The notes under the pieces were generated by a model. That model was not told where the DNA came from. It saw only the letters and a list, made by a program, of their open reading frames with translations, and searched no databases. From Cupriavidus necator (GTDB taxonomy: Bacteria > Pseudomonadota > Gammaproteobacteria > Burkholderiales > Burkholderiaceae): a stretch of 64,000 bases of DNA. Numbering within the stretch: position 1 is the stretch's first letter; each line of letters begins with the position of its first letter. Positions 1 to 64,000 of the stretch are shown here, piece by piece. The DNA lies in the NCBI RefSeq assembly GCF_013141915.1, contig NZ_SROX01000002.1, forward strand, positions 1 through 64,000, in the 5' to 3' direction. The translations under genes and the position numbers were made by a program.

Positions 1-47
1 CCCCGGAACGCTCGTGATGAACTGAATCTCTCTGCAATGGAGGCAAC

Positions 48-593
48 GTGACCACCCCCGCCACTACCCCAGCAGATCTGCTGCCGTGCCCGTTTTGCGG
101 CGCAGGCGAAACTGTTCTGCACGTCAACAAGGGGACATGGAACGGCCAGGGATATGGCGAGCCCGTGAGTATCGAGATTCGCCATTGGTGCCCGCAGGAA
201 CCTGGGCAGCCATCCCGCCCAATCTTGCGCATCGGCCGCGACGAAGCATCGGCCATCGCCGCGTGGAACCGCCGCGCCACCCCCTCACCGGGGAAGGCGG
301 ATGCAGAGATGGAGGAACGCCCGAGCCTCAGCAACCCGCTGACCGCATACGGCATGCTGGTGCGCGCGCTGCGCATGGTGGCTAACACCAGCCTTTACGA
401 AATGGCCCAAGCCCATGGAGTCAAGCCTTCCGATCTGTCAGCCATGGAATTTGGGCGCAAGCCTGTGACGATTGAGGACGTAGCGATGGCGGATCGATTC
501 TTCGCTGACCGCGGCGTGCAAGGGACCATTTGGCCTTTGACCGCTGCAATGCATGCCGACGCCGCCATCCAGCAGGAGCGGGACAAGCAGTGA
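48..593 (+). CDS. Lar-like zinc-ribbon protein fused to a helix-turn-helix-like domain (phage type)
   Basis: The 181-residue product starts with a region resembling Lar-type restriction-alleviation proteins: 'CPFCG' at residues 14-18, a later 'HWC' at 46-48, and the terminal 'AAWNRRA' typical of that family. Residues 100-170 look like an XRE-type DNA-binding fold ('SLYEMAQAHGVKPSDLSAMEFGRKPV'-like turn, seen as 'YEMAQAHGVKPSDLSAMEFG'). The start is GTG at 48, preceded by TGGAGG 4 bases upstream, so the RBS supports it. Lar-type proteins modulate host restriction in phages; whether this one does is inference, because the second Cys pair is incomplete. The neighbours (an HD protein and a tmRNA/tRNA end) fit a prophage or island edge. 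The element continues left beyond the window. Confidence 0.75.
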   Translation: MTTPATTPADLLPCPFCGAGETVLHVNKGTWNGQGYGEPVSIEIRHWCPQEPGQPSRPILRIGRDEASAIAAWNRRATPSPGKADAEMEERPSLSNPLTAYGMLVRALRMVANTSLYEMAQAHGVKPSDLSAMEFGRKPVTIEDVAMADRFFADRGVQGTIWPLTAAMHADAAIQQERDKQ

Positions 594-643
594 CCCGCAC
601 AGCCCAACGCCTGTATTTTCGATTTACAACGTATCGCCTGTGA

Positions 644-721
644 ATGCAGCAAGCAGCAGAAGAGATCATCGAGACGACCCGCCGGGCATGGCTCGGCGCA
701 GAAACTGGTACGGACAAATGA
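644..721 (+). CDS. Possible 25-codon leader peptide coupled to the HD-domain gene
   Basis: A short frame opens with ATG at 644 and ends in TGA at 719-721. That stop overlaps the ATG of the next gene in an ATGA arrangement, typical of translational coupling. The peptide (about 25 residues, containing 'IIETTRRAWLGAETG') reads like normal protein sequence rather than random GC-rich codons. No clear ribosome binding site is visible. It may be a real phage microprotein or the worn tail of a longer gene. Confidence 0.35.
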   Translation: MQQAAEEIIETTRRAWLGAETGTDK

Positions 722-1230
722 CACTTGCCTACAACGCCATGATGTTCGCCCGCGAGGTCCACAAGGACCAGCGGCGCAAGTACACGAACAACCCATACGC
801 AGACCATCTGGCGGAGGTTGCCGGGATCGTGGCCACTGTCGGTGAAAACGACGATGTGTGGCTGGAGCAAATGATCGCGGTCGCGTGGCTTCATGACTGC
901 GTCGAAGATCAAGGCATCACGTCGACCGAGTTGCTGGAACGATTCGGACTGAAAGTAACGGAAGGCGTGTGCTTGCTGTCCGACCTTGAGACTGGCAACA
1001 GGGCCGAGAGGAAGGCCGCATCCCGCGCGCGCCTTGCCGCTGCTCCTGGCTGGGTCCAGACCATCAAATGCGCCGACCTGATCAGCAACACGTCGAGCAT
1101 CGTCATGCATGATCCGAAGTTCGCCGTCGTCTACCTGGAGGAAAAGCGCCTGCTGCTAGACGTGCTGACGAAAGCCGATCCTCGGCTAGTTGCGATCGCG
1201 CGGGAGCAGGCCGGTTATGAGGTGGAGTAA
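718..1230 (+). CDS. HD-domain phosphohydrolase-like protein of phage/island origin
   Basis: The 170-residue protein resembles the HD domain of RelA/SpoT-like hydrolases (MESH1/YfbR-type). It has 'HKDQRRKYTNNPYADH' near residues 13-28, 'AVAWLHDCVED' around residues 58-68 carrying the metal-binding His-Asp pair, and 'IKCADLISN' further on, where an Asp would complete the site. Such proteins hydrolyse (p)ppGpp or nucleotides; the substrate here is unknown. The frame is open upstream to 553, but the ATG at 718 is preferred because it overlaps the stop of the preceding short frame (ATGA). In-frame alternatives are 640 (GTG) and 688. It is probably part of the same prophage/island as the Lar-like gene and is followed by a terminator. 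Confidence 0.7.
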   Translation: MTLAYNAMMFAREVHKDQRRKYTNNPYADHLAEVAGIVATVGENDDVWLEQMIAVAWLHDCVEDQGITSTELLERFGLKVTEGVCLLSDLETGNRAERKAASRARLAAAPGWVQTIKCADLISNTSSIVMHDPKFAVVYLEEKRLLLDVLTKADPRLVAIAREQAGYEVE

Positions 1231-1416
1231 CTCCGGACGCCGGTTCGATTCCCGATCCGGAATCGAATTGACCGGCCTGAACTTCCAGCCGCCGTGGCAT
1301 TCAACTTATTTGGGGCCGGGTGGATGCGCGGGCCAAGGGCTGGGGCGGCTTTGCGGCGATGGATTCAACTTGCGGCGATGCATCATTGAAGATACTAACG
1401 GCCACAGGGTGTTAGC

Positions 1417-1439
1417 AACGGGGCTTCGGCCTCGTTTTT
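1417..1439 (+). terminator. Rho-independent terminator after the HD-domain gene
   Basis: The stem ACGGGGC/GCCTCGT (one G-U pair) closes on a TTCG tetraloop and is followed by five T residues. It probably ends the rightward phage-type transcript about 190 bases after the HD gene. Confidence 0.75.
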
Positions 1440-1445
1440 CATGGC

Positions 1446-1487
1446 TCGCCCAAGTTTCGCCCAAGTATTCGGGCGAAGTAGCGAAAC
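1446..1487. repeat. Direct repeat plus hairpin next to the attachment site
   Basis: TCGCCCAAGT occurs at 1446-1455 and 1457-1466. The second copy also forms a stem with GGGCGAA at 1471-1477 (TTCGCCC/GGGCGAA, 8-base loop). Short spaced repeats close to an att core are typical of integrase arm-type sites, but this role is inferred. The rest of 1231-1520 contains no gene I can support. Confidence 0.35.
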
Positions 1488-1516
1488 CATAATCAGATCA
1501 AAGACTTACGCGGATT

Positions 1517-1550
1517 GACGTGGCGGGTTCGATTCCCGCCGGCTCCACCA
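1517..1550 (+). other. 3' end of a tmRNA or tRNA gene (T arm, acceptor strand, CCA): probable attachment site
   Basis: GCGGG-TTCGATT-CCCGC forms a perfect T arm, followed by CGGCTCC and ACCA. This is the 3' domain of a tmRNA or tRNA with an encoded CCA. The sequence is close to the end of E. coli tmRNA as I remember it (GCGGG arm, GCTCCACCA end). The preceding 200 bases contain no tRNA cloverleaf and no tmRNA tag-peptide or 5' half. The simplest reading is an att site left by an element integrated at the 3' end of the gene, with the intact copy at the far left end outside the window. A tRNA origin remains possible. Confidence 0.6.
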
Positions 1551-1583
1551 GTATTCAGTCCGATGCAGTACCAGCAGGACCAG

Positions 1584-1618
1584 AAACCCGCGACAGCCCC
1601 GGCTGCGCGGGTTTTTCT
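1584..1618 (+). terminator. Rho-independent terminator downstream of the tmRNA/tRNA end
   Basis: AAACCCGCG (1584-1592) pairs with CGCGGGTTT (1606-1614), with an inner AGCC/GGCT stem, and is followed by TTTCTTT. It lies 34 bases after the CCA end and is probably the original terminator of the displaced RNA gene. Confidence 0.8.
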
Positions 1619-1740
1619 TTGCCTGGCGGCGCCACCATGGCACCGGCACAAGCGCCATCCCCATATTTGGGGATGCCAGGTGCGTCAGGCAGGCCCATCA
1701 TGCGATACGGGCGATCCGCGACTCGCCCGCTGCCACTTGA

Positions 1741-1773
1741 AGCCCTCGTCCACCCTGGCCGAGGGCTTTTTCT
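1741..1773 (+). terminator. Second rho-independent terminator
   Basis: AGCCCTCG (1741-1748) pairs with CGAGGGCT (1760-1767) and a T-rich run follows. No coding gene lies between this and the terminator at 1584-1618, so the interval 1619-1740 either holds a small untranslated transcript or this is a back-up terminator. Confidence 0.75.
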
Positions 1774-1903
1774 TTGGCGCCGGGTCTCCATCGGTGGAAA
1801 GTTCCGACCCAAAAATAGGGCAAGCCTTATCGCTTCATGCGTGTGCTGCTCATATCGTAGCGGCAGACGTTGGCATAAAGATGGTTGCCAGCGGCCGCAA
1901 CCC

Positions 1904-2932
1904 ATGACCCCTGCTATGAACGGAACACACTTTCTTCGAACGCTGCGTCGCTGGCTCGTCGTGTTGGCGTGCATTGCGGCGCCGCACTATGCCTGCGCCG
2001 CGTGCAGCTCCACCCCCGCGATGCCCTATTTGCAGACGCTCGACACCATGGCGGTCGCCGCCAACCTGGCGGTGGGCAGCACGATTCCGGGAACCGTGCG
2101 CAGCTACCAGATCAGCGGCGCCTGCACCTATGTGCAACCGTGGGTAGTGCCGGGCGCGCCCATCGTCTCGTGCTATTACGGTTCGGGTACCGAGGTCATG
2201 CCCGGCGTCTACTCCACCGGCGTGCCGGGCGTCGGTATTCGCCTGCGCAATGCAGCCGGCCAGCCGATGACTAATGCTTCAGGCGTCTGGTGCGACACGC
2301 GTTCGGCAAACCTTGGCTTTCTCAATCCCGATCTGACCTATTCCATCGCGGTAACGATCGAGTTCGTCAAGACCGGCGCGATCTCCACCGGCAGCCTGGA
2401 TCCCTCCCAGACCCGATTTGGTTTTGGCGTCTACAACGGCTCCCTGGATGGCGCGTTGGGGGCAACCAGCAACAATTACATCGGCTTTTCCGGTGTGATC
2501 GCGCTGCGCGAAATCGCCTGCAATATCAACTATCCCACCACCGTCAACTTGCCCACCATCAGCGCCAGCACGCTCGCAGGCCGGGCCGTGAGTGGCAGCA
2601 CCCCGTTCGCCATCCAGTTGACCTGCAACGACAATGCCATTGTCGGCATGACGCTGGACGGCGCCGCGGGCACCCCGGTGATTTCGGCCGCGACCGGCAT
2701 CCTGGGCATTGCCAATGCCGGCACTGCCGGCATTGCCAGCGGCGCGGGCGTGCAAATCGTCGATGCCAGCGGAACGAGACCGGTACCGCTGCAGACGCGC
2801 AATGCCATGGGCAACATCCTGGGCCAGCTTCCTGCAACGTACCGCTTCGGCGCCCGCTATGCCGGCCTCGGCGGCATCCCTTCGCCGGGCCAGGTGACCA
2901 GCGCGATGATCTTTACGATGGACTACCAGTAG
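1904..2932 (+). CDS. Fimbrial adhesin-type protein (type 1 pilin-like C-terminus)
   Basis: This 342-residue secreted protein has a signal peptide ('LRRWLVVLACIAAPHYACA', cleavage near residue 32), a Cys-containing N-terminal part (C34, C59, C81, C114 by eye), and a C-terminal 150 residues like chaperone-usher pilins: 'CNINYPTTVNLPTISAS', 'IQLTCND' and a closing 'TSAMIFTMDYQ' donor-strand motif. Its length and two-part layout match tip adhesins (FimH/MrkD-like) better than a major pilin (about 170 residues). No chaperone or usher is present, so it is orphaned here. Start choice: ATG 1904 or ATG 1916, neither with a clear RBS; the long frame open upstream to 1520 is not credible because it runs through two terminators. 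Confidence 0.7.
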   Translation: MTPAMNGTHFLRTLRRWLVVLACIAAPHYACAACSSTPAMPYLQTLDTMAVAANLAVGSTIPGTVRSYQISGACTYVQPWVVPGAPIVSCYYGSGTEVMPGVYSTGVPGVGIRLRNAAGQPMTNASGVWCDTRSANLGFLNPDLTYSIAVTIEFVKTGAISTGSLDPSQTRFGFGVYNGSLDGALGATSNNYIGFSGVIALREIACNINYPTTVNLPTISASTLAGRAVSGSTPFAIQLTCNDNAIVGMTLDGAAGTPVISAATGILGIANAGTAGIASGAGVQIVDASGTRPVPLQTRNAMGNILGQLPATYRFGARYAGLGGIPSPGQVTSAMIFTMDYQ

Positions 2933-3037
2933 CCGCAACGAATCGCGCATCGGCAAAAAATTGCCGGCGCACGATTCACCGCTACAGCGCGGGCGAAAGA
3001 CTACAATAACCGGTTGCAGTCATTGAAGGCTTTCGCG

Positions 3038-3439
3038 ATGTCCGACCATCCCCGCTTCACCATCAACCGCTCCATGATCGCCCTGGTTCCGGAACAGCCG
3101 TTCCTGGAATGGATCCAGGCAGTCGATCCCCAGCCCGTGGCCGGCCTGACGCTGGAGCAGGTGCGCGAAGACCAGAGCGTGTTCCTGCTGCCCGAGGAAC
3201 TGGCCGATACGCACGAGAACGCCGTACATTGGGTCGAGAAGCGCTGGCAGGCGTTCTTCGAATTCATGCTCGGCGAATGGTTCGACGATTCGGCGTGGCC
3301 CGAGGAACTATCGCTGCAGATGTTTCGCGAGTGGTTCAGCGTGCGCTATCACTCGATGGTGTTCGACATGGCGCCTGACGTACCGGTGATGCACGACGAC
3401 TGGGACGACGAGGACGATTCGTCCGAGCTGCTGCACTGA
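3038..3439 (+). CDS. Conserved hypothetical small acidic protein
   Basis: The 133-residue cytoplasmic protein has no motif I recognise. It is rich in aromatic and acidic residues ('WVEKRWQAFFEFMLGEWFDDS' region, given here as Trp/Phe/Glu-rich residues 70-95) and ends in a strongly acidic tail with 'DDWDDEDDSSE'. There is no signal peptide or membrane segment. The ATG at 3038 is chosen over 3014 because GAAGG lies 8 bases before it. The gene stands alone, convergent with the DUF1854 gene and only 15 bases from its end. Proteins of this kind are seen in Cupriavidus/Ralstonia genomes, but the function is unknown to me. Confidence 0.7.
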   Translation: MSDHPRFTINRSMIALVPEQPFLEWIQAVDPQPVAGLTLEQVREDQSVFLLPEELADTHENAVHWVEKRWQAFFEFMLGEWFDDSAWPEELSLQMFREWFSVRYHSMVFDMAPDVPVMHDDWDDEDDSSELLH

Positions 3440-3454
3440 TCTCCCGGCCGCCCC

Positions 3455-3949
3455 TCAAAGGAAGCGGTCAAGTATCTTGCGGCTGTGCTTGTCCAGCGCC
3501 ATCAGGTCGCGGATCAGGTAATGGATGCCGTGCGTGTCCGAGACCAGCAGCGTGCTGCCGGCCAGGCGCCGGATCGCCTCTTCGCCGCGCAGCACCAGGT
3601 CGGTCTGGCCGCGGTCGGTCTTCACCGTCCACACGCTGGGCGTGGCGTAGGTCGACACACTGACGATACGCTCGATCTCCGGCATGAACTCGCGCGAGGC
3701 CAGTTCCGCCTCGATCATGTCGCGCTCGGCGATCGGCAGGTCTTCCAACCGCGGGATCCATACCACCTCATGCCCGTCGGTGCTCATCATGCCAATGCCG
3801 CCCCGCGGCGCCGAGATCGGGAAGGCGCGCACCGGAACCACGCCCTCGTGGACGGTGCCGTCCTCGGCAATCAGCACCAGGCGGCCGAAAGGATTGCGGT
3901 CGAGCGTAAACACAGGGGCCGGCGCGGCGGCGGCGATGTCATTGGGCAT
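3455..3949 (-). CDS. DUF1854 family protein linked to cyanophycin metabolism
   Basis: The 164-residue soluble protein matches my recollection of the DUF1854 family, which is found next to cyanophycin synthetases in betaproteobacteria. Recognisable segments are 'FTLDRNPFGRLVLIAEDG', 'VPVRAFPISAP', 'HEVVWIPRLEDLP' and 'VKTDRGQTDLVLRGEEAIRRL' (shortened here). It has no catalytic motif, signal peptide or membrane segment. Its start (ATG 3949; the frame is open to 4084) lies inside the last 11 bases of the upstream ABC exporter gene, so the two are almost certainly co-translated. The role is unknown; a regulatory or scaffold subunit of the exporter is an inference from the overlap. Confidence 0.85.
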   Translation of the reverse strand: MPNDIAAAAPAPVFTLDRNPFGRLVLIAEDGTVHEGVVPVRAFPISAPRGGIGMMSTDGHEVVWIPRLEDLPIAERDMIEAELASREFMPEIERIVSVSTYATPSVWTVKTDRGQTDLVLRGEEAIRRLAGSTLLVSDTHGIHYLIRDLMALDKHSRKILDRFL

Positions 3950-6233
3950 GGGCGGTCTCCGGGATCTCGATGGCCTCTTCTGCGTCGTCGTCTTCGGTAT
4001 CGACATTGCGCGCCTGCGCCTGGTAAAGCTTGTAGTACGCGCCTTCGCGCAGCAGCAATTCGTCGTGGCTGCCCACTTCGACAATCTGGCCGCGGTCCAT
4101 CACCACCAGCCGGTCGGCCTTGCGCAGCGTCGACAGACGGTGCGCAATGGCAATGGTGGTACGGCCCTGCACCAGGTTGTCGAGCGCCTTCTGGATTTCC
4201 TTCTCGGTGGCGGTATCGACCGACGAGGTGGCCTCATCCATGATCAGGATGCGCGGGTTGATCAGCAGCGCGCGCGCAATCGAAATGCGCTGGCGCTCGC
4301 CGCCCGACAGCGCCTGGCCGCGTTCACCGACCAGCGAGTCATAGCCGTGCGGCAGCCGCAGGATGAACTCATGCGCGTGGGCGGCCCGCGCGGCGGCAAT
4401 GATCTCTTCACGCGTCGCGTCCGGCTTGCCATAGGCGATGTTGTCCGCGATCGTGCCGAAAAACAGGAACGGCTCCTGCAGCACCAGGCCGATATGGCGG
4501 CGGTACTCCGAAACCGGCAGCGAGCGGATATCGACACCGTCGACACGGATCGCGCCCTCTGACACATCGTAGAAGCGGCAGATCAGGTTGACCAGGGTGC
4601 TCTTGCCCGAGCCGCTGTGGCCGACCAGCCCGATCATCTCGCCCGGCGCGATCGACAGGTTCAGCCCGCGGATCACCGCGCGGTTGCCGTAGCGGAAGCC
4701 CAGGTCACTCATGTCGATGGCGCCCTCGACCCGATCCAGCCGGGCCGGCCGCGCCGGCTCCGGCACGCTCGACACATGGTCGAGGATGTCGAAGATGCGC
4801 TTGGCCCCGGCGGCGGCCTTCTGCGTCACCGAGACGATGCGGCTCATCGAATCCAGCCGCGTATAGAAGCGGCTGATATAGGTCAGGAACGCCACCAGCA
4901 CGCCCACCGTGATGGCACTGTGCGAGACCTGCCAGATGCCGAACACCCATACGATCAGCAGCCCGATCTCGGTCAGCAGCGTTACGGTCGGCGTGAACAG
5001 CGACCAGACCGCGTTGACGCGATCGTTGATCGCGAGGTTATGCTTGTTGGCTTCGCGGAAGCGCGAGACTTCGCGCTTCTCCTGGGCAAAGGCCTTGACC
5101 ACGCGGATGCCCGGGATGGTGTCAGCCAGGACGTTGGTGATTTCGGACCAGATCCGATCGATCTTCTCGAAGCCGTGGCGCAGGCGATCGCGCACCAGGT
5201 GGATCATCCACGCGATAAAGGGCAACGGCACCAGCGTCACCAGGGCGAGCCAGGGGTTGATCGACACCAGGATCGCCGCTGTCATCACGATCATCAGCAC
5301 ATCGGTGGCGAAATCCAGCAGATGCAACGACAGGAACACGCAGATGCGGTCGCTTTCTGAGCCGATGCGCGCCATCAGGTCGCCGGTGCGCTTGCCGCCG
5401 AAATATTCCAACGACAGCTTTAGCAGGTGTTCGTAGGTGGTCGTGCGCAGATCGGCGCCGATACGCTCCGATACCCGCGCCAGCAGATAGGTGCGCGCCC
5501 ATCCCAGCGACCAGGCCACCAGCGCCGCCCCGAGCAACCCGGCGAGGTAGAGGCGCACCAGGCCATAGTCAATCGGGACGCCGTTCTGGAACGGAATCAG
5601 GACCTTGTCCATCAGGGGCATGGTCAGGTATGGCGGCACCAGCGTGGCGGCGGTCGACAGCAGCGTCAGCAAGAAGCCGCCCAGGAGCGGCCAGCGGTAG
5701 GGCCGGGCAAAGCGCCAGAGCCGCAGCAGCGCCCAGGTCGACGGCGGCGTCTCGAGTTCGCGGCTGCATTGGGGACACTGTTCCTCGTCGGGCGGCAGCG
5801 GCGCCTTGCAGGTCGGACACAACACCTCTCCCGCCGCGGCGGCCGGACGCGAAGCGGCGGCGTCGCGCTGGGCCTCGAACTGGTCCGCCAGCCGCAGGGC
5901 CGCCGGATTGTAACCAAGCGTATATCGCCAGCTGGCGAGCCGGCCTGCCGGGCCGCTCAATTCCAGCGTGCCCACCCCTGCGTGATCGGTGTGCGACAGG
6001 CGTAGCGTGGGGGCGATGTTCCATTCCCGCACATTTTTTTCACCGGGGGCGCGGGCAACCATGCGCTGGTCCGTCACAACCAGCCACCCTTGGGTAAAAT
6101 GCAGCCTCGCGTCGAGGTCCAGTGCCAGTCCGGCCAAGACAGTCTCGCCGGGTCGGAGCCACGATCCGGCTTCAGCCCGCCAGGGGTCATCGGCGGCAAG
6201 GGCAGTAGGGACAGGCAGGGCGGACTGGGTCAT
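3939..6233 (-). CDS. ABC exporter half-transporter with PH-like and zinc-ribbon N-terminus, cyanophycin-associated
   Basis: The 764-residue protein has four parts. Residues 1-130 are a PH/GRAM-like domain ('GWLVVTDQRMVARAPG'). Residues 138-155 are a zinc ribbon with two Cys-x2-Cys pairs ('CPTCKAPLPPDEEQCPQC'). Residues 170-460 form a six-helix exporter domain. The C-terminal ATPase has Walker A 'GHSGSGKST' (about 536), 'LSGGERQR' (about 643), Walker B 'ILIMDEATSS' and H-loop 'IAHR'. All ATPase motifs are intact, so it should work as a homodimer in the inner membrane. It is divergent from cphA' across 235 bases and overlaps the DUF1854 gene by 11 bases. Exporters of this family co-occur with cphA; the substrate is unknown. 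The ATG at 6233 was chosen because the domain begins just after it; the frame is open to 6365. Confidence 0.88.
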   Translation of the reverse strand: MTQSALPVPTALAADDPWRAEAGSWLRPGETVLAGLALDLDARLHFTQGWLVVTDQRMVARAPGEKNVREWNIAPTLRLSHTDHAGVGTLELSGPAGRLASWRYTLGYNPAALRLADQFEAQRDAAASRPAAAAGEVLCPTCKAPLPPDEEQCPQCSRELETPPSTWALLRLWRFARPYRWPLLGGFLLTLLSTAATLVPPYLTMPLMDKVLIPFQNGVPIDYGLVRLYLAGLLGAALVAWSLGWARTYLLARVSERIGADLRTTTYEHLLKLSLEYFGGKRTGDLMARIGSESDRICVFLSLHLLDFATDVLMIVMTAAILVSINPWLALVTLVPLPFIAWMIHLVRDRLRHGFEKIDRIWSEITNVLADTIPGIRVVKAFAQEKREVSRFREANKHNLAINDRVNAVWSLFTPTVTLLTEIGLLIVWVFGIWQVSHSAITVGVLVAFLTYISRFYTRLDSMSRIVSVTQKAAAGAKRIFDILDHVSSVPEPARPARLDRVEGAIDMSDLGFRYGNRAVIRGLNLSIAPGEMIGLVGHSGSGKSTLVNLICRFYDVSEGAIRVDGVDIRSLPVSEYRRHIGLVLQEPFLFFGTIADNIAYGKPDATREEIIAAARAAHAHEFILRLPHGYDSLVGERGQALSGGERQRISIARALLINPRILIMDEATSSVDTATEKEIQKALDNLVQGRTTIAIAHRLSTLRKADRLVVMDRGQIVEVGSHDELLLREGAYYKLYQAQARNVDTEDDDAEEAIEIPETAHAQ

Positions 6234-6402
6234 GGATGGCGCGGCGTGCGTCCGGGAGTTGCGGACATTTTGAAACAATTTAGGCCGGGCACGCGCTGGC
6301 GGCCCGTGAATTCGCCCGCAGTATACATAACGATGAACATGCGGGTGGCCTGATGCGTTGCACAATCACTTTTACACCAAGAAAGTCAACCCGCTCTGTG
6401 CT

Positions 6403-6412
6403 GTAACGTTAC
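6403..6412. promoter_or_regulatory. Palindrome GTAACGTTAC in the cphA'/ABC divergent region
   Basis: This perfect 10-base palindrome lies about 57 bases before cphA'. The divergent intergenic region 6234-6468 must hold both promoters; AT-rich stretches occur at 6275-6285 and 6325-6340. An operator role is possible but unsupported beyond symmetry and position. Confidence 0.25.
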
Positions 6413-6468
6413 TGAAAGGTTAGGCTTCCATTTCTCGGGCGTTCCGCCCACTGCCTCAAGCTAATTCA

Positions 6469-9102
6469 ATGAAAAAGAAGGACATTGAGATTTTCGATGT
6501 CATGTCGCTGCGCGGCCCGAATATGTGGACATATCGGCCCGTCTTGGAGGCATGGGTCGATATCGGGGAACTGGAGGACTTTCCCTCCAACACGATTCCG
6601 GGGTTTTACGAGCGCCTGTCGGCCTGGCTGCCGTCGCTGATCGAGCATCGCTGCAGCATCGGCGAGCGCGGCGGCTTCCTGCAGCGGCTGAAGGAAGGCA
6701 CCTGGCCGGGCCATATCCTGGAACACGTGACGCTTGAGCTGCAAAACCTGGCGGGCATGCCGGGCGGCTTCGGCAAGGCACGCGAGACGCCGGTGCGCGG
6801 CGTCTACAAAGTGATCGTGCGCGCCTGGCACGAGGAAGTCACCCGCGCCGCCCTGTTCGCCGCGCGCGACCTGGTCATGGCCGCGATCGAAGACCGTCCG
6901 TACGACGTGCCGGCCACGGTGGACCACCTGCGCCGCCTGGTCGACAAGCATTGCCTGGGTCCCAGCACCGCCTGCATCGTCGACGCCGCGGATGACCGCG
7001 ACATCCCTGCGATCCGCCTGTCGGACGGCAACCTGGTGCAATTGGGCTACGGCGCGCGCCAGCGCCGCATCTGGACCGCCGAAACCGACCGCACCAGCGC
7101 CATCGCCGAAAGCATCTCGCGCGACAAGGACCTGACCAAGAGCCTGCTGGAATCCTGCGGCGTACCGGTGCCGGAAGGCCGCCTGGTCGAATCGCCGGAA
7201 GACGCCTGGGATGCCGCCGAGGACATCGGCGTGCCCGTGGTGGTGAAACCCTATGACGGCAACCATGGCCGCGGCGTGTTCACCAACCTGATGACCCGCG
7301 AAGAAGTGGAAACCGCCTACGGCGTGGCCATCGAGGAAGGCAGCGGCGTCATCGTCGAGCGCTTCATCCCCGGCAACGAGCACCGCCTGCTGGTGGTCGG
7401 CGGCCGCCTGGTCGCCGCTGCCATGGGCGAGACCGCCAGCGTGGTCGGCGACGGCAAGTCCACCATTGACGAACTGATCGAGCTGCAGATCAATTCCGAT
7501 CCGCGCCGCGGCAGCACCGAGGACCACCCGCTCAACTGCGTGCGGCTCGACTCCGCCGCGCGGCTGGAACTGAAGCGCCAGGGCATGGACGGCAGCACGG
7601 TGCCGCCGCAGGGCCGCCCCGTGCTGATCCAGCGCAACGGCAACGTCGCCTTCGACGTCACCGACCGCGTGCACCCCAGCGTCGCCGCGCATGCCGCGCT
7701 GGCCGCGCGCGTGGTCGGACTGGATATCGCCGGCGTGGATCTGGTGGCCGAGGACATCTCGCGCCCGCTGCACGAACAGCGCGGCGCCATTGTCGAAGTC
7801 AACGCCGGCCCCGGCCTGCTGATGCATATCAAGCCCGCCGAGGGCACGCCGCGCCCGGTGGGCCGCGCCATCGTCAACCACCTGTTCCCCGAGTCCGAAG
7901 ACGACCAGGGCCGCATCCCGGTGGTCGGCGTGACCGGCACCAACGGCAAGACCGTGGTGGCACGCCTGGTGGCGCGCCTGCTGCAGCTGTCGGGCAAGCA
8001 TACCGGCCTGGCCTGCAGCGATGGCCTGTTCCTGGACCGCCGCCAGGTGGAAAGCGGCGACCGGTCCAACTGGGAAGCCGCCCACCGCATCCTGATGAAC
8101 CGCGCGGTCGAGGCCGCCGTGTTCGAGAACGACAGCGGCAGCATCCTGTCCGAGGGCCTAGCCTATGACCGCTGCCAGGTCGGCGTGGTCACCAACTTCG
8201 ACCAGCCCGACCATCTCGGCGACTATTACGTCGAAGACGAAGACCGCATGTACAACGTGCTGCGCACGCAGGTCGACGTGGTGCTGCAGAATGGCGCGGC
8301 CGTGCTCAACGCGCGCGACCCACGCCTGGTGGAGATGGCCGAACTGTGCGATGGCGACGTCATCTTCTTTGGCCTGACGCCGGAGCTGCCTGCGATCGTG
8401 TCGCACCGCGCCGCGGGCAAGCGCGCGGTGTACGTGCGCGAAGGCAAGATCGTGCTGGCCAGCGGGACCAGCGAGACCGCGCTGGTGGACGTGGCCGCGG
8501 TGCCGCTGACCTATGCCGGCCGCGTCGCGTTCCAGGTCGAGAATGTGCTGGCCGCCGTGGCCGCCGGCTGGGCGCTGGGCATCTCCAATGACCTGATCCG
8601 CGCCGGCGTGGTGACCTTCGATGTCGGCCAGGTCGACGTGCCGGGCCGGTTTACGCTGTTCGAGCGCAACGGTGCCACGGTGGTGATCGACGACGCCCAC
8701 AACGCCCCCGCGCTGGAAGCGCTGGCGACCGCGCTGGACCGCTTCCCGGCCGAGCGCCGCATGGTGGTCTACGGCGCCGGCGCGCAGCGCCGCGACGAAG
8801 ACCTGGTGCGCCAGGGCAAGGCCCTGGGCCAGCATTTCGACCGCGTGTTCCTGTGCGAGGACCGCAGCGTCAAGCGCGCCCTGGCCGACGCCGAGGCGCG
8901 CGCGCTGCTCAAGCAGGGCCTGTACGAAGGCCGGCGCGTGACCAAGATCATCGACGAAGGCACGCGCGCCAGCGCCATCGAAACCGCCCTGAGCCAACTG
9001 GTACCGGGCGACCTGCTGGTGTTGCAGTGCGACGAGGCTGCTACCGGCGCGACCGTCGACCTGGTGCACCACTGGATGGGCCAGCCTGCCCGCCGCGCCT
9101 GA
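6469..9102 (+). CDS. cphA': Cyanophycin synthetase-like protein CphA' (second synthetase, diverged)
   Basis: The 877-residue protein has the three-domain layout of cyanophycin synthetase, which links Asp and Arg into a storage polymer in the cytoplasm. The N domain is well kept: 'IPGFYERL', 'RGGFLQRLKEGTW' and 'GHILEHVTLELQ' (H82, E85, H86). The ATP-grasp domain has 'VVVKPYDGNHGRG' near 258-270 but lacks the usual 'ANLSTGG' loop, reading 'QRNGNVAFDVTD' at 388-399. The Mur-ligase-like domain has the P-loop 'GVTGTNGKT' at about 487, but the normal 'SARGGLL' is 'NDSGSIL' (554-560) and 'DYAHNP' is 'DDAHNAP'. A full two-step synthesis by this protein alone is therefore doubtful. Start ATG 6469; no strong RBS. 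cphA follows after 43 bases. Confidence 0.93.
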   Translation: MKKKDIEIFDVMSLRGPNMWTYRPVLEAWVDIGELEDFPSNTIPGFYERLSAWLPSLIEHRCSIGERGGFLQRLKEGTWPGHILEHVTLELQNLAGMPGGFGKARETPVRGVYKVIVRAWHEEVTRAALFAARDLVMAAIEDRPYDVPATVDHLRRLVDKHCLGPSTACIVDAADDRDIPAIRLSDGNLVQLGYGARQRRIWTAETDRTSAIAESISRDKDLTKSLLESCGVPVPEGRLVESPEDAWDAAEDIGVPVVVKPYDGNHGRGVFTNLMTREEVETAYGVAIEEGSGVIVERFIPGNEHRLLVVGGRLVAAAMGETASVVGDGKSTIDELIELQINSDPRRGSTEDHPLNCVRLDSAARLELKRQGMDGSTVPPQGRPVLIQRNGNVAFDVTDRVHPSVAAHAALAARVVGLDIAGVDLVAEDISRPLHEQRGAIVEVNAGPGLLMHIKPAEGTPRPVGRAIVNHLFPESEDDQGRIPVVGVTGTNGKTVVARLVARLLQLSGKHTGLACSDGLFLDRRQVESGDRSNWEAAHRILMNRAVEAAVFENDSGSILSEGLAYDRCQVGVVTNFDQPDHLGDYYVEDEDRMYNVLRTQVDVVLQNGAAVLNARDPRLVEMAELCDGDVIFFGLTPELPAIVSHRAAGKRAVYVREGKIVLASGTSETALVDVAAVPLTYAGRVAFQVENVLAAVAAGWALGISNDLIRAGVVTFDVGQVDVPGRFTLFERNGATVVIDDAHNAPALEALATALDRFPAERRMVVYGAGAQRRDEDLVRQGKALGQHFDRVFLCEDRSVKRALADAEARALLKQGLYEGRRVTKIIDEGTRASAIETALSQLVPGDLLVLQCDEAATGATVDLVHHWMGQPARRA

Positions 9103-9145
9103 CGCCCCCAGCCCAACCGCGCATAGAAGACACGGAAACCGTTCT

Positions 9146-11716
9146 ATGGAAGTCTCCCGTATCCGGGCCCTGCGGGGCCCGAACCTGTGGTGCCGCCACA
9201 CCGCCATCGAGGCGATCGTGGCCTGCCAGGACACCGCCAACATGCTGTCGGCGCTGCCCGGCTTTGAAGACCGGCTGCGCGCGCGCTTCCCCGAAATCGG
9301 GCCGCTGCGCCCCGACGAGGAATCGGGCGAGCTGTCGCTGGCCCACGTGCTCGAAGTCACGGCGCTGCGCCTGCAAGCGGCCGCCGGCTGCCCGGTGACG
9401 TTCAGCCGCACCGCGCAGACGGTCGAGCCCGGCATCTACCAGGTGATCGTGCAGTACAGCGAGGAAGAAGTCGGCCGGCTCGCCTTCGAGCTTGCCGAAG
9501 CGCTGTGCAACGCGGCCCGCCACGACACCGCGTTCGACCTGGCCGACGCGCTGCACCGCCTGCGCGAGCTCGACGAGGACGTGCGCCTGGGGCCGAGCAC
9601 AGGCTCCATCGTCTACGCGGCGGTCGCGCGCGGCATCCCGTACCGGCGCCTGACGCAGGGCTCGATGGTGCAGTTCGGCTGGGGCAGCAAGCAGCGCCGC
9701 ATCCAGGCTGCCGAGACCGACCGTACCAGCGCCGTGGCCGAGTCGATCGCTCAGGACAAGGAACTGACCAAGACCCTGCTGCACGCCGCCGGCGTGCCGG
9801 TGCCGCTGGGCCGCTCGGTGCGCAGTGCCGAAGAGGCCTGGGCCGCGGCGCAGGAAATCGACGCGCCGGTGGTGGTCAAGCCCCGCGACGGCAACCAGGG
9901 CAAGGGCGTGGCGGTGCGCATCCGCACCCGCGAGGAAGTAATGACCGCCTACGAGGTGGCCTCGGACATCAGCTCGGACGTGATCGTCGAGCGCTATATC
10001 CCGGGCCACGATTTCCGCCTGCTGGTGGTCGGCAAGCAACTGGTCGCGGCCGCGCGCCGCGATCCCCCCCAAGTCATCGGCGACGGCATGCATACCGTGC
10101 GCCAGCTGGTCGAGGAAGTGAACCGCGACCCGCGCCGCGGCGAAGGCCATGCCACCTCGCTGACCAAGATCCGCTTTGACGACATCGCGCTGGCGACGCT
10201 CGCCAAGCAGAACCTGACCGCCGATTCCGTGCCCGCCAACGGCACCCGCGTGGTGCTGCGCAACAACGCCAACCTGTCCACCGGCGGCAGCGCCACCGAC
10301 GTGACCGACGACGTCCACCCCGACATCGCCGCGCGCGCTGTCGCGGCCGCGCAGATGGTGGGCCTGGACATCGCCGGCGTCGACGCGGTCTGTGAAACCA
10401 TGCTCAAGCCGTTCGAGGAACAGGCCGGCGGCATCGTCGAAGTCAACGCCGCGCCGGGCCTGCGCATGCACCTGCAGCCGTCCTACGGCAAGGGCCGCGC
10501 GGTCGGCGAGGCCATCGTCTCGACCATGTTTGCCGACGGCGACGACGGCCGCATCCCGGTGGTGGCGGTCTCGGGCACCAACGGCAAGACCACCACGGTG
10601 CGGCTGATCACCCATATCATGGCCAGCAGCGGCTTGCGCATGGGCATGACCGGCACCGACGGCGTCTATATCCAGGGCGAGCGCATCGATACCGGCGACT
10701 GCAGCGGCCCGCGCAGCGCGCGCAATGTGCTGCTGCACCCCGACGTGGACGCCGCCGTGTTCGAGACCGCGCGCGGCGGCCTGCTGCGCGAGGGCCTGGC
10801 CTTTGACCGCTGCGATGTGGCGGTGGTGACCAACGTCGGTGAAGGCGACCACCTCGGCCTGTCCTACATCAACTCGGTGGAAGACCTGGCAGTGCTCAAG
10901 AGCGTGATCGTGCAGAACGTGGCGCCGCACGGCATGGCCGTGCTCAACGCCGCCGATCCGATGGTGGTGCGCATGGCCGACGCCTGCCCCGGCAGCGTCA
11001 CCTTCTTCGCGCACGACCCCGACCAGCCGGCCATGGCCACGCACCGCGCGCAGGGCAAGCGCGTGGTGTTCGTCGACGGCGCCGACATCGTCGCCGCGGA
11101 GGGCGACGCCGAAGTGCGCATCGCGCTGGCCGAGATCCCGCTGACGCGCAACGGCACCATCGGCTTCCAGGTCGAGAACGCGATGTCGTCGATCGCCGCC
11201 GCGTGGGCGCTGGGCGTCGACTGGTCGGTGATCCGTCGCGGGCTGGCCACCTTCGTCAACGATGCGCAGACCGCGCCCGGACGCTTCAATGTGTTCGACT
11301 ACCGCGGCGCCACGCTGATCGCCGACTATGGCCACAACCCGGATGCGATCCTGGCGCTGTGCAACGCGATCCAATCCATTCCGGCCAGGCGGCGGGTGGT
11401 GGTGATCAGCGGCGCGGGCGACCGCCGCGACGACGACATCCGCCGCCAGACCCAGATCCTGGGCGGCGTGTTCGATGAAGTTGTGCTGTACCAGGACCAG
11501 TGCCAGCGCGGCCGCGCCGACGGCGAGGTGCTGGCGCTGCTGCGCGAAGGCCTGCAGGGCGCGCAACGCGCCAGCCAGGTCGAGGAAATCCACGGCGAGT
11601 TCCTCGCCATCGATACCGCGCTGTCGCACCTGCAGCCGGGCGACCTGTGCCTGGTCCTGGTGGACCAGGTGGAAGAGGCGCTGGGGCATATCGCCGGTCG
11701 CATCGCGCAGGGGTAA
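9146..11716 (+). CDS. cphA: Cyanophycin synthetase CphA
   Basis: The 856-residue enzyme builds cyanophycin (multi-L-arginyl-poly-L-aspartate) by ATP-dependent addition of Asp then Arg. The ATP-grasp domain has 'VVVKPRDGNQGKG' and intact 'ANLSTGG' (375-381). The Mur-ligase-like domain has 'AVSGTNGKTTTVRL', 'TARGGLL' (541-547) and 'DYGHNPD' (727-733). Unlike CphA', its N domain has diverged: the segment corresponding to the His-x2-Glu-His motif reads 'HVLEVTALRLQ' (H67, E70, V71), losing the second His, and the GGF segment before it is missing. It lies 43 bases after cphA' in the same direction, probably as one operon ending at the terminator at 11802-11834. Start ATG 9146. Confidence 0.95.
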   Translation: MEVSRIRALRGPNLWCRHTAIEAIVACQDTANMLSALPGFEDRLRARFPEIGPLRPDEESGELSLAHVLEVTALRLQAAAGCPVTFSRTAQTVEPGIYQVIVQYSEEEVGRLAFELAEALCNAARHDTAFDLADALHRLRELDEDVRLGPSTGSIVYAAVARGIPYRRLTQGSMVQFGWGSKQRRIQAAETDRTSAVAESIAQDKELTKTLLHAAGVPVPLGRSVRSAEEAWAAAQEIDAPVVVKPRDGNQGKGVAVRIRTREEVMTAYEVASDISSDVIVERYIPGHDFRLLVVGKQLVAAARRDPPQVIGDGMHTVRQLVEEVNRDPRRGEGHATSLTKIRFDDIALATLAKQNLTADSVPANGTRVVLRNNANLSTGGSATDVTDDVHPDIAARAVAAAQMVGLDIAGVDAVCETMLKPFEEQAGGIVEVNAAPGLRMHLQPSYGKGRAVGEAIVSTMFADGDDGRIPVVAVSGTNGKTTTVRLITHIMASSGLRMGMTGTDGVYIQGERIDTGDCSGPRSARNVLLHPDVDAAVFETARGGLLREGLAFDRCDVAVVTNVGEGDHLGLSYINSVEDLAVLKSVIVQNVAPHGMAVLNAADPMVVRMADACPGSVTFFAHDPDQPAMATHRAQGKRVVFVDGADIVAAEGDAEVRIALAEIPLTRNGTIGFQVENAMSSIAAAWALGVDWSVIRRGLATFVNDAQTAPGRFNVFDYRGATLIADYGHNPDAILALCNAIQSIPARRRVVVISGAGDRRDDDIRRQTQILGGVFDEVVLYQDQCQRGRADGEVLALLREGLQGAQRASQVEEIHGEFLAIDTALSHLQPGDLCLVLVDQVEEALGHIAGRIAQG

Positions 11717-11731
11717 GTCCTTCCGCAGTGC

Positions 11732-11779
11732 CGCGGGGCGCTCCCCTCTCCCATAAATGGGAGAGGGGAGCGCCCCGCG
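11732..11779. repeat. Palindromic intergenic repeat, copy A (22-bp arms)
   Basis: A perfect inverted repeat with 22-base arms and a TAAA loop. The inner part CTCCCCTCTCCCA/TGGGAGAGGGGAG belongs to the same family as copies at 27328, 27409, 46690 and 49963. It lies between the end of cphA and its terminator. Confidence 0.85.
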
Positions 11780-11801
11780 CAAGGTGAACTTCCTCAGCAA
11801 C

Positions 11802-11834
11802 AAAAAAGCCGGTTCCAGGGAACCGGCTTTTTTT
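11802..11834. terminator. Bidirectional terminator between cphA and the amino-acid permease gene
   Basis: AAAAAAGCCGGTT and AACCGGCTTTTTTT form a stem with a 6-base loop, with A-run and T-run flanks, so it can stop transcription from both convergent sides. Confidence 0.9.
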
Positions 11835-11854
11835 GCGCACAGGCAAGCTTGATC

Positions 11855-12514
11855 TCAATGCCTTCCCGGCAACGACAACCTCCGCTCCAGCCTGTGCTGC
11901 AGCCCGGACAACCCCGTGCTCAACACCCAGTAGATCACCGCCACCGCCAGGTACAGCGGCAACGGCTGGTACGTCGCCGCGATCACCTCCTGCGCGGTGC
12001 GCAGCAACTCCGTCACGGTAATCACCGACACCAGCGAGGTATCCTTGATCAGGCTGATCAGGCTGTTCGACAGGCTCGGCACCGCCAGCCGCAGCGCCTG
12101 CGGGCCCACCACATAGCGTAGCGCCTGTGCCGGCGTCAACCCCAGGCTGTATGCGGCCAGCCATTGGCCGCGCGCCACGCCGACGATGGCGCCGCGCATG
12201 CTTTCCGACAGGTACGCCCCCACATTCAGGCTCAGCGTCAGCACGCCGGCCGGGGTGGGCTCCAGCGCGATGCCAACGCCCGGCAGCCCGTAGTACACCA
12301 CAAAGATCTGCACCAGCAGCGGCGTGCCGCGCATGACGCTGACATAGGAGCGCGCCACCGCCTTGAGCGCGCGGCTGTGGCTGATGCCCATCAGCGCCAC
12401 CACGGTGCCTATCATCAGCCCGAACAGCATCGACCACAATGCAAACTTGATGGTCAGCAGCGTGCCCTGCAACAGCACGGGCAGGGAATCGATGACGAGC
12501 TGGAGAGCGGACAT
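11855..12514 (-). CDS. Amino-acid ABC transporter permease (His/Glu/cystine family)
   Basis: The 219-residue inner-membrane protein is a polar amino-acid permease of the HisM/TcyL type. It has about five hydrophobic segments, an 'RGTPLLVQIF' segment near residue 65 and the EAA-loop region 'LRYVVGPQALRLAVPSLSN'. The ATG at 12514 fits the family's usual N-terminus; the frame stays open to 12673 across non-protein-like sequence. It follows the cystine-type binding-protein gene after 110 bases on the same strand. No ATPase gene is nearby, so the transporter must borrow one from elsewhere or the operon has lost it. Confidence 0.9.
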   Translation of the reverse strand: MSALQLVIDSLPVLLQGTLLTIKFALWSMLFGLMIGTVVALMGISHSRALKAVARSYVSVMRGTPLLVQIFVVYYGLPGVGIALEPTPAGVLTLSLNVGAYLSESMRGAIVGVARGQWLAAYSLGLTPAQALRYVVGPQALRLAVPSLSNSLISLIKDTSLVSVITVTELLRTAQEVIAATYQPLPLYLAVAVIYWVLSTGLSGLQHRLERRLSLPGRH

Positions 12515-12624
12515 GGGCGTGGCGGCGGACAATGGGTAAGAAAACAAAGCGGCGCGGCAGCCATGCAGGCCGCCGCGCCGCGACATGATACCGCCCGGCT
12601 CGCTGGCCGGCTTACTGGATCGGC

Positions 12625-13446
12625 TTACTTGATCGGCTTGCCAACGGGCTTGGTCACGTCGGTGCCGAACCACTTCACCGAGAGCTTGCCGAGCGTGCCG
12701 TCCTTGCTCAGGTCTTCCAGCGCACGGTTGATGGCTTGCGCAAACTTGGGGTTGTCCTTGCGGAACGGGATCGCCACCTGCGTGGTGGCGCCCGCCACGA
12801 TGGCGCCCGGCCGCAGCGGCAGGTTGGCGGTCTTGACCAGGTAGGCGACCATCAGCCGGTCATTGAGCGCGGCGTCGACACGCTGTGCCGCCAGGTCGCG
12901 CAGGTACTCAGGCGCGCCGGGATAGGTCTTGACTTCGATGCCGGCCACTGACTTGGCCAGGTCGTTGTAATTGCTGCCCAGGCTGACGCCGAGCTTGTGG
13001 CCCTTCAGGTCTTCCAGCGACTTGAACTGGCGCTTGTCGTCCTTGCGCTGGATCAGCTGCGCATCCGAGTAGACGTAGGGCGTGGAGAAGTCCAGCACCT
13101 GCTGGCGTTGCGGCGTGACGTTGACCTGGTTGACGATCACGTCAAACTTGCCCGCCTGCAGGCCGGCGATGATGCCGCTCCATTCGGTGGTGACGAACTC
13201 CGGCTTGACGCCAAGCTTGCCCGCCACCGCCCGCGCCACGTCCACGTCGAAGCCTTCCAGCTCGTTCTTTGCGCCACGGAAGCCGAACGGGGGATAGGTG
13301 CCCTCCAGCCCGATCTTCAGCACGCCGGCCTGCTTGACGGTGTCGAGCAGGTCGGCGGCATGGACCGCGGTGGCCGCCAGGCCGGCGCCAGCCACCAGGG
13401 AAGCGGCCAGCAAGGATTTGAACCAGCCAGTACGAAGCGATCGCAT
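12625..13446 (-). CDS. Amino-acid ABC transporter substrate-binding protein, cystine-binding type
   Basis: The 273-residue periplasmic binding protein has a signal peptide (residues 1-30, ending 'TAVHAAD'). The mature part resembles FliY/TcyJ cystine-binding proteins: 'LEGTYPPFGFRG', 'DVIVNQVNVTPQR', 'DFSTPYVYSD', 'GSNYND' and the C-terminal 'KDGTLGKLSVKWFGTDVTKP'. The partner is the permease gene downstream. Cystine as ligand is inferred from these motifs; other polar amino acids are possible. Start ATG 13446 is the first codon giving a proper signal peptide. Confidence 0.9.
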   Translation of the reverse strand: MRSLRTGWFKSLLAASLVAGAGLAATAVHAADLLDTVKQAGVLKIGLEGTYPPFGFRGAKNELEGFDVDVARAVAGKLGVKPEFVTTEWSGIIAGLQAGKFDVIVNQVNVTPQRQQVLDFSTPYVYSDAQLIQRKDDKRQFKSLEDLKGHKLGVSLGSNYNDLAKSVAGIEVKTYPGAPEYLRDLAAQRVDAALNDRLMVAYLVKTANLPLRPGAIVAGATTQVAIPFRKDNPKFAQAINRALEDLSKDGTLGKLSVKWFGTDVTKPVGKPIK

Positions 13447-13637
13447 ATGTTCTCCAGTCGATGCGGATAGGCAATATGGGGCAGCGCCGGCAGGCCTCTT
13501 TTGGGGGCCGCCGGTCGGTTGTGCTGCTATGAGCCTATATCGGGCTCAACACTACCGCAAACCCTATCGAAGGCAAAATATCGATTCATCATGGCTAAAT
13601 AACCGCGAGGCCCGGTTCCCCCGCCCGCCGCCCTGCC

Positions 13638-14549
13638 CTACTGGTAGGCCTTGTCGTTGGGCGCCGCGAACAGCGCCTTCATGTCGGCCGACAGCGGATA
13701 GTTCATGTTGATGCCGCGCGGCGGAATCGGCGACATGAACCACTTGTTGTACAGCTTCTCGGCCCGGCCGCTGGTCTGCAAGTCGGCGATCACGCCGTCG
13801 GCCAGCTTCTTGAACGAGGGGTCGTCCTTGCGGAACATGCAGGCGTAGTTTTCGGTCTGCAGCGGCGCGCCCACCACCACCCAGTCGGCCGCATTCTTGG
13901 CCTTGGTGCGCTCGCCATACAGCAGCGGCTCATCCATCACGAACGCCGCGGCACGGCCGGTTTCCAGGATCAGGAAGGACTGGCCGTGATCCTTGGTGCT
14001 GATCAGGTTCATGTTCATCGCCTTCTCGCCGTTCATCTTGACCAGCAGGCGCTCGCCGGTGGTGCCGGCGGTGGTGACCACGTTGCGGTCCTTCAGGTCG
14101 GCAAACTCCTTCACGCCCGAATCCTTCTTGGTCAGCATCTTGATGCCGTAGACAAACAGGCTGTTGGAGAACGCCACCTGCTTCTGCCGCTCCAGGTTAT
14201 TGGTGGTGCTGCCGCATTCGATATCGATGGTGCCGTTCTGCACCAGCGGGATCCGGTTTTGCGAGGTGATCGGCGTCAGGCGCACCTGCAGGTTCGGCAT
14301 CTTCAGTTCGCTTTTTACCTTGTCGACGATCTGCAGCAGGATCTCGTGCGAATAGCCCATGACCTCCTTGCCGTCGGTGTACGAGAACGGGATCGACGAT
14401 TCACGGTAGCCCAGCGAGATCACGCCGCTGTCCTTGATCTTCTTCAGCGTGTCGCCGTCGGCGGCCTGGGCAGCGCCGGCGGCCAGCAGCAGCGTGGCGG
14501 CCGCGAGTGCGCGGCGGGTCGTGGATCGGTGGGGGTGCAGCGTTTGCAT
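13638..14549 (-). CDS. gltI: Glutamate/aspartate ABC transporter substrate-binding protein (GltI-like)
   Basis: The 303-residue periplasmic protein has a signal peptide ('LAAATLLLAAGAAQAADG') and GltI-type motifs: 'GYRESSIPFSYTDGKEVMGYS', 'RIPLVQNGTIDIECGSTTNN' and 'TAGTTGERLL' (each within the first 200 residues). GltI binds Glu/Asp for the GltIJKL importer. The ATG at 14549 is chosen because AAGGAG lies 7 bases upstream; the frame is open to 14579. It lies downstream of dadA on the same strand (105 bases). No gltJKL genes follow, so it relies on another permease or the adjacent one. Aspartate uptake near a cyanophycin locus is suggestive, since Asp forms that polymer's backbone, but this is inference. 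Confidence 0.9.
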   Translation of the reverse strand: MQTLHPHRSTTRRALAAATLLLAAGAAQAADGDTLKKIKDSGVISLGYRESSIPFSYTDGKEVMGYSHEILLQIVDKVKSELKMPNLQVRLTPITSQNRIPLVQNGTIDIECGSTTNNLERQKQVAFSNSLFVYGIKMLTKKDSGVKEFADLKDRNVVTTAGTTGERLLVKMNGEKAMNMNLISTKDHGQSFLILETGRAAAFVMDEPLLYGERTKAKNAADWVVVGAPLQTENYACMFRKDDPSFKKLADGVIADLQTSGRAEKLYNKWFMSPIPPRGINMNYPLSADMKALFAAPNDKAYQ

Positions 14550-14654
14550 GTGGCGCTCCTTGTCGTGGGGCTTGGTCATCGAGGCATGTTTCGTGGACAG
14601 CTTCAGGTACTGCGGACTTACCGGTACGGCAACAACCCATGCTCGGCCGCGGCG

Positions 14655-15938
14655 CTATGCGCGCGCGGCATCGAAATCTTCTGCGTCGATGGCGGGGCGC
14701 CGCCCCGCCAGGCGGTCGGCCAGCAGGCCGGCACTGCCCATCGCCAGCGTAAACCCGAGCGCGCCGTGGCCTAGGTTGAGCCACAGCCCCGACACCCGCG
14801 ACGGACCCACCAGCGGCAGGCCGTCGGGCGTGGCCGGACGCAGCCCGGCCCACGGCTGCAGTTGCGCAAGCGGCTGGTCCGGCACGATGCCGGGGAACAG
14901 CGCACGGGTCTGGGCCACCAGCGTGCCGACCCGCTCCGGGTCGATACGGGTGCCGCCGCGCACCAGGTCGGCCATGCCCGCCACCCGCAGTGTATTGCCG
15001 ATCCGGGCATAAACGATCTTGTTGGCGAAATCCGTCACGCTGATATGCGGCGCGTGCGCACCGCTGGCCAGCGGCACCGTGATGCTATAGCCCTTGAGCG
15101 GCCACAGCATCGGCCGCACGCCCAGCGGACGCAGCAGCGGCACGCTGCCGATGCCGCCCGCCACGATGACCACGTCGGCGGGGACGATTTCCGCCTGCGT
15201 GCGCACGCCGGTGACGCGCCCGCCCTGCTGCACCAGCCCTTGCACGACGGTGCCAAAGCGCATCGACACGCCCGCATGGGCTCCGTCTCGCAGCAACCGT
15301 GCCAGCGACAGGCAGAAGCGATGGCAGTCACCCACCTCCTCGCTCGGGGTGTGGATGGCGCCGGCAATCTGGTCGCGGATGCCGGCCAGCGCCGGCTCCA
15401 GCGCCACGCAGGCAGCGCGATCCAGCGCCTGCTGCTCGCAGCCGAGGCTGGCCTGGTAGTCCAGCAGCCGGCAGGCCGAATCGAACGCAGCCGCGTCGCG
15501 GTGCACCACCAGCTTGCCGCGCCGCGCAAAATTGAAGCCGGCGCCGCCGTCGTCATGCTGGTGCCGGGCAACAAAGGCCTGCATCAGGTCGCGCGAATAA
15601 AAGCCCAGCCGTAGCAGCTTGCGTGTGGTGGCCTCACTGGTGGCGGCGTTGCAGGCGGCCATGAAGGCGGCCAGCCAGCGCCACTGCGCCGGATCCGCCG
15701 TGGGCCGGAAGCGCATCGGCGAATCGCGCCGCAGCAGCCAGCCCGGCACCTTGGCCATCACGCCCGGGCCCGCCAGCGGCGCCACGTAGCTGTAGCTCAG
15801 CTGCCCGCCGTTGGCAAAGCTGGTTTCTTCGCCCGGGCCGTCGTGGCGTTCCAGCACCGTCACCTGGTGCCCGTCCTCGGCCAGGCGCCATGCCGTCGTC
15901 ATGCCCACCACGCCCGCGCCCACGATCACCACCCGCAT
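14655..15938 (-). CDS. dadA: D-amino-acid dehydrogenase, DadA family FAD oxidoreductase
   Basis: The 427-residue FAD enzyme oxidises D-amino acids to oxo acids at the membrane, feeding electrons to quinones. The dinucleotide-binding motif 'VVIVGAGVVGMTTAWRLAEDG' stands at residues 3-23; further DadA features are 'ERHDGPGEETSFANGGQLS', 'YSYVAPLAGPGVMAKVP' and 'GLRPATPDGLPLVGPS' (each abbreviated in this note). The ATG at 15938 has AAAGGA 6 bases upstream; an ATG two codons earlier (15944) sits directly on that RBS and is less likely. It is divergent from a LysR regulator across 130 bases and heads a leftward set with two amino-acid binding proteins and a permease. Confidence 0.9.
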   Translation of the reverse strand: MRVVIVGAGVVGMTTAWRLAEDGHQVTVLERHDGPGEETSFANGGQLSYSYVAPLAGPGVMAKVPGWLLRRDSPMRFRPTADPAQWRWLAAFMAACNAATSEATTRKLLRLGFYSRDLMQAFVARHQHDDGGAGFNFARRGKLVVHRDAAAFDSACRLLDYQASLGCEQQALDRAACVALEPALAGIRDQIAGAIHTPSEEVGDCHRFCLSLARLLRDGAHAGVSMRFGTVVQGLVQQGGRVTGVRTQAEIVPADVVIVAGGIGSVPLLRPLGVRPMLWPLKGYSITVPLASGAHAPHISVTDFANKIVYARIGNTLRVAGMADLVRGGTRIDPERVGTLVAQTRALFPGIVPDQPLAQLQPWAGLRPATPDGLPLVGPSRVSGLWLNLGHGALGFTLAMGSAGLLADRLAGRRPAIDAEDFDAARA

Positions 15939-16068
15939 TGCCATTCCTTTGCCTGCATCCATCAGACAGAGCGTAGTGCAACCGCGCCGGCTTGCCCAAT
16001 GCGAATACGTGCCAGAATATGTCCTCAGGCTATGGGCGCCTGCCCGCCTTTTGATTGACTGAGATGCC

Positions 16069-17034
16069 ATGCGCTTGCGCCAGATCGAAGTGTTCCGCGC
16101 CGTGATGCTGACCGGCACCGTCAGCGAGGCCGCGCGCCTGCTGCACGTGTCGCAGCCGGTGGTCACGCGCGTGCTGCAGCATGCCGAGGCCTCGCTTGGC
16201 TTCCGCCTGTTCGAGCGGGTGCGCGGCCGGCTGCAGGCCACGCCCGAGGCCAACGCGCTGTATGGCGATGTCGAAAGGCTATATGGCGAGATCGAACGCG
16301 TGCGCCGGGTCTCGGAAAGCCTGCGCCACAAGGGCGCCGGCCGGCTGCGCGTGGCGGCCACCCCGAGCTTGGCCAACCCGCTGCTGGTGCCGGCGGTGCG
16401 GCGCTTCTGCGCGCGCCACCCCGACACCCAGGTGCAGGTGCTGACGCACCATACCGACGAAATCGTCGGCGCGCTGCTGGCCAACCAGATCGACCTGGGC
16501 TTCGCTTTCGCCCCGCCCCGCCACGAAGCGATCTCGAGCGAGCCGGTGGCCAGCGGCCGCATGCTGCTGGCGGTGCCGCGCGCGCAGCCGCTGCCCGCCG
16601 GCGGGCGCCGCCGCACGGTGCCGATGCAGCGGCTGATGGAGCGCGCCTTCATCGGCTATGACGACAACAGCTCGCTCGGCCTGCTGGTGCGCCAGACCCT
16701 GGCCCGGCATGCGCTGGAACCGCGCTCGACGCTGGAAGTGCAGACCTACTCGCTGGCGCTGGCGCTGGTCGACGCGGGGCTGGGCATGACGCTGCTGGAC
16801 CAGTACACCGCGCTCAGCGCCAGCGCCGAGCGCGTCGCGCTGCATGACGTAGCGCCGGTGCTGCCGTTCGAGATCCAGATGCTGCGCGCCAGCCACCGCG
16901 CCGGCTCGAGCCTGGCCGACGACCTGCGCGACCAGTTCGCGCAGGCCGCGGCAGCGCTCGCCGCAACGTTGCCGCAGCGCCTCGAAGCGCCCACGGCAAG
17001 CTTCGACGCCACGCCCGCCAGGCGCCGCGACTGA
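16069..17034 (+). CDS. LysR-family transcriptional regulator
   Basis: The 321-residue protein has an N-terminal winged helix ('LRQIEVFRAVMLTGTVSEAA', 'VSQPVVTRVLQHAEASLGFRLFER') and a LysR effector domain from about residue 90. Its divergent position against dadA, with a 130-base shared region, suggests that it controls the D-amino-acid dehydrogenase/transport genes in response to an amino acid; that is inference. No convincing T-N11-A operator could be fixed by eye. Start ATG 16069 gives the usual 'MRLRQIE' N-terminus. It ends with a basic tail ('TPARRRD'). Confidence 0.92.
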   Translation: MRLRQIEVFRAVMLTGTVSEAARLLHVSQPVVTRVLQHAEASLGFRLFERVRGRLQATPEANALYGDVERLYGEIERVRRVSESLRHKGAGRLRVAATPSLANPLLVPAVRRFCARHPDTQVQVLTHHTDEIVGALLANQIDLGFAFAPPRHEAISSEPVASGRMLLAVPRAQPLPAGGRRRTVPMQRLMERAFIGYDDNSSLGLLVRQTLARHALEPRSTLEVQTYSLALALVDAGLGMTLLDQYTALSASAERVALHDVAPVLPFEIQMLRASHRAGSSLADDLRDQFAQAAAALAATLPQRLEAPTASFDATPARRRD

Positions 17035-17117
17035 GCGGCGGACCGATTGACAGCCGCGCGCGCCGTGCACCATCATCAAGCCGCCTGCAGGCACAACCTG
17101 CCAGCGCCATCCTGCCT

Positions 17118-18434
17118 ATGTTCGTCCTGACCCTGATCCTGCTCGTCCTAGTCAGCGCCTTTTTCTCGATCTCCGAGATCGCGCTGACCGCTGCCCGCCG
17201 CACCAAGCTGCAAGTCCTGGCGGAGCGCGGCGACGGCCGCGCCACGCGCGTGTTGCGGCTCAAGGAAGAGCCGGGCAATTTCTTCACCATCGTGCAGATC
17301 GGGGTCAACAGCGTCGCCATCCTGGCCGGTATCCTCGGCGAGAAGCATGTGTCCGACCTGCTGCTGGAAGCGCTGTCGCCCTACATGCAGGTGGTGCACG
17401 CGCAGCGAACCGCCAACATCGGCTCGTTCCTGATCGTGACACTGCTGTTCATCCAGTTTGCCGACCTGATCCCCAAGCGCATCGCCATGACCTTTCCCGA
17501 GGCCTGCGCGCTCGCCGTGATCGACCCGATGCTGACGCTGCTGCGCGTGCTCAGGCCGCTGGTCTGGATCTTCAACGCCGCCGCCGATGCCATGCTGCGG
17601 CTGATGCGGCTGCCGACCAAGCCGGTCGACCAGATCACCACCGAGGACATCGCCGCGATGGTGGATGCCGGCGCCGAGGCCGGCGTGCTGCACAAGCATG
17701 AGCTGCACCTGATCGAGAACGTATTCGAGCTCGATTTCAAGGGCATCACCGCGATCATGACGCCGCGCGACGAGGTGGTCTACCTGAGCCTGGACGAGCC
17801 CGCCGACAGCGTGCGCCGCAAGCTGGTCAACCAGCCGCACGCGCAATACCCCGTGTGCGGCCACGATCTCGACGACGTGCAGGGCTATATCGATTCCAAG
17901 GACATCCTGCAGTTGCTGCTGGCCGATGAAAGCGCGGCGGTGATGGGTAATATCGGCCGCCACCACGACAAGAACGTACTGGTGATTCCCGACACGCTGA
18001 CCCTGTCCGAGTCGCTGACCCGCTTCCGCGAGATGCACCAGAGCTTTGCCGTGGTCATGAACGAGTACGGGCTGGTAGTGGGCATCGTCACGCTGGACGA
18101 TATCGTCGGCGCGCTGATGGGCGACATCCTCTACTCCAGCGAAGACGAGCAGATCGTGCGGCGCGATGACAGTTCGTGGCTGGTCGATGGCCTGACGCCG
18201 CTGGTGGACCTGAAGAAAGCGCTGGAGCTGGATGCGCTGCCCGGCGAGGACTATGTCGATACCGCGGCCGGGCTGGTGATCTATGCGCTCAAGCGTATCC
18301 CGAAGAAGTCGGAGTCGATCACCGTGGCGGGCTATCGCTTCGAAGTGCTGGACATCGACCATCACAAGATCGACCAGTTGCTGGTGTCGCGCCTGCCGCA
18401 AACATCGGAGGCTGAAGCGGCGTCGCCAGCGTAG
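17118..18434 (+). CDS. HlyC/CorC (CNNM) family membrane protein with CBS domains
   Basis: The 438-residue protein has a DUF21 membrane domain (residues 1-190, with 'SAFFSISEIALTAARRTKL' near 13-31), a CBS pair (about 205-340; 'ITAIMTPRDEVVYL', 'EYGLVVGIVTLDDIVGALMGD') and a C-terminal CorC/HlyC domain (about 350-430). Relatives are proposed Mg/Co efflux proteins; despite the 'hemolysin' name, membrane damage is not implied. Its last 116 bases lie opposite the 3' end of the PAP2 gene on the other strand. Start ATG 17118; 'cctgcct' upstream is not an RBS, so the start is by family fit. Confidence 0.9.
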   Translation: MFVLTLILLVLVSAFFSISEIALTAARRTKLQVLAERGDGRATRVLRLKEEPGNFFTIVQIGVNSVAILAGILGEKHVSDLLLEALSPYMQVVHAQRTANIGSFLIVTLLFIQFADLIPKRIAMTFPEACALAVIDPMLTLLRVLRPLVWIFNAAADAMLRLMRLPTKPVDQITTEDIAAMVDAGAEAGVLHKHELHLIENVFELDFKGITAIMTPRDEVVYLSLDEPADSVRRKLVNQPHAQYPVCGHDLDDVQGYIDSKDILQLLLADESAAVMGNIGRHHDKNVLVIPDTLTLSESLTRFREMHQSFAVVMNEYGLVVGIVTLDDIVGALMGDILYSSEDEQIVRRDDSSWLVDGLTPLVDLKKALELDALPGEDYVDTAAGLVIYALKRIPKKSESITVAGYRFEVLDIDHHKIDQLLVSRLPQTSEAEAASPA

Positions 18435-19437
18435 CGTCGCCGGCCAGACGATAGCGCTCGAGCGTATCCGGCAGCCGGAACCACGCTACATAGCCGAACG
18501 CCGCCACCACCGCAACGGCCGCCACCGTGCCGAGCCGCGACGGCGCCACGGAGTCCTGTGCCGCCGGCCCGTGCAGCGTGATGTAGGCCGCGCCAAGCAG
18601 CGCGATCCACGCCAGCCCGAGCGCATAACCCGCGGCCACATCGGAAAGCCAGTGCATGCCCAGGTACAGCCGCGACACGCCGATCGCCGCCACCGCCACC
18701 ACGGTCAGCGCCAGCACCGGAATGCGCACGCGCCATGGCTGGCGCAGACACATCAGGAAGGCCAGGAAGCCGTACGTGACCATGCTGCTGGTGGCGTGGC
18801 CGCTGGGGAAGGAATACGACTCCAGGCCGCTGTAGATACTGGCCGGACGCACGCGCGCCATGGCCAGCTTGAGCGCCATCACGCAGGCGCGCGCGCCGAG
18901 CAGCGCGCCGGCCCAGTACAGCGCCACGACCCACGCGCGGCGCCAGCACAGCCACGCGAACACCGCCACGCCCACCGCCACGGCAACGCGCCCGCCGCCC
19001 AGTTCAGTCACGGCCACCATCGCCAGGTCGAGCCAGTCGGAGCGCAAGGCGCGCAGCCCCGCGAACACGCGCTGGTCAAGGCGCACCACCTGCGCATTTT
19101 CTGCGACCTCGCCGGCCAGCCAGAACAGCGCGCTGCCGCATCCCAGCAGCACGGCGCCGGCCAGCAGCACCAGCAGCAACTCGGCCACGTCGCGCTCGAG
19201 CACGCGCAGCGTGATCGCGCCCAGCCGCCGCGGCCGCGCGGCCACGCGCGCCGACAGTGCGCCGGCGCCCCACACGCGCCAGCGCTCCAGCCAGCGCACG
19301 AGCGGCCGCAACAGGGCCACCAGCAGCGGCACCAGGCTCAGCAGCAGCAAGGTCACCAGCGCAAACAGCGCGAGCAGGCCCAGCGCCGCGCCCGGCGTGA
19401 GCCAGTGCTGGGCGAAGGCGCCGGCGCGCGCCGGCAT
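18319..19437 (-). CDS. PAP2-family phosphatase, membrane-bound
   Basis: The 372-residue polytopic protein has the three phosphatase motifs: 'KLAMARVRP', 'PSGHATSS' and 'SRLYLGMHWLSD', spaced as in PgpB/lipid phosphatases. It also has an extra N-terminal helix block. It probably dephosphorylates lipid phosphates such as undecaprenyl pyrophosphate or phosphatidylglycerol phosphate at the periplasmic face. ATG 19437 begins one base after the stop of the HD gene; GTG 19446 is an alternative that overlaps it by 8 bases. The C-terminal tail is polar and runs antisense to the HlyC/CorC gene, so the true end may be unusually extended. Confidence 0.88.
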   Translation of the reverse strand: MPARAGAFAQHWLTPGAALGLLALFALVTLLLLSLVPLLVALLRPLVRWLERWRVWGAGALSARVAARPRRLGAITLRVLERDVAELLLVLLAGAVLLGCGSALFWLAGEVAENAQVVRLDQRVFAGLRALRSDWLDLAMVAVTELGGGRVAVAVGVAVFAWLCWRRAWVVALYWAGALLGARACVMALKLAMARVRPASIYSGLESYSFPSGHATSSMVTYGFLAFLMCLRQPWRVRIPVLALTVVAVAAIGVSRLYLGMHWLSDVAAGYALGLAWIALLGAAYITLHGPAAQDSVAPSRLGTVAAVAVVAAFGYVAWFRLPDTLERYRLAGDATLATPLQPPMFAAGATPATGRSCDGRCPALRSDSPPR

Positions 19438-19438
19438 G

Positions 19439-20338
19439 TCAGTCACCGGATGCCTCCGCCGCGCCGACGATGCGGGCGATATTGGCGCGGGCCGGCGCCT
19501 CGCAGTCGGCGAAGGCCGCGGTCAGGAACAGTTGCGGGCGCTGCGCAAGGTGGCTCAGGAATGCCGCGCGCCGGCGCATGAATTCGGCCAGCAGCGCATC
19601 GCCCTGCAAGCCGGTGCGCGCCGCCAGCAGTGCGCGGTTCTCGGCAAAGACGTCCCGGCTGTGGCTGTCGAACACCTTCGGCGGCGCGGCCAGCCGCAGC
19701 AGGTCGAGATCGAGCACGGTGTCCGCGCCCTCGGCGCTCGGGCGATGGCCACGCGTATCCAGCACGATCCGCGCGGCACGCTCCAGCAGCGCGCGCGCCT
19801 CGCCAGGCGCGACCGTTTCGATCAGGGCGGCCGAGGCAGCTTCCTTGTGCTCGCAGCCTGCCACATAGACCGCGTCGTGGCACAGCACCGCCAACGCCTG
19901 CGCGCGGTCCAGCGCCACGCCGCGCGCATGGGCGGCCTCGAACATCTCGAGGATATGGCGGCGGTCGTGGTAGCGGCGGTACGGCGTGTCGTGCAGCGCC
20001 AGCACGTCTAGCACCGCCTGGCGCGGCAGGAAGTCCAGGCAGGCCAGTGCCGCGGGCCAGTCGGGCGCGAAGCGCGGCACTTCGCCCCGCGGCGTGGCCA
20101 CCGGTTCGCTGAACACATCGGCGCGGCGCACCCACAGCAGCGACGGGTCACGCATGGCGCGGTAGACCACCACCGGCGCCAGGTCGGCCTCGAAGCGCCC
20201 CACCCCTACCGCCGTGTAGGCGCCGCCCTTGTAATGCCGGTACGGCATGCCGGCGACGAGATTGGGATCGGTCGGCAGTTCGGACGGGTCGCCGTGAAAG
20301 GCCGGCGCGGTCGCCGGGCGGTCGGGTGGCTGGGTCAT
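19439..20338 (-). CDS. DUF1653-HD domain fusion protein
   Basis: The 299-residue protein has two parts. Residues 30-85 match DUF1653 ('YRHYKGGAYTAVGVGRFEAD', 'VVVYRAMRD'). Residues 110-290 are an HD-type hydrolase with 'HDTPYRRYHDRRHILEMFEAA' (split for length), 'AVLCHDAVY' and a later Asp-rich helix 'VLDLDLLRL'. The metal-binding His and Asp are present, so it should be an active phosphohydrolase; the substrate is unknown. DUF1653 usually occurs as a short stand-alone protein, so the fusion hints that it recognises something for the HD domain. ATG 20338 follows family length; the frame is open to 20368. It is probably co-transcribed with the PAP2 gene. Confidence 0.82.
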   Translation of the reverse strand: MTQPPDRPATAPAFHGDPSELPTDPNLVAGMPYRHYKGGAYTAVGVGRFEADLAPVVVYRAMRDPSLLWVRRADVFSEPVATPRGEVPRFAPDWPAALACLDFLPRQAVLDVLALHDTPYRRYHDRRHILEMFEAAHARGVALDRAQALAVLCHDAVYVAGCEHKEAASAALIETVAPGEARALLERAARIVLDTRGHRPSAEGADTVLDLDLLRLAAPPKVFDSHSRDVFAENRALLAARTGLQGDALLAEFMRRRAAFLSHLAQRPQLFLTAAFADCEAPARANIARIVGAAEASGD

Positions 20339-20454
20339 GGTGCGGCATCCTGCGTTGCGGATCGCCATGATAGTGCACCAGCCGGCGCGGCCGATGGCGT
20401 CCGCCGCGCGGTCCGGCTACCGTGCCAAAGGCGGCGAACACAATAGCGAGCGCG

Positions 20455-20492
20455 GAAAAAACAAAACCGACGCGCACTGTCGTGGGCGTCGG
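20455..20492 (-). terminator. Terminator downstream of tRNA-Ser
   Basis: Read leftward, CCGACGC/GCGTCGG forms a stem followed by TTTTGTTTTTT. It lies 60 bases after the tRNA end. The interval 20339-20551 holds no supported gene. Confidence 0.8.
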
Positions 20493-20549
20493 CCTGAGTC
20501 TTACTACACTGTTGTTGCCTGCCGGTGGTCGAGACCGGGCAGCTTCTTG

Positions 20550-20641
<92 letters not shown>

Positions 20642-20653
20642 GGTAACTGCTTT

Positions 20654-20688
20654 GCCGTGTGGCGAAACCAAGATTATAGCCACACGGC
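20654..20688 (-). promoter_or_regulatory. Perfect 10-bp inverted repeat around the tRNA-Ser -10 region
   Basis: GCCGTGTGGC (20654-20663) and GCCACACGGC (20679-20688) are perfect complements separated by 15 bases. The repeat overlaps the tRNA-Ser promoter and lies just downstream of serS. It lacks a T run on the serS strand, so it is not a standard terminator. It could be an RNase-stabilising 3' hairpin of serS mRNA or an operator. Confidence 0.6.
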
Positions 20689-20702
20689 ACTGGCCCGTGC
20701 AA
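20673..20702 (-). promoter_or_regulatory. Sigma-70-type promoter of tRNA-Ser
   Basis: On the minus strand, TTGCAC (20702-20697) and TATAAT (20678-20673) are 18 bases apart and the -10 lies 31 bases before the tRNA 5' end. Confidence 0.7.
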
Positions 20703-20721
20703 GAGGCCGGCAGCAGATTTT

Positions 20722-22101
<1,380 letters not shown>

Positions 22102-23484
22102 TCAATCCGGTTCGCCCGACTTGCCACCCTTGCCGCCGTCCTTGGGCTTGGCGGCACGCTGTTCGCGGTGCCAGGCCTGGTCGAGCTCGCGCAGGTGGCG
22201 CAGTTTCTCGGCAATCTTGCCTTCCAGCCCGCGCGGCACCGGCTGGTACCAGCCCTGCGCCTTGAGATCATCCGGGAAGTAATGTTCGCCGGCGGCATAG
22301 GCCTCGGGCTCGTCGTGCGCGTAGCGGTAGGCGTGGCCGTAGCCCAGCTCCTTCATCAGCCGGGTCGGGGCGTTGCGCAGGTGCACCGGCACCGCGCGCG
22401 ACTTGTCCTTGGCGACGAAGGCACGGGCGGCGTTGTAGGCGTTGTAGCCGGCATTGGACTTGGGCGCCACCGCCAGGTAGATCAGGGCCTGGCCCAGCGC
22501 CAGCTCGCCCTCGGGCGAGCCAAGGCGCTCATAGGTCTCGGCCGCGTCCAGCGTGATGCGCGCCGCGCGCGGGTCGGCCAGGCCGATATCCTCCCACGCC
22601 ATGCGCACGATGCGGCGCGCCAGGTAGCGCGGGTCGGCGCCGCCGTCGATCATGCGGCAGAACCAGTACAGCGCGGCGTCCGGGTCCGAGCCGCGCACCG
22701 ACTTGTGCAGGGCGCTGATCTGGTCGTAGAAGGCATCGCCGCCCTTGTCGAAGCGGCGCAGGTTTTCCGACAGCGCACTGCCCAGCAGCGCGGTATCGAT
22801 CTGTGCCGCGCCGGCTGTGCGCGCGGCGCGCGCGACGATCTCGATGTTGTTCAGCAGCTTGCGGCCGTCGCCATCGGCCGAGGCCACGATCAGCTGCAGC
22901 GCCTCGTCCTGCCAACTCAGTTTTCCCTGCTTGCCGCCGAGTTCTTCGCTGGCGCGCAGCGCCAGCTGCGTCAGCTCGGCATCGTCCAGGCTCTTGAGCA
23001 CGTAGACCGCCGCGCGCGACAGCAAGGCGCCGTTGACCTCGAACGAAGGGTTCTCGGTGGTGGCGCCGATAAACGTGAACAGGCCGCTTTCCACGTGCGG
23101 CAGGAACGCGTCCTGCTGGCTTTTGTTGAAGCGGTGCACCTCGTCGACGAATACCAGCGTGCGGCGGCCATGGGCGCGGAACTGCTCGGCGCGCTCGACC
23201 GCCTCGCGGATGTCCTTGACGCCCGACAGCACCGCCGACAGCGCGATGAACTCGGCGTCGAACGCATCGGCCATCAGCCGCGCCAGCGTGGTCTTGCCCA
23301 CGCCGGGCGGGCCCCACAGGATCATCGAATGCGGCTCGCCCGACTCGAACGCCACGCGCAGCGGCTTGCCCGGGCCCAGCAAATGCTGCTGCCCGATCAC
23401 CTCGTCGATGGTGCGCGGGCGCAGGCGCTCGGCCAGCGGTTGCCGGGAACGGTCGGGAGTATCGGAAAAAAGCGAGTCCGCCAC
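22102..23484 (-). CDS. rarA: Replication-associated recombination protein A (AAA+ ATPase)
   Basis: The 460-residue RarA/MgsA-type AAA+ ATPase acts at stalled replication forks together with SSB. It shows 'RPRTIDEVIGQQHLLGPG', Walker A 'GPPGVGKTT' (about 57-65), Walker B/box 'LVFVDEVHRFNKSQQD' and sensor 'GATTENPSFEVN', followed by the tetramerisation domain ('GLADPRAARITLDAAETYERLG', shortened). A basic Lys/Gly-rich tail ('KPKDGGKGGKSGEPD') extends beyond the usual end. serS follows on the same strand, as commonly seen in Burkholderiales. Confidence 0.95.
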   Translation of the reverse strand: MADSLFSDTPDRSRQPLAERLRPRTIDEVIGQQHLLGPGKPLRVAFESGEPHSMILWGPPGVGKTTLARLMADAFDAEFIALSAVLSGVKDIREAVERAEQFRAHGRRTLVFVDEVHRFNKSQQDAFLPHVESGLFTFIGATTENPSFEVNGALLSRAAVYVLKSLDDAELTQLALRASEELGGKQGKLSWQDEALQLIVASADGDGRKLLNNIEIVARAARTAGAAQIDTALLGSALSENLRRFDKGGDAFYDQISALHKSVRGSDPDAALYWFCRMIDGGADPRYLARRIVRMAWEDIGLADPRAARITLDAAETYERLGSPEGELALGQALIYLAVAPKSNAGYNAYNAARAFVAKDKSRAVPVHLRNAPTRLMKELGYGHAYRYAHDEPEAYAAGEHYFPDDLKAQGWYQPVPRGLEGKIAEKLRHLRELDQAWHREQRAAKPKDGGKGGKSGEPD

Positions 23485-23562
23485 GGTAGTCAGAACCTGT
23501 CTATACGCAAGATGCAGAGCGCCACAGTGTAGACCATTGGTGCGCCTCGCTTGCGTTGGCCC

Positions 23563-24708
23563 CTAGGCGGCAAACGCCACCACGTCCTCGATCTCGACGC
23601 GGATGCCGATGCGCTCGCCCACGGCGTGGTTGTGGTGCGAGGGCACCAGCGCCAGCACGCGGCCGCCGCTGGCCAGGCGCAGCGTGTACAGGATCTCGGC
23701 GCCGCGGAAGGCCTTGTGCACCACCTCGGCGCGCATCGGGCTGGCGTCGTCGTGGATGATGTCATCGGGACGCACCAGCACTTCGACCGCGGCGCCGGCC
23801 GGCAGGTCCAGCGGCACGGCTGGGCGCAGCAGGCCCAGCTCCAGTTCGATCTCGCCGGCAGCGCGCAGCCGCCCCGCCATCAGCACGCCCTGGCCGATAA
23901 AACCGGCGACAAAGCGCGACGCCGGCCGGTGGTACAGGTCGTGCGCGCTGCCCCATTGCTCGATCACGCCGTCGTGCATCACGCCGATCTCGTCGGCCAT
24001 GGCAAAGGCCTCGTGCTGGTCGTGCGTGACCAGGATGGCGGTGGTGCGCTGCGCCTTCAGGATCGCACGCACCTCCAGGCTGAGCCGTTCGCGCAGGTCC
24101 ACGTCGAGGTTGGAGAACGGCTCGTCGAGCAGCAGCAGTTCCGGGCGCGGCGCCAGCGCGCGGGCGAGCGCGACGCGCTGCTGCTGCCCGCCGGACAGTT
24201 CGTGCGGGTACTGGCGGCCAGCGCCGTCCAGGCCCACCAGCCGCAGCACCTCATCCACCCGCGCCGCGCGCTCGGCCCGGCTGGCGCGCGTCAGGCCGAA
24301 GCCGACGTTGGCCGCCACGTCCAGGTGCGGAAACAGGGCGTAATCCTGGAACACCATGCCGATGCGGCGCTGCTCGGGCGCCAGCAGCGTGCCCGATGAC
24401 GACACGGTCTGCCCGTCCAGCACAATGCGCCCGTCTTGCAGCGGCTCGAAGCCGGCAATGGCCCGCAGCACCGTGGTCTTGCCACAGCCGCTGGGCCCCA
24501 GCAGGCAGGCGATATGGCCGCGCCCCACCGCGAACGACAGGCCCTTCACCACGGCATGGCGGCCGAAGGCGTGGCGGATACGCTCCACCTCGATCACGGC
24601 CGGGGCGGCCGGGACCACGGGGACCGCGGCGCCCGGGGCAGTGGCTCGTGGAGCCGGACGGCTGCCGGTCTCGACGCCAGGCAATCGTGAATAGGAATCG
24701 GTTCGCAT
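23563..24708 (-). CDS. Ferric-iron-type ABC transporter ATPase (FbpC family)
   Basis: The 381-residue ATPase has Walker A 'GPSGCGKTT', Q-loop 'VFQDYALFPH', signature 'LSGGQQQR', Walker B 'LLLLDEPFSNLD' and H-loop 'VTHDQHEA', then a TOBE-like regulatory domain ('VRPDDIIHDD'). It should power the FbpB-type permease encoded divergently. The N-terminal 40 residues are a Pro/Ala-rich extension absent from typical family members. ATG 24708 lies only 6 bases after a perfect TATAAT, which suggests a leaderless mRNA; no RBS is present. In-frame alternatives would cut only the extension. Confidence 0.88.
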   Translation of the reverse strand: MRTDSYSRLPGVETGSRPAPRATAPGAAVPVVPAAPAVIEVERIRHAFGRHAVVKGLSFAVGRGHIACLLGPSGCGKTTVLRAIAGFEPLQDGRIVLDGQTVSSSGTLLAPEQRRIGMVFQDYALFPHLDVAANVGFGLTRASRAERAARVDEVLRLVGLDGAGRQYPHELSGGQQQRVALARALAPRPELLLLDEPFSNLDVDLRERLSLEVRAILKAQRTTAILVTHDQHEAFAMADEIGVMHDGVIEQWGSAHDLYHRPASRFVAGFIGQGVLMAGRLRAAGEIELELGLLRPAVPLDLPAGAAVEVLVRPDDIIHDDASPMRAEVVHKAFRGAEILYTLRLASGGRVLALVPSHHNHAVGERIGIRVEIEDVVAFAA

Positions 24709-24714
24709 GTGCGC

Positions 24715-24720
24715 ATTATA
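24715..24720 (-). promoter_or_regulatory. -10 element TATAAT of the fbpC-type gene
   Basis: A consensus TATAAT on the minus strand, followed by GCGCAC and then the ATG at 24708; the expected transcription start falls on or next to the start codon. Confidence 0.5.
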
Positions 24721-24861
24721 GGGAGATGGCGGGCACCCGCGGCCCGCGTCCACCCTGTGGCGGCGCGCCGGCGGCGACGGCATTGCTAGAATGCGTCAGC
24801 CCGCACACCGCGCCGCCAGGCAACGGGACGGCGGGCGGCTCTCTGCTCACCGTTCCCGCGC

Positions 24862-26505
24862 ATGCTTCTGTCAAGCCGCCGCCGCTTCCATCCATTGACC
24901 GTCGCCACCGTGGCCATGGCGCTGCTGATCGCCGTGCCGGTGCTGGTGATCGCCTCGGCCGTGCTGCTGCCCGCGGGCGATACCTGGCGCCATCTGCTCG
25001 ACACGGTGCTGGCCGAGTACGTGCTAAACACCGTCTGGCTGCTGTGCGGCGTCGCCGCGGGCGTGCTGCTGCTCGGCGTGAGCACCGCCTGGCTGGTATC
25101 GACCTACCGCTTCCCCGGACATGCCGTGATGGAATGGGCGCTGGTGTTGCCGATGGCGATGCCGGCCTATGTCATCGCCTACGCCTACACCGACGCGCTG
25201 CAGTTCGCCGGGCCGGTGCAGGGCTGGCTGCGCGAACTGACCGGCTGGCGTGCGCGGGAATACTGGTTCCCCGAGATCCGCTCGCTGGGCGGCGCGATCG
25301 CGCTGTTCTCGCTGGTGCTGTACCCGTACGTCTACCTGACCGCGCGCGCCGCCTTCCTGCAGCAGACCCAGAACACGCTGGAGGCCGCGCGGCTGCTCGG
25401 CCACAGCACCTGGAGCCGGCTCTGGCGCGTGGTGCTGCCGCTGGCGCGCCCCGGCATTGTCGCCGGCACCACGCTGGCGCTGATGGAAACACTGGCGGAC
25501 TTCGGCACCGTGGCCTATTTCGCCATCCCGACCTTCTCCACCGGCATCTACCGCGCCTGGTTCTCGCTGGGCGACAAGAACGCCGCGGCGCAGCTGTCGG
25601 CCTGCATGCTGCTGTTCGTCGCCGCCATCCTGCTGATCGAGCGCGCCAGCCGCGGCCGCGCGCAGGTGTTCGGCAACCAGCGCCGCGCCGCGGCCTGGAC
25701 CCTCGACGGGGCGCGCGGCTGGCTGGCGCTGGCGGCATGCCTGGTGCCGGTGCTGCTGGGCTTCCTGGTGCCCGCGCTGATGCTGTGCCGGATGGCCTTT
25801 ACCGATGGCGACGCTCAGTTCGGCCCGCGCTTTGCCGGCCTGGTGCGCAACAGCTTCCTGCTGGCCAGCGCCACCGCGCTGGCCGCGGTGGCGGTCGCGC
25901 TGACGGTGGGCTATGCCGCGCGCGCGGTCAACGGCAAACGCAGCTGGCTGATGCGCGGCCTGACGCGGCTGTGCGGCATGGGTTATGCGCTGCCGGGCTC
26001 GGTCATCGCGGTGGGCGTGCTGGTGCCGGTAGCGCGGCTGGACAATGCGCTGTCGGCCTGGCTGCAGCAGCAGTTCGGGGTCTCGGTGGGGCTGCTGCTG
26101 ACCGGCGGCATCGCCGCGCTGGTCTATGCGCTGCTGGTGCGTTTCCTTGGAGTGGCGCTGCAGACCGTCAATGCCGGGCTGGGCAAGATCACGCCCAGCA
26201 TGGACGCCGCCGCGCGCAGCCTCGGCCACGGCCCCGGCGCCACGCTGCGCCGCGTGCATCTGCCGATGCTGCGCGGCAGCCTGCTGACCGCGGCTCTGAT
26301 CGTCTTTGTCGATGTAATGAAGGAGCTGCCGGCGACCTTCGTGATGCGGCCGTTCAATTTCGACACGCTGGCGGTGCAGGCCTACAACCTGGCCGCGGAC
26401 GAGCGCCTGACCGAGGCCGCCACCGCCTCGCTGGTGATCGTGGCGGTCGGGCTGCTGCCGGTGATCGTGCTGTCGCGCACGATCCGCCGCCAGGCGCAGC
26501 GCTGA
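24862..26505 (+). CDS. Ferric-iron-type ABC transporter permease, two-domain (FbpB family)
   Basis: The 547-residue inner-membrane protein has two duplicated permease modules (about 12 hydrophobic helices), each with an EAA loop: 'EAARLLGHSTWSRLWRVVLPLARP' (near 175-198, abbreviated) and 'AARSLGHGPGATLRRVHLPML'. This fused layout is typical of Fe3+/thiamine-type importers (FbpB/ThiP). The partner ATPase is divergent 153 bases away; the probable binding protein lies 965 bases further right on the opposite strand. Start ATG 24862, no clear RBS. Confidence 0.9.
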   Translation: MLLSSRRRFHPLTVATVAMALLIAVPVLVIASAVLLPAGDTWRHLLDTVLAEYVLNTVWLLCGVAAGVLLLGVSTAWLVSTYRFPGHAVMEWALVLPMAMPAYVIAYAYTDALQFAGPVQGWLRELTGWRAREYWFPEIRSLGGAIALFSLVLYPYVYLTARAAFLQQTQNTLEAARLLGHSTWSRLWRVVLPLARPGIVAGTTLALMETLADFGTVAYFAIPTFSTGIYRAWFSLGDKNAAAQLSACMLLFVAAILLIERASRGRAQVFGNQRRAAAWTLDGARGWLALAACLVPVLLGFLVPALMLCRMAFTDGDAQFGPRFAGLVRNSFLLASATALAAVAVALTVGYAARAVNGKRSWLMRGLTRLCGMGYALPGSVIAVGVLVPVARLDNALSAWLQQQFGVSVGLLLTGGIAALVYALLVRFLGVALQTVNAGLGKITPSMDAAARSLGHGPGATLRRVHLPMLRGSLLTAALIVFVDVMKELPATFVMRPFNFDTLAVQAYNLAADERLTEAATASLVIVAVGLLPVIVLSRTIRRQAQR

Positions 26506-26592
26506 GGCCGTGCGCGCACCGCGCTAAAGTCGCGCCGCCTGCGGGCCGATAGCCTCTTATGGCCCGGCCCCCGCCCGGGCGCGACCCGCGGC

Positions 26593-27285
26593 ATGACCGC
26601 CGCGCAAGAGCCTATGCTGCGATATCACATCCTGCTGTTCAAGTTGAACCGGCTCAGCCGCAACAAGCTGAGCGGCGTGGAAGAAGTCTCGCTGGCCGGA
26701 CAGCTGGCCGAGATGATCGGCTCGGCCGACAGCGCCGCACGCGTGATCGACGACCTGTTCGACCATGCCAACCCGCAGGTGCGCCGCATCGCCCTCAATG
26801 CGGTCCGCCGCGCGCGGCAACTCGCTGCGCCCGCGTTGCAGCCGGCGCTGGTGCGCCGCATGGCCGATGCCGAAGCGGCGGTACGCCACGACGCCGTCTG
26901 GATCGTGCAGGAAACCGGCATGGACGGCGCCGAACTGCGCGCCGCGCTGCGCCGCCTGGCCGGCAAGGTGCAGCTGCCGTGGGACGCCGAGCGCGCCCGC
27001 GCCAACCCCGGCGATCCGGCGCTGGCCGCGCAGGTGCGCGCGCGCATGGCTTTGGACAAGCTGCTGGAAAAGAGTGCGGCAGAGCGCAACCAGGCGCTCG
27101 CGGCAATGGCGCTGGGCGCAACCGCGGACCAGCCCTATGCCGAAGGCACGGTCGGCCACAAGGGTCTGCTGCAGCGGGCGCTGGTACGGCGCCAGGCGGG
27201 GCGGCGGCTCCACAGCAGCGTCAAGCTGACGTTCCGCAAGGTCGAGACGACGCAGGTGACGGGGAACAAGCGGTTTTTGCTATGA
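26593..27285 (+). CDS. HEAT-repeat-like hypothetical protein
   Basis: The 230-residue soluble protein has helical repeats resembling HEAT motifs ('DHANPQVRRIALNAVRRARQL', 'DAEAAVRHDAVWIVQETGM'; residues about 50-115), suggesting a protein-binding scaffold. There is no catalytic motif or signal. The C-terminus is basic ('RRQAGRRLHSSVKLTFRKVE'). It sits between the iron-permease and iron-binding-protein genes and may be co-transcribed with the permease (87-base gap). ATG 26593 is used; ATG 26614 is an alternative. Confidence 0.6.
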   Translation: MTAAQEPMLRYHILLFKLNRLSRNKLSGVEEVSLAGQLAEMIGSADSAARVIDDLFDHANPQVRRIALNAVRRARQLAAPALQPALVRRMADAEAAVRHDAVWIVQETGMDGAELRAALRRLAGKVQLPWDAERARANPGDPALAAQVRARMALDKLLEKSAAERNQALAAMALGATADQPYAEGTVGHKGLLQRALVRRQAGRRLHSSVKLTFRKVETTQVTGNKRFLL

Positions 27286-27327
27286 CAGCGACGTCTGGCT
27301 GCTGATAACTCAGCAACCGCTTGTTTG

Positions 27328-27353
27328 CTCCCTCTTCCGCGTGCGGGAGAGCA
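27328..27353. repeat. Palindromic intergenic repeat, copy B (decayed)
   Basis: GCTCCCTCTTCCGC followed by GTGCGGGAGAGC is an imperfect member of the CTCCCTCTCCCGC...GCGGGAGAGGG family, 43 bases after the HEAT-like gene. Confidence 0.55.
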
Positions 27354-27408
27354 ACCGTGTCAAGTCGGGATCTGGTTTTGCCAAGGCTGCCGCTATTGCC
27401 ACCGCCGG

Positions 27409-27452
27409 CCCTCTCCCCCGCCCCTCTCCCGCAAGCGCGGTCAGGGGAGAAA
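27409..27452. repeat. Palindromic intergenic repeat, copy C (decayed)
   Basis: Two CCCTCTCCC-type blocks and a partly complementary GCGGTCAGGGGAG follow copy B and precede the end of the iron-binding-protein gene. It is a worn member of the same family. Confidence 0.5.
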
Positions 27453-27469
27453 ACACACGCAGCTTGTCT

Positions 27470-28507
27470 TTACTTGAACCCCGGCCGATCCACCAGCTTC
27501 TGCGCCTGCGGCTGGTACTTGCCCAGCTCGGCCACGTTGATGGTGTCGGACTTGAACTCGCCCAGCGCTTCGAGCACGGGGTTGCTGACCTTCACGCCCT
27601 TCACCACCGGCCATTCGTTGTTGCCGTCGGCAAAGTAGCGCTGCGCCTCGTCGCTGGCCAGGTACTCCAGGAACTTGACCGCCGCTTCCTTGTTGGGCGC
27701 GTGCTTGAGCATGCCGCCGCCCGAGACGTTCATGTGCACGCCCTGGCTCGACTGGTTGGGCCACAGCACGCCCAGCTTGTCGGCCACGGCCTTGTCTTCG
27801 GGCTTGGTCGACTTGAGCAGCCGCGCGATGTAGTAGGTGTTGGCAATGGCCACGTCGCACTCGCCGGCGGCAACCGCCTTGAGCTGGTCGGTGTCGCCGC
27901 CCTTGGGCACGCGCGCCAGGTTGGCGGCCACGCCGCGCGCCCATTGCTCGGTGCGGGCCTCGCCGTCGTGGGCGATCAGGCTGGACACCAGCGACAGGTT
28001 GTAGACATGGCCGCTGGAACGCGTGCAGACCTTGCCCTTCCACTTGGGATCGGCGAGGTCTTCATAGCTGGCGATATCGCCGGCCTTGACCGCGGTCTTG
28101 TTGTAGGCGATCACGCGGCCGCGGGCCGAGAAGCCGAACCACTCGCCATTGGGATCGCGGTAGTTGGCGGGGATGCGCGACTCCAGCACCTTCGACTTCA
28201 CCGGCGCGAACACGCCGGCCTGCTGGGCGCGCCACAGCCGCCCGATATCCACCGTGATGAACACGTCCGCCGGGCTGTTGGCGCCTTCATTGCGAATGCG
28301 TTCCAGCAACGGGTCTTCCTGGCCTTCGATGCGGTTGATCTTGATGCCGGTTTGCCTGGTGAAGTTGGCGTACAACGCCTCGTCAGTCTGGTAATGCCGC
28401 GCGGTGTAGAGGTTGAGTACCTTTTCCTGGGCCGCGGCCGCAAGCGGCAGCGTCAGCAGGGCCAGCGCCGCGGCGCGCGGCAGCAAGGTTCGGAGGGTGG
28501 TTTTCAC
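27470..28507 (-). CDS. Fe(3+) ABC transporter substrate-binding protein (FbpA/FutA family)
   Basis: The 345-residue periplasmic iron-binding protein has a signal peptide ('LLPRAAALALLTLPLAAAAQ'), then 'LNLYTARHYQTDEALYANF', 'ADVFITVDIGRLWRAQQ' and the Tyr pair 'ANTYYIARLL' that coordinates Fe3+ in this family. The GTG start at 28507 is chosen because GGGGAG lies 7 bases upstream and it gives an ideal signal peptide; ATG 28525 adds 6 residues. A candidate Fur site lies 80 bases upstream. The matching permease and ATPase are the FbpB/FbpC-type genes to the left, on differing strands. Confidence 0.92.
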   Translation of the reverse strand: MKTTLRTLLPRAAALALLTLPLAAAAQEKVLNLYTARHYQTDEALYANFTRQTGIKINRIEGQEDPLLERIRNEGANSPADVFITVDIGRLWRAQQAGVFAPVKSKVLESRIPANYRDPNGEWFGFSARGRVIAYNKTAVKAGDIASYEDLADPKWKGKVCTRSSGHVYNLSLVSSLIAHDGEARTEQWARGVAANLARVPKGGDTDQLKAVAAGECDVAIANTYYIARLLKSTKPEDKAVADKLGVLWPNQSSQGVHMNVSGGGMLKHAPNKEAAVKFLEYLASDEAQRYFADGNNEWPVVKGVKVSNPVLEALGEFKSDTINVAELGKYQPQAQKLVDRPGFK

Positions 28508-28586
28508 GCGGTGGCTCCCCAGCATGGTTTGGGCAGCCGCCGGGCACCGCCAAGGCCGCCCGGTGATTGGATTCCGGTTAGCGGAA

Positions 28587-28605
28587 AACAATATTGATTC
28601 TTGTT
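28587..28605 (-). promoter_or_regulatory. Candidate Fur-type operator upstream of the iron-binding-protein gene
   Basis: AACAATATTGATTCTTGTT is an AT-rich imperfect palindrome (AACAA...TTGTT ends) standing out in GC-rich DNA, 80 bases before the fbpA-type start. It only loosely resembles the Fur consensus, so the call is tentative. Confidence 0.35.
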
Positions 28606-28690
28606 CAGGCGGTCAAATTACATTTCTGTCATGTTGGGCGGCGCTTGCGCAGGGTCAAGATGACAGCTCAACACCGGCATGCCGGCGGGC

Positions 28691-29044
28691 TCAGCCGCGG
28701 CGCACCCACACCACCTTGCCGGCCTGGATCCCGAGCGTGCGCCGCTGCGGGTTGTAGTCCATGGTGCCGGGAAACTGCTGGCCGTCGCGCTCGCCCAGGC
28801 GCCATGCACAGCCTTGCAGCAAGCCGATGGCTTCGGCCTCGGGCTTCCCGACCAAGGCGTCGTCGGCAAGCTTGTCGGCAGCGCAGCCCGCCGGCGTGCC
28901 GCGCGAGCCTTGCGGGCCAGACGCCGGTGCGGGGGCTGCCGGCTCTGTCGGAGCGGCCGCGCATCCGGTCAGCAAAGCGCCGCCGGCGGCCAGCCACAGC
29001 AGTTGATGGGTCCGGCTGCGGATCATGGCAAGCATCGCGCTCAT
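28691..29044 (-). CDS. Lipoprotein with I78-type peptidase-inhibitor domain
   Basis: The 117-residue protein starts with a lipoprotein signal ending in 'LLTGC' (lipid attachment at Cys 27), followed by a Pro/Ala linker and an I78-like domain: 'LVGKPEAEAIGLLQG', 'GTMDYNPQRRTLGIQAGKVV' (the 'MDY.P.R' signature). I78 members inhibit serine proteases; here it would act at the outer membrane or in the periplasm. ATG 29044 has AGGAG about 6 bases upstream. It is divergent from the alcohol dehydrogenase gene. Confidence 0.75.
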   Translation of the reverse strand: MSAMLAMIRSRTHQLLWLAAGGALLTGCAAAPTEPAAPAPASGPQGSRGTPAGCAADKLADDALVGKPEAEAIGLLQGCAWRLGERDGQQFPGTMDYNPQRRTLGIQAGKVVWVRRG

Positions 29045-29287
29045 GTGTGCTCCTGTCAGGGTTGGTGAGGCTGTGGATTCTGGGACACATGGCGTCCGGC
29101 GCGGTTCAGTTTCTTTTCGGCCAGATCTGAAACTTTTGGTGGATGGGCGCCGGCCCGGCACTTTTACTGTCTGGCTTGCGCTTGACCTGGATAAACCGCG
29201 CTATAACCCAGGCGTGCTATCAAGGTTCACGCAGGCCCGGCCGGCGCCAGGCCCGTTTGCCCAACCCGTACCCAATGGGAGAAACGC

Positions 29288-30388
29288 ATGCCCGCAATGA
29301 TGAAAGCCGCAGTCTTTGTCGAGCCCGGCCGGATCGAACTGGCCGACAAGCCCATCCCCGATGTCGGCCCCAACGATGCGCTGGTGCGCATCACCACCAC
29401 CACGATCTGTGGCACCGACGTGCATATCCTCAAGGGCGAATATCCGGTCGCCAGGGGCCTGACGGTAGGCCACGAGCCGGTCGGCGTGATCGAGAAGCTG
29501 GGCAGCGCGGTGGCCGGCTACCGCGAAGGCCAGCGTGTCATTGCCGGTGCGATCTGCCCCAACTTCAATTCCTACGCCGCCCAGGATGGCGTGGCCTCGC
29601 AGGACGGCAGCTACCTGGTGCCGCAGGGGCTGTGCGGCTGCCATGGCTACAAGGCCACCGCGGGCTGGCGCTTCGGCAACCTGATCGACGGCACGCAGGC
29701 CGAATATGTGCTGGTGCCCGATGCGCAGGCCAACCTGGCGCCGATCCCCGACGGCCTTACCGACGAGCAGGTGCTGATGTGCCCCGACATCATGTCCACC
29801 GGCTTCAAGGGCGCGGAAAATGCCAACCTCCGCATCGGCGACACTGTCGCGGTCTTCGCCCAGGGCCCGATCGGCCTGTGTGCGACGGCCGGCGCGCGGC
29901 TATGCGGCGCGACCACCATCATCGCCATCGACGGCAACGACCACCGGCTCGAGATCGCGCGCAAGATGGGCGCAGACGTCGCGCTCAATTTCCGCAACTG
30001 CGACGTGGTGGACGAAATCATGAAACTGACCGGCGGCCGCGGCGTCGATGCCTCGATCGAGGCGCTCGGCACCCAGGCGACCTTCGAGCAGGCCTTGCGC
30101 GTGCTCAAGCCCGGCGGCACGCTGTCCAGCCTGGGGGTGTACTCCAGCGACCTGACCATCCCGCTGGCTGCCTTTGCCGCCGGCCTCGGCGACCACAAGA
30201 TCAACACGGCCCTTTGCCCCGGCGGCAAGGAACGCATGCGCCGGCTGGCCAATGTGATTGAATCGGGTCGCGTCGACCTTGGATTGCTGGTGACCCACCA
30301 CTACAAGCTGGAGGATATCGTCGCGGCGTACGACCTGTTCGCCAACCAGCGCGATGGCGTGCTGAAGATCGCGATCAAGCCGCACTGA
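29288..30388 (+). CDS. Zinc-dependent alcohol dehydrogenase (MDR family)
   Basis: The 366-residue NAD(P)-dependent enzyme has the zinc-site start 'TTICGTDVHILKGEYPV' (Cys 41 by count), 'GHEPVG' with the catalytic His/Glu pair, and the nucleotide fold 'VAVFAQGPIGLCATAGARL'. It closely resembles secondary/branched-chain alcohol dehydrogenases known from Cupriavidus. The structural-zinc four-Cys loop is not evident; the region reads 'GAICPNFNSYAAQDG'. GGGAG lies 6 bases before ATG 29288. It ends 17 bases from the convergent lipoprotein gene. Confidence 0.92.
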   Translation: MPAMMKAAVFVEPGRIELADKPIPDVGPNDALVRITTTTICGTDVHILKGEYPVARGLTVGHEPVGVIEKLGSAVAGYREGQRVIAGAICPNFNSYAAQDGVASQDGSYLVPQGLCGCHGYKATAGWRFGNLIDGTQAEYVLVPDAQANLAPIPDGLTDEQVLMCPDIMSTGFKGAENANLRIGDTVAVFAQGPIGLCATAGARLCGATTIIAIDGNDHRLEIARKMGADVALNFRNCDVVDEIMKLTGGRGVDASIEALGTQATFEQALRVLKPGGTLSSLGVYSSDLTIPLAAFAAGLGDHKINTALCPGGKERMRRLANVIESGRVDLGLLVTHHYKLEDIVAAYDLFANQRDGVLKIAIKPH

Positions 30389-30405
30389 GCCGGCGCGCGC
30401 CAGCC

Positions 30406-30855
30406 TCAGCCTTTGGCGCGGTCGGCCAGCTTCTTCATCGCATCGGCCGGCAAGGGGCCGTGGCAGGTGCGTTCGCCACCGGCTTCGCTGACCACCAGCC
30501 ATACGTGGCCCGGCTTGTCTTTCGGGTGCAGCAACCACGCCGGGCCGCGCGCATTGCTGCTCGGCGGCAAATCTTCCAGCACGCCGGTGCTGGCCGATTG
30601 CAGCATCACTGCGCATTCGCCGGCGGGCACGAGGGTGGCCTTGAGGAAGGCCGGATTGCCGAGCACCTCGGGCAACGCCGAGTCCGACGCGCGCAGGAAG
30701 GAATCGACGTCGAACTTGCTGGCGCCGCCGCCACTGCTGGCGCATGCCGCCAACGCGAGCACCCCGGCGCCTGCCAGCACCGCCGCGCCAAGGCGGCGAT
30801 ACGTCGGGCCCGATCCTGCTGACACCTGCTGCGCATCCATCATGGCGGCCCTCAT
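30406..30855 (-). CDS. Small lipoprotein of unknown function, coupled to lolA
   Basis: The 149-residue product has a lipoprotein signal ending 'LALAAC' followed by 'ASSGGG', so it is probably an outer-membrane lipoprotein. The mature part has Cys residues at 'GECAVML' and 'ERTCHGPL' that could form a disulfide, and a helical tail ('[12 protein letters not shown]'). Its ATG at 30855 overlaps the lolA stop (ATGA), indicating translational coupling; ATG 30843 is an alternative. It matches no family I recognise. Being made with the lipoprotein chaperone LolA suggests a link to envelope assembly, but that is only inference. Confidence 0.75.
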
Positions 30856-31487
30856 TGCTTCATCACATCGGCACCCTTGGGCACCGTGAACCGGAATGCA
30901 TCGGCTGCCAGCGGCGGGTTCTTCTGCATGCCGGTGAAGGTCAGCAGCGTGGTGTTGCCGAACGCGTCGCGCAGTTCCATGGCCTCGAGATTGCCGGCCT
31001 TGAAGCCGATGCCGATGCGCTCGAACTGCGTGTCCTTGGCCTTGGGCGTCAGTTCGAGCCATTCCACGCCATCGCGCGTCGGTCCGTTCTTGACCACGAA
31101 GTTCTTGTCGAGGTCGTTGCTGCCGAACAAGATCGCCGCCGGGCTGGAACCGAGCGCGCCGTCGAGCTTGCGCTCGGTGACCTGGTTCAGGTCCTTGTCA
31201 TAGATGTACAGGGTCTGGCCGTCGGCCTGCAGCAGCTGCTCGTAAGGCTTGGTATAGCGCCAGGTGAACTTGCCGGGGCGCGCGAACACGAAGGTGCCGC
31301 TGGAAGTGCCGGTGACCTTGACGTTGTCGCCCTGCCCCTTGACCTGGCGCTGAGTGAATTCGCCGCGGGCGCTTTTCACGCCGGTGACAAAGCTCTGCAG
31401 CTGGTCGGTGGCGGCGGCATGGGCCGGCGCCTGCAGGGCAAACATCGCCAGCGCGGCGCAAGCCGACACGAGGATGCGGTTTCGCAT
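30852..31487 (-). CDS. lolA: Outer-membrane lipoprotein carrier protein LolA
   Basis: The 211-residue periplasmic chaperone carries lipoproteins from LolCDE to LolB. It has a signal peptide ('[22 protein letters not shown]'; about 25 residues) and LolA features such as '[13 protein letters not shown]', '[20 protein letters not shown]' and the C-terminal '[18 protein letters not shown]'. Start ATG 31487. It lies 146 bases downstream of ftsK, the usual order in Burkholderiales, and overlaps the next lipoprotein gene by four bases. Confidence 0.95.
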
Positions 31488-31633
31488 GGTTCGGGTCCTG
31501 GTAGTTGTAGGGATGTTGCCGTGCTCAGTCGGGCACTGGCAACCTGTCCTTTTAGAGCAGCCGGCTGCGCGGGGATTCCGCGCGCCGCGCGTCGCCGGGT
31601 AACGGGATATTACGAAGGCTGCGCGAGCGGCGC

Positions 31634-33970
31634 TCAGTCATCTTCGCGCGCGGCGCCGCCGCCCTGCACCAGGATGTCGCGGTTGCCGTTGCCCGACATC
31701 GCCGAAACCAGCCCGGCCTTCTCCATGTCCTCGAGCAGCCGCGCGGCGCGGTTATAGCCGATGCGCAGGTGGCGCTGCACCAGCGAGATCGACGCGCGCC
31801 GGTTCTTCAGCACCACCTCGACTGCCTGGTCGTACAGCGGATCGGCTTCGCCGCCGCCACCGCCGATGCCGGCCCCGCCACCAAACCCGTCGCCACCGCC
31901 GGCGTCATCGCTCAGGCCGCCTTCCAGGATGCCCTCGATGTAGTTGGCCTCGCCGGATTCCTTGAGCTTTTCCACCACGCGGTGGACTTCCTCGTCGGAG
32001 ACAAAGGCGCCATGCACGCGCACCGGCAGGCCGGTGCCCGGTGCCAGGTATAGCATGTCGCCCATGCCCAGCAGCGCTTCGGCGCCCTGCTGGTCGAGGA
32101 TGGTGCGCGAGTCGATCTTGCTGCTGACCTGGAACGCAATCCTGGTCGGCACGTTGGCCTTGATCAGCCCGGTGATCACGTCCACCGACGGGCGCTGCGT
32201 CGCCAGCACCAGGTGCAGGCCGGCGGCGCGCGCCTTCTGCGCGATGCGGGCGATCAGCTCTTCCACCTTCTTGCCGACCACCATCATCAGGTCGGCCAAC
32301 TCGTCGATGACGATGACGATGGTGGGCAGCTTGTCCAGCGGTTCCGGCGCGTCCGGGGTCAGGCTGAACGGGTTCGGGATCTTCTCTTCGCGGGCCGCGG
32401 CCTCGTCGATCTTCTTGTTGTAGCCGGCCAGGTTGCGCACGCCCAGCTTGCTCATCAGCTTGTAGCGGCGCTCCATTTCGCCGACCGCCCAATTCAGCGC
32501 ATTGCCGGCCTGGCGCATGTCGGTCACCACCGGGCACAGCAGGTGCGGGATGCCCTCGTAGACGCTCATTTCCAGCATCTTCGGGTCGATCAGGATCAGG
32601 CGCACGCTTTCGGCCTTGGCCTTGTACAGCAGCGACAGGATCATCGCGTTGATGCCCACCGACTTGCCCGAGCCGGTGGTGCCGGCCACCATGCAGTGCG
32701 GCATGCGCGCGAGGTCGGCCACCATCGGCTTGCCGGCAATGTCCTTGCCCAGCGCCATGGTCAGGCTCGACGCGCTCTCGTTATAGACCTGCGAACCCAG
32801 GATTTCCGACAGGCGCACGGTCTGGCGCTTCGGATTGGGCAGCTCCAGCCCCATGTAGTTCTTGCCCGGGATGGTCTCGACCACGCGGATCGACACCAGC
32901 GACAGCGAACGCGCCAGGTCGCGCGCCAGGTTCACCACCTGGCTGCCCTTGACCCCGGTGGCGGGCTCGATCTCGTACCGGGTGATGACCGGGCCCGGAT
33001 AGGCCGCCACTACCTTGACCTCGACGCCGAAGTCCTTGAGCTTTTTCTCGATCAGGCGCGAGGTGAATTCCAGCGTCTCGGCGCTGACGGTTTCCTGGTG
33101 CGGCGGGATCGGGTCCAGCAGCGACAGCGGCGGCAGGTCCGAGTCCTGGATATCGGCGAACAGCGGCTGCTGCTTCTCGCGCTCGACGCGCTCATGCTTG
33201 GGCACCGCCTGCGGGCGCACGATCTGCACCGGCGCCGCCTCTTCGATGCGCACGCGCTGGACCTCGACGGTTTCCTTGCGCTCGGTCTTGGCGGCCTCGC
33301 CGATGATGCGGTCCTGCTTGCTCTCGCGGCGGGCCTTGAAGCCGAGAAACAGGGTCTCGACAAAGCCGCCTATCTGCTCGGCCACGGTCAGCCACGAGAA
33401 ATGGAAGAACAGCGACAGCCCGATCGCCAGCAGCAGCAACAGCAGCAGCGTCGCGCCGGTAAAGCCCAGCGCCACCTGCAGCCAGCCGCCGAGCAGGTCG
33501 CCCAGCACCCCGCCCGGGGCGCGCGGAAGCGCGGCACGCAGCGGGTACATGCGGATTGCCTCCAGGCCCATGCTGGAGAACAGGGTCAGCGCAAAGCCGA
33601 TCCAGCTGACGGTTACGCCCTGGCGGTGCAGGCCGTGGTCGGTGCGCTCGGGCAGCTCGGCGGTCAGCGTGCGCCAGCCGCGCCAGCAGCGGCGCACCAG
33701 CAGCACCGCCAGCCAGTAGGCGGAAAAGCCGAAGATAAAAAACAGAACGTCTGCCACCCAGGCGCCGACGCGGCCACCCAGGTTGTGGATATCGGCAACC
33801 TGGTTGGCGTGCGACCAGCCGGGGTCGGTCTTGCTGTAGCTGGCCAGCACGCACAGGAAACCCAGCGTGACGGCCAGCAGCAGGAACCAGCGGACTTCGC
33901 CCAGCAGTTTGCCGATGCGGGATGGCAAGGCTGAGGGATCGGTGCGGGTGGTCGTGGTAGCTCGGGCCAT
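31634..33970 (-). CDS. ftsK: DNA translocase FtsK
   Basis: The 778-residue septal DNA pump clears chromosomes at division and activates dif recombination. Four N-terminal membrane helices (residues 20-190) are followed by a short linker, then the motor with Walker A '[10 protein letters not shown]' (about 435) and Walker B '[11 protein letters not shown]', and the C-terminal gamma winged helix ('[20 protein letters not shown]', '[11 protein letters not shown]'). A Gly-rich run ('[18 protein letters not shown]') joins motor and gamma. The linker is short, giving a total length well under that of E. coli FtsK. It is divergent from trxB over 233 bases. Confidence 0.95.
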
Positions 33971-34074
33971 GCCTGGTGAGACTCGCGTGTTAGGTGATTC
34001 CGGGTGGGTGTTGGACCGATGCCGCCTTCGGTCAGTGGTCGCTCGCCAGGTGACCGACAGGCATCGTGGCGGCC

Positions 34075-34080
34075 ATTTTA
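34075..34080 (-). promoter_or_regulatory. Candidate -10 element of ftsK
   Basis: TAAAAT on the minus strand, 105 bases before the ftsK start, in the divergent region shared with trxB. No -35 was matched. Confidence 0.3.
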
Positions 34081-34141
34081 ACGTGGCCCGAGACTATCGC
34101 GCCCATTGGAATTTGCAACAGTGAGCAAATGCGGCTCCTCT

Positions 34142-35169
<1,028 letters not shown>

Positions 35170-35254
35170 GCACTATCCCTTCCGCCGGCCGGGCCGTCGC
35201 CCGCCCGCCGGCGCGTCCCCCCGGCGCCGCCCCGCCCGCGGGCCCGCCAGTCGA

Positions 35255-35260
35255 TATAAT
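35255..35260 (+). promoter_or_regulatory. -10 element TATAAT of the Smr-domain gene
   Basis: Consensus TATAAT 28 bases before the start at 35289; the intervening leader carries a GGAG-type RBS (CCGGAGA). Confidence 0.45.
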
Positions 35261-35288
35261 CGGCGCCGAGCCTCCGGAGATTTTTTCA

Positions 35289-35963
35289 ATGACGCACGGC
35301 GCCCGCAAACCCGACCGACCGCCGCAACGCCTCGGCCTGAACGACCTTGCCAGGCTGCGCGACACCCTCAAGGCCGATACCGAGCGCCGCGAAGCCGAGC
35401 GCATTGCCGCCGAGCAGGCGGCCCAGCGCGCGCGCGCCGAAGCCGATGTCTTCCGCACCAGCGTCGGGCAGGTCAGCCAGCTGCGCGACCGCAACCGCGC
35501 CCACCATCCCCCCAGCAAGCCCGCGCCGGTGCCGGTGCAGTCGCAGCGCAACGACCAGGCCGTGCTGCAGGCGTCGCTGTCCGACGAGTTCGATGTGGAA
35601 AGCCTGCTGGAAACCGACGAGACGCTGTCGTTCCGCCGGCCCGGCATCGGCATGGACGTGGTGCGCAAGCTGCGCCGCGGCGAATGGGTGCCGCAGGACA
35701 AGGTCGACCTGCACGGCCTGCGCAGCGACGAGGCGCGCGAGGCGCTGGCCGAGTTCCTGCGCCGCTCGGTGCGCAACGGCGTGCGCTGCGTGCGCGTAAT
35801 TCACGGCAAGGGCCTGGGCTCGCCCGACAAGCTGCCGGTACTCAAGGGCAAGGTGCGCAGCTGGCTGGTGCAGAAAGAGGAAGTGCTGGCCTTCGTGCAG
35901 GCGCGCGAAGCCGAAGGCGGCGCCGGCGCGCTGATGGTGCTGCTGCGCCCGCCGCGCACCTGA
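35289..35963 (+). CDS. Smr/MutS2-domain endonuclease-like protein
   Basis: The 224-residue protein has a charged helical N-terminal half (residues 15-60, rich in Arg/Glu/Ala) and a C-terminal Smr domain with 'VDLHGLRSDEAREAL' (about 140-154) and 'VIHGKGLGSPDKLPVLKG', matching the LDxHG and HGxG signatures. Smr proteins nick or cleave nucleic acids; E. coli SmrB acts on mRNA at collided ribosomes. Which applies here is unknown. It lies 119 bases after trxB, with its own -10, and 12 bases before the TRIC-type gene. Confidence 0.9.
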   Translation: MTHGARKPDRPPQRLGLNDLARLRDTLKADTERREAERIAAEQAAQRARAEADVFRTSVGQVSQLRDRNRAHHPPSKPAPVPVQSQRNDQAVLQASLSDEFDVESLLETDETLSFRRPGIGMDVVRKLRRGEWVPQDKVDLHGLRSDEAREALAEFLRRSVRNGVRCVRVIHGKGLGSPDKLPVLKGKVRSWLVQKEEVLAFVQAREAEGGAGALMVLLRPPRT

Positions 35964-35975
35964 CGCCGCGCCCGG

Positions 35976-36617
35976 ATGCACGTTCCGCTCGAGTTGCTGA
36001 TGGGGCGGCTGCCCCTGATCCTCCACATCATGGAGGTGATCGGCGTGCTGGCCTTCGCGGTCTCGGGCGTGGTCGACGCGCGCAAGCAGCGCCTGGACGT
36101 GGTCGGCACCTTCGTGGTGGCCTTTGCCACCGCCTTTGGCGGCGGCACCTTGCGCGACGTGCTGCTGGACCGACGCCCTTTTTATTGGGTCGACCACGAA
36201 GGCTATGTGCTGCTGATCTTCGCGATGTCGTTCGGCGCATCGTTCGTGCTGCGCGTCGTCAGCCGGGTGGCTTCGGACCGGACCATGATCGTGGCCGATG
36301 CCATCGGGCTGGGGCTGTTCTCGGTGACCGGCGCCTCGCTGGCGCTGGTGGCGCAGATGACACCCACCGTGGCGGTGATGATGGGCATCATCTCGGCCGT
36401 GTTCGGCGGCGTGGTGCGCGACGTGCTGTGCAATGAAGTGCCGATGATCCTGCGCGACCGTTCGCCCTATGCCACCTGCTCGTTCATCGGCTGCTGGATC
36501 TATATCGGCCTGACCTGGGTCGAGGTCCGGCAGGAGGCGGCGTTGCTGACCGGCGCGCTGGCGATCATCGCGATGCGCCTGGCGTCGGTGCGCTACGGCT
36601 GGAAGCTGCCCAGCTAA
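35976..36617 (+). CDS. TRIC-type/UPF0126 membrane channel protein
   Basis: The 213-residue inner-membrane protein has seven hydrophobic helices formed by two repeats, each with the family's Gly-rich turn: 'ATAFGGGTLRDVLLDRRPFYW' (near residues 50-70) and 'SAVFGGVVRDVLCNEVP'. UPF0126 members are trimeric cation (K+) channels. It is probably co-transcribed with the Smr gene (12-base gap). ATG 35976 is used; ATG 36000 or 36030 would shorten only the N-terminus. Confidence 0.9.
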   Translation: MHVPLELLMGRLPLILHIMEVIGVLAFAVSGVVDARKQRLDVVGTFVVAFATAFGGGTLRDVLLDRRPFYWVDHEGYVLLIFAMSFGASFVLRVVSRVASDRTMIVADAIGLGLFSVTGASLALVAQMTPTVAVMMGIISAVFGGVVRDVLCNEVPMILRDRSPYATCSFIGCWIYIGLTWVEVRQEAALLTGALAIIAMRLASVRYGWKLPS

Positions 36618-36644
36618 GCCGCGCCTGAAGCGTCGGCTCCAATG

Positions 36645-36669
36645 AAAACGCCGCCCTGCAAGGCGGCGT
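36645..36669 (-). terminator. Terminator of glnB
   Basis: Read leftward, ACGCCGCC/GGCGGCGT with a 6-base loop is followed by TTTT. It lies 22 bases beyond the glnB stop and also separates it from the convergent channel gene. Confidence 0.75.
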
Positions 36670-36690
36670 ATCGCTGAGCTGGCCGGTGGC

Positions 36691-37053
<363 letters not shown>

Positions 37054-37206
37054 TCACGCGCCTGAAGGCGCATCGCCGCGGACGCGGCGCTCTCCGGGTG
37101 GCATTTTAACAGTCATTGGCGCCGTGCATCCCCCGCAATCCCTCGCCTGGCGCGGCCTGGGCGTTGGACAGCGCGCATCCCGGCGCGCGGCAATGTCGTT
37201 CGCGCC

Positions 37207-37261
37207 TGTGGACAACCTTGTGGAAATCCCTGCGGAAATGCTGTGCAAAGCCTGTGCATAG
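37207..37261. repeat. Phased array of five DnaA-box-like nonamers
   Basis: TGTGGACAA (37207), TGTGGAAAT (37219), TGCGGAAAT (37231), TGTGCAAAG (37242) and TGTGCATAG (37253) recur at 12, 12, 11 and 11 bases. The first and last differ by one base from TGTGNATAA, the complement of the DnaA box. They occupy the gap 37030-37278 between glnB and the GlxA-type gene, which is otherwise empty of genes. Confidence 0.45.
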
Positions 37262-37278
37262 CAGGTGCTTGCCCATGA

Positions 37279-38238
37279 TCACGCCGCGTTGAGGAAGCGG
37301 CGGCGGTAATCCGAGGGCGCCACGCCGATCCGGCGCAGGAAGGCGCGCCGCAGGTTATTGGCGTCGCCAAAGCCGGCCAGCGCCGCCACCCGCTTGAGCG
37401 GGTGACGCGAGCCTTCCAGGAGCCGGCGCGCGGCGTCGATGCGCGCCGCCTCGACAAATTCGGCCGGCGTCACCCGGCATTCCTGGCGGAAGACCCGGGC
37501 GAAGTTGCGCGTGCTCATGCCCGCACGTGCGGCCAGCGCATCGACCGAGAGATCGTCCGCAAGATGCTCGACCAGCCAGTCCTGCACCTCCCGGATGGCA
37601 TTGCGCTCCGCCGTCTGCGCCGCCAGGTGGGCGCTGAACTGCGACTGGCCGCCGGGCCGCTTGAGGAACATCACCAGTTCGCGCGCCACGCGCAGGGCCA
37701 CCACGCGGCCGAAATCCTCCTCGACCAGCGCCAGCGCAAGGTCCAGGCCGGCGGTCACGCCGGCGGAGGTGTACACGTTGCCATCCTTGACATAAATGCG
37801 GTCCGGCTCGACCTGGACCCCGGGAAACATGCGGGCCAGCTGATCGGTGGTGTTCCAGTGCGTGGTGGCGCTGCGCCCGTCGAGCACGCCCGCATGCGCA
37901 AGCATCATCGCGCCGGAGCAAACCGAGCCGATGCGTCGCACCGTGCGGGCCTGCCGGGCCAGCCATGCGCCGATAGTTGCATCCTGCGCCTGCTGCCAGA
38001 GCGCCGGGCCTCCGGCGACGAGCAGCGTGTCGATGTCGTCACTGGCGGTCTCGAGCGTCGCGTCCGGCTCGATGCGCATGCCGTTGGAGGCCCTCAGCAT
38101 GCCCGGCCCCGGCGCGATGATCTCGAACTGGTAGGCCCCGGGCTGACCGGCCTGGCGCGCGCCTTCGTGAAAGACATCGAGGGGGCCGGCCAGATCCAGC
38201 ATCTGGAAGCCTGGAAAGGCGACGACGGCAATTTTCAT
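37279..38238 (-). CDS. GlxA-type transcriptional regulator (DJ-1/PfpI plus AraC domains)
   Basis: The 319-residue protein has an N-terminal DJ-1/PfpI-like domain ('VVAFPGFQMLDLAGPLDVFHE', 'RIGSVCSGAMMLAHAGVLDG' with the nucleophile-elbow Cys) and a C-terminal AraC helix-turn-helix pair (residues about 215-315; 'LAARAGMSTRNFARVFRQE', 'AALAGFGDANNLRRAFLRRIG'). Relatives sense small metabolites such as carnitine or amines. ATG 38238 gives the standard N-terminus and has GGAGG-like bases upstream on the minus strand ('cctccat' on the plus). It is divergent from the SLAC1 gene and may control it. Confidence 0.9.
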   Translation of the reverse strand: MKIAVVAFPGFQMLDLAGPLDVFHEGARQAGQPGAYQFEIIAPGPGMLRASNGMRIEPDATLETASDDIDTLLVAGGPALWQQAQDATIGAWLARQARTVRRIGSVCSGAMMLAHAGVLDGRSATTHWNTTDQLARMFPGVQVEPDRIYVKDGNVYTSAGVTAGLDLALALVEEDFGRVVALRVARELVMFLKRPGGQSQFSAHLAAQTAERNAIREVQDWLVEHLADDLSVDALAARAGMSTRNFARVFRQECRVTPAEFVEAARIDAARRLLEGSRHPLKRVAALAGFGDANNLRRAFLRRIGVAPSDYRRRFLNAA

Positions 38239-38627
38239 GGAGGGTATTGGCAAAGACCGCCCCGGGACCTCGGGATGGCGGGATATTGCAAGTGTAGGCA
38301 AATTCAGCCAACGGTGCATCGCTCCAAAGACATCGGGTCGAGGGCCACCCATGACGGAGCCCGCCCAGGGTCCTTTCGGGTGGAGTGGCGCGGCGCGGCG
38401 GCCGTGTTGCGCAAGTTTCGATACAACGGCCGCAGTCTAGGCAGGAACTACCGCGCCGCTACTGGCAGCAAGCGCCGTGCCGTTGTCCGGATTTGACGCC
38501 TATATCTACTATCGGCCAAAACCCGCGGCAAACCATAATTCCCTTCACCAGCCGCTCCCCTGCCGACGGGATTGGCGGCCCCTCTATCCCGCCCGTCCCT
38601 ACCGGGCTTACCGACACGCCATACGCC
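38239..38627. other. Divergent intergenic region between glxA-type and SLAC1-type genes
   Basis: No gene of supportable quality lies in these 389 bases. They contain an inverted repeat GCGGCCGT (38397-38404)/ACGGCCGC (38426-38433), with CAAC/GTTG extensions that are only partly symmetrical, and an AT-richer patch at 38500-38540. I see no riboswitch match, including for guanidine, despite the Gdx-type gene downstream. Confidence 0.4.
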
Positions 38628-39617
38628 ATGACGCCTGCCACCCACCCCGCCACCACGCTGCCGATGCCCCGCAGTTCGGTCAAGCATCTCCCGGTCAACC
38701 TGTTCGCCGCCGTCATGGGCCTGTCCGGGCTGTCGATGGCCTGGCGCGGCGCTGTCACTGCCTTTGGTGCCAATCCGGCCATCGGCGACGCCATTGGGGT
38801 GGTTGCGGTGCTTGCCTTCGTGGCCCTGGCCGCCGGCTACCTGGCCAAATGGAAGCGCTACCCCGAAGCCGTGCGTGCCGAGTTCAGTCATCCGGTCGCG
38901 GGCAACTTCTTCGGCACGGTCGCCATTGCCATCCTGCTGCTGTCGTCCGTGGTTGGCGTGCACCATGCAGGGCTCGGGCAGGCAATCTGGACGGTGGGCA
39001 CGGTGATCACCGTGGCGCTGTCTTTCCTCATCGCCGGCCGGCTGTTCCGCGGCCGCACCGAACCGGCCAATGTGGTGCCCGCCTGGCTGATCCCGGGCGT
39101 GGCGACGCTGGATATCGCCGTGGCCGGCGGCACCATGCCGATGGCCTGGGCGCATGAGGTCAACCTGTTCGCGGCCGCCGTCGGTACCGTGATCGCGCTG
39201 GTGTTCTTCACCATGATCTTTTCGCGGCTGGTCCACCAGGATCCGCTTCCCTCCGGCATGGTGCCGTCGCTGATCATCCTGATGGCGCCGTTCGAAGTTG
39301 GCTTTCTGGCCTACGTCAACGTGACCGGCCAGGTCGACCTGTTTGCCGGCATGCTGTTCTACTTCGGCCTGTTCCTGTTCATGCTGCTGTCGTGGCGTGT
39401 GTTCCGCCGTCCAGTGCCGTTCGCCCCGTCGTGGTGGGCCATCAGCTTTCCGATGGCGGCGCTGGCGAACGCGGCCCTGAAGTATGCGGACCATGTGCAG
39501 GCCGGCGTGTTGTACTGGCTGGCCGGGCTGATGCTTCTGGTCCTGACGGTGGCGATCGCGGTGCTGTCCGTACGCACCCTGCATGGCTTGTTCACGCATC
39601 GCCTGCTGGCCGGCTGA
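38628..39617 (+). CDS. SLAC1/TehA-type anion channel protein
   Basis: The 329-residue membrane protein has ten hydrophobic segments and the SLAC1/TehA pattern ('LPVNLFAAVMGLSGLSMAW' at the start, conserved Phe residues in the helices, 'PSLIILMAPFEVGFLAYV'). The family includes tellurite-resistance and voltage-independent anion channels. ATG 38628 begins the domain properly; the frame is open upstream to 38385. It is followed after 3 bases by the SMR exporter gene, so the two form an operon. Confidence 0.88.
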   Translation: MTPATHPATTLPMPRSSVKHLPVNLFAAVMGLSGLSMAWRGAVTAFGANPAIGDAIGVVAVLAFVALAAGYLAKWKRYPEAVRAEFSHPVAGNFFGTVAIAILLLSSVVGVHHAGLGQAIWTVGTVITVALSFLIAGRLFRGRTEPANVVPAWLIPGVATLDIAVAGGTMPMAWAHEVNLFAAAVGTVIALVFFTMIFSRLVHQDPLPSGMVPSLIILMAPFEVGFLAYVNVTGQVDLFAGMLFYFGLFLFMLLSWRVFRRPVPFAPSWWAISFPMAALANAALKYADHVQAGVLYWLAGLMLLVLTVAIAVLSVRTLHGLFTHRLLAG

Positions 39618-39620
39618 CCG

Positions 39621-39947
39621 ATGTCCTGGACCCTGCTGTTCGTGGCCGGCGTGCTCGAGATCGCCTTCGCCTTCGGCATGAAATGGTCGGCTGGCTTCAG
39701 CCGGTTCTGGCCCAGTGTCTATGCGGTGGCGACCGGGCTGTCCAGCATTGTCCTGCTGACCCTGTCGCTGCGCGCGCTGCCCGTGGGAACGGCCTATGCG
39801 GTATGGACCGGCATCGGCGCGGCTGGCACCGCGGCGCTCGGCATGCTGTGGCTGGGCGAGCCGGCATCGCTGGCGCGCGCGGCTTGCATCGCGCTGATCC
39901 TGTGCGGGGTGGTAGGACTCAAGCTGGTCTCCGGGCCGGCCGCCTGA
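39621..39947 (+). CDS. SMR-family guanidinium exporter-type protein (SugE/Gdx)
   Basis: The 108-residue four-helix protein closely follows SugE/Gdx: 'GVLEIAFAFGMKWSAGFSRF' with the essential Glu 13, and 'LPVGTAYAVWTGIGAAGTA'. Gdx members export guanidinium in exchange for protons. EmrE-type multidrug function is less likely because the Gdx signature 'MKWSAGFSR' is present. The guanidine riboswitch often seen upstream of such genes is not evident here. Confidence 0.9.
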   Translation: MSWTLLFVAGVLEIAFAFGMKWSAGFSRFWPSVYAVATGLSSIVLLTLSLRALPVGTAYAVWTGIGAAGTAALGMLWLGEPASLARAACIALILCGVVGLKLVSGPAA

Positions 39948-39948
39948 A

Positions 39949-39986
39949 GGCCCGCCCGGATGAAAACAGCCCGCACCGGGCGGGCC
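39949..39986. terminator. Hairpin between the convergent SMR and nadE genes
   Basis: GGCCCGCCCGG (39949-39959) is perfectly complementary to CCGGGCGGGCC (39976-39986), with a 16-base loop. T-rich flanks are weak on both sides, so it may act as a terminator or mRNA-end hairpin for both genes. Confidence 0.55.
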
Positions 39987-40014
39987 ATTTCACCGCGCAG
40001 AAAACCCTGCAGCA

Positions 40015-42063
40015 CTAGGCCGGCACCTTGTCCAGGTCCGCCAGCCACACCACCGACTCCGAGTCGCTCGGGGCGCGCCAGTCGCCGCGCGGCGACAGCG
40101 AGCCACCCGAGCCCACCTTGGGCGCATTCGGCACGCAGGATCGCTTGAACTGGCTGGTGCGGAAGAAACGGTCCAGGAAGATCGCCAGGTTGCGCTTGAT
40201 GTCGGCCAGGCCGTACTGGTTGCGGACCACATGCGGGCCGTTGGGCCAGATGCCGCGCTCGCGGTCGCCCCATGCATGCTGCGCCAGGAAGGCGATCTTG
40301 GACGGGGTAAAGCCGAAGCGCAGCGTGTAGTAGAGGTTGAAGTCCTGCAGCTCGTACGGGCCGATAGTGCTCTCGGTCTTCTGCTCGGGGCCATGGTTGC
40401 TGTCGCCGGGGATCAGTTCCGGGCTGATATCGGTATCGAGCACCGCCAGCAGCACGTCCGAGCCCCCCTCGCCCACTTGCCCGGTCTCGGCCACCCAGCG
40501 CACCAGGTGCGAGATCAGCGTCTTTGGCACGCTGGCGTTGACGTTGTAGTGCGACATGTGGTCGCCCACGCCGTAGGTGCACCAGCCCAGCGCCAGTTCG
40601 CTCAGGTCGCCGGTGCCGATCACGATGGCATGGTGGAAGTTGGCCAGCCGGAACAGGTGGTTGGTGCGCTCGCCCGCCTGCACGTTCTCGAAGGTCACGT
40701 CGTAGACCTTCTCGCCGGCGGCATACGGATGGCCCAGGTCTTTCAGCATCGCCAGGCACGACGGCCGGATATCGATCTCGGTCGCGGTGCAGCCCACCAC
40801 CTGCATCAACTGGCGCGCCTGCTGCAGCGTGCGGCCGCTGGTGGCAAAGCCGGGCATGGTGTACGCCAGGATATTGGCGCGCGGCAGGCCGAGCCGGTCC
40901 ATCGCCTTGGCGCAGACCAGCAGCGCGTGGGTGGAATCCAGCCCGCCCGAGACGCCGATCACCACCTTGCTGATGTTGCTGGCCGACAGCCGCTGCACCA
41001 GCGCCTGCACCTGGATGTTGTAGACCTCCATGCAGCGTTCGTCGCGCTGGCGCGGATCGGCCGGCACGTACGGGAAGCGTGCCACGTTGCGCTCCAGCGG
41101 CAGCGATTTTTCCAGCGTCAGGTCGAGCGGGAAGCGCACCACGCGGAACTGGTCCACCTCGGCCTTGTGCCGCCGTACCGAGTGGCCGAAGGTCACCTGG
41201 TGCATGCGCTCGCGCGACAGCCGCTCGACGTCGATATCGGCGAACAGCAGGTGCGAGGTATCGGCAAAGCGCTCTGACTCCGCCAGCAACTCGCCGTTCT
41301 CGCAGATCAGCGCCTGGCCGTCCCAAGCCAGGTCCGTAGAAGACTCCCCCTTGCCGGCCGAGGTGTACAGGTAGGCTGCCAGGCAGCGCGCCGATTGCTG
41401 CGACACCAGCTGGTGCCGATAGCCCGACTTGCCGACCACGATATTCGATGCCGACAGGTTGACCAGTACCGTGGCCCCGGCCAGCGCCGCGAACGACGAC
41501 GGCGGGATCGGCACCCAGACGTCCTCGCAGATTTCGGCATGGAAGCGGAAGTCGGGGATGTCCTCGAGGTCGAACAGCAGGCCGGCGCCGAACGGCACCT
41601 CCTGGCCCAGCAGCTGGATCGACGCGACCACGGCGTTGTCGGCGGCGCTGAACTGGCGCGCCTCGTAGAACTCCCAGTAGTTGGGCAGGTAGGTCTTGGG
41701 CACCACGCCCTGGATACGGCCACGCGCCACCACCACGGCGCAGTTGAACAGCTGGTGCTCGACCCGCAGCGGCATGCCGACGATCAACGCCGCCGGCAGC
41801 TTGCGCGAGGCCTCGACGATGGTCGCCAGCGCCGCCTGGCAGGCGTCGAGCAACGCGCGCTGGTGGAACAGGTCATCGCAGGTATAGGCCGACAGCCCCA
41901 GCTCCGGGAACGCGACCAGCACGGCGCCGCGCTGCGCCGCCTGCGTCGCCAGGGCAATGGTCTCGTTGGCGTTGAAGGCCGGGTCGGCCACCCGGCAGAC
42001 CGGCACGCCCACCGCGACGCGCGCAAAGCCATGCGAATACAGGTTGAAAAACAGGTTTTTCAT
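40015..42063 (-). CDS. nadE: Glutamine-dependent NAD+ synthetase
   Basis: The 682-residue two-domain enzyme makes NAD from deamido-NAD, ATP and glutamine. The N-terminal nitrilase-type glutaminase has the Glu/Lys/Cys triad in '[14 protein letters not shown]', '[17 protein letters not shown]' and '[12 protein letters not shown]'. The C-terminal synthetase has '[12 protein letters not shown]' (about 358) for ATP binding and '[16 protein letters not shown]'. It is of the long, mycobacterial-type form. ATG 42063 starts the domain; the frame is open to 42138. Confidence 0.96.
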
Positions 42064-42271
42064 ATCGGGCCTTGGTATTGGAATCCTGCGGTGGGCCGGC
42101 GCAGCGGGCCGCAAGCATGCGCCCCGCCTCCGACGCATCCTTGGATGCCTGGAACAGCACTATTGACCGGGATGCTCCATTCTACGACGCCCGCCCGGCG
42201 CCTGCCGCGCAGCGCAGCCATCGCGCGGCGTTTCCGGTAGACTCGACCGATCACAGACGGAAACTGGTGCA

Positions 42272-43513
42272 ATGCAGTCTGAATCATGCGTGCCGGGACA
42301 CGGACACCCGGCACGGCAAAAGCGCGACGGGGCGGGCAATGCTGCCCCCGAATACCGTACCGAAATCGTCTCCGACCTGACCCGGATCGACGCCGCCGCC
42401 TGGGACGCCCTGGTGGCCCGCCACGCCGACGCCACGCCCTTCCTCAGGCATGCCTTCCTGCACGCCCTGCACGCCAGTGGCAGCGCCTGCGCCGCGACCG
42501 GATGGCATCCGCGCTACCTGACCTTGTGGGCGCCGCCGGCGGCGGGCCGCCCGGAACGGCTGGCGGCCGCCATGCCGCTCTACGCCAAGGATCACTCCTA
42601 TGGCGAGTACGTCTTCGACTGGGCCTGGGCCGACGCCTATGCCCGCAACGGCATCGAGTACTACCCCAAGTGGCTGGCCGCGATCCCGTTCACGCCGGTG
42701 CGCGGCGCGCGGCTGCTGGCCGAAGACGCCGATGCGCGCCGGCTGCTGCTGCAGATAGCGCTGGCGCTCGCCGCTGAAAGCCAGATGTCGTCGCTGCACA
42801 TCCTGTTTCCGGACGAGGCCGAAGCCGCGCTGATGCAGCAGGCCGGCATGCTGATGCGGCACGGCGTGCAGTTCCACTGGACCAATGGCGGCTACAGCAA
42901 CTTCGACGACTTCCTCGCCACGCTGTCGCAGAAGAAGCGCAAGAACATCCGCGCCGAGCGCAGGCAGGTAGCCCAGGCAGGCATCACCTTCCGCCGCCTG
43001 CGCGGCACGGAGATCGACGACGAGGCGTGGAAGTTCTTCAACCGCTGCTATCGCCAGACCTACCGCGAGCACCATTCCACGCCCTACCTGAACCTGGACT
43101 TCTTCCGCCGCATCGGCACCGCCATGCCGCAGCACCTGCTGCTGGTGATCGCCGAGCGCGCGGGCCAGCCGATCGCCAGCGCGCTGCTGGTCTATGACGA
43201 TGCGCCCGAAGTCAGCACCCTCTATGGCCGCTACTGGGGCGCGCTGGAATACCACCCCTGCCTGCACTTCGAGACCGCGTACTACCAGCCGCTCGAGTTC
43301 TGCATCGAACAGGGCATCGGCACCTTCGAGGGCGGCGCACAGGGCGAGCACAAGATGGCGCGCGGCTTCCTGCCGGTGGCCACGCGCTCGGCCCACTGGC
43401 TGGCGCACCCGGCCTTTGCCGATGCTGTCGAGCGCTTCCTGGCGCGCGAGCGCCAGGGCATCGACGCCTACCTGGACGAACTGGGCGAGCGCAACCCGTT
43501 CGCGCGCGCCTGA
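42272..43513 (+). CDS. FemAB/GNAT-like protein of the DUF482 family
   Basis: The 413-residue protein resembles the DUF482 group of GNAT-fold proteins related to peptidoglycan-bridge enzymes. Segments include 'DATPFLRHAFLHALHASG', 'YGEYVFDWAWADAYARNG', 'YYPKWLAAIPFTPV', 'QKKRKNIRAERRQV' and 'EGGAQGEHKMARGFLPV'. The first 30 residues look like a poorly conserved leader, so the true start could be later; ATG 42272 is the first. The substrate is unknown; a transferase role is inferred from the fold. Monocistronic, divergent from nadE. Confidence 0.85.
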   Translation: MQSESCVPGHGHPARQKRDGAGNAAPEYRTEIVSDLTRIDAAAWDALVARHADATPFLRHAFLHALHASGSACAATGWHPRYLTLWAPPAAGRPERLAAAMPLYAKDHSYGEYVFDWAWADAYARNGIEYYPKWLAAIPFTPVRGARLLAEDADARRLLLQIALALAAESQMSSLHILFPDEAEAALMQQAGMLMRHGVQFHWTNGGYSNFDDFLATLSQKKRKNIRAERRQVAQAGITFRRLRGTEIDDEAWKFFNRCYRQTYREHHSTPYLNLDFFRRIGTAMPQHLLLVIAERAGQPIASALLVYDDAPEVSTLYGRYWGALEYHPCLHFETAYYQPLEFCIEQGIGTFEGGAQGEHKMARGFLPVATRSAHWLAHPAFADAVERFLARERQGIDAYLDELGERNPFARA

Positions 43514-43529
43514 TGCGGGGACGCTGCGC

Positions 43530-44102
43530 TCAGCGCCACATCCGCCGCAGCGTGTGGTCGCCCAGCATGTAGTGATGGAATAGCGCCGCCATCGCGTGCA
43601 GGCCGATGACCAGGTAGAACGCGGTGCCCAGGGTCTCGTGGAGTTCCTTGACGGTGTCCTTCAGCGCCGGGTCGGCCGCGACCAGCGCGGGCACTTCGAG
43701 GCCCAGCGCAGGCAGCGACAGCAGGTGGCCGCCGGCGTTCATCGCCAGCAGGCCCAGCAGCGGCTGGGCCAGGATAAACAGGTACAGCACCCAGTGCATG
43801 GCCGCGCCGGCCCGCTGCATCCAGCGCGCGCCCGGTTCCGGCACGGGGGCGCCGTGCACCAGGCGCCACAGCAAGCGCGGCACGGCCAGCACCAGCACCA
43901 GCGCGCCGGCCCATTCATGCACCGCCATGGCCAGCGCGCGCGGCGGCGTGCCCTTGGCGAAGTTGCCCTTCAGTTCGATCGCGGCATAGGCCAGCGCCAC
44001 CAGCCCGAATACGATCCAATGGAAAGACACCGCGAGCCGGTCATAGCGGGGCGACGACGTCAGGGTCTGCGGCGATGTCTGGACTTTGGTGACGGGATGC
44101 AT
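43530..44102 (-). CDS. Cytochrome b561 family protein
   Basis: The 190-residue inner-membrane b-type cytochrome has four helices and heme-ligand His in 'RLAVSFHWIVFGL', 'AVHEWAGALVL', 'AAMHWVLYLF' and 'VIGLHAMAALFHHYMLGD'. Members move electrons between quinol and superoxide or periplasmic partners. AGGAG lies 5 bases before ATG 44102. Confidence 0.93.
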   Translation of the reverse strand: MHPVTKVQTSPQTLTSSPRYDRLAVSFHWIVFGLVALAYAAIELKGNFAKGTPPRALAMAVHEWAGALVLVLAVPRLLWRLVHGAPVPEPGARWMQRAGAAMHWVLYLFILAQPLLGLLAMNAGGHLLSLPALGLEVPALVAADPALKDTVKELHETLGTAFYLVIGLHAMAALFHHYMLGDHTLRRMWR

Positions 44103-44183
44103 GGGGACTCCTGTTGTCAGTACCCGCATAGCGTAGCGCACGCCATTGGGGCGGGTCCTAATGCGCATCAAGCGCGCGGCAAT

Positions 44184-44206
44184 AAAAAAACCCCGCCTAA
44201 GCGGGG
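44184..44206 (-). terminator. Terminator of ppa
   Basis: Read leftward, CCCCGC/GCGGGG with a 4-base loop is followed by seven T residues, 20 bases beyond the ppa stop. Confidence 0.85.
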
Positions 44207-44225
44207 CTGCCGGGGGCGGTTCAGC

Positions 44226-44753
44226 TTACTTCTTGTAGTTCGCCACGCCGTCGGTGATTTCCTTGTGGGCTTCCTCGATGCCGGCCCAGCCTTCAACCTT
44301 CACCCACTTGCCAGCTTCCAGTGCCTTGTAGTGCTCAAAGAAGTGCTTGATCTGGTCGAGCTGGTTCTGCGGCACGTCCGACAGGCCCTTCATGTAGGCG
44401 GTGGCCGGCGACAGCTTGTCGAGCGGCACGGCCACCAGCTTGGCGTCGACACCCGACTCATCGGTCATCTTCAGCATGCCAAGTGCGCGGCAGCGCACCA
44501 CGGCGCCGGCCAGGATCGGGAACGGCGACAGCACCAGTACGTCGACCGGATCGCCGTCGCCCGACAGCGTCTGCGGGATGTAGCCGTAGTTGGCCGGATA
44601 CCGCATGCCGGTGCCGATAAAGCGGTCGACGAACAGCAGGCCGGTTTCCTTGTCGGCCTCGTACTTCACCGGATCGCTCTGGGCCGAGATCTCGATGATG
44701 ACGTTGAAATCGTTGGGGATGTCCTTGCCCGGGGATACGAGATTGAAGCTCAT
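44226..44753 (-). CDS. ppa: Inorganic pyrophosphatase
   Basis: The 175-residue family I enzyme hydrolyses pyrophosphate to drive biosynthesis. It contains '[23 protein letters not shown]', the Asp signature '[14 protein letters not shown]' and '[16 protein letters not shown]' near the end (each shortened). Start ATG 44753; GGAG lies about 7 bases upstream ('ctggagaaccgc'). A TATAAT -10 lies 42 bases upstream and a strong terminator follows, so it is monocistronic. Confidence 0.97.
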
Positions 44754-44794
44754 GCGGTTCTCCAGATGCGTGCGGTGTGTGTTGGATGGCGGGC

Positions 44795-44800
44795 ATTATA
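44795..44800 (-). promoter_or_regulatory. -10 element TATAAT of ppa
   Basis: Consensus TATAAT on the minus strand, 42 bases before the start codon. Confidence 0.5.
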
Positions 44801-44962
44801 GCGGCTCATGCCTGACCGCAGGCTGACAGGCCGGCCCGCCGCGGCGCCTTGCGGGCCGGCCGGCGTCGGCGATAATGGCGCATTCTTCAGCCGTCGCTGA
44901 ATAGCGCAGCGCCCCCGCTGCCCTGCCCTCTGTTGTTGCACCCTGCTGCCCCGGAGCCATCC

Positions 44963-46399
44963 ATGCACGCCCAGCACTTCGTCGCCAACCGCCTGATCGC
45001 GCCCGACAACGGCCTGCGCATCAAGGTGTTCGATCCGTCCAACGGCGAGCCATTCGCCGAGATTGCGCGCGGCAACGCCACCGATATCAATGTCGCCGTC
45101 CATGCGGCGCGCCAGGCCGCCGACGGCGCCTGGGGCCAGATGGCCCCGGCCGAGCGGGTGCGCCTGCTCAACCGCGTCGCCGTGGCGCTGATCGCCCACG
45201 AGGAGGAACTGGCCGCGCTCGAGGCCCGCGACACCGGCAAGCCGCTGCGCCAGGCGCGCGCAGACGCGCGCGCGGTGGCGCGCTATTTCGAGTTCTACGC
45301 CGGCGCGGTCGACAAGCTGCACGGCCAGACCATTCCCTACAACCCCGGCTACACCGTGCTGACGGTGCGCGAGCCGCACGGCGTGACCGGCCACATCATC
45401 CCGTGGAACTATCCGCTGCAGATCTTCGGGCGCAGCGTGGGCGCGGCGCTGGCCGCGGGCAACGCGTGCGTGGTCAAGCCCGCCGAGGATGCCTGCCTGT
45501 CCTTGCTGCGCGTGGCCGAGATCGCCGCGGAAGCCGGCCTGCCCGAAGGCGCCCTCAACCTCATCACCGGCTACGGCCACGAGGCCGGCGCCGCGCTGGC
45601 GCGCCACCCCGGCATCAACCATATCTCGTTCACCGGCTCGCCCCAGACCGGCAGGCAGGTGTCCCAGCTGGCCGCCGAGAACCACGTGCCGGTCACGCTG
45701 GAACTCGGTGGCAAGTCACCGCAGATCGTGTTTGCCGATGCCGACCTCGACGCGCTGGTGCCGGTGGTGGTCAACGGCATCGTGCAGAACGCCGGCCAGA
45801 CCTGCTCGGCCGGCAGCCGCCTGCTGGTGGAGCGCCCGGTCTACGACCTGCTGCTGGACAGGCTGGCGTCGGTGTTCGAATCGCTGCGCGTGGGCCCGTC
45901 CGAGCTGGACCTGGAATGCGGCCCGCTGATCAGCCGCAAGCAGCAGCAGCGCGTATGGGACTTCGTCTCGGATGCGCAGCACGCCGGCGTGGCGGTGATG
46001 GCTCAGGGCCAGATCGTGGCCGAGGCACCCGAGGCCGGCTACTACCAGGTGCCGATGCTGTTCCGCGACGTGCCGCCGGCGCACCGGCTGGCGCAGGAAG
46101 AAGTGTTCGGCCCGCTGCTGGCGGCGATGCCGTTCGACACCGAGGCCGAAGCCATCGCGCTGGCCAACGGCACGCCCTACGGGCTGGTGGCCGGGGTCTG
46201 GACCCGCGACGGCGGGCGCCAGCTGCGCCTGGCGCACAAGCTGCGCGCGGGCCAGGTCTTTATCAACAACTACGGCGCCGGCGGCGGCGTGGAGCTGCCC
46301 TTCGGCGGCAGCGGCCAGTCCGGCTACGGCCGCGAGAAGGGCTTCGAGGCCCTGTACGGATTCACCACACTGAAAACCATCGCCATTCAACATGGGTAA
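44963..46399 (+). CDS. Aldehyde dehydrogenase (NAD(P)+-dependent)
   Basis: The 478-residue enzyme oxidises an aldehyde to an acid. It shows 'IIPWNYPLQIFGRSVGAAL', the cofactor loop 'SFTGSPQTGRQV', the general-base Glu in 'TLELGGKSPQIV' and the nucleophile Cys in 'QNAGQTCSAGSRLLV'. Length is normal. ATG 44963 has GGAG 7 bases upstream. It overlaps the next small membrane gene by 8 bases and precedes an SDR and an MFS gene, so it is probably part of a catabolic unit for a carboxylate or sugar acid. Confidence 0.93.
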   Translation: MHAQHFVANRLIAPDNGLRIKVFDPSNGEPFAEIARGNATDINVAVHAARQAADGAWGQMAPAERVRLLNRVAVALIAHEEELAALEARDTGKPLRQARADARAVARYFEFYAGAVDKLHGQTIPYNPGYTVLTVREPHGVTGHIIPWNYPLQIFGRSVGAALAAGNACVVKPAEDACLSLLRVAEIAAEAGLPEGALNLITGYGHEAGAALARHPGINHISFTGSPQTGRQVSQLAAENHVPVTLELGGKSPQIVFADADLDALVPVVVNGIVQNAGQTCSAGSRLLVERPVYDLLLDRLASVFESLRVGPSELDLECGPLISRKQQQRVWDFVSDAQHAGVAVMAQGQIVAEAPEAGYYQVPMLFRDVPPAHRLAQEEVFGPLLAAMPFDTEAEAIALANGTPYGLVAGVWTRDGGRQLRLAHKLRAGQVFINNYGAGGGVELPFGGSGQSGYGREKGFEALYGFTTLKTIAIQHG

Positions 46400-46634
46400 C
46401 ATCAACTTCCTGTCCGTCGCCTTCGCCATCTTCTTTTTCTGGATGGCATGGCATGTCCGCAACAAGCGCGCCACCAATCCTTCGGGCATGCCGCGACTGC
46501 AGGTGTTCAAGCGCAAGTGGGGCGATGTGGTGGGCGACCGCGTGCACTGGTGCCTATACGTGGCGCTGCCCTTCCTGCTGGCGCTGATGATGGTGGCGAA
46601 CGCGCTGCGGGGGCGTGGGCCGTTTTCGCATTGA
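46392..46634 (+). CDS. Small membrane protein of unknown function, overlapping the aldehyde dehydrogenase gene
   Basis: The 80-residue protein has two hydrophobic segments (residues 5-20 'FLSVAFAIFFFWMAWH' and 54-68 'CLYVALPFLLALMMV') separated by a basic loop with 'VFKRKWGDVVGDRVH'. Its start lies inside the last 8 bases of the upstream gene, a normal sign of operon coupling. No family is recognised. Confidence 0.65.
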   Translation: MGNINFLSVAFAIFFFWMAWHVRNKRATNPSGMPRLQVFKRKWGDVVGDRVHWCLYVALPFLLALMMVANALRGRGPFSH

Positions 46635-46689
46635 GCGAACGAGCTCCAATCATGGATGGCGCTTGAACGGGCCAACGCCCGTCGTGGAC

Positions 46690-46721
46690 GCTCCCCTCTC
46701 CCGCGAAGCGGGAGAGGGAGC
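46690..46721. repeat. Palindromic intergenic repeat, copy D
   Basis: GCTCCCCTCTCCCGC-GAA-GCGGGAGAGGGAGC, with one bulged C. It lies between the small membrane gene and the SDR gene. Confidence 0.85.
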
Positions 46722-46784
46722 AACCCGCAGGACTTGATCACTCAGCAGCAAACACAGTACGCACACCAATAAAGGAGACAAGCC

Positions 46785-47543
46785 ATGAGACTGGCCAACA
46801 AGGTCGCGATCGTCACCGGCGGCGGTTCCGGCTTCGGCGAAGGCATCGCCCATACCTTTGCGCGCGAGGGCGCCAACGTGGTGGTGGCCGACCTGCGCGA
46901 GGATGCTGCCGAGCGTGTCGCCGCGGCGATCCGCGACGCCGGCGGGCGCGCCCGCGCGGTTCGCGCCGACGTCTCGCGCGAAGCCGACACCGAGGCCATG
47001 CGCGAGGCAGCGCTCGCCACCTTCGGCGACGTGCATATCGTGGTCAACAACGCCGGCACCACGCATCGCAACAAGCCCATCCTGGAAGTCACCGAAGACG
47101 AGTTCGACCGCGTCTACGCCGTCAACGTCAAGAGCATCTACTGGTCGGCGCGCGCCTTTATCCCGCATTTCCGCCGGCGCGGCGGCGGCGTGTTCGTCAA
47201 TATCGCTTCCACCGCCGGCATCCGGCCGCGGCCCGGACTGGTCTGGTACAACGGCAGCAAGGGCGCGGTGATCACGGCGAGCAAGGCCATGGCCGCGGAA
47301 CTCGGCCCGGACAATATCCGCGTCAACTGCGTCAACCCGGTGATCGGCGCCACCGCGCTGCTGGAAGAATTCATGGGCATGCCCGACACGCCCGAGAACC
47401 GCGCCCGGTTCCTCGCCACCATCCCGATGGGACGCATGTCCACGCCGCAGGACGTGGCCAATGCGTGCCTGTACCTGGCTTCGGACGAAGCCGCCTTCAT
47501 CACGGGCACCTGCATCGAGGTGGACGGCGGCCGCTGCGTCTGA
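46785..47543 (+). CDS. SDR-family oxidoreductase
   Basis: The 252-residue classical short-chain dehydrogenase/reductase has 'VTGGGSGFGEGIAHTFAREG' (10-29) for NAD(P), 'NNAGTTHRNK', the catalytic Ser/Tyr/Lys in 'VNIASTAGIRPRPGLVWYNGSKGAV' (split over about 135-160) and the C-terminal 'GTCIEVDGGRC'. An acidic residue after the second strand ('VVVADLRED') favours NAD over NADP. Substrate unknown; context suggests a hydroxy acid handled together with the MFS carrier. Confidence 0.93.
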   Translation: MRLANKVAIVTGGGSGFGEGIAHTFAREGANVVVADLREDAAERVAAAIRDAGGRARAVRADVSREADTEAMREAALATFGDVHIVVNNAGTTHRNKPILEVTEDEFDRVYAVNVKSIYWSARAFIPHFRRRGGGVFVNIASTAGIRPRPGLVWYNGSKGAVITASKAMAAELGPDNIRVNCVNPVIGATALLEEFMGMPDTPENRARFLATIPMGRMSTPQDVANACLYLASDEAAFITGTCIEVDGGRCV

Positions 47544-47623
47544 ACCCGCGCCGGCCGCTTGCCCAGTCGTACGGTAGCTGTAAGAACGCGTCACACAGAA
47601 ACGCCATTTCCTCAGGAGACAGC

Positions 47624-48931
47624 ATGACAACGACCGCAGTGAACCCCGGCGTCAACGACGCCGCCTTTGAAGACGCCATCTACCGCAAGGTCAGCTGGCG
47701 CCTGGTGCCCTTCCTGCTGCTGTGCTACGTGGTGGCCTACCTGGACCGCGTCAACGTGGGCTTCGCCAAGCTGCAGATGCTGAACGCCCTGCAGTTCAGC
47801 GAGACTGTCTACGGGCTTGGTGCCGGCATCTTCTTCATCGGCTATTTCCTGTTCGAAGTGCCCAGCAACGTGATCCTGCACAAGGTGGGCGCGCGCATCT
47901 GGATCGCGCGCATCATGATCACCTGGGGCGCGATCTCGGCGGCGATGATGTTCGTCACCACGCCGACCATGTTCTACGTGCTGCGCTTCCTGCTGGGCAT
48001 TGCCGAAGCCGGCTTCTTCCCCGGCATCATCCTGTACCTGACCTACTGGTACCCGGCCAACCGGCGCGGGCGCACCACCACCTTCTTCATGACCGCGATC
48101 GCGCTGTCGGGCGTGATCGGCGGGCCGCTGTCGGGCTGGATCATGCAGTCCTTCGACGGCCACAACGGCTGGTTAGGCTGGCAATGGATGTTCCTGCTGG
48201 AAGGGATTCCGTCGATCCTGGTGGGGCTGTGGGTACTGGCCTACCTGGATGACCGCATCACTCACGCCAAATGGCTGTCGGCGGAAGAAAAGGCGCTGCT
48301 CGAGCGCAATATCGCCAGCGAGAACGCGCACAAGGAAGACCCGCCGATTCGCACCGTGCTGTCGAGCCCGCGCGTGTGGCTGATGAGCGCGATCTATTTC
48401 TGCTTCGTGATGGGCCTGTACGGCGTCAGCTTCTGGCTGCCCACCATCATCAAGCAGACCGGCGTCAAGGGCGCGCTCGATATCGGCCTGCTGACCGCCA
48501 TCCCCTACGGCTGCGCGGTGATCGGCATGGTGCTGGTGGCCTATAGCGCTGACCGCAGCGGCGAGCGCCGCTGGCATATCGCGCTGCCCGCGCTGGCCGG
48601 TTCGGTGGGACTGCTGCTGTCGGTGCAATGGCACGGCGATACCACGCTGGCGATGGTGGCGCTGACGCTGGCCACGATCGGCATCCTGACCACGCTGCCG
48701 CTGTTCTGGAGCCTGCCCACCGCCTTCCTCGCCGGCACCGGCGCTGCCGCGGGCATTGCGCTGATCAACTCGCTGGGCAATCTTGCCGGCTTCCTGAGCC
48801 CGTACGCGGTGGGCTGGCTCAAGGACCTGACCCACAGCACCGATTCCGGCATGTACCTGCTGGCCGCATGCCTGGTGGTGGGCGCGGCGCTGACCCTGTC
48901 GGTGCCGAAGCGGCTGGTGAGCCAAAAGTGA
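47624..48931 (+). CDS. MFS transporter, anion:cation symporter family
   Basis: The 435-residue carrier has twelve helices and ACS-family features: 'YVVAYLDRVNVGFAKLQM' in helix 1, 'GYFLFEVPSNVILHKVGAR' and 'LGIAEAGFFPGIILYLTYWYP'. Members take up phthalate, tartrate, galactarate and similar carboxylates. Together with the SDR and aldehyde dehydrogenase genes it points to uptake and oxidation of an organic acid. AGGAG lies 6 bases before ATG 47624. Confidence 0.92.
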   Translation: MTTTAVNPGVNDAAFEDAIYRKVSWRLVPFLLLCYVVAYLDRVNVGFAKLQMLNALQFSETVYGLGAGIFFIGYFLFEVPSNVILHKVGARIWIARIMITWGAISAAMMFVTTPTMFYVLRFLLGIAEAGFFPGIILYLTYWYPANRRGRTTTFFMTAIALSGVIGGPLSGWIMQSFDGHNGWLGWQWMFLLEGIPSILVGLWVLAYLDDRITHAKWLSAEEKALLERNIASENAHKEDPPIRTVLSSPRVWLMSAIYFCFVMGLYGVSFWLPTIIKQTGVKGALDIGLLTAIPYGCAVIGMVLVAYSADRSGERRWHIALPALAGSVGLLLSVQWHGDTTLAMVALTLATIGILTTLPLFWSLPTAFLAGTGAAAGIALINSLGNLAGFLSPYAVGWLKDLTHSTDSGMYLLAACLVVGAALTLSVPKRLVSQK

Positions 48932-49104
48932 AGTCGCCCGGGCGCCGCTTGGCGTCCCGAAAGCGCCGTCGACTGACGCGGTTGTAGGACCACGCCCGGC
49001 AGTGTCGGCCATCGGTGGGCCCTAGCATGGAAAAGAGACACCCGGAGTGATCCCGAGGGGGTCCTCCGGGGCATCTGATTCCGAAGCTTGCCAAGGAGGC
49101 CACG

Positions 49105-49923
49105 ATGCCGCAACTGCCCCCGTTTGCCCCTACCCGTTCGCTGGAGGTCGTGGAAGCGCGCCTGGCCCGCCGCTCGCGCGTGAAGCGCCTGGTGCTCGCA
49201 CTCGGCGCCGGCGTGGTCGCGCTGCTGGCCATGCTGCCGGCCGCCAGCCATGCCCAGGCGCCCGTGGTCGATGCCGCCCCCGCGCCGGCAACGCCCGCCG
49301 CGGCGCCAGCGCCCGGCACCATCGCGCCAACCCCAGGCGTCACCACGCCGGCGGCACCGACCGAGCCGCCCGCCGCCACGGCCCCGCCATCCACCACCGT
49401 ACCGCCGGCGGCGACCATGCCGCCTGCCACCCAGCCCGCGCCCGGCATAGCGGCACCAGCCCCGGCGGCCCCGCCGCCGATGGCCGCGCCGACGCCCGCG
49501 CCAGCCGGCACGCAGCCCGCGATGCCCGCCCCGCCGCCCATGGCAGCTCCGGCGCAACCGCGGCCGCCCGTGGCCGTGCCGCCCGCGCCGCCGCCACGTG
49601 ACGCGATGGTGCAGCGCCAGGCCGGCCCGGTGGCCTATATCTGCGGCGGCGTCGCCGAGGACGAGCAGGTCGCGCTGCAATCGCAGGCACGCAAGTACAA
49701 CATGAGCCTGCTGTTTACCCAGGGCGCCCGCGGCGAGTACCTGTCGGATGTCGACGTCAAGCTGATGCGCGGCGGCAAGGAAGTCGCCAGCTTTGTCGCC
49801 GACGGCCCGCGCTGCCTGCTGAAGGCGCCGTCGGGCACCTACAACGTACGCGCGACGTACCAGGGCCGGACCAAGACCATGACGGTCAGCACCAACAGCA
49901 AGAACGCGCAGATGCGGTGGTAG
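49105..49923 (+). CDS. Exported Pro/Ala-rich protein with a small C-terminal beta domain
   Basis: The 272-residue protein has an N-terminal signal/anchor (residues 28-52, 'LVLALGAGVVALLAMLPAASHA'; cleavable), a 110-residue Pro/Ala/Thr-rich low-complexity linker, and a folded C-terminus (about 170-272) with 'YICGGVAEDEQ', 'MSLLFTQGARGEYLSDVDV' and 'APSGTYNVRATYQGRTKTM', resembling a carboxypeptidase-regulatory-like beta-sandwich. AAGGAGG lies 5 bases before ATG 49105. It probably sits in the periplasm; function unknown. Confidence 0.85.
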   Translation: MPQLPPFAPTRSLEVVEARLARRSRVKRLVLALGAGVVALLAMLPAASHAQAPVVDAAPAPATPAAAPAPGTIAPTPGVTTPAAPTEPPAATAPPSTTVPPAATMPPATQPAPGIAAPAPAAPPPMAAPTPAPAGTQPAMPAPPPMAAPAQPRPPVAVPPAPPPRDAMVQRQAGPVAYICGGVAEDEQVALQSQARKYNMSLLFTQGARGEYLSDVDVKLMRGGKEVASFVADGPRCLLKAPSGTYNVRATYQGRTKTMTVSTNSKNAQMRW

Positions 49924-49962
49924 TGCCGCTGCAGTGCCGCCCCTTGCATGACCGCTTGGGTA

Positions 49963-49989
49963 CTCCCTCTCCCGCACGCGGGAGAGGGA
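49963..49989. repeat. Palindromic intergenic repeat, copy E
   Basis: TCCCTCTCCCGC-AC-GCGGGAGAGGGA with 12-base perfect arms, lying between two convergent genes. Confidence 0.85.
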
Positions 49990-50033
49990 AGCAAAGCAGC
50001 AGCACAGGGGCAAGTGAGCGGCGATAACCGCCC

Positions 50034-53000
50034 CTACCCCCCCTGCCCATCCCCCAGCATCTGCGCCACCGATCCCGCCGTCCCCGCCGCCCGCTCGCCT
50101 AGCAGGCGGTGCAGCGTCCCCAGCAGTTCATCCTCGTTATAAGGCTTGCCCAGGTACACGTTGACGCCGATTTCCTCGGCGTAGCGGCGATGCTTGTCGG
50201 CGGTGCGCGAGGTGATCATCACCAGCGGCAAGTGCGCGGTGCGCGCGTCAGAACGGATGTTGCGCGTCAGGTCGAAGCCGTCCATGTGCGGCATCTCGAT
50301 ATCCACCAGCATCGCGTCCGGCATCGTGTCCTGCAGCTGCTTGAGCGCGTCCACGCCGTCGCGCGCCAGCACCACGTGGTAGCCGGCGCGGCCCAGCAGG
50401 CGCTGGGCGGCCTTGCGCACGGTCAGTGAGTCATCCACCACCATCACGGTGGGCTGCACCGCCAGGCCGCGCACGGGTTCTGCGCTGCCATCGCCCGCCA
50501 GTTCCGCGACCGCGCCCAGCTGCGCCGTCACGGCGGCTTGTCGCGGCGCTGGCTGGGTCGCCGGCAGCAGCGCCGGCGGATCCAGCGGCAGGGACTGGCC
50601 ACGCTCGCGCACGAAGCGCTGCGCCAGCACCACCGGGTTATAGATCAGCACGATCTCGCCATCGCCCAGCGTGGTGGCGCCGGCGATGCCCTCCAGCCGC
50701 GCCAGATGCGGGCCGATGTGCTTGACCACCACTTCGCGGTTGCCGGCCACGTCGTCCACATGCACGGCGACGCGCTCGGCGCCGCTGCGCACCACCACCA
50801 CCGGCGAGTACTTGCGCCCCGCGCTCGCGGCATGGCCCTGTTCCAGCAAGGCGCCGAAGTAGAAGAATGGCACCTCGGCGCCGGCCACGTTCAGCCGGCC
50901 CTGGTTATACGCGTCCAGCAGCGCCGGCGCCCGCAGTTGCTGCACCTGGTCGATCATGCCGCTGGGCACCGCATAGCGGCGCGCGCCCAGCGCGATCACC
51001 AGCACCTGCGTGATGGCCGTGGTCAGCGGCAGGTGCAAGGTAAAGGTGGTGCCCTGCCCGCGCTGCGAAGCCAGGGTGACGCGCCCGCCGAGCGCCACGG
51101 TTTCAGCGCGCACCACGTCCATGCCCACACCGCGGCCGGCCAGTTCGGACACCGCCTCCGCGGTGGAGAAGCCGGGGGTGAAGATCATCTCGGTCAGGCG
51201 CGCCTCGCTGGCGTCGTCGTCCGGCGCCAGCAGCCCGCGCTCGACCGCGCGGGCGCGGATGCGCGCCAGGTCCAGCCCGCCGCCATCATCGATGAAATGC
51301 AGCACCACCTCGTTGCCTTCCTGCTGCACCTCCAGCGTCAGCGCGCCGGTGGCCGGCTTGCCCGCGGACCGGCGCTGCGCGGCAGGCTCGATGCCGTGCG
51401 CCACCGCGTTGCGGATCAGGTGCTCGATCGGGCCGGCCATGCGGTCCAGCACCGAGCGGTCGATCTCCACCGTACCGCCCTTGATCAGCAGCCGCACCTC
51501 CTTGCCGGTCTCGGCCGCGGCCTGCCGCGCGACGCGGTAGAGCCGCTCGGCCAGCGCGTCGAACTGCACCATGCGCGCCTGCATCAGCCCGCGCTGCAGC
51601 CCGCGCGTCAGCCGCGCCTGCGCGGCCAGGTCTCCCGCGGCGCGATCGAAGCCGCGCTGCAGGTTCTGCTCGACCGTGGCCACGTCGTTGACCGACTCGG
51701 CCATCATCCGCGTCAGCTCCTGGAACCGGGTGAAGCGGTCGAACTCGAGCGGATCGAATTCCTGCTTGTGCTGCGCGTCGGCAATGCGCGACGCCATCTG
51801 CGATTCGGCCTGGATCTCGATCTCGCGCAGCTGGCCGCGCAAGCGCGCGACGTTGTCGTTCAGTTCGCCGAGGTAGGCGCGCATTGCGTCCAGCTCGCTG
51901 TCCAGGCGCGCACGCGTGGCGCCGACTTCGCCGGCCTCGTTGATCAGCGTGTCGAGCGCGCGCGCCTGCACGCGGACCAGCGCGCGCTGCGCCTCGGCCG
52001 GCGCCAGCGGAGCAAGCGGGGCCAGCGCAGCGGCCGGCGGCCTCGGCACCATCACGCCGGCCGGCCCCGGCACCGGCACCGGCCCCGGCACCGCTTCCGC
52101 GGCCGCCGCCGCGGAAGCGTCGGGAGCTTCGGTGGCTTCAGGCTGCGGCATGGCGGCGTCTGCGGCCTGCAGGGGATCGGCCAGCCCGTTGACCACATCG
52201 GGATCGTCGGCGGGCAGCAAGCGGCCGGCCTGCAAGGCCTCGGCATGCGCCAGGATGCGGTCGTACCAGGTGTAGAGCCGCTCGAATACTTTCGGCGCAA
52301 CAGGCTGATGTCCCTGTCCGCGCAGGCTGGTATCGAGCAGCGTCTCCATCTCGTGCGCGGCCTGCCCCAGCGCCATCGCACCGGCCATGCGCGCGCTGCC
52401 CTTGAGCGTATGCAACGCGCGCAGCACCAGTCCGCCATGGCGCCCGTCGTCGGGCGCGGCTTCCCAGCCGCGCAACAGCTTGCCCAGTTCGGGCAGCGAG
52501 CCCTGCGCCTCTTCCAGGAAGATCTGCACCAGCGCCGGATCGGGTGCGTTGCCGGCGTCGGCGGTGGGTGCGTGTGCCGCAGGCGCCTCGGGCGCACGCT
52601 GCGCCGTGCGCAGCCCGATCACGACCGCGTCAGGCGCGGTGGCCGGCTGCGCCGCCGCGGCTCCGGCCGCTGGCGGCACCTCGGGTGAAGCCGGTGCCGC
52701 GGGCGGCAACCGGCCAAACCCTTGCGCCATCGCTTCATCGGCCTCTGCCGGCGGCTGCGGTGCGGGCACCGCCACGCGCGGGCGCAGCAGTGCGCGCTCG
52801 CCGAATTCGACCAGGCTGCGGTGCAGCGCGCCGTCGGCCTGCGGCCAGATGCCGGCCGCAAACTGGTGCAGCATGCCGCGCATGCGCTCGGCCGCCTGCT
52901 CCAGCAGGCGGAAATCGCCCCCATGCATCGCCACCGGATGCGAGCCCAGCTGCAGCAGCAACGCTTCCAGCGCCTCGGCAATCTCGCGCACCGGCTCCAG

Positions 53001-56000
53001 GCCCACGGTCGACGCGCTGCCCTGCAGCGTGTGGGCGACGCGCAGCGCCAGCTCGCTCGGGCAAGGGTGGGCTTCATGCCGCCATTCAGAGATATCGGTG
53101 GCGAACTGGCGCAGCAGGCCGTCGGCCTCCTGCAGGTAGACGTTGTACAGCGCCAGGCCGATACGCACCGGGCCGATGACCTTGTAATGGTCGTCCTCGT
53201 CCGAGAGGCCGCCGGCCAGGCGGAAGGGAATCACGTTGGCGTCGGGCGTGTCGGTGTCGGCATGGTTGCCGGTGGGGGCGTGGTCCTCGGTGTCGACGCC
53301 GTCGCGCGCCTCGTTGTCCGTGGGTCCGGCGGCCGCTGCCTGGTCGTGCGGCACGTCGTCGCCAGCCACTGCGGGCGCAACGGGCGATGGCGCCATGTCA
53401 TGGGCGGTGCCGGCATCGCGCACCGCTGCGGCGGCCGCGACCAGCGGCGCGATGTCGTGCCACGCCGCGGCATCGCCATGCAGCCGCGCCACCCATGCCG
53501 ACAGCTCGGCATGCGCGCGGCGCAGCAGCGCCAGCAGCGCCGGCGCGGGCTGGCGCGCTTCGGCAAGCCACAGGTTCATCACCTGCTCGACCGCCCACGC
53601 CGCTTCGCCATAGCGATGCAGGCCAACCATGCGGCTGGAGCCTTTGAGCGTATGGAACGCGCGCCGCAGCCGACTGAGCAGGTCGGCATCGCGCAGCGCC
53701 TCGACGCCAGCGCCGAGGTCGCCGGCGATGCCGGCCAGGACTTCGTCGGCCTCGTTCAGGAAGATGTCGAGCAGTTCGGCGTCGATGGCGGCGTGGTCGC
53801 CGGCGGCGGGCACGGCCGCCGTGCCGGCGCCGGCCGGGACCGGCGCGGGATCCGCCGGGATGGCGGCCAGCGCCATCACCATGCGCGCGCCGGCATCGTC
53901 GCTGCCGGCAAGCCAGGCGTTGCACTGCGTGATGGCGTCGGCAGCCTGGCGGCGCAGCGCGGCATCGTCGTCGATGGCGGCCTGGTCGGCCAGCGCCTGC
54001 AGCGCGGCACGCAGCCGCTGCAGCGCCGGCGTATCCGGGGCGGCGCCAGCGCGCAGCGCTTCGTCGGCGGCGGCACGGGCCGCGGCCAGCGGATCGTGCG
54101 GCGCCTGCGCGTCGCCGGTGGCCTCGGCATCGGGCAACGCGTCGGCGCGGCGTGCGCGGCCGAATTCAAGGGTATCGGCAAAGGCATGGACCACGCCCAG
54201 TTCCGCCGCCACCGTGCGCAGCAGCGCCGAGCGCGCGTTGGCGTCGGCAAGCTCGCCCGCATCGGCAAGGCGCGTCATGACGGCCGCCACGGCAGCGCTG
54301 GCCTGCGCGGCCTCGCTGGCCAGCGCGGTGGGCAGCGCCGCCGACGCCTGCAGCTGCGCCAGCGTTGCCGCCAGCGCGGCGAAGGCCTGGCGCGCGTCGC
54401 GCAGGTGTGCGGCGCCGTCGGCGCGTACCGCATTGCGGTCATAGCTGTCGAGCCAGGATTCGCCGCTGTCCAGTTGGGCGCGCAGTTGCGCCACGGCTTC
54501 GCTGCGCAGCGCCTGTGCGCGCGCCTCTTCGACCATGCGCGCCAGCCAGGGCGGCGCGGCAGCGGCAGGGTCCGCCAGGCAGGCGGCCAGCGCATCGCAC
54601 TGCATGGCAAAGCGCGTTGCGGCCGCATGGGCGGACTGTCCGTGCACGCGCCACGGCAGCGCCAGCGCACGCGACAGGAACAGCGCGATGCCGGCGGCGC
54701 CCAGCGCATCGCCCGCGCCGCGCTCGCGCCCCGGCAGGGCGGCCTGCGCCAGGCAACGCTGCAGCGGCGGCTGCGCCAGCGGCTGCGCCGCCTCGGCCAG
54801 CGCAGCCAGCGCGCGCTCCCAGGCGGGGTGGTCGGCGGCGGCGGCATGCTCCAGCCCGGCCGCGGCCTGTTGCAAGTTGCGCGTATCGATCGGGTCAAGC
54901 CAGCCGTAGTAGCGCCGCCGGAAGTCGGCGTCGGCCTGCGCATGGGCGGCATCGAGGCGGAACGTCGCCAGCGTGCGCGCGATATCGGCGCGCAGCGCCG
55001 CTGCGTCGTCATTGCCGCCATCGGCCTGCGCGATGCAGACCAGCAGGAACACGGCATCGTTCAGCAGCGCCTGCGGCACGCGCACATGGCCCTGCTGGTA
55101 CTGGCGCAGCAACAGGTTAACCCGCCCGGCAAGGCGCTTGGCCAGCAAGTCCGACGGCAGCAGGCCCAGCGCCAGCGCGCGGCACACCAGCCCCAGCACA
55201 TGCCAGACGCCGCGGTCGGGATGGTCGGCGGCGCGGCGCGCGCCCTGCTCGTTGGCACGCAGTGCTTCCAGCGCCGCGTGCAGCGGCAGCCAGGCTTCGC
55301 GCAGCAGCACCGCGTCGGCGCACGGCGTGGGCAGGCGCAGCGCCTTGAGCAGGGCCGACTCAAACTGCTGGCGCGCGCGCGTGACCGCGGCGGGCCCCTT
55401 CGGCGGCAGCAGCATGCCGGGCAGCATCTGCAGCTCGTCGAGCCACAGGTCGGCGGGATGCACGCGCTCCTCGCCCAGCCTGGCGAGTACCGCCGCATAG
55501 GGCTGGAACAGGCGCAGCGGGGCTTCGTCGTCGCCGGCCATCAGGTCGTCGACATATTCGGCCAGCGCCTGCACGCCGGCACGGAAAACTGCCAGCGCCT
55601 CGGGGCCGGCGGCAACGGTGCCGGCGTCGATGCCGTCGAGCAGCCGGCGCAGCGCCTGGCAATACGGATCGGTCCCGCGCAGCCCGACGATATGCACGGC
55701 GCCGGCGGCCTGGTGCAGATGCTGGCCGGCCAGCCGCAGCGAGGTGGTGTCGCGCGCGCCCAGCGCCTCGGGCGCCTGGCGCACTTCCTCGACATAGTGG
55801 CCGAGTTCCGCGGCGGCCTCTTCCAGCGCGCTGCGCAGGCTGGGCGCCAGCCACGCCAGCCCGGACAGGTCGCGCGCGGCGCCGCCGGCATCGGGCGCGG
55901 CCTGCGCGCCGGCCGGCAACGGTGCGGGTTCGGGTTCAGGCAGGGCGTCGGCTCCGGCCGGCATACCGGCTGCGGCAGCGTCGCGCGGGACGGGAACATT

Positions 56001-56009
56001 CAGGGACAT
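50034..56009 (-). CDS. chpA: ChpA/PilL-type hybrid sensor kinase of the type IV pilus chemosensory system
   Basis: The 1991-residue protein is the kinase core of the Pil-Chp pathway. Phosphotransfer domains are recognisable at H786 ('FHTLKGSSRMVG'), H993 ('VAHTLQGSASTVG') and H1200 ('LHTLKGSARMAG'); an N-terminal copy near residue 95 is degenerate ('HLHQAAGAVHIVG'). These are followed by a CheA-type kinase ('IEHLIRNAVAHGIEP' near 1530; 'GRGVGMDVVRAE' near 1625), a CheW-like domain and a receiver with 'VDDSLTVRKAAQR' and the acceptor Asp in 'LVDIEMPHMDG' (about 1903). Ala/Pro-rich linkers join the parts. ATG 56009 is used; the frame is open to 56060. Last gene of the pil operon. Confidence 0.93.
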   Translation of the reverse strand: MSLNVPVPRDAAAAGMPAGADALPEPEPAPLPAGAQAAPDAGGAARDLSGLAWLAPSLRSALEEAAAELGHYVEEVRQAPEALGARDTTSLRLAGQHLHQAAGAVHIVGLRGTDPYCQALRRLLDGIDAGTVAAGPEALAVFRAGVQALAEYVDDLMAGDDEAPLRLFQPYAAVLARLGEERVHPADLWLDELQMLPGMLLPPKGPAAVTRARQQFESALLKALRLPTPCADAVLLREAWLPLHAALEALRANEQGARRAADHPDRGVWHVLGLVCRALALGLLPSDLLAKRLAGRVNLLLRQYQQGHVRVPQALLNDAVFLLVCIAQADGGNDDAAALRADIARTLATFRLDAAHAQADADFRRRYYGWLDPIDTRNLQQAAAGLEHAAAADHPAWERALAALAEAAQPLAQPPLQRCLAQAALPGRERGAGDALGAAGIALFLSRALALPWRVHGQSAHAAATRFAMQCDALAACLADPAAAAPPWLARMVEEARAQALRSEAVAQLRAQLDSGESWLDSYDRNAVRADGAAHLRDARQAFAALAATLAQLQASAALPTALASEAAQASAAVAAVMTRLADAGELADANARSALLRTVAAELGVVHAFADTLEFGRARRADALPDAEATGDAQAPHDPLAAARAAADEALRAGAAPDTPALQRLRAALQALADQAAIDDDAALRRQAADAITQCNAWLAGSDDAGARMVMALAAIPADPAPVPAGAGTAAVPAAGDHAAIDAELLDIFLNEADEVLAGIAGDLGAGVEALRDADLLSRLRRAFHTLKGSSRMVGLHRYGEAAWAVEQVMNLWLAEARQPAPALLALLRRAHAELSAWVARLHGDAAAWHDIAPLVAAAAAVRDAGTAHDMAPSPVAPAVAGDDVPHDQAAAAGPTDNEARDGVDTEDHAPTGNHADTDTPDANVIPFRLAGGLSDEDDHYKVIGPVRIGLALYNVYLQEADGLLRQFATDISEWRHEAHPCPSELALRVAHTLQGSASTVGLEPVREIAEALEALLLQLGSHPVAMHGGDFRLLEQAAERMRGMLHQFAAGIWPQADGALHRSLVEFGERALLRPRVAVPAPQPPAEADEAMAQGFGRLPPAAPASPEVPPAAGAAAAQPATAPDAVVIGLRTAQRAPEAPAAHAPTADAGNAPDPALVQIFLEEAQGSLPELGKLLRGWEAAPDDGRHGGLVLRALHTLKGSARMAGAMALGQAAHEMETLLDTSLRGQGHQPVAPKVFERLYTWYDRILAHAEALQAGRLLPADDPDVVNGLADPLQAADAAMPQPEATEAPDASAAAAAEAVPGPVPVPGPAGVMVPRPPAAALAPLAPLAPAEAQRALVRVQARALDTLINEAGEVGATRARLDSELDAMRAYLGELNDNVARLRGQLREIEIQAESQMASRIADAQHKQEFDPLEFDRFTRFQELTRMMAESVNDVATVEQNLQRGFDRAAGDLAAQARLTRGLQRGLMQARMVQFDALAERLYRVARQAAAETGKEVRLLIKGGTVEIDRSVLDRMAGPIEHLIRNAVAHGIEPAAQRRSAGKPATGALTLEVQQEGNEVVLHFIDDGGGLDLARIRARAVERGLLAPDDDASEARLTEMIFTPGFSTAEAVSELAGRGVGMDVVRAETVALGGRVTLASQRGQGTTFTLHLPLTTAITQVLVIALGARRYAVPSGMIDQVQQLRAPALLDAYNQGRLNVAGAEVPFFYFGALLEQGHAASAGRKYSPVVVVRSGAERVAVHVDDVAGNREVVVKHIGPHLARLEGIAGATTLGDGEIVLIYNPVVLAQRFVRERGQSLPLDPPALLPATQPAPRQAAVTAQLGAVAELAGDGSAEPVRGLAVQPTVMVVDDSLTVRKAAQRLLGRAGYHVVLARDGVDALKQLQDTMPDAMLVDIEMPHMDGFDLTRNIRSDARTAHLPLVMITSRTADKHRRYAEEIGVNVYLGKPYNEDELLGTLHRLLGERAAGTAGSVAQMLGDGQGG

Positions 56010-56136
56010 GACGGCTTCCAGTGCGGCGCCGGCACGGCAGCCGCAGTCCGCCCGCCGCAACGGGCGGCGGGCGCGGAGTTGGCATAAATCGCGGGGCCGC
56101 GGTGCGCGGAAGCGGTCGCAGGCGTCATCCGGCCGC

Positions 56137-58350
56137 TCAGGCGATCTTGAAGCGCGACACCGAGTTGCGCAGCTCCTCGCTCAGCAAGGTCAGCTGGCGC
56201 ACCGACTGCGCGGTCTGGCGCGTGCCGGTGGTGGTCTGCTCGGTGACCTGCAGGATGCGTTCGATATGGCGCGCGACGGTGGTGGCCAGATCAGCCTCGT
56301 GCGAGGTGGACTGCGAAATCTGCTCGATCAGCTCGGCCAGCTGGCGCGACACGCGCCCGATCTCCAGCAGCGCGGCCCCGGCGTGGTCCGACAGCCGCGC
56401 GCCTTCGACCACGCCCTGGGTGCTGCGCTCCATGGCGTGCACCGCGTCCTGAGTATCGGTCTGGATAGTGCGGATCAGCGCGCCGATCTGCTTGGTGGCC
56501 TCGCCGGAGCGCTCGGCCAGGCGCTGCACTTCTTCCGCCACCACCGAGAAGCCGCGCCCGGCTTCGCCCGCCGAGGCCGCCTGGATGGCGGCGTTCAGCG
56601 CCAGCACGTTGGTCTGCTCGGTAATGTCCGAGATCAGCTCGACGATTTCACCGATCTCCTGCGACGACTCGCCCAGCCGCTTGATCCGCTTGGAGGTCTC
56701 CTGGATCTGCTCGCGGATGTCGTTCATGCCGGCAATCGCGTTCTGCACCGCCTGCTGGCCCTGTTCGGCGGCGGACAGCGAAGCGCGCGCCACGTTGGCG
56801 GACTCGGCCGCGCCGCGCGACACCTGCGTGATGCGGTCGGCCATTTCCACCACCGACTCGCCGGTCTGGCGGATCTGGCGCGACTGCTCTTCGGTGGTCG
56901 ACACCAGCTGGGTCGAGGTGGCCTGCACCTGCCCCGACGCCTGCGTCACCTCGCCCGCGGTCTGCTGCACCCGGCCGACCAGCTCGCGCAGTTCTTCCAC
57001 GGTGTAGTTGACCGAGTCGGCAATCGCGCCGGTGATGTCCTCGGTCACGGTGGCCTGGCGCGTCAGGTCGCCGTCGGCGATGTCCTGCAGCTCGTTCATC
57101 AACTGCAGAATGGCCTTCTGGGTGTTGTCGTTGTTGCGCTTTTCGTCGAGCCGGCGGGCCTCGGCCTCGCGCTCGCGCGCCTCGGCTTCGAGCGCGCGCA
57201 TGCGCGAATCGCGCAGGTACAGCGCCGCCAGGCCGACCAGGCACAGCAGCGTCAGCGCGGCCGACACCACGGTAGCGCCCAGCGTCACCGGGCGGCTTCG
57301 CGCCGATTGCGCATAGGCGCGCTGCAGCGCCGACAGTTCGCCGCGCAGCGCTTCGTTGTCGTTGAAGATCTGCTGCTGCGCGCGCTTGGCCGCGATCAGG
57401 CCGGGCAGATTCTGCAGGATGGTCTGGGTGGTCTTCTGCACCGCCTCGAAGCGCTGCGACAGCTGCTGCAGGTAGCCGCGCGTTTCCTCGTCGGCGGCGG
57501 CCGACAGGCGCAGCGCCTCGCTGCCGTTGAGCAGGCCGTCCAGGGTCTCGCGGAACGTGTTGGTGTCCTTGCCGAGCAGGAACGCCGTCTCCGGGTTGAC
57601 GCCTTCGCCGGCGAGGAACTCGTTCAGGTTCTTGCCCAGGCGCTGGGTCAGCATCACCAGCTGCGCGGAGGCCGCCACCTCGCGCGCATTGGCGCCGGAC
57701 TGCAGCTTGATCGCGGCCACCTGTTCGGCGGCTTCGAGCAGCTCGGGGTTGGAGGCGTTGAAGATCTGCAGGGTCTGGCCGATGGTGGTCAGCACCGGCT
57801 GCTGCGCCAGCACGTCGGCGGCGCTTTTCTCGGAGCGCGTCCATGACTGCATCGCCGCCTGCAGCAGCGGCTCGGCCGCACCGGTGGTGGCGCGCACGCG
57901 CTTTTCGTCGCTGCCTTGCTGCAGCGCGTTCAGGTCGCCCGACAGCGCGTCCCTGGATTGGCGCAGCTGGGTAAAGGCCTGCGCATTGCCCAGCAGCGCG
58001 ACCGGCACCGCCTTGCCCAGGCGCTGCGAGTGCATCAGCATGTCGCCGGCAACTTCGATCTGCGCGGCGCCATTGTTGGCGATGCGGTTATCCAGGTACA
58101 CCGAGCCCAGCAGCGCCACCAGCGACACCACCACGCCCACGGTCAGCAGCCGCTGCTGCGACGCGAACGGCATGCGGCCGAGCCAGCGGCCGATGTGCTC
58201 CAGCGGGGTCGCGCCCAGCCCGGCGGCGGCGGGCGGCACGGGCGCGGGTTCGGGGCCCGCGGCATAGGCTACGCCGGGTTCACGCGCGAGGCTGGTGGCA
58301 GCGTCGGCTGCCGGCGTACGCCGGCCCAGGCTGAATCTCTTGAAACCCAT
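56137..58350 (-). CDS. pilJ: Methyl-accepting chemotaxis protein of the pilus system
   Basis: The 737-residue receptor has a first membrane helix near 65-85 ('[19 protein letters not shown]'), a large periplasmic region (about 90-340) with two PilJ-type four-helix modules, a second helix near 350-370, HAMP-like linker and a signalling domain with the hairpin tip region '[26 protein letters not shown]' (shortened). The signalling domain passes pilus-derived signals to ChpA via PilI. GAGGG lies 6 bases before ATG 58350. Confidence 0.95.
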
Positions 58351-58460
58351 GGCACCCTCTTCCGTTTATCGTTGTCATGCCCGGCGGCTCGTGCCGGGTG
58401 CGGCAGGCGGTGGCCTGCGCGCGGTCATTGTCTGTGCCTGCCGTAACCGGCCCGCGCGCG

Positions 58461-59024
58461 TCAGGCGGCGGCCCGGCCCGCTTGCAGGAAGGCGGGCGCG
58501 TCCAGCAGCGCGCGCACATCCAGCACCTGCCAGTCGCGTCCCTCACGGTCGGCATAGCGCTGCCCTTCCCATGCCGGCGCGGCGTCGGGGCCGCAGGCCT
58601 CGGCGGCGCCGTGCGGCAAAGCCAGGTCAGCCGCATGGCGCAGCCCGGCCACGCGCGTGGCCAGGATCGCGCAGGCGCGTTCCGGGTCGCGCGACAGCAC
58701 CACGATCTTGCTGCCTGGTTGCAAGGGCGTTGGCGCGCCGCCGCAGAACAGGCTGAAATCGATCACCCCCAGCAGGCTGCCGCGCGCGTTGACCAGCCCG
58801 CTGTACCAGGACTGCGTCAGTGGCACCGGGCTGGGCTCGCGCATGTCCAGCACCTCGCCGGCATCGGCCAGCTGCAGCAGCCAGTGGCGCGCGCCGACCT
58901 GCAGCGCCAGGTAGCTGTCCGCGGCCGGCAGGCTGCGCGCCTCGCGCAGGCGCCGTGCCAGCATGGCCTGGTAGTCCTGCAGGCGGGTCTGGCGGGCGCG
59001 GAGGTCTTGGCGTGGCGCGTTCAT
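58461..59024 (-). CDS. pilI: CheW-like coupling protein
   Basis: The 187-residue protein has a CheW fold ('WLLQLADAGEVLDMREPSPV', 'YSGLVNARGSLLGVIDFSLF') that couples PilJ to ChpA. ATG 59024 starts the family-length protein; the frame is open to 59585 but overlaps pilH. It lies between pilH (53-base gap) and pilJ. Confidence 0.93.
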   Translation of the reverse strand: MNAPRQDLRARQTRLQDYQAMLARRLREARSLPAADSYLALQVGARHWLLQLADAGEVLDMREPSPVPLTQSWYSGLVNARGSLLGVIDFSLFCGGAPTPLQPGSKIVVLSRDPERACAILATRVAGLRHAADLALPHGAAEACGPDAAPAWEGQRYADREGRDWQVLDVRALLDAPAFLQAGRAAA

Positions 59025-59077
59025 GGCGGTCCCCGGAACAGGTGGCAGTGGCTTGCCGTGCGGCCGGCGCGGGCGGC

Positions 59078-59449
59078 TCAGTGCGCCAGCGCGGCAATCT
59101 TGCCCAGCAGCTCTTCGCCGTCGACGGGCTTGACGATGTAGTCCGACGCGCCCTGGCGCATGCCCCAGATGCGGTCGGTGTCCAGGCCCTTGCTGGTGCA
59201 CATGATCACGGGGATGTCCTTGAAGCGGTCGTCGCGCTTGATCGCGCGGGTGGCCTGGTAGCCGTTCTGGCCGGGCATCACCACGTCCATCAGGATCAGG
59301 TCGAAGGCTTCGGCCTGCAGGCGGGCAAAAGCCTGCTCGCTGTTGCTGGCCACCGCGACCTTGAAGCCGCGCTTGCCGAGCAGGTCGGACATGAACAGGG
59401 CTTCGGTCGGGGAGTCGTCGACGATCAGGATCTTGTGAATGGCGGTCAT
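59078..59449 (-). CDS. pilH: CheY-like response regulator PilH
   Basis: The 123-residue single receiver domain has the acidic pair in 'ILIVDDSPTE', acceptor Asp in 'LILMDVVMPGQNGYQATR', Thr in 'VIMCTSKG' and Lys in 'YIVKPVDGEELL'. In Pseudomonas PilH sets pilus retraction behaviour, acting with PilG. AGGA lies 7 bases before ATG 59449. Confidence 0.95.
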   Translation of the reverse strand: MTAIHKILIVDDSPTEALFMSDLLGKRGFKVAVASNSEQAFARLQAEAFDLILMDVVMPGQNGYQATRAIKRDDRFKDIPVIMCTSKGLDTDRIWGMRQGASDYIVKPVDGEELLGKIAALAH

Positions 59450-59487
59450 GAGGTTTTCCTTCGATTCGTACATGGCGTGCGTGCGGT

Positions 59488-60003
59488 TCAGGCGGGCAAC
59501 GCCGCGCCCGCGGCCTGGCACGGCAGGCAGGCCTGCACGGCCTGCAGCAGCGCGTCGCGGGTGAATGGCTTGGCAAGGTGGTCATGCGCGCCGACCAGGC
59601 GGCCGCGCGAGCGGTCGAACACGCCGTCGCGCGAGGACAGCATGATCACGGGGATGGCGTGGAAACGCGGGCTCTTCTTGATCAGCGAACAGGTCTGGTA
59701 ACCGTCCAGCCGGGGCATCAGGATGTCGCAGAAGACCAGGTCGGGGTGCAGCTCGCCCACCTTGGCCAGCGCCTCGAAGCCGTCCTCGGCCAGCACCACC
59801 TGGAACCCGGCCTGCGCCAGGAAGATTTCCGCGGTACGGCGGATGGTGCTGGAATCGTCGATGACCAGCACCTTGCGGCGCGGCTGCGGCGCGGTCCCCG
59901 GCGTGATGTCCGGCGCGGTACCCGGCACAGGAACGCCAGGCGCCACACCCTGGGCGCCGGCGGTATTGACCCGCTGGTTTTCTTCTCTTTGAGCGACCCG
60001 CAT
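59488..60003 (-). CDS. pilG: CheY-like response regulator PilG, with an N-terminal extension
   Basis: The 171-residue protein has a receiver (about 45-160) with 'VLVIDDSSTIRRTAEIFL', acceptor Asp in 'LVFCDILMPRLDGYQT', 'IMLSSRDGVFDRSRG' and Lys in 'HLAKPFTRD'. Its first 40 residues are a Gly/Pro/Ala-rich tail not found in the compact family members, so ATG 60003 may be upstream of the true start. First gene of the cluster pilG-pilH-pilI-pilJ-chpA. Confidence 0.92.
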   Translation of the reverse strand: MRVAQREENQRVNTAGAQGVAPGVPVPGTAPDITPGTAPQPRRKVLVIDDSSTIRRTAEIFLAQAGFQVVLAEDGFEALAKVGELHPDLVFCDILMPRLDGYQTCSLIKKSPRFHAIPVIMLSSRDGVFDRSRGRLVGAHDHLAKPFTRDALLQAVQACLPCQAAGAALPA

Positions 60004-60343
60004 GTTGTTCCCGCGACCAGCGGCTCCTGGCGGAGCGCCGGCAAGCACCAGAGAACACCCGTGCGGAGCAGCGCGACCCATGCGCGCCCCGACGGACCCC
60101 CGACAATCTTTTTATTTCCCTTCCAAGGCCGGGCTGAGCCCGGCAGTGGCGATGCGTGATCCCCGCATCTGCCCGCCGTCCTCCCCACCGCGGGCGGAGG
60201 GACGGCCAGTCATTTTTGCAACAGAGTGTGACAAGACGCCGGGGGGCCGTCAATCCGGTGCGGCCAGGCCCCGGTGGCGTTCTGTCGCATCGGCGCGACG
60301 GGGAGCCCCCTGCGCTGTTGCGGTTCTTCTAGATAGCGACCGC
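60004..60343. other. Intergenic region between pilG and rubA
   Basis: These 340 bases have no supportable gene. They must carry the leftward pil operon promoter. Hairpins are present: GCCGGGCT/AGCCCGGC around 60128-60144 (one-base loop) and GCCCGC/GCGGGC around 60171-60196. An A/T-rich run at 60108-60120 follows the first hairpin on the minus strand but is A-rich, not T-rich, so it is not a terminator there. Confidence 0.4.
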
Positions 60344-60514
60344 TCAGATCGCGACCATCTCGAAATCTTCCTTGCGCGCGCCGCATTCCGGGCAGGTCCA
60401 GTTGATCGGCACGTCCTCCCAGCGGGTGCCGGGGGCAATGCCATCTTCCGGCGCGCCTGCGGCCTCGTCGTAGATCCAGCCGCAGATCAGGCACATCCAA
60501 GTCTTGTATTCCAT
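60344..60514 (-). CDS. rubA: Rubredoxin
   Basis: The 56-residue electron carrier holds one iron through two Cys pairs: '[11 protein letters not shown]' (Cys 8, 11) and '[11 protein letters not shown]' (Cys 41, 44). ATG 60514 gives the normal short protein; the frame is open to 60691. It is divergent from hemL, an order common in Burkholderiales. Confidence 0.95.
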
Positions 60515-60755
60515 AACAGGCTCTGGCCACTCTCCATTAAAATCCAGCGCAGATGGTACCGAAACCGTGCCGCCGGCGCCAGCCAGCGACGGCCGGATTC
60601 GGGCCAGTTCCGCCGTGTTCGCACCCGTTAGCGCCTTGTTACCGCACGATTGGCGGGCAATTGCAGCGAACTTCCGCTGTTTTCGCCTCATGTCAGCATC
60701 AGGCCCCAGGCCCGCCGAGCACGATCTCCTGCAGTCCTGTCCTCACCTCATCGCC

Positions 60756-62048
60756 ATGTCCCGTAATCAGCAGCTTTTCGACCGCGCCCAGCAGACCATC
60801 CCCGGCGGCGTCAATTCGCCCGTGCGCGCCTTCCGTTCGGTGGGTGGCACGCCGCGCTTCATCACGCGCGCCGAGGGCGCGTATATGTGGGACGCGGACG
60901 GCCAGCGCTATATCGACTACATCGGCTCGTGGGGCCCGATGATCGTCGGCCATGCCCATCCGGAGGTGGTGCGCGCAGTCCAGGAAACCGCCGCGCACAG
61001 CTTCTCGTTCGGCGCCCCGACCGAGGCCGAGATCATCATGGCCGAGGAAATCTGCAAGCTGGTGCCGTCGATCGAGCAGGTGCGCCTGGTCTCATCCGGC
61101 ACCGAAGCCACCATGAGCGCGCTGCGCCTGGCGCGCGGCTTTACCGGCCGCGACCTGATCATCAAGTTCGAAGGCTGCTACCACGGCCACGCCGACAGCC
61201 TGCTGGTCAAGGCCGGCTCTGGCCTGCTGACCTTTGCCGACACCACCCGCAACGCGCCGTCGTCGGCCGGCGTTCCGGCCGACGTGACGCGCCACACCAT
61301 GGTGCTGGAGTACAACAACGTCGAGCAACTGGAACAGGCCTTCGCCAAGCATGCCGGCGAGATCGCCGCGGTGATCGTCGAGCCGGTGGCCGGCAACATG
61401 AACCTGGTGCGCGCCAGCGATGCCTTCCTGCAGGCCATGCGTGAACTGTGCAGCCGCGATGGCGCGGTGCTGATCTTCGACGAGGTCATGACCGGTTTCC
61501 GCGTGGCGCTGGGCGGCGCCCAGGCGCACTACGGCATCCAGCCCGACATGACCTGCCTGGGCAAGGTCATCGGCGGCGGCATGCCGGCGGCGGCCTTTGG
61601 CGGGCGCCGCGACATCATGGCAAAGCTGGCGCCGCTGGGCGGCGTGTACCAGGCCGGCACGCTGTCGGGCAACCCGTTGGCGGTGGCGGCAGGCCTGGCC
61701 ACGCTCAAGCTGATCCAGGCCCCCGGCTTCTATGACCGCCTGGCCGCGCAGACCCGCAAGCTGGCCGATGGCCTGGCCGACGCCGCCAGCGCCGCGGGCG
61801 TGCCGTTCGCCGCGGATGCCATCGGCGGCATGTTCGGCATCTACTTCCGCGACGGCGTGCCCGCCAGCTTCGCCGAAGTGACCACCAGCGACACGGCGCG
61901 CTTCAACCGCTTCTTCCACGCCATGCTCGACCACGGCGTCTACCTGGCGCCGTCGGCCTTCGAAGCTGGCTTTGTCTCCGCACAGCACGACGATGCCATC
62001 CTGGCAGCCACGCTCGACGCCGCGCGCAAGGCCTTCGCCGCGGCCTGA
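60756..62048 (+). CDS. hemL: Glutamate-1-semialdehyde 2,1-aminomutase
   Basis: The 430-residue PLP enzyme makes 5-aminolevulinate for heme. It has '[17 protein letters not shown]', '[18 protein letters not shown]', '[17 protein letters not shown]' and the PLP Lys in '[17 protein letters not shown]'. Length is standard. ATG 60756 starts '[11 protein letters not shown]'; the frame is open to 60504. A TTAAAAT at 60537-60545 could be its -10, giving a long leader. Confidence 0.97.
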
Positions 62049-62148
62049 GGCGGTTTGCGGCAGCGGCGCGTGGTGCGCCGCCGGCTGCACGCATGACCAC
62101 AAGGACGGTGCGCTACACTTGGGATTCGTCCAACCGCCGGAGCCTCCG

Positions 62149-62775
62149 ATGCGCGCACCCTCGTCCCACCCGTCGCCCACCCGCTCGCCGCTGTCCGTGT
62201 GGCGCTGGCTGGTGCTGGCGGTCCTGGCCAGCCTGCTGTCCGCCTGCGGCTACAACGACTTCCAGACCAAGGACGAGGCGGTCAAGGCAGCCTGGGGCGA
62301 AGTCATCAACCAGTACCAGCGCCGCGCCGACTTGATCCCCAACCTGGTCAACACGGTCAAGGGCTATGCCTCGCACGAGCGCGAGACGCTCGAAGCCGTG
62401 ACCCGCGCGCGCGCCGCCGCCACCAGCATCCAGGTTTCGCCAGAAACCCTGAACGACCCCGAAGCCTTCAAGCGCTTCCAGCAGGCGCAGGGCGAATTGT
62501 CCGGTGCGCTGTCGCGGCTGCTGGCGGTGTCCGAGAACTACCCGCAGCTGAAGGCCGATGCCTCGTTCCGCGACCTGCAATCGCAGCTCGAAGGCACCGA
62601 GAACCGCATCACCGTGGCACGCCAACGCTATATCGTCGCGGTGCAGCAGTACAACGTGCTGGCGCGCAGCTTCCCGACCAACCTGACGGCGATGATCTTC
62701 AAATACCCGGTCAAGCCTTCCTTCACCGTGGAAAACGAGAAGGCCATCTCCACGCCGCCCGCGGTCAAGTTCTGA
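62149..62775 (+). CDS. LemA family lipoprotein
   Basis: The 208-residue protein has an N-terminal lipoprotein-like segment ('LVLAVLASLLSACGYND', Cys near 31) and a LemA helical bundle: 'AWGEVINQYQRRADLIPNLV', 'ARQRYIVAVQQYNVLARSFPTN'. LemA proteins are membrane-anchored on the periplasmic side; their role is poorly known. It is followed after 4 bases by a TPM-domain gene, a frequent pairing. Confidence 0.9.
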   Translation: MRAPSSHPSPTRSPLSVWRWLVLAVLASLLSACGYNDFQTKDEAVKAAWGEVINQYQRRADLIPNLVNTVKGYASHERETLEAVTRARAAATSIQVSPETLNDPEAFKRFQQAQGELSGALSRLLAVSENYPQLKADASFRDLQSQLEGTENRITVARQRYIVAVQQYNVLARSFPTNLTAMIFKYPVKPSFTVENEKAISTPPAVKF

Positions 62776-62779
62776 GGGG

Positions 62780-63646
62780 ATGACCGCCATGGGCACCCCC
62801 CGGCGCGGGTCCGCGCTGCCTGGCTGGCTGGCCGCCGCCCTGCTGTGGCTGGCGGCGCTGCTGGGCGCGCCGGCGCTGGCGGCCGACGGCTTCGTCGCGG
62901 TGCCGCCGCTGACCCAGCGCGTCACCGACCTGACCGGCACGCTGACGCCGCAGCAACGCGGCGCGCTCGAGAACGTGCTGGCCGAATACGAGCAGCAGCG
63001 CGGCAGCCAGATCTTCGTGCTGATGGTACCCACCACCGACCCGGAACCGATCGACGCCTATAGCATTCGCGTAGCCGACGCCTGGCGTGCCGGGCGCCAG
63101 GGCATCGACGACGGCGTGATCGTACTGATCGCCAAGGACAACCCGCCCGGGCTGCGCAAGATGCGGCTGGAGGTGGGCCGCGGCGTGCAGGGGTCGCTGA
63201 CCGACGCCATGTCCAAGCGCATCCTGCAAGACGTGATGGCGCCCCACTTCCGCCAGAACGACTTCTACGGCGGGCTGGCGGCGGGCATCTCGGCGATCCA
63301 GGCCACCATCGACAAGGAAGGCCTGGCAGCACCGCAGCGCAAGGGCCAGCAGGCATCGGCGCTGGACCAATGGCTGCCGGCGCTGCTGCCGCTGGCCATC
63401 ATCGTGTTCTTCTTCCTGAGCGCCATCCTGCGCCGGCGCGGGCCGCAGATCGTCACCAGCCGGCGCGGGCGCGACGTGATCGCCGGCGGCCTTGGCGGCC
63501 TGGGCGGCTACACCATGGGACAGGACTGGGGCCGGCGCAGCGGCGGCTGGGGCGGCGGCTTTGGCGGGGGCGGTGACAGCGGCGGCGGCTTTGGCGGCGG
63601 AGGCGGCGGCGGCTTCGACGGCGGCGGCGCGTCCGGCAACTGGTGA
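62780..63646 (+). CDS. TPM-domain (YgcG-type) membrane protein with Gly-rich tail
   Basis: The 288-residue protein has a signal peptide ('LLWLAALLGAPALAADG'), a periplasmic TPM domain (about 45-185; 'RVTDLTGTLTPQQRGALE', 'GIDDGVIVLIAKDN', 'RLEVGRGVQGSLTD'), a membrane helix ('LLPLAIIVFFFLSAIL') and a Gly-rich C-terminal tail with repeated 'GGGFGGGGG'. The tail is likely cytoplasmic and unstructured. TPM proteins occur with LemA; a role in membrane or metal stress has been proposed for related genes. Confidence 0.9.
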   Translation: MTAMGTPRRGSALPGWLAAALLWLAALLGAPALAADGFVAVPPLTQRVTDLTGTLTPQQRGALENVLAEYEQQRGSQIFVLMVPTTDPEPIDAYSIRVADAWRAGRQGIDDGVIVLIAKDNPPGLRKMRLEVGRGVQGSLTDAMSKRILQDVMAPHFRQNDFYGGLAAGISAIQATIDKEGLAAPQRKGQQASALDQWLPALLPLAIIVFFFLSAILRRRGPQIVTSRRGRDVIAGGLGGLGGYTMGQDWGRRSGGWGGGFGGGGDSGGGFGGGGGGGFDGGGASGNW

Positions 63647-63666
63647 CAGCCCGAGGAACGACAACC

Positions 63667-64000
63667 ATGCCGCATCTCAAACGCGCCCTGCACCATATCG
63701 CCACCACGGCCGGCACCGCGCGCAAGCACTTTCCGCCGGAAGCGCAGCAGCAGCTTCACCACGCCGTGCATGCCGGCGAAGCCAGCCACCGCGGCGAGAT
63801 CCGCGTGGTGATCGAAGCCAGCCTGCCGGTCGGCGACGCCTGGGCCGGGGTCACGCCGCGCGAACGCGCGCGCTTCCTGTTCGGCGCGCTCGAGGTCTGG
63901 AACACCGCGGACAAGACCGGCGTGCTGCTCTACATCAACCTGGCCGACCACGCCGTCGAGCTGCTGGCCGACCGGGGCATCGACGCCAGCGTCGGGCCGG
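63667..64000 (+). CDS. TPM-domain protein, second copy (cut by the window edge)
   Basis: A frame starting ATG 63667 with GAGGAA 8 bases upstream is still open at the end of the window (111 codons seen). It contains 'GEIRVVIEASLPVGDAW', 'ERARFLFGALEVWNTADKTG' and 'LLYINLADHAVELLADRGID', which match TPM-domain proteins without a signal peptide. It is probably the third gene of the lemA-TPM-TPM operon. Confidence 0.85.
   Translation, partial: MPHLKRALHHIATTAGTARKHFPPEAQQQLHHAVHAGEASHRGEIRVVIEASLPVGDAWAGVTPRERARFLFGALEVWNTADKTGVLLYINLADHAVELLADRGIDASVGP

Follow-up and report, generated by a model that had tools for sequence, protein, structure and literature searches.

SuCphA1, the primer-independent cyanophycin synthetase of Synechocystis UTEX2470 (PDB 7LG5, 7TXV), has the domain order N-G-M and carries three sites on one chain. 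The N domain of CphA1 bears a hydrolase site of slow known activity (PMC9262961); the hidden hydrolase named in the first-pass annotation of the DNA described below is real. In an engineered SuCphA1 heterodimer (N-G+M+/N+G-M-), the working N site lies on one protomer and the working G and M sites on the other. This enzyme is active with primer and, without primer, somewhat less active than the heterodimer with all sites on one protomer, setting a precedent for an N domain acting in trans (PMC9262961). The primer-dependent TmCphA1 of Tatumella (PDB 7LGN) lacks the N-domain site (PMC9262961). CphA2 (PDB 7TA5, 8FXI) has no N-domain motif (PMC9262961) and, according to the available part of PMC9427784, neither P-loopM nor M lid. 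In solved CphA1s, replacement of His267 by Ala inactivates or weakens the enzyme (PMC9262961 and the same part of PMC9427784).

A 'Group 1' cluster of activated-sludge bacteria contains two copies of cphA and an ABC transporter and no cphB in the excerpts of PMC10687191 at hand, which deal with gene order, expression and flanking IS elements rather than with an active-site split; it is presumably the same locus as the one described here. According to a review passage (PMC8560796, citing Adames et al. 2013), no cyanophycin was obtained from the homologues of R. eutropha H16, whether in that host or in E. coli.

Two synthetase genes with different sites lost

The window, that is the whole stretch of 64,000 nucleotides analysed, comes from Cupriavidus necator and carries two adjacent cphA genes accompanied by two genes on the opposite strand:

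3455..3949, minus strand: DUF1854 protein, NCBIfam NF052234 'cyanophycin metabolism-associated'
3939..6233, minus strand: divergent ABC transporter, NCBIfam NF052233 'cyanophycin metabolism-associated ABC transporter', start codon by inspection
6469..9102, plus strand: cphA', 877 aa, degenerate CphA1 paralogue with the N-domain hydrolase site intact
9146..11716, plus strand: cphA, 856 aa, putative polymerising subunit, N-domain hydrolase site lost

The limits of both cphA reading frames agree with the first-pass annotation, and 43 nt separate them. CphA' scores 903 bits against TIGR02068 (cut-off 850 bits), and the best structural match of its model is a CphA1 (TM 0.88 to 7WAE, against 0.52-0.56 for CphA2, by query length). 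The transporter reaches 1453 bits against NF052233 (NCBIfam cut-off 880), and the DUF1854 gene, whose start was chosen by inspection, overlaps the end of the transporter gene. The AlphaFold model of the DUF1854 protein has a mean pLDDT of 91.5; its comparison with the PDB by Foldseek gave no confident match (best E 7.6e-3, TM 0.25). A sigma-70 promoter scan of positions 6290-11900 found none, and a plasmid collection search returned 26 matching records, every one below 60% identity.

The sites of CphA' are the following (Ser396, Arg458 and Arg561 in SuCphA1 numbering):

6646..6729, plus strand: N-domain zinc-hydrolase site (H60, C62, R73, H82, E85, H86)
7255..7275, plus strand: P-loopG DGNHGRG, His266 kept (SuCphA1 His267)
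7630..7650, plus strand: QRNGNVA, lacking by deletion the Ser396 portion of NLSTGG, the Asp-recognition loop
7807..7827, plus strand: GPGLLMH, Leu at the position of Asp-binding Arg458
8122..8148, plus strand: FENDSGSIL, replacing the Mur-ligase ARGG segment (LETARGGIL in SuCphA1), Arg561 lost
8689..9099, plus strand: M lid region, DDAHNAP onward, present in Cupriavidus and absent in most other lineages

The first-pass annotation had read in CphA' the motif GHILEHV with H82, E85 and H86 and DDAHNAP for DYAHNP, and had noted the absence of ANLSTGG and ARGGLL; all these readings stand. GHILEHV (aa 81-87) is part of a full Cx19HxxEH, including the Cys that the first-pass annotation does not name, with equivalents of His57 and Arg70, and the six key residues of the site are those of SuCphA1 (H57, C59, R70, H79, E82, H83). 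Where SuCphA1 has ATANLSTGG, CphA' is shortened to QRNGNVA; the Asp-binding Arg323 and Arg458 are replaced by Gly and Leu, and the ATP ligands are kept. Asp addition is probably lost because the Asp pocket is gone. The lid and P-loopM are present in the window CphA' and the M-domain Arg561 is absent; judging from sequence, the protein is very likely no longer able to add Arg.

CphA has the following sites:

9302..9358, plus strand: N-domain remnant, a shortened Cys loop followed by AHVLEV (aa 66-71)
9887..9907, plus strand: P-loopG DGNQGKG, with Gln251 where SuCphA1 has the catalytic His267
10265..10288, plus strand: Asp-recognition loop NANLSTGG, intact

Its N, G and M domains are all present over the full length. 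The second His of the N motif is missing, as first annotated, and so are Cys59, His57, Arg70 and much of the intervening loop. The claim that CphA keeps its catalytic motifs holds for the ATP and Asp residues of the G domain (K220, K261, R309, R323, N394, S396, D431, E450, R458) and for the M-domain FETARGGLL and DYGHNPD; it fails at P-loopG, where Gln251 stands for the His267 that is defining in solved CphA1s. Apart from this position, CphA equals SuCphA1 at all G and M residues that were compared. A Gln where Ala inactivates CphA1 counts, like the absence of cyanophycin from the H16 homologues in the review passage cited above (PMC8560796), against reading the pair as one two-subunit enzyme.

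Conservation, constraint and genomic distribution

The 162 CphA' and 162 CphA rows held four genomes twice, and a recount left 158 distinct CphA' from Cupriavidus, many families of its order and one family (f129) of another order. The six N-site residues (HCRHEH) are invariant in 158/158 CphA', whereas the full Cx19HxxEH occurs in 0/127 full-length CphA; the first-pass claim that the two synthetases have lost different motifs extends to the whole set. Of the 159 N-domain positions, just 20 combine invariance in CphA' with identity to SuCphA1, giving a hypergeometric p of 1.9e-6 for the six, a value that is indicative only because the CphA' sequences are related. The Ser396 position is empty in all 158, Arg458 and Arg561 are each retained in 0/158, and Arg323 is nearly always lost. 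P-loopM is lost in 97 CphA', and the M lid is present in 45, partial in 1 and absent in 112; the lid-less proteins end at SuCphA1 725-738 (5th-95th percentile), approximately the Mcore/Mlid boundary, and every one has its Mcore filled to 92% or more. In a smaller alignment, D585 is found in 63/125 and H586 in 56/125; the window protein reads PDHLG. Measured against CphA1, CphA' has the fold and the sequence relationship and departs in the Asp-recognition residues of the G domain, the Mur-ligase segment (Arg561) and the lid. Its assignment to CphA2, as defined in PMC9262961 and the available part of PMC9427784, is not supported given the N motif, the fold ranking and the P-loopM and lid of Cupriavidus.

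The P-loopG His, R309 and the ATP ligands are kept in 147/158 CphA', which exceeds the needs of a pure scaffold and counts against a two-subunit reading. The P-loopG His is lost in the 11 proteins read from family f129, where the G site is broken in 11/11 and the N site intact. The N site is likewise intact in the CphA' of genome G412, from which nearly the whole G-omega module is missing.

In CphA, the Asp- and Arg-adding residues are kept wherever covered (Ser396 in 156/156) except His267, with Ser for Thr522 in some. Position 267 is Gln in 150 and His in 6 of 156 covered proteins. Among the 11 f129 pairs, all with the CphA' G site broken, CphA reads Q267 in 6 and H267 in 5; elsewhere His is seen at this place in 1 of the remaining 145 covered. 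Because Q267 stands opposite a broken CphA' G site in six pairs, such a CphA probably works unaided by that site, and the substitution is probably tolerated. The same six pairs led us to reject as main reading a CphA G site inactivated by Q267 and substituted by CphA'; a composite G site made by G-omega swapping was rejected in turn, the CphA' core having lost R323 and R458 too.

The two proteins fall on opposite sides of a supported branch. In Cupriavidus, pN/pS in the N domain is.173 for CphA' and.264 for CphA, a difference not significant alone (ratio 0.65, 95% 0.41-1.06), and in the M domain.322 and.212, respectively; every domain of both genes lies at.13-.38. Domain identity across 73 representatives crosses between the two proteins in the same way.

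The gene cphA lies directly downstream of cphA' on the same strand in 80/80 named loci (median gap 41 nt, range -1 to 195), and full-length CphA' was found in 34/35 further genomes of the genus, the exception being a 54% complete genome. The pair is present in 138/399 Burkholderiales genomes. The ABC transporter occurs in 138/138 of these and in 0/261 others; it lies alongside the pair in 78/80 named loci, the flanks of L116 and L120 showing none. Among the same 399, cyanophycinase exceeds the cut-off in 12/138 pair genomes versus 8/8 lone-CphA1 genomes. Lone-type CphA1s have all N, G and M residues in 19/21 cases. Genome G399 encodes three cyanophycinases, one beside an extra lone-type CphA1, and its third CphA1 has a broken N site and no adjoining CphA' of its own; together with TmCphA1, the latter indicates that N-site loss alone needs no partner. 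CphA resembles TmCphA1 in lacking the site, but TmCphA1 has His267 and was studied as a single enzyme, whereas CphA mostly has Gln267 and is adjoined by CphA' wherever the upstream DNA is covered.

Candidate roles of the pair

Sequence favors, with a probability of about 0.68, a two-subunit cyanophycin synthetase, with CphA as the polymerising chain and CphA' as the source of primer-making cleavage. A CphA1 duplication followed by reciprocal loss would have produced CphA' and CphA. In CphA, the G domain would add Asp to the chain end and the M domain Arg; the N domain of CphA' would be an endo-cyanophycinase site cutting the first CphA-made chains into short primers, which CphA would then elongate, and the Gcore and Mcore that CphA' still has would be the scaffold for assembly with CphA. 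The three sites of SuCphA1 are spread here over two chains with the same distribution as in the engineered heterodimer, although the latter consists of man-made point mutants and the pair is natural, conserved and structurally eroded. As to the division of labor first proposed, conservation strongly supports the split of active sites; we infer hydrolysis by CphA', its physical association with CphA and cleavage for priming, the role that fits best, although turnover fits too.

CphA' might mainly serve turnover, as a separately tunable endo-cyanophycinase replacing the missing cyanophycinase, with priming secondary. The scarcity of cyanophycinase in pair genomes and the G399 copy beside a lone-type CphA1 point in this direction, as does its presence in only 2.8% of 903 beta-proteobacterial cphA1 genomes, which the available text of PMC10206079 calls unanticipated, suggesting unknown isozymes. 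We consider this unlikely: N-domain cleavage, where known, is slow (PMC9262961), the short gap between the adjacent genes favors simultaneous expression, a different hydrolase may exist elsewhere and 12 pair genomes do match cyanophycinase.

The exact co-occurrence with an exporter-like (MsbA-related) transporter, its place alongside most pairs, the rarity of cyanophycinase and the negative H16 result (review passage in PMC8560796) would also suit a pair whose product, a short or altered Asp-Arg oligomer, leaves the cell and is not stored. That CphA keeps the Asp- and Arg-adding residues, that negative expression results have many causes and that no transporter flanks the pair at L116 and L120 make it distinctly unlikely.

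It is quite improbable that the CphA' G domain works in an altered manner, for example joining beta-Asp-Arg dipeptides like CphA2. The retained ATP ligands, H267 and R309, the absence of P-loopM and Mlid from most CphA', as in CphA2 (PMC9427784, available part), and the enrichment of CphA H267 opposite broken CphA' G sites speak for it; S396 and R458 are however always lost and R323 nearly so, f129 maintains the pair with that site broken, and the N motif is missing from CphA2 (PMC9262961). That the pair is a non-functional relic decaying in Cupriavidus, a reading suggested by the H16 result (PMC8560796, same passage) and the many catalytic losses of CphA', is hardly credible given the pN/pS of.13-.38 in every domain, the invariant N site, window genes without stops and full-length CphA' in 34/35 further genomes of the genus.

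Beyond the two-subunit synthetase, a four-gene betaproteobacterial system is a doubtful, tentative extension: CphA would build, CphA' would be both the missing cyanophycinase and the primer maker, and the transporter and DUF1854 protein would handle, perhaps export, the cut oligomers. Building and cutting on separate chains would let expression set their balance.

Meaning for cyanophycin metabolism

An arrangement engineered in the laboratory is now seen as a natural, conserved one. It suggests that a CphA lacking the N-domain motif is in many cases one half of an enzyme and not a primer-dependent one. This long-kept partnership may be part of the reason why the usual polymer-degrading enzyme is missing from many of these bacteria, and the question raised in the available part of PMC10206079, why cyanophycinase is almost absent from cphA1 beta-proteobacteria, becomes directly testable. 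The two-subunit reading predicts a low polymer yield when cphA or cphA' is expressed alone, a point of relevance to earlier negative results and to producing cyanophycin.

Organization of the gene pair and its motifs

The genes cphA' and cphA lie 43 nt apart on the same strand, divergently from two genes upstream of cphA' that NCBIfam describes as "cyanophycin metabolism-associated":

3455-3949, minus strand: DUF1854 protein (NF052234)
3939-6233, minus strand: ABC transporter (NF052233)
6469-9102, plus strand: cphA' (877 aa)
9146-11716, plus strand: cphA (856 aa)
9041-11803, minus strand: 920-aa open frame antisense to cphA, probably a by-product of high G+C

CphA' and CphA are full-length CphA1 relatives that exceed the TIGR02068 cut-off, with 7WAC and 7LG5 as best solved relatives, and are the only close CphA homologues in the source genome (next CphA matches, E 4.8e-6 and weaker). 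A three-way alignment with SuCphA1, whose numbering is used unless stated otherwise, recovered every motif that the first-pass annotation had named in the two proteins. In CphA', C62, H82, E85 and H86 (own numbering) form a complete Cx19HxxEH site (N site); in the N domain of CphA, the Cys loop, H57, R70 and the second His are gone. The primer-making hydrolase named in the annotation corresponds to this site, a slow, primer-making endo-cyanophycinase (Sharon et al. 2022; PMC9262961). The view that CphA keeps its catalytic motifs held for those named; it had overlooked the replacement of P-loopG His267 by Gln251 (CphA numbering). This His, important in TeCphA1 and SuCphA1 (PMC9427784), is kept in CphA' and in the four solved CphA1s aligned. 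An AlphaFold model of CphA' (36 sequences, mean pLDDT 87.5) is nearer by query length to TeCphA1 (TM 0.88) than to CphA2 (0.52-0.56).

Neighbouring cphA copies have been noted in sludge bacteria (PMC10687191) and in Sideroxydans, where they were named CphA1 and CphA2 (PMC5178258). Searches of an open-access library found no report of reciprocal loss between two copies, and on that scope priority cannot be claimed.

Conservation and history of the split

Full CphA' was found in 34 of 35 further genomes of the window's genus, Cupriavidus, the remaining one being 54% complete and without a full CphA'. A genome scan with a CphA' alignment provided loci of which the best 80 were used, from Cupriavidus, Achromobacter, Acidovorax, Massilia, Duganella, Janthinobacterium, Herbaspirillum, Thiobacillus, Gallionella, Sideroxydans and Polaromonas among others. 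In all 80, cphA lies directly 3' of cphA' on the same strand (median gap 41 nt, range -1 to 195). These loci were pooled with the same-genus loci, regions of further genomes and the window, leaving out three refetched loci, L044, two further locus sets and the same-genus duplicate of the window locus. The pool held 162 rows of each protein, or 158 distinct rows since four genomes occurred twice; among the CphA rows, two fragments of a single genome's cphA are counted separately.

H57, C59, R70, H79, E82 and H83 are present in 158/158 CphA', and in each of these S396 is absent and R458 and R561 are replaced; R323 is replaced in 156; of the other two, one has a gap there and one keeps Arg. K220, K261, H267, R309, D431 and E450 are all retained in 147/158, and P-loopM in 61. 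The M lid is present in 45, partial in one and absent in 112, and is never present without P-loopM. The full Cx19HxxEH occurs in none of the 127 full-length CphA rows, and R323, N394 and S396 in all 156 covered rows, in which position 267 is Gln (150) or His (6); Ser replaces T522 in 22 of 129, the lower number at the C-terminus arising because most same-genus cphA end at the edge of the fetched locus. Which sites exist and are conserved can be read directly from the sequences. As a control, 19 of 21 distinct lone-type CphA1s, which occur without a CphA' partner, retain all of the N, G and M residues checked; the other two are that of G633, a distant sequence (34%), and the additional CphA1 of G399 (C59S, H79R, H267Q).

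Further family members were observed alongside. The pair-bearing genome G399 carries, beside a cyanophycinase, a third, lone-type CphA1 with a broken N site (L167, G399:C23:420500-428500). At nine lone-type loci (L138, L141, L157, L159, L162, L163, L166, L168, L170) a second ORF of ~440-660 aa, sometimes cut by the locus end, adjoins cphA1; it matches the M domain only, has the P-loop Lys, ARGG Arg and DH pair, and is possibly a stand-alone Mur-ligase-like partner in another division of labour. Further ORFs in genome G168 (L192, L193), ~590-640 aa long, share 30-36% identity with the G domain region of CphA'.

Constraint was compared among 73 representatives below 85% CphA identity (2628 pairs). 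Mean identity of CphA vs CphA' is.593 vs.635 in N,.722 vs.696 in Gcore and lid,.705 vs.533 in G-omega and.687 vs.479 in Mcore. Across 11 Cupriavidus, pN/pS is.264 vs.173 (N),.128 vs.175 (G) and.212 vs.322 (M), of which only the M ratio excludes 1 (1.16-1.96), those of N and G including it. In a quick, unrooted maximum-likelihood tree (122 rows, SH-aLRT support only, one lone genome twice, some long branches), a supported branch sets off each of three groups: CphA', CphA, and the lone CphA1s together with SuCphA1. A single origin for each lineage is therefore possible, the two having travelled together.

A family of another order of the same class (f129) provides a natural experiment. The genes occur in 12 of its 36 genomes, and 11 pairs were read at sequence level (L152, L155, L156, L199-L206). 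The CphA' G site is broken in all 11: nine carry H267R, one combines H267L with E450A, and one has several changes. All 11 have also lost P-loopM and R561, but their N site is whole. Six of the CphA partners have Q267 and five have H267. Selection on CphA' therefore maintains the N site, and CphA with Q267 is probably a functional ligase, although the members are related and represent few events rather than many.

Neighbouring genes

CphA-family matches (E 1e-100) were found in 146 of 399 Burkholderiales genomes. Eight have lone CphA1s, all read at sequence level; the remaining 138 are exactly the genomes that carry the transporter, which occurs in 0/261 of the rest. About 40 of these 138 pair genomes were read at sequence level, the second match being taken elsewhere as CphA' by score. 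Four genomes with single or split matches were each checked: in G065 and G336 the cause is a contig end, the CphA' of G412 carries a G-omega deletion, and G046 has cphA in two frames. The transporter flanks 78 of the best 80 loci and DUF1854 also 72; six of the eight loci without DUF1854 have the transporter, and L116 and L120 have neither. Neither was found at 22 lone-type loci (20 genomes) within flanks of only ~1.5-4 kb. Cyanophycinase (TIGR02069 over cut-off) occurs in 12/138 pair genomes vs 8/8 lone-CphA1 genomes (2/20 vs 6/6 in an earlier, partly overlapping sample); its 2.8% frequency among beta-proteobacterial cphA1 genomes has been termed unanticipated (PMC10206079).

Ahead of its membrane domain, the window's transporter carries a long segment that includes a zinc-ribbon-like CPTC...CPQC part; in six relatives the match to NF052233 begins only near position 150. 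The DUF1854 protein gave a confident predicted model with no confident match among PDB folds.

Proposed division of labour between two chains

In trans, the N domain of SuCphA1 alone gives TmCphA1 primer-free synthesis, as does a SuCphA1 whose G and M sites are inactive (PMC9262961). An engineered SuCphA1 heterodimer with its sites spread over two protomers (N-G+M+/N+G-M-) is active, and without primer somewhat below the version with all sites on one protomer (PMC9262961). The CphA'/CphA pair looks like the natural counterpart; its activity, complex formation and purpose are what we infer.

CphA' may also serve as a scaffold. Lid-less CphA' terminate at SuCphA1 725-738 (5th-95th percentile), near the Mcore/Mlid boundary, which in TeCphA1 falls at 723/724. 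Mcore, which helps build the TeCphA1 tetramer (PMC9427784), is filled to 92% or more in every CphA' row. The CphA' of G412 has lost nearly all of G-omega. Loss of the lid about a domain boundary with Mcore retained fits such a role; a pure scaffold leaves H267 and the ATP ligands of most CphA' unaccounted for. CphA position 267 is His in 5/11 pairs with a broken CphA' G site vs 1/145 other covered rows; this skew may reflect descent, or the CphA' G domain may still do something.

No cyanophycin was detected from the Ralstonia eutropha H16 homologues, either on overexpression in the host or on expression in E. coli (PMC8560796, citing Adames 2013). If the genes were expressed singly, this is what a two-subunit model predicts; if together, the result is evidence against the model or suggests a soluble product. 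A single enzyme bearing both activities offers no way to adjust their balance through expression (PMC9262961); with CphA' and CphA on separate chains, the balance of synthesis and cleavage could be adjusted in this way.
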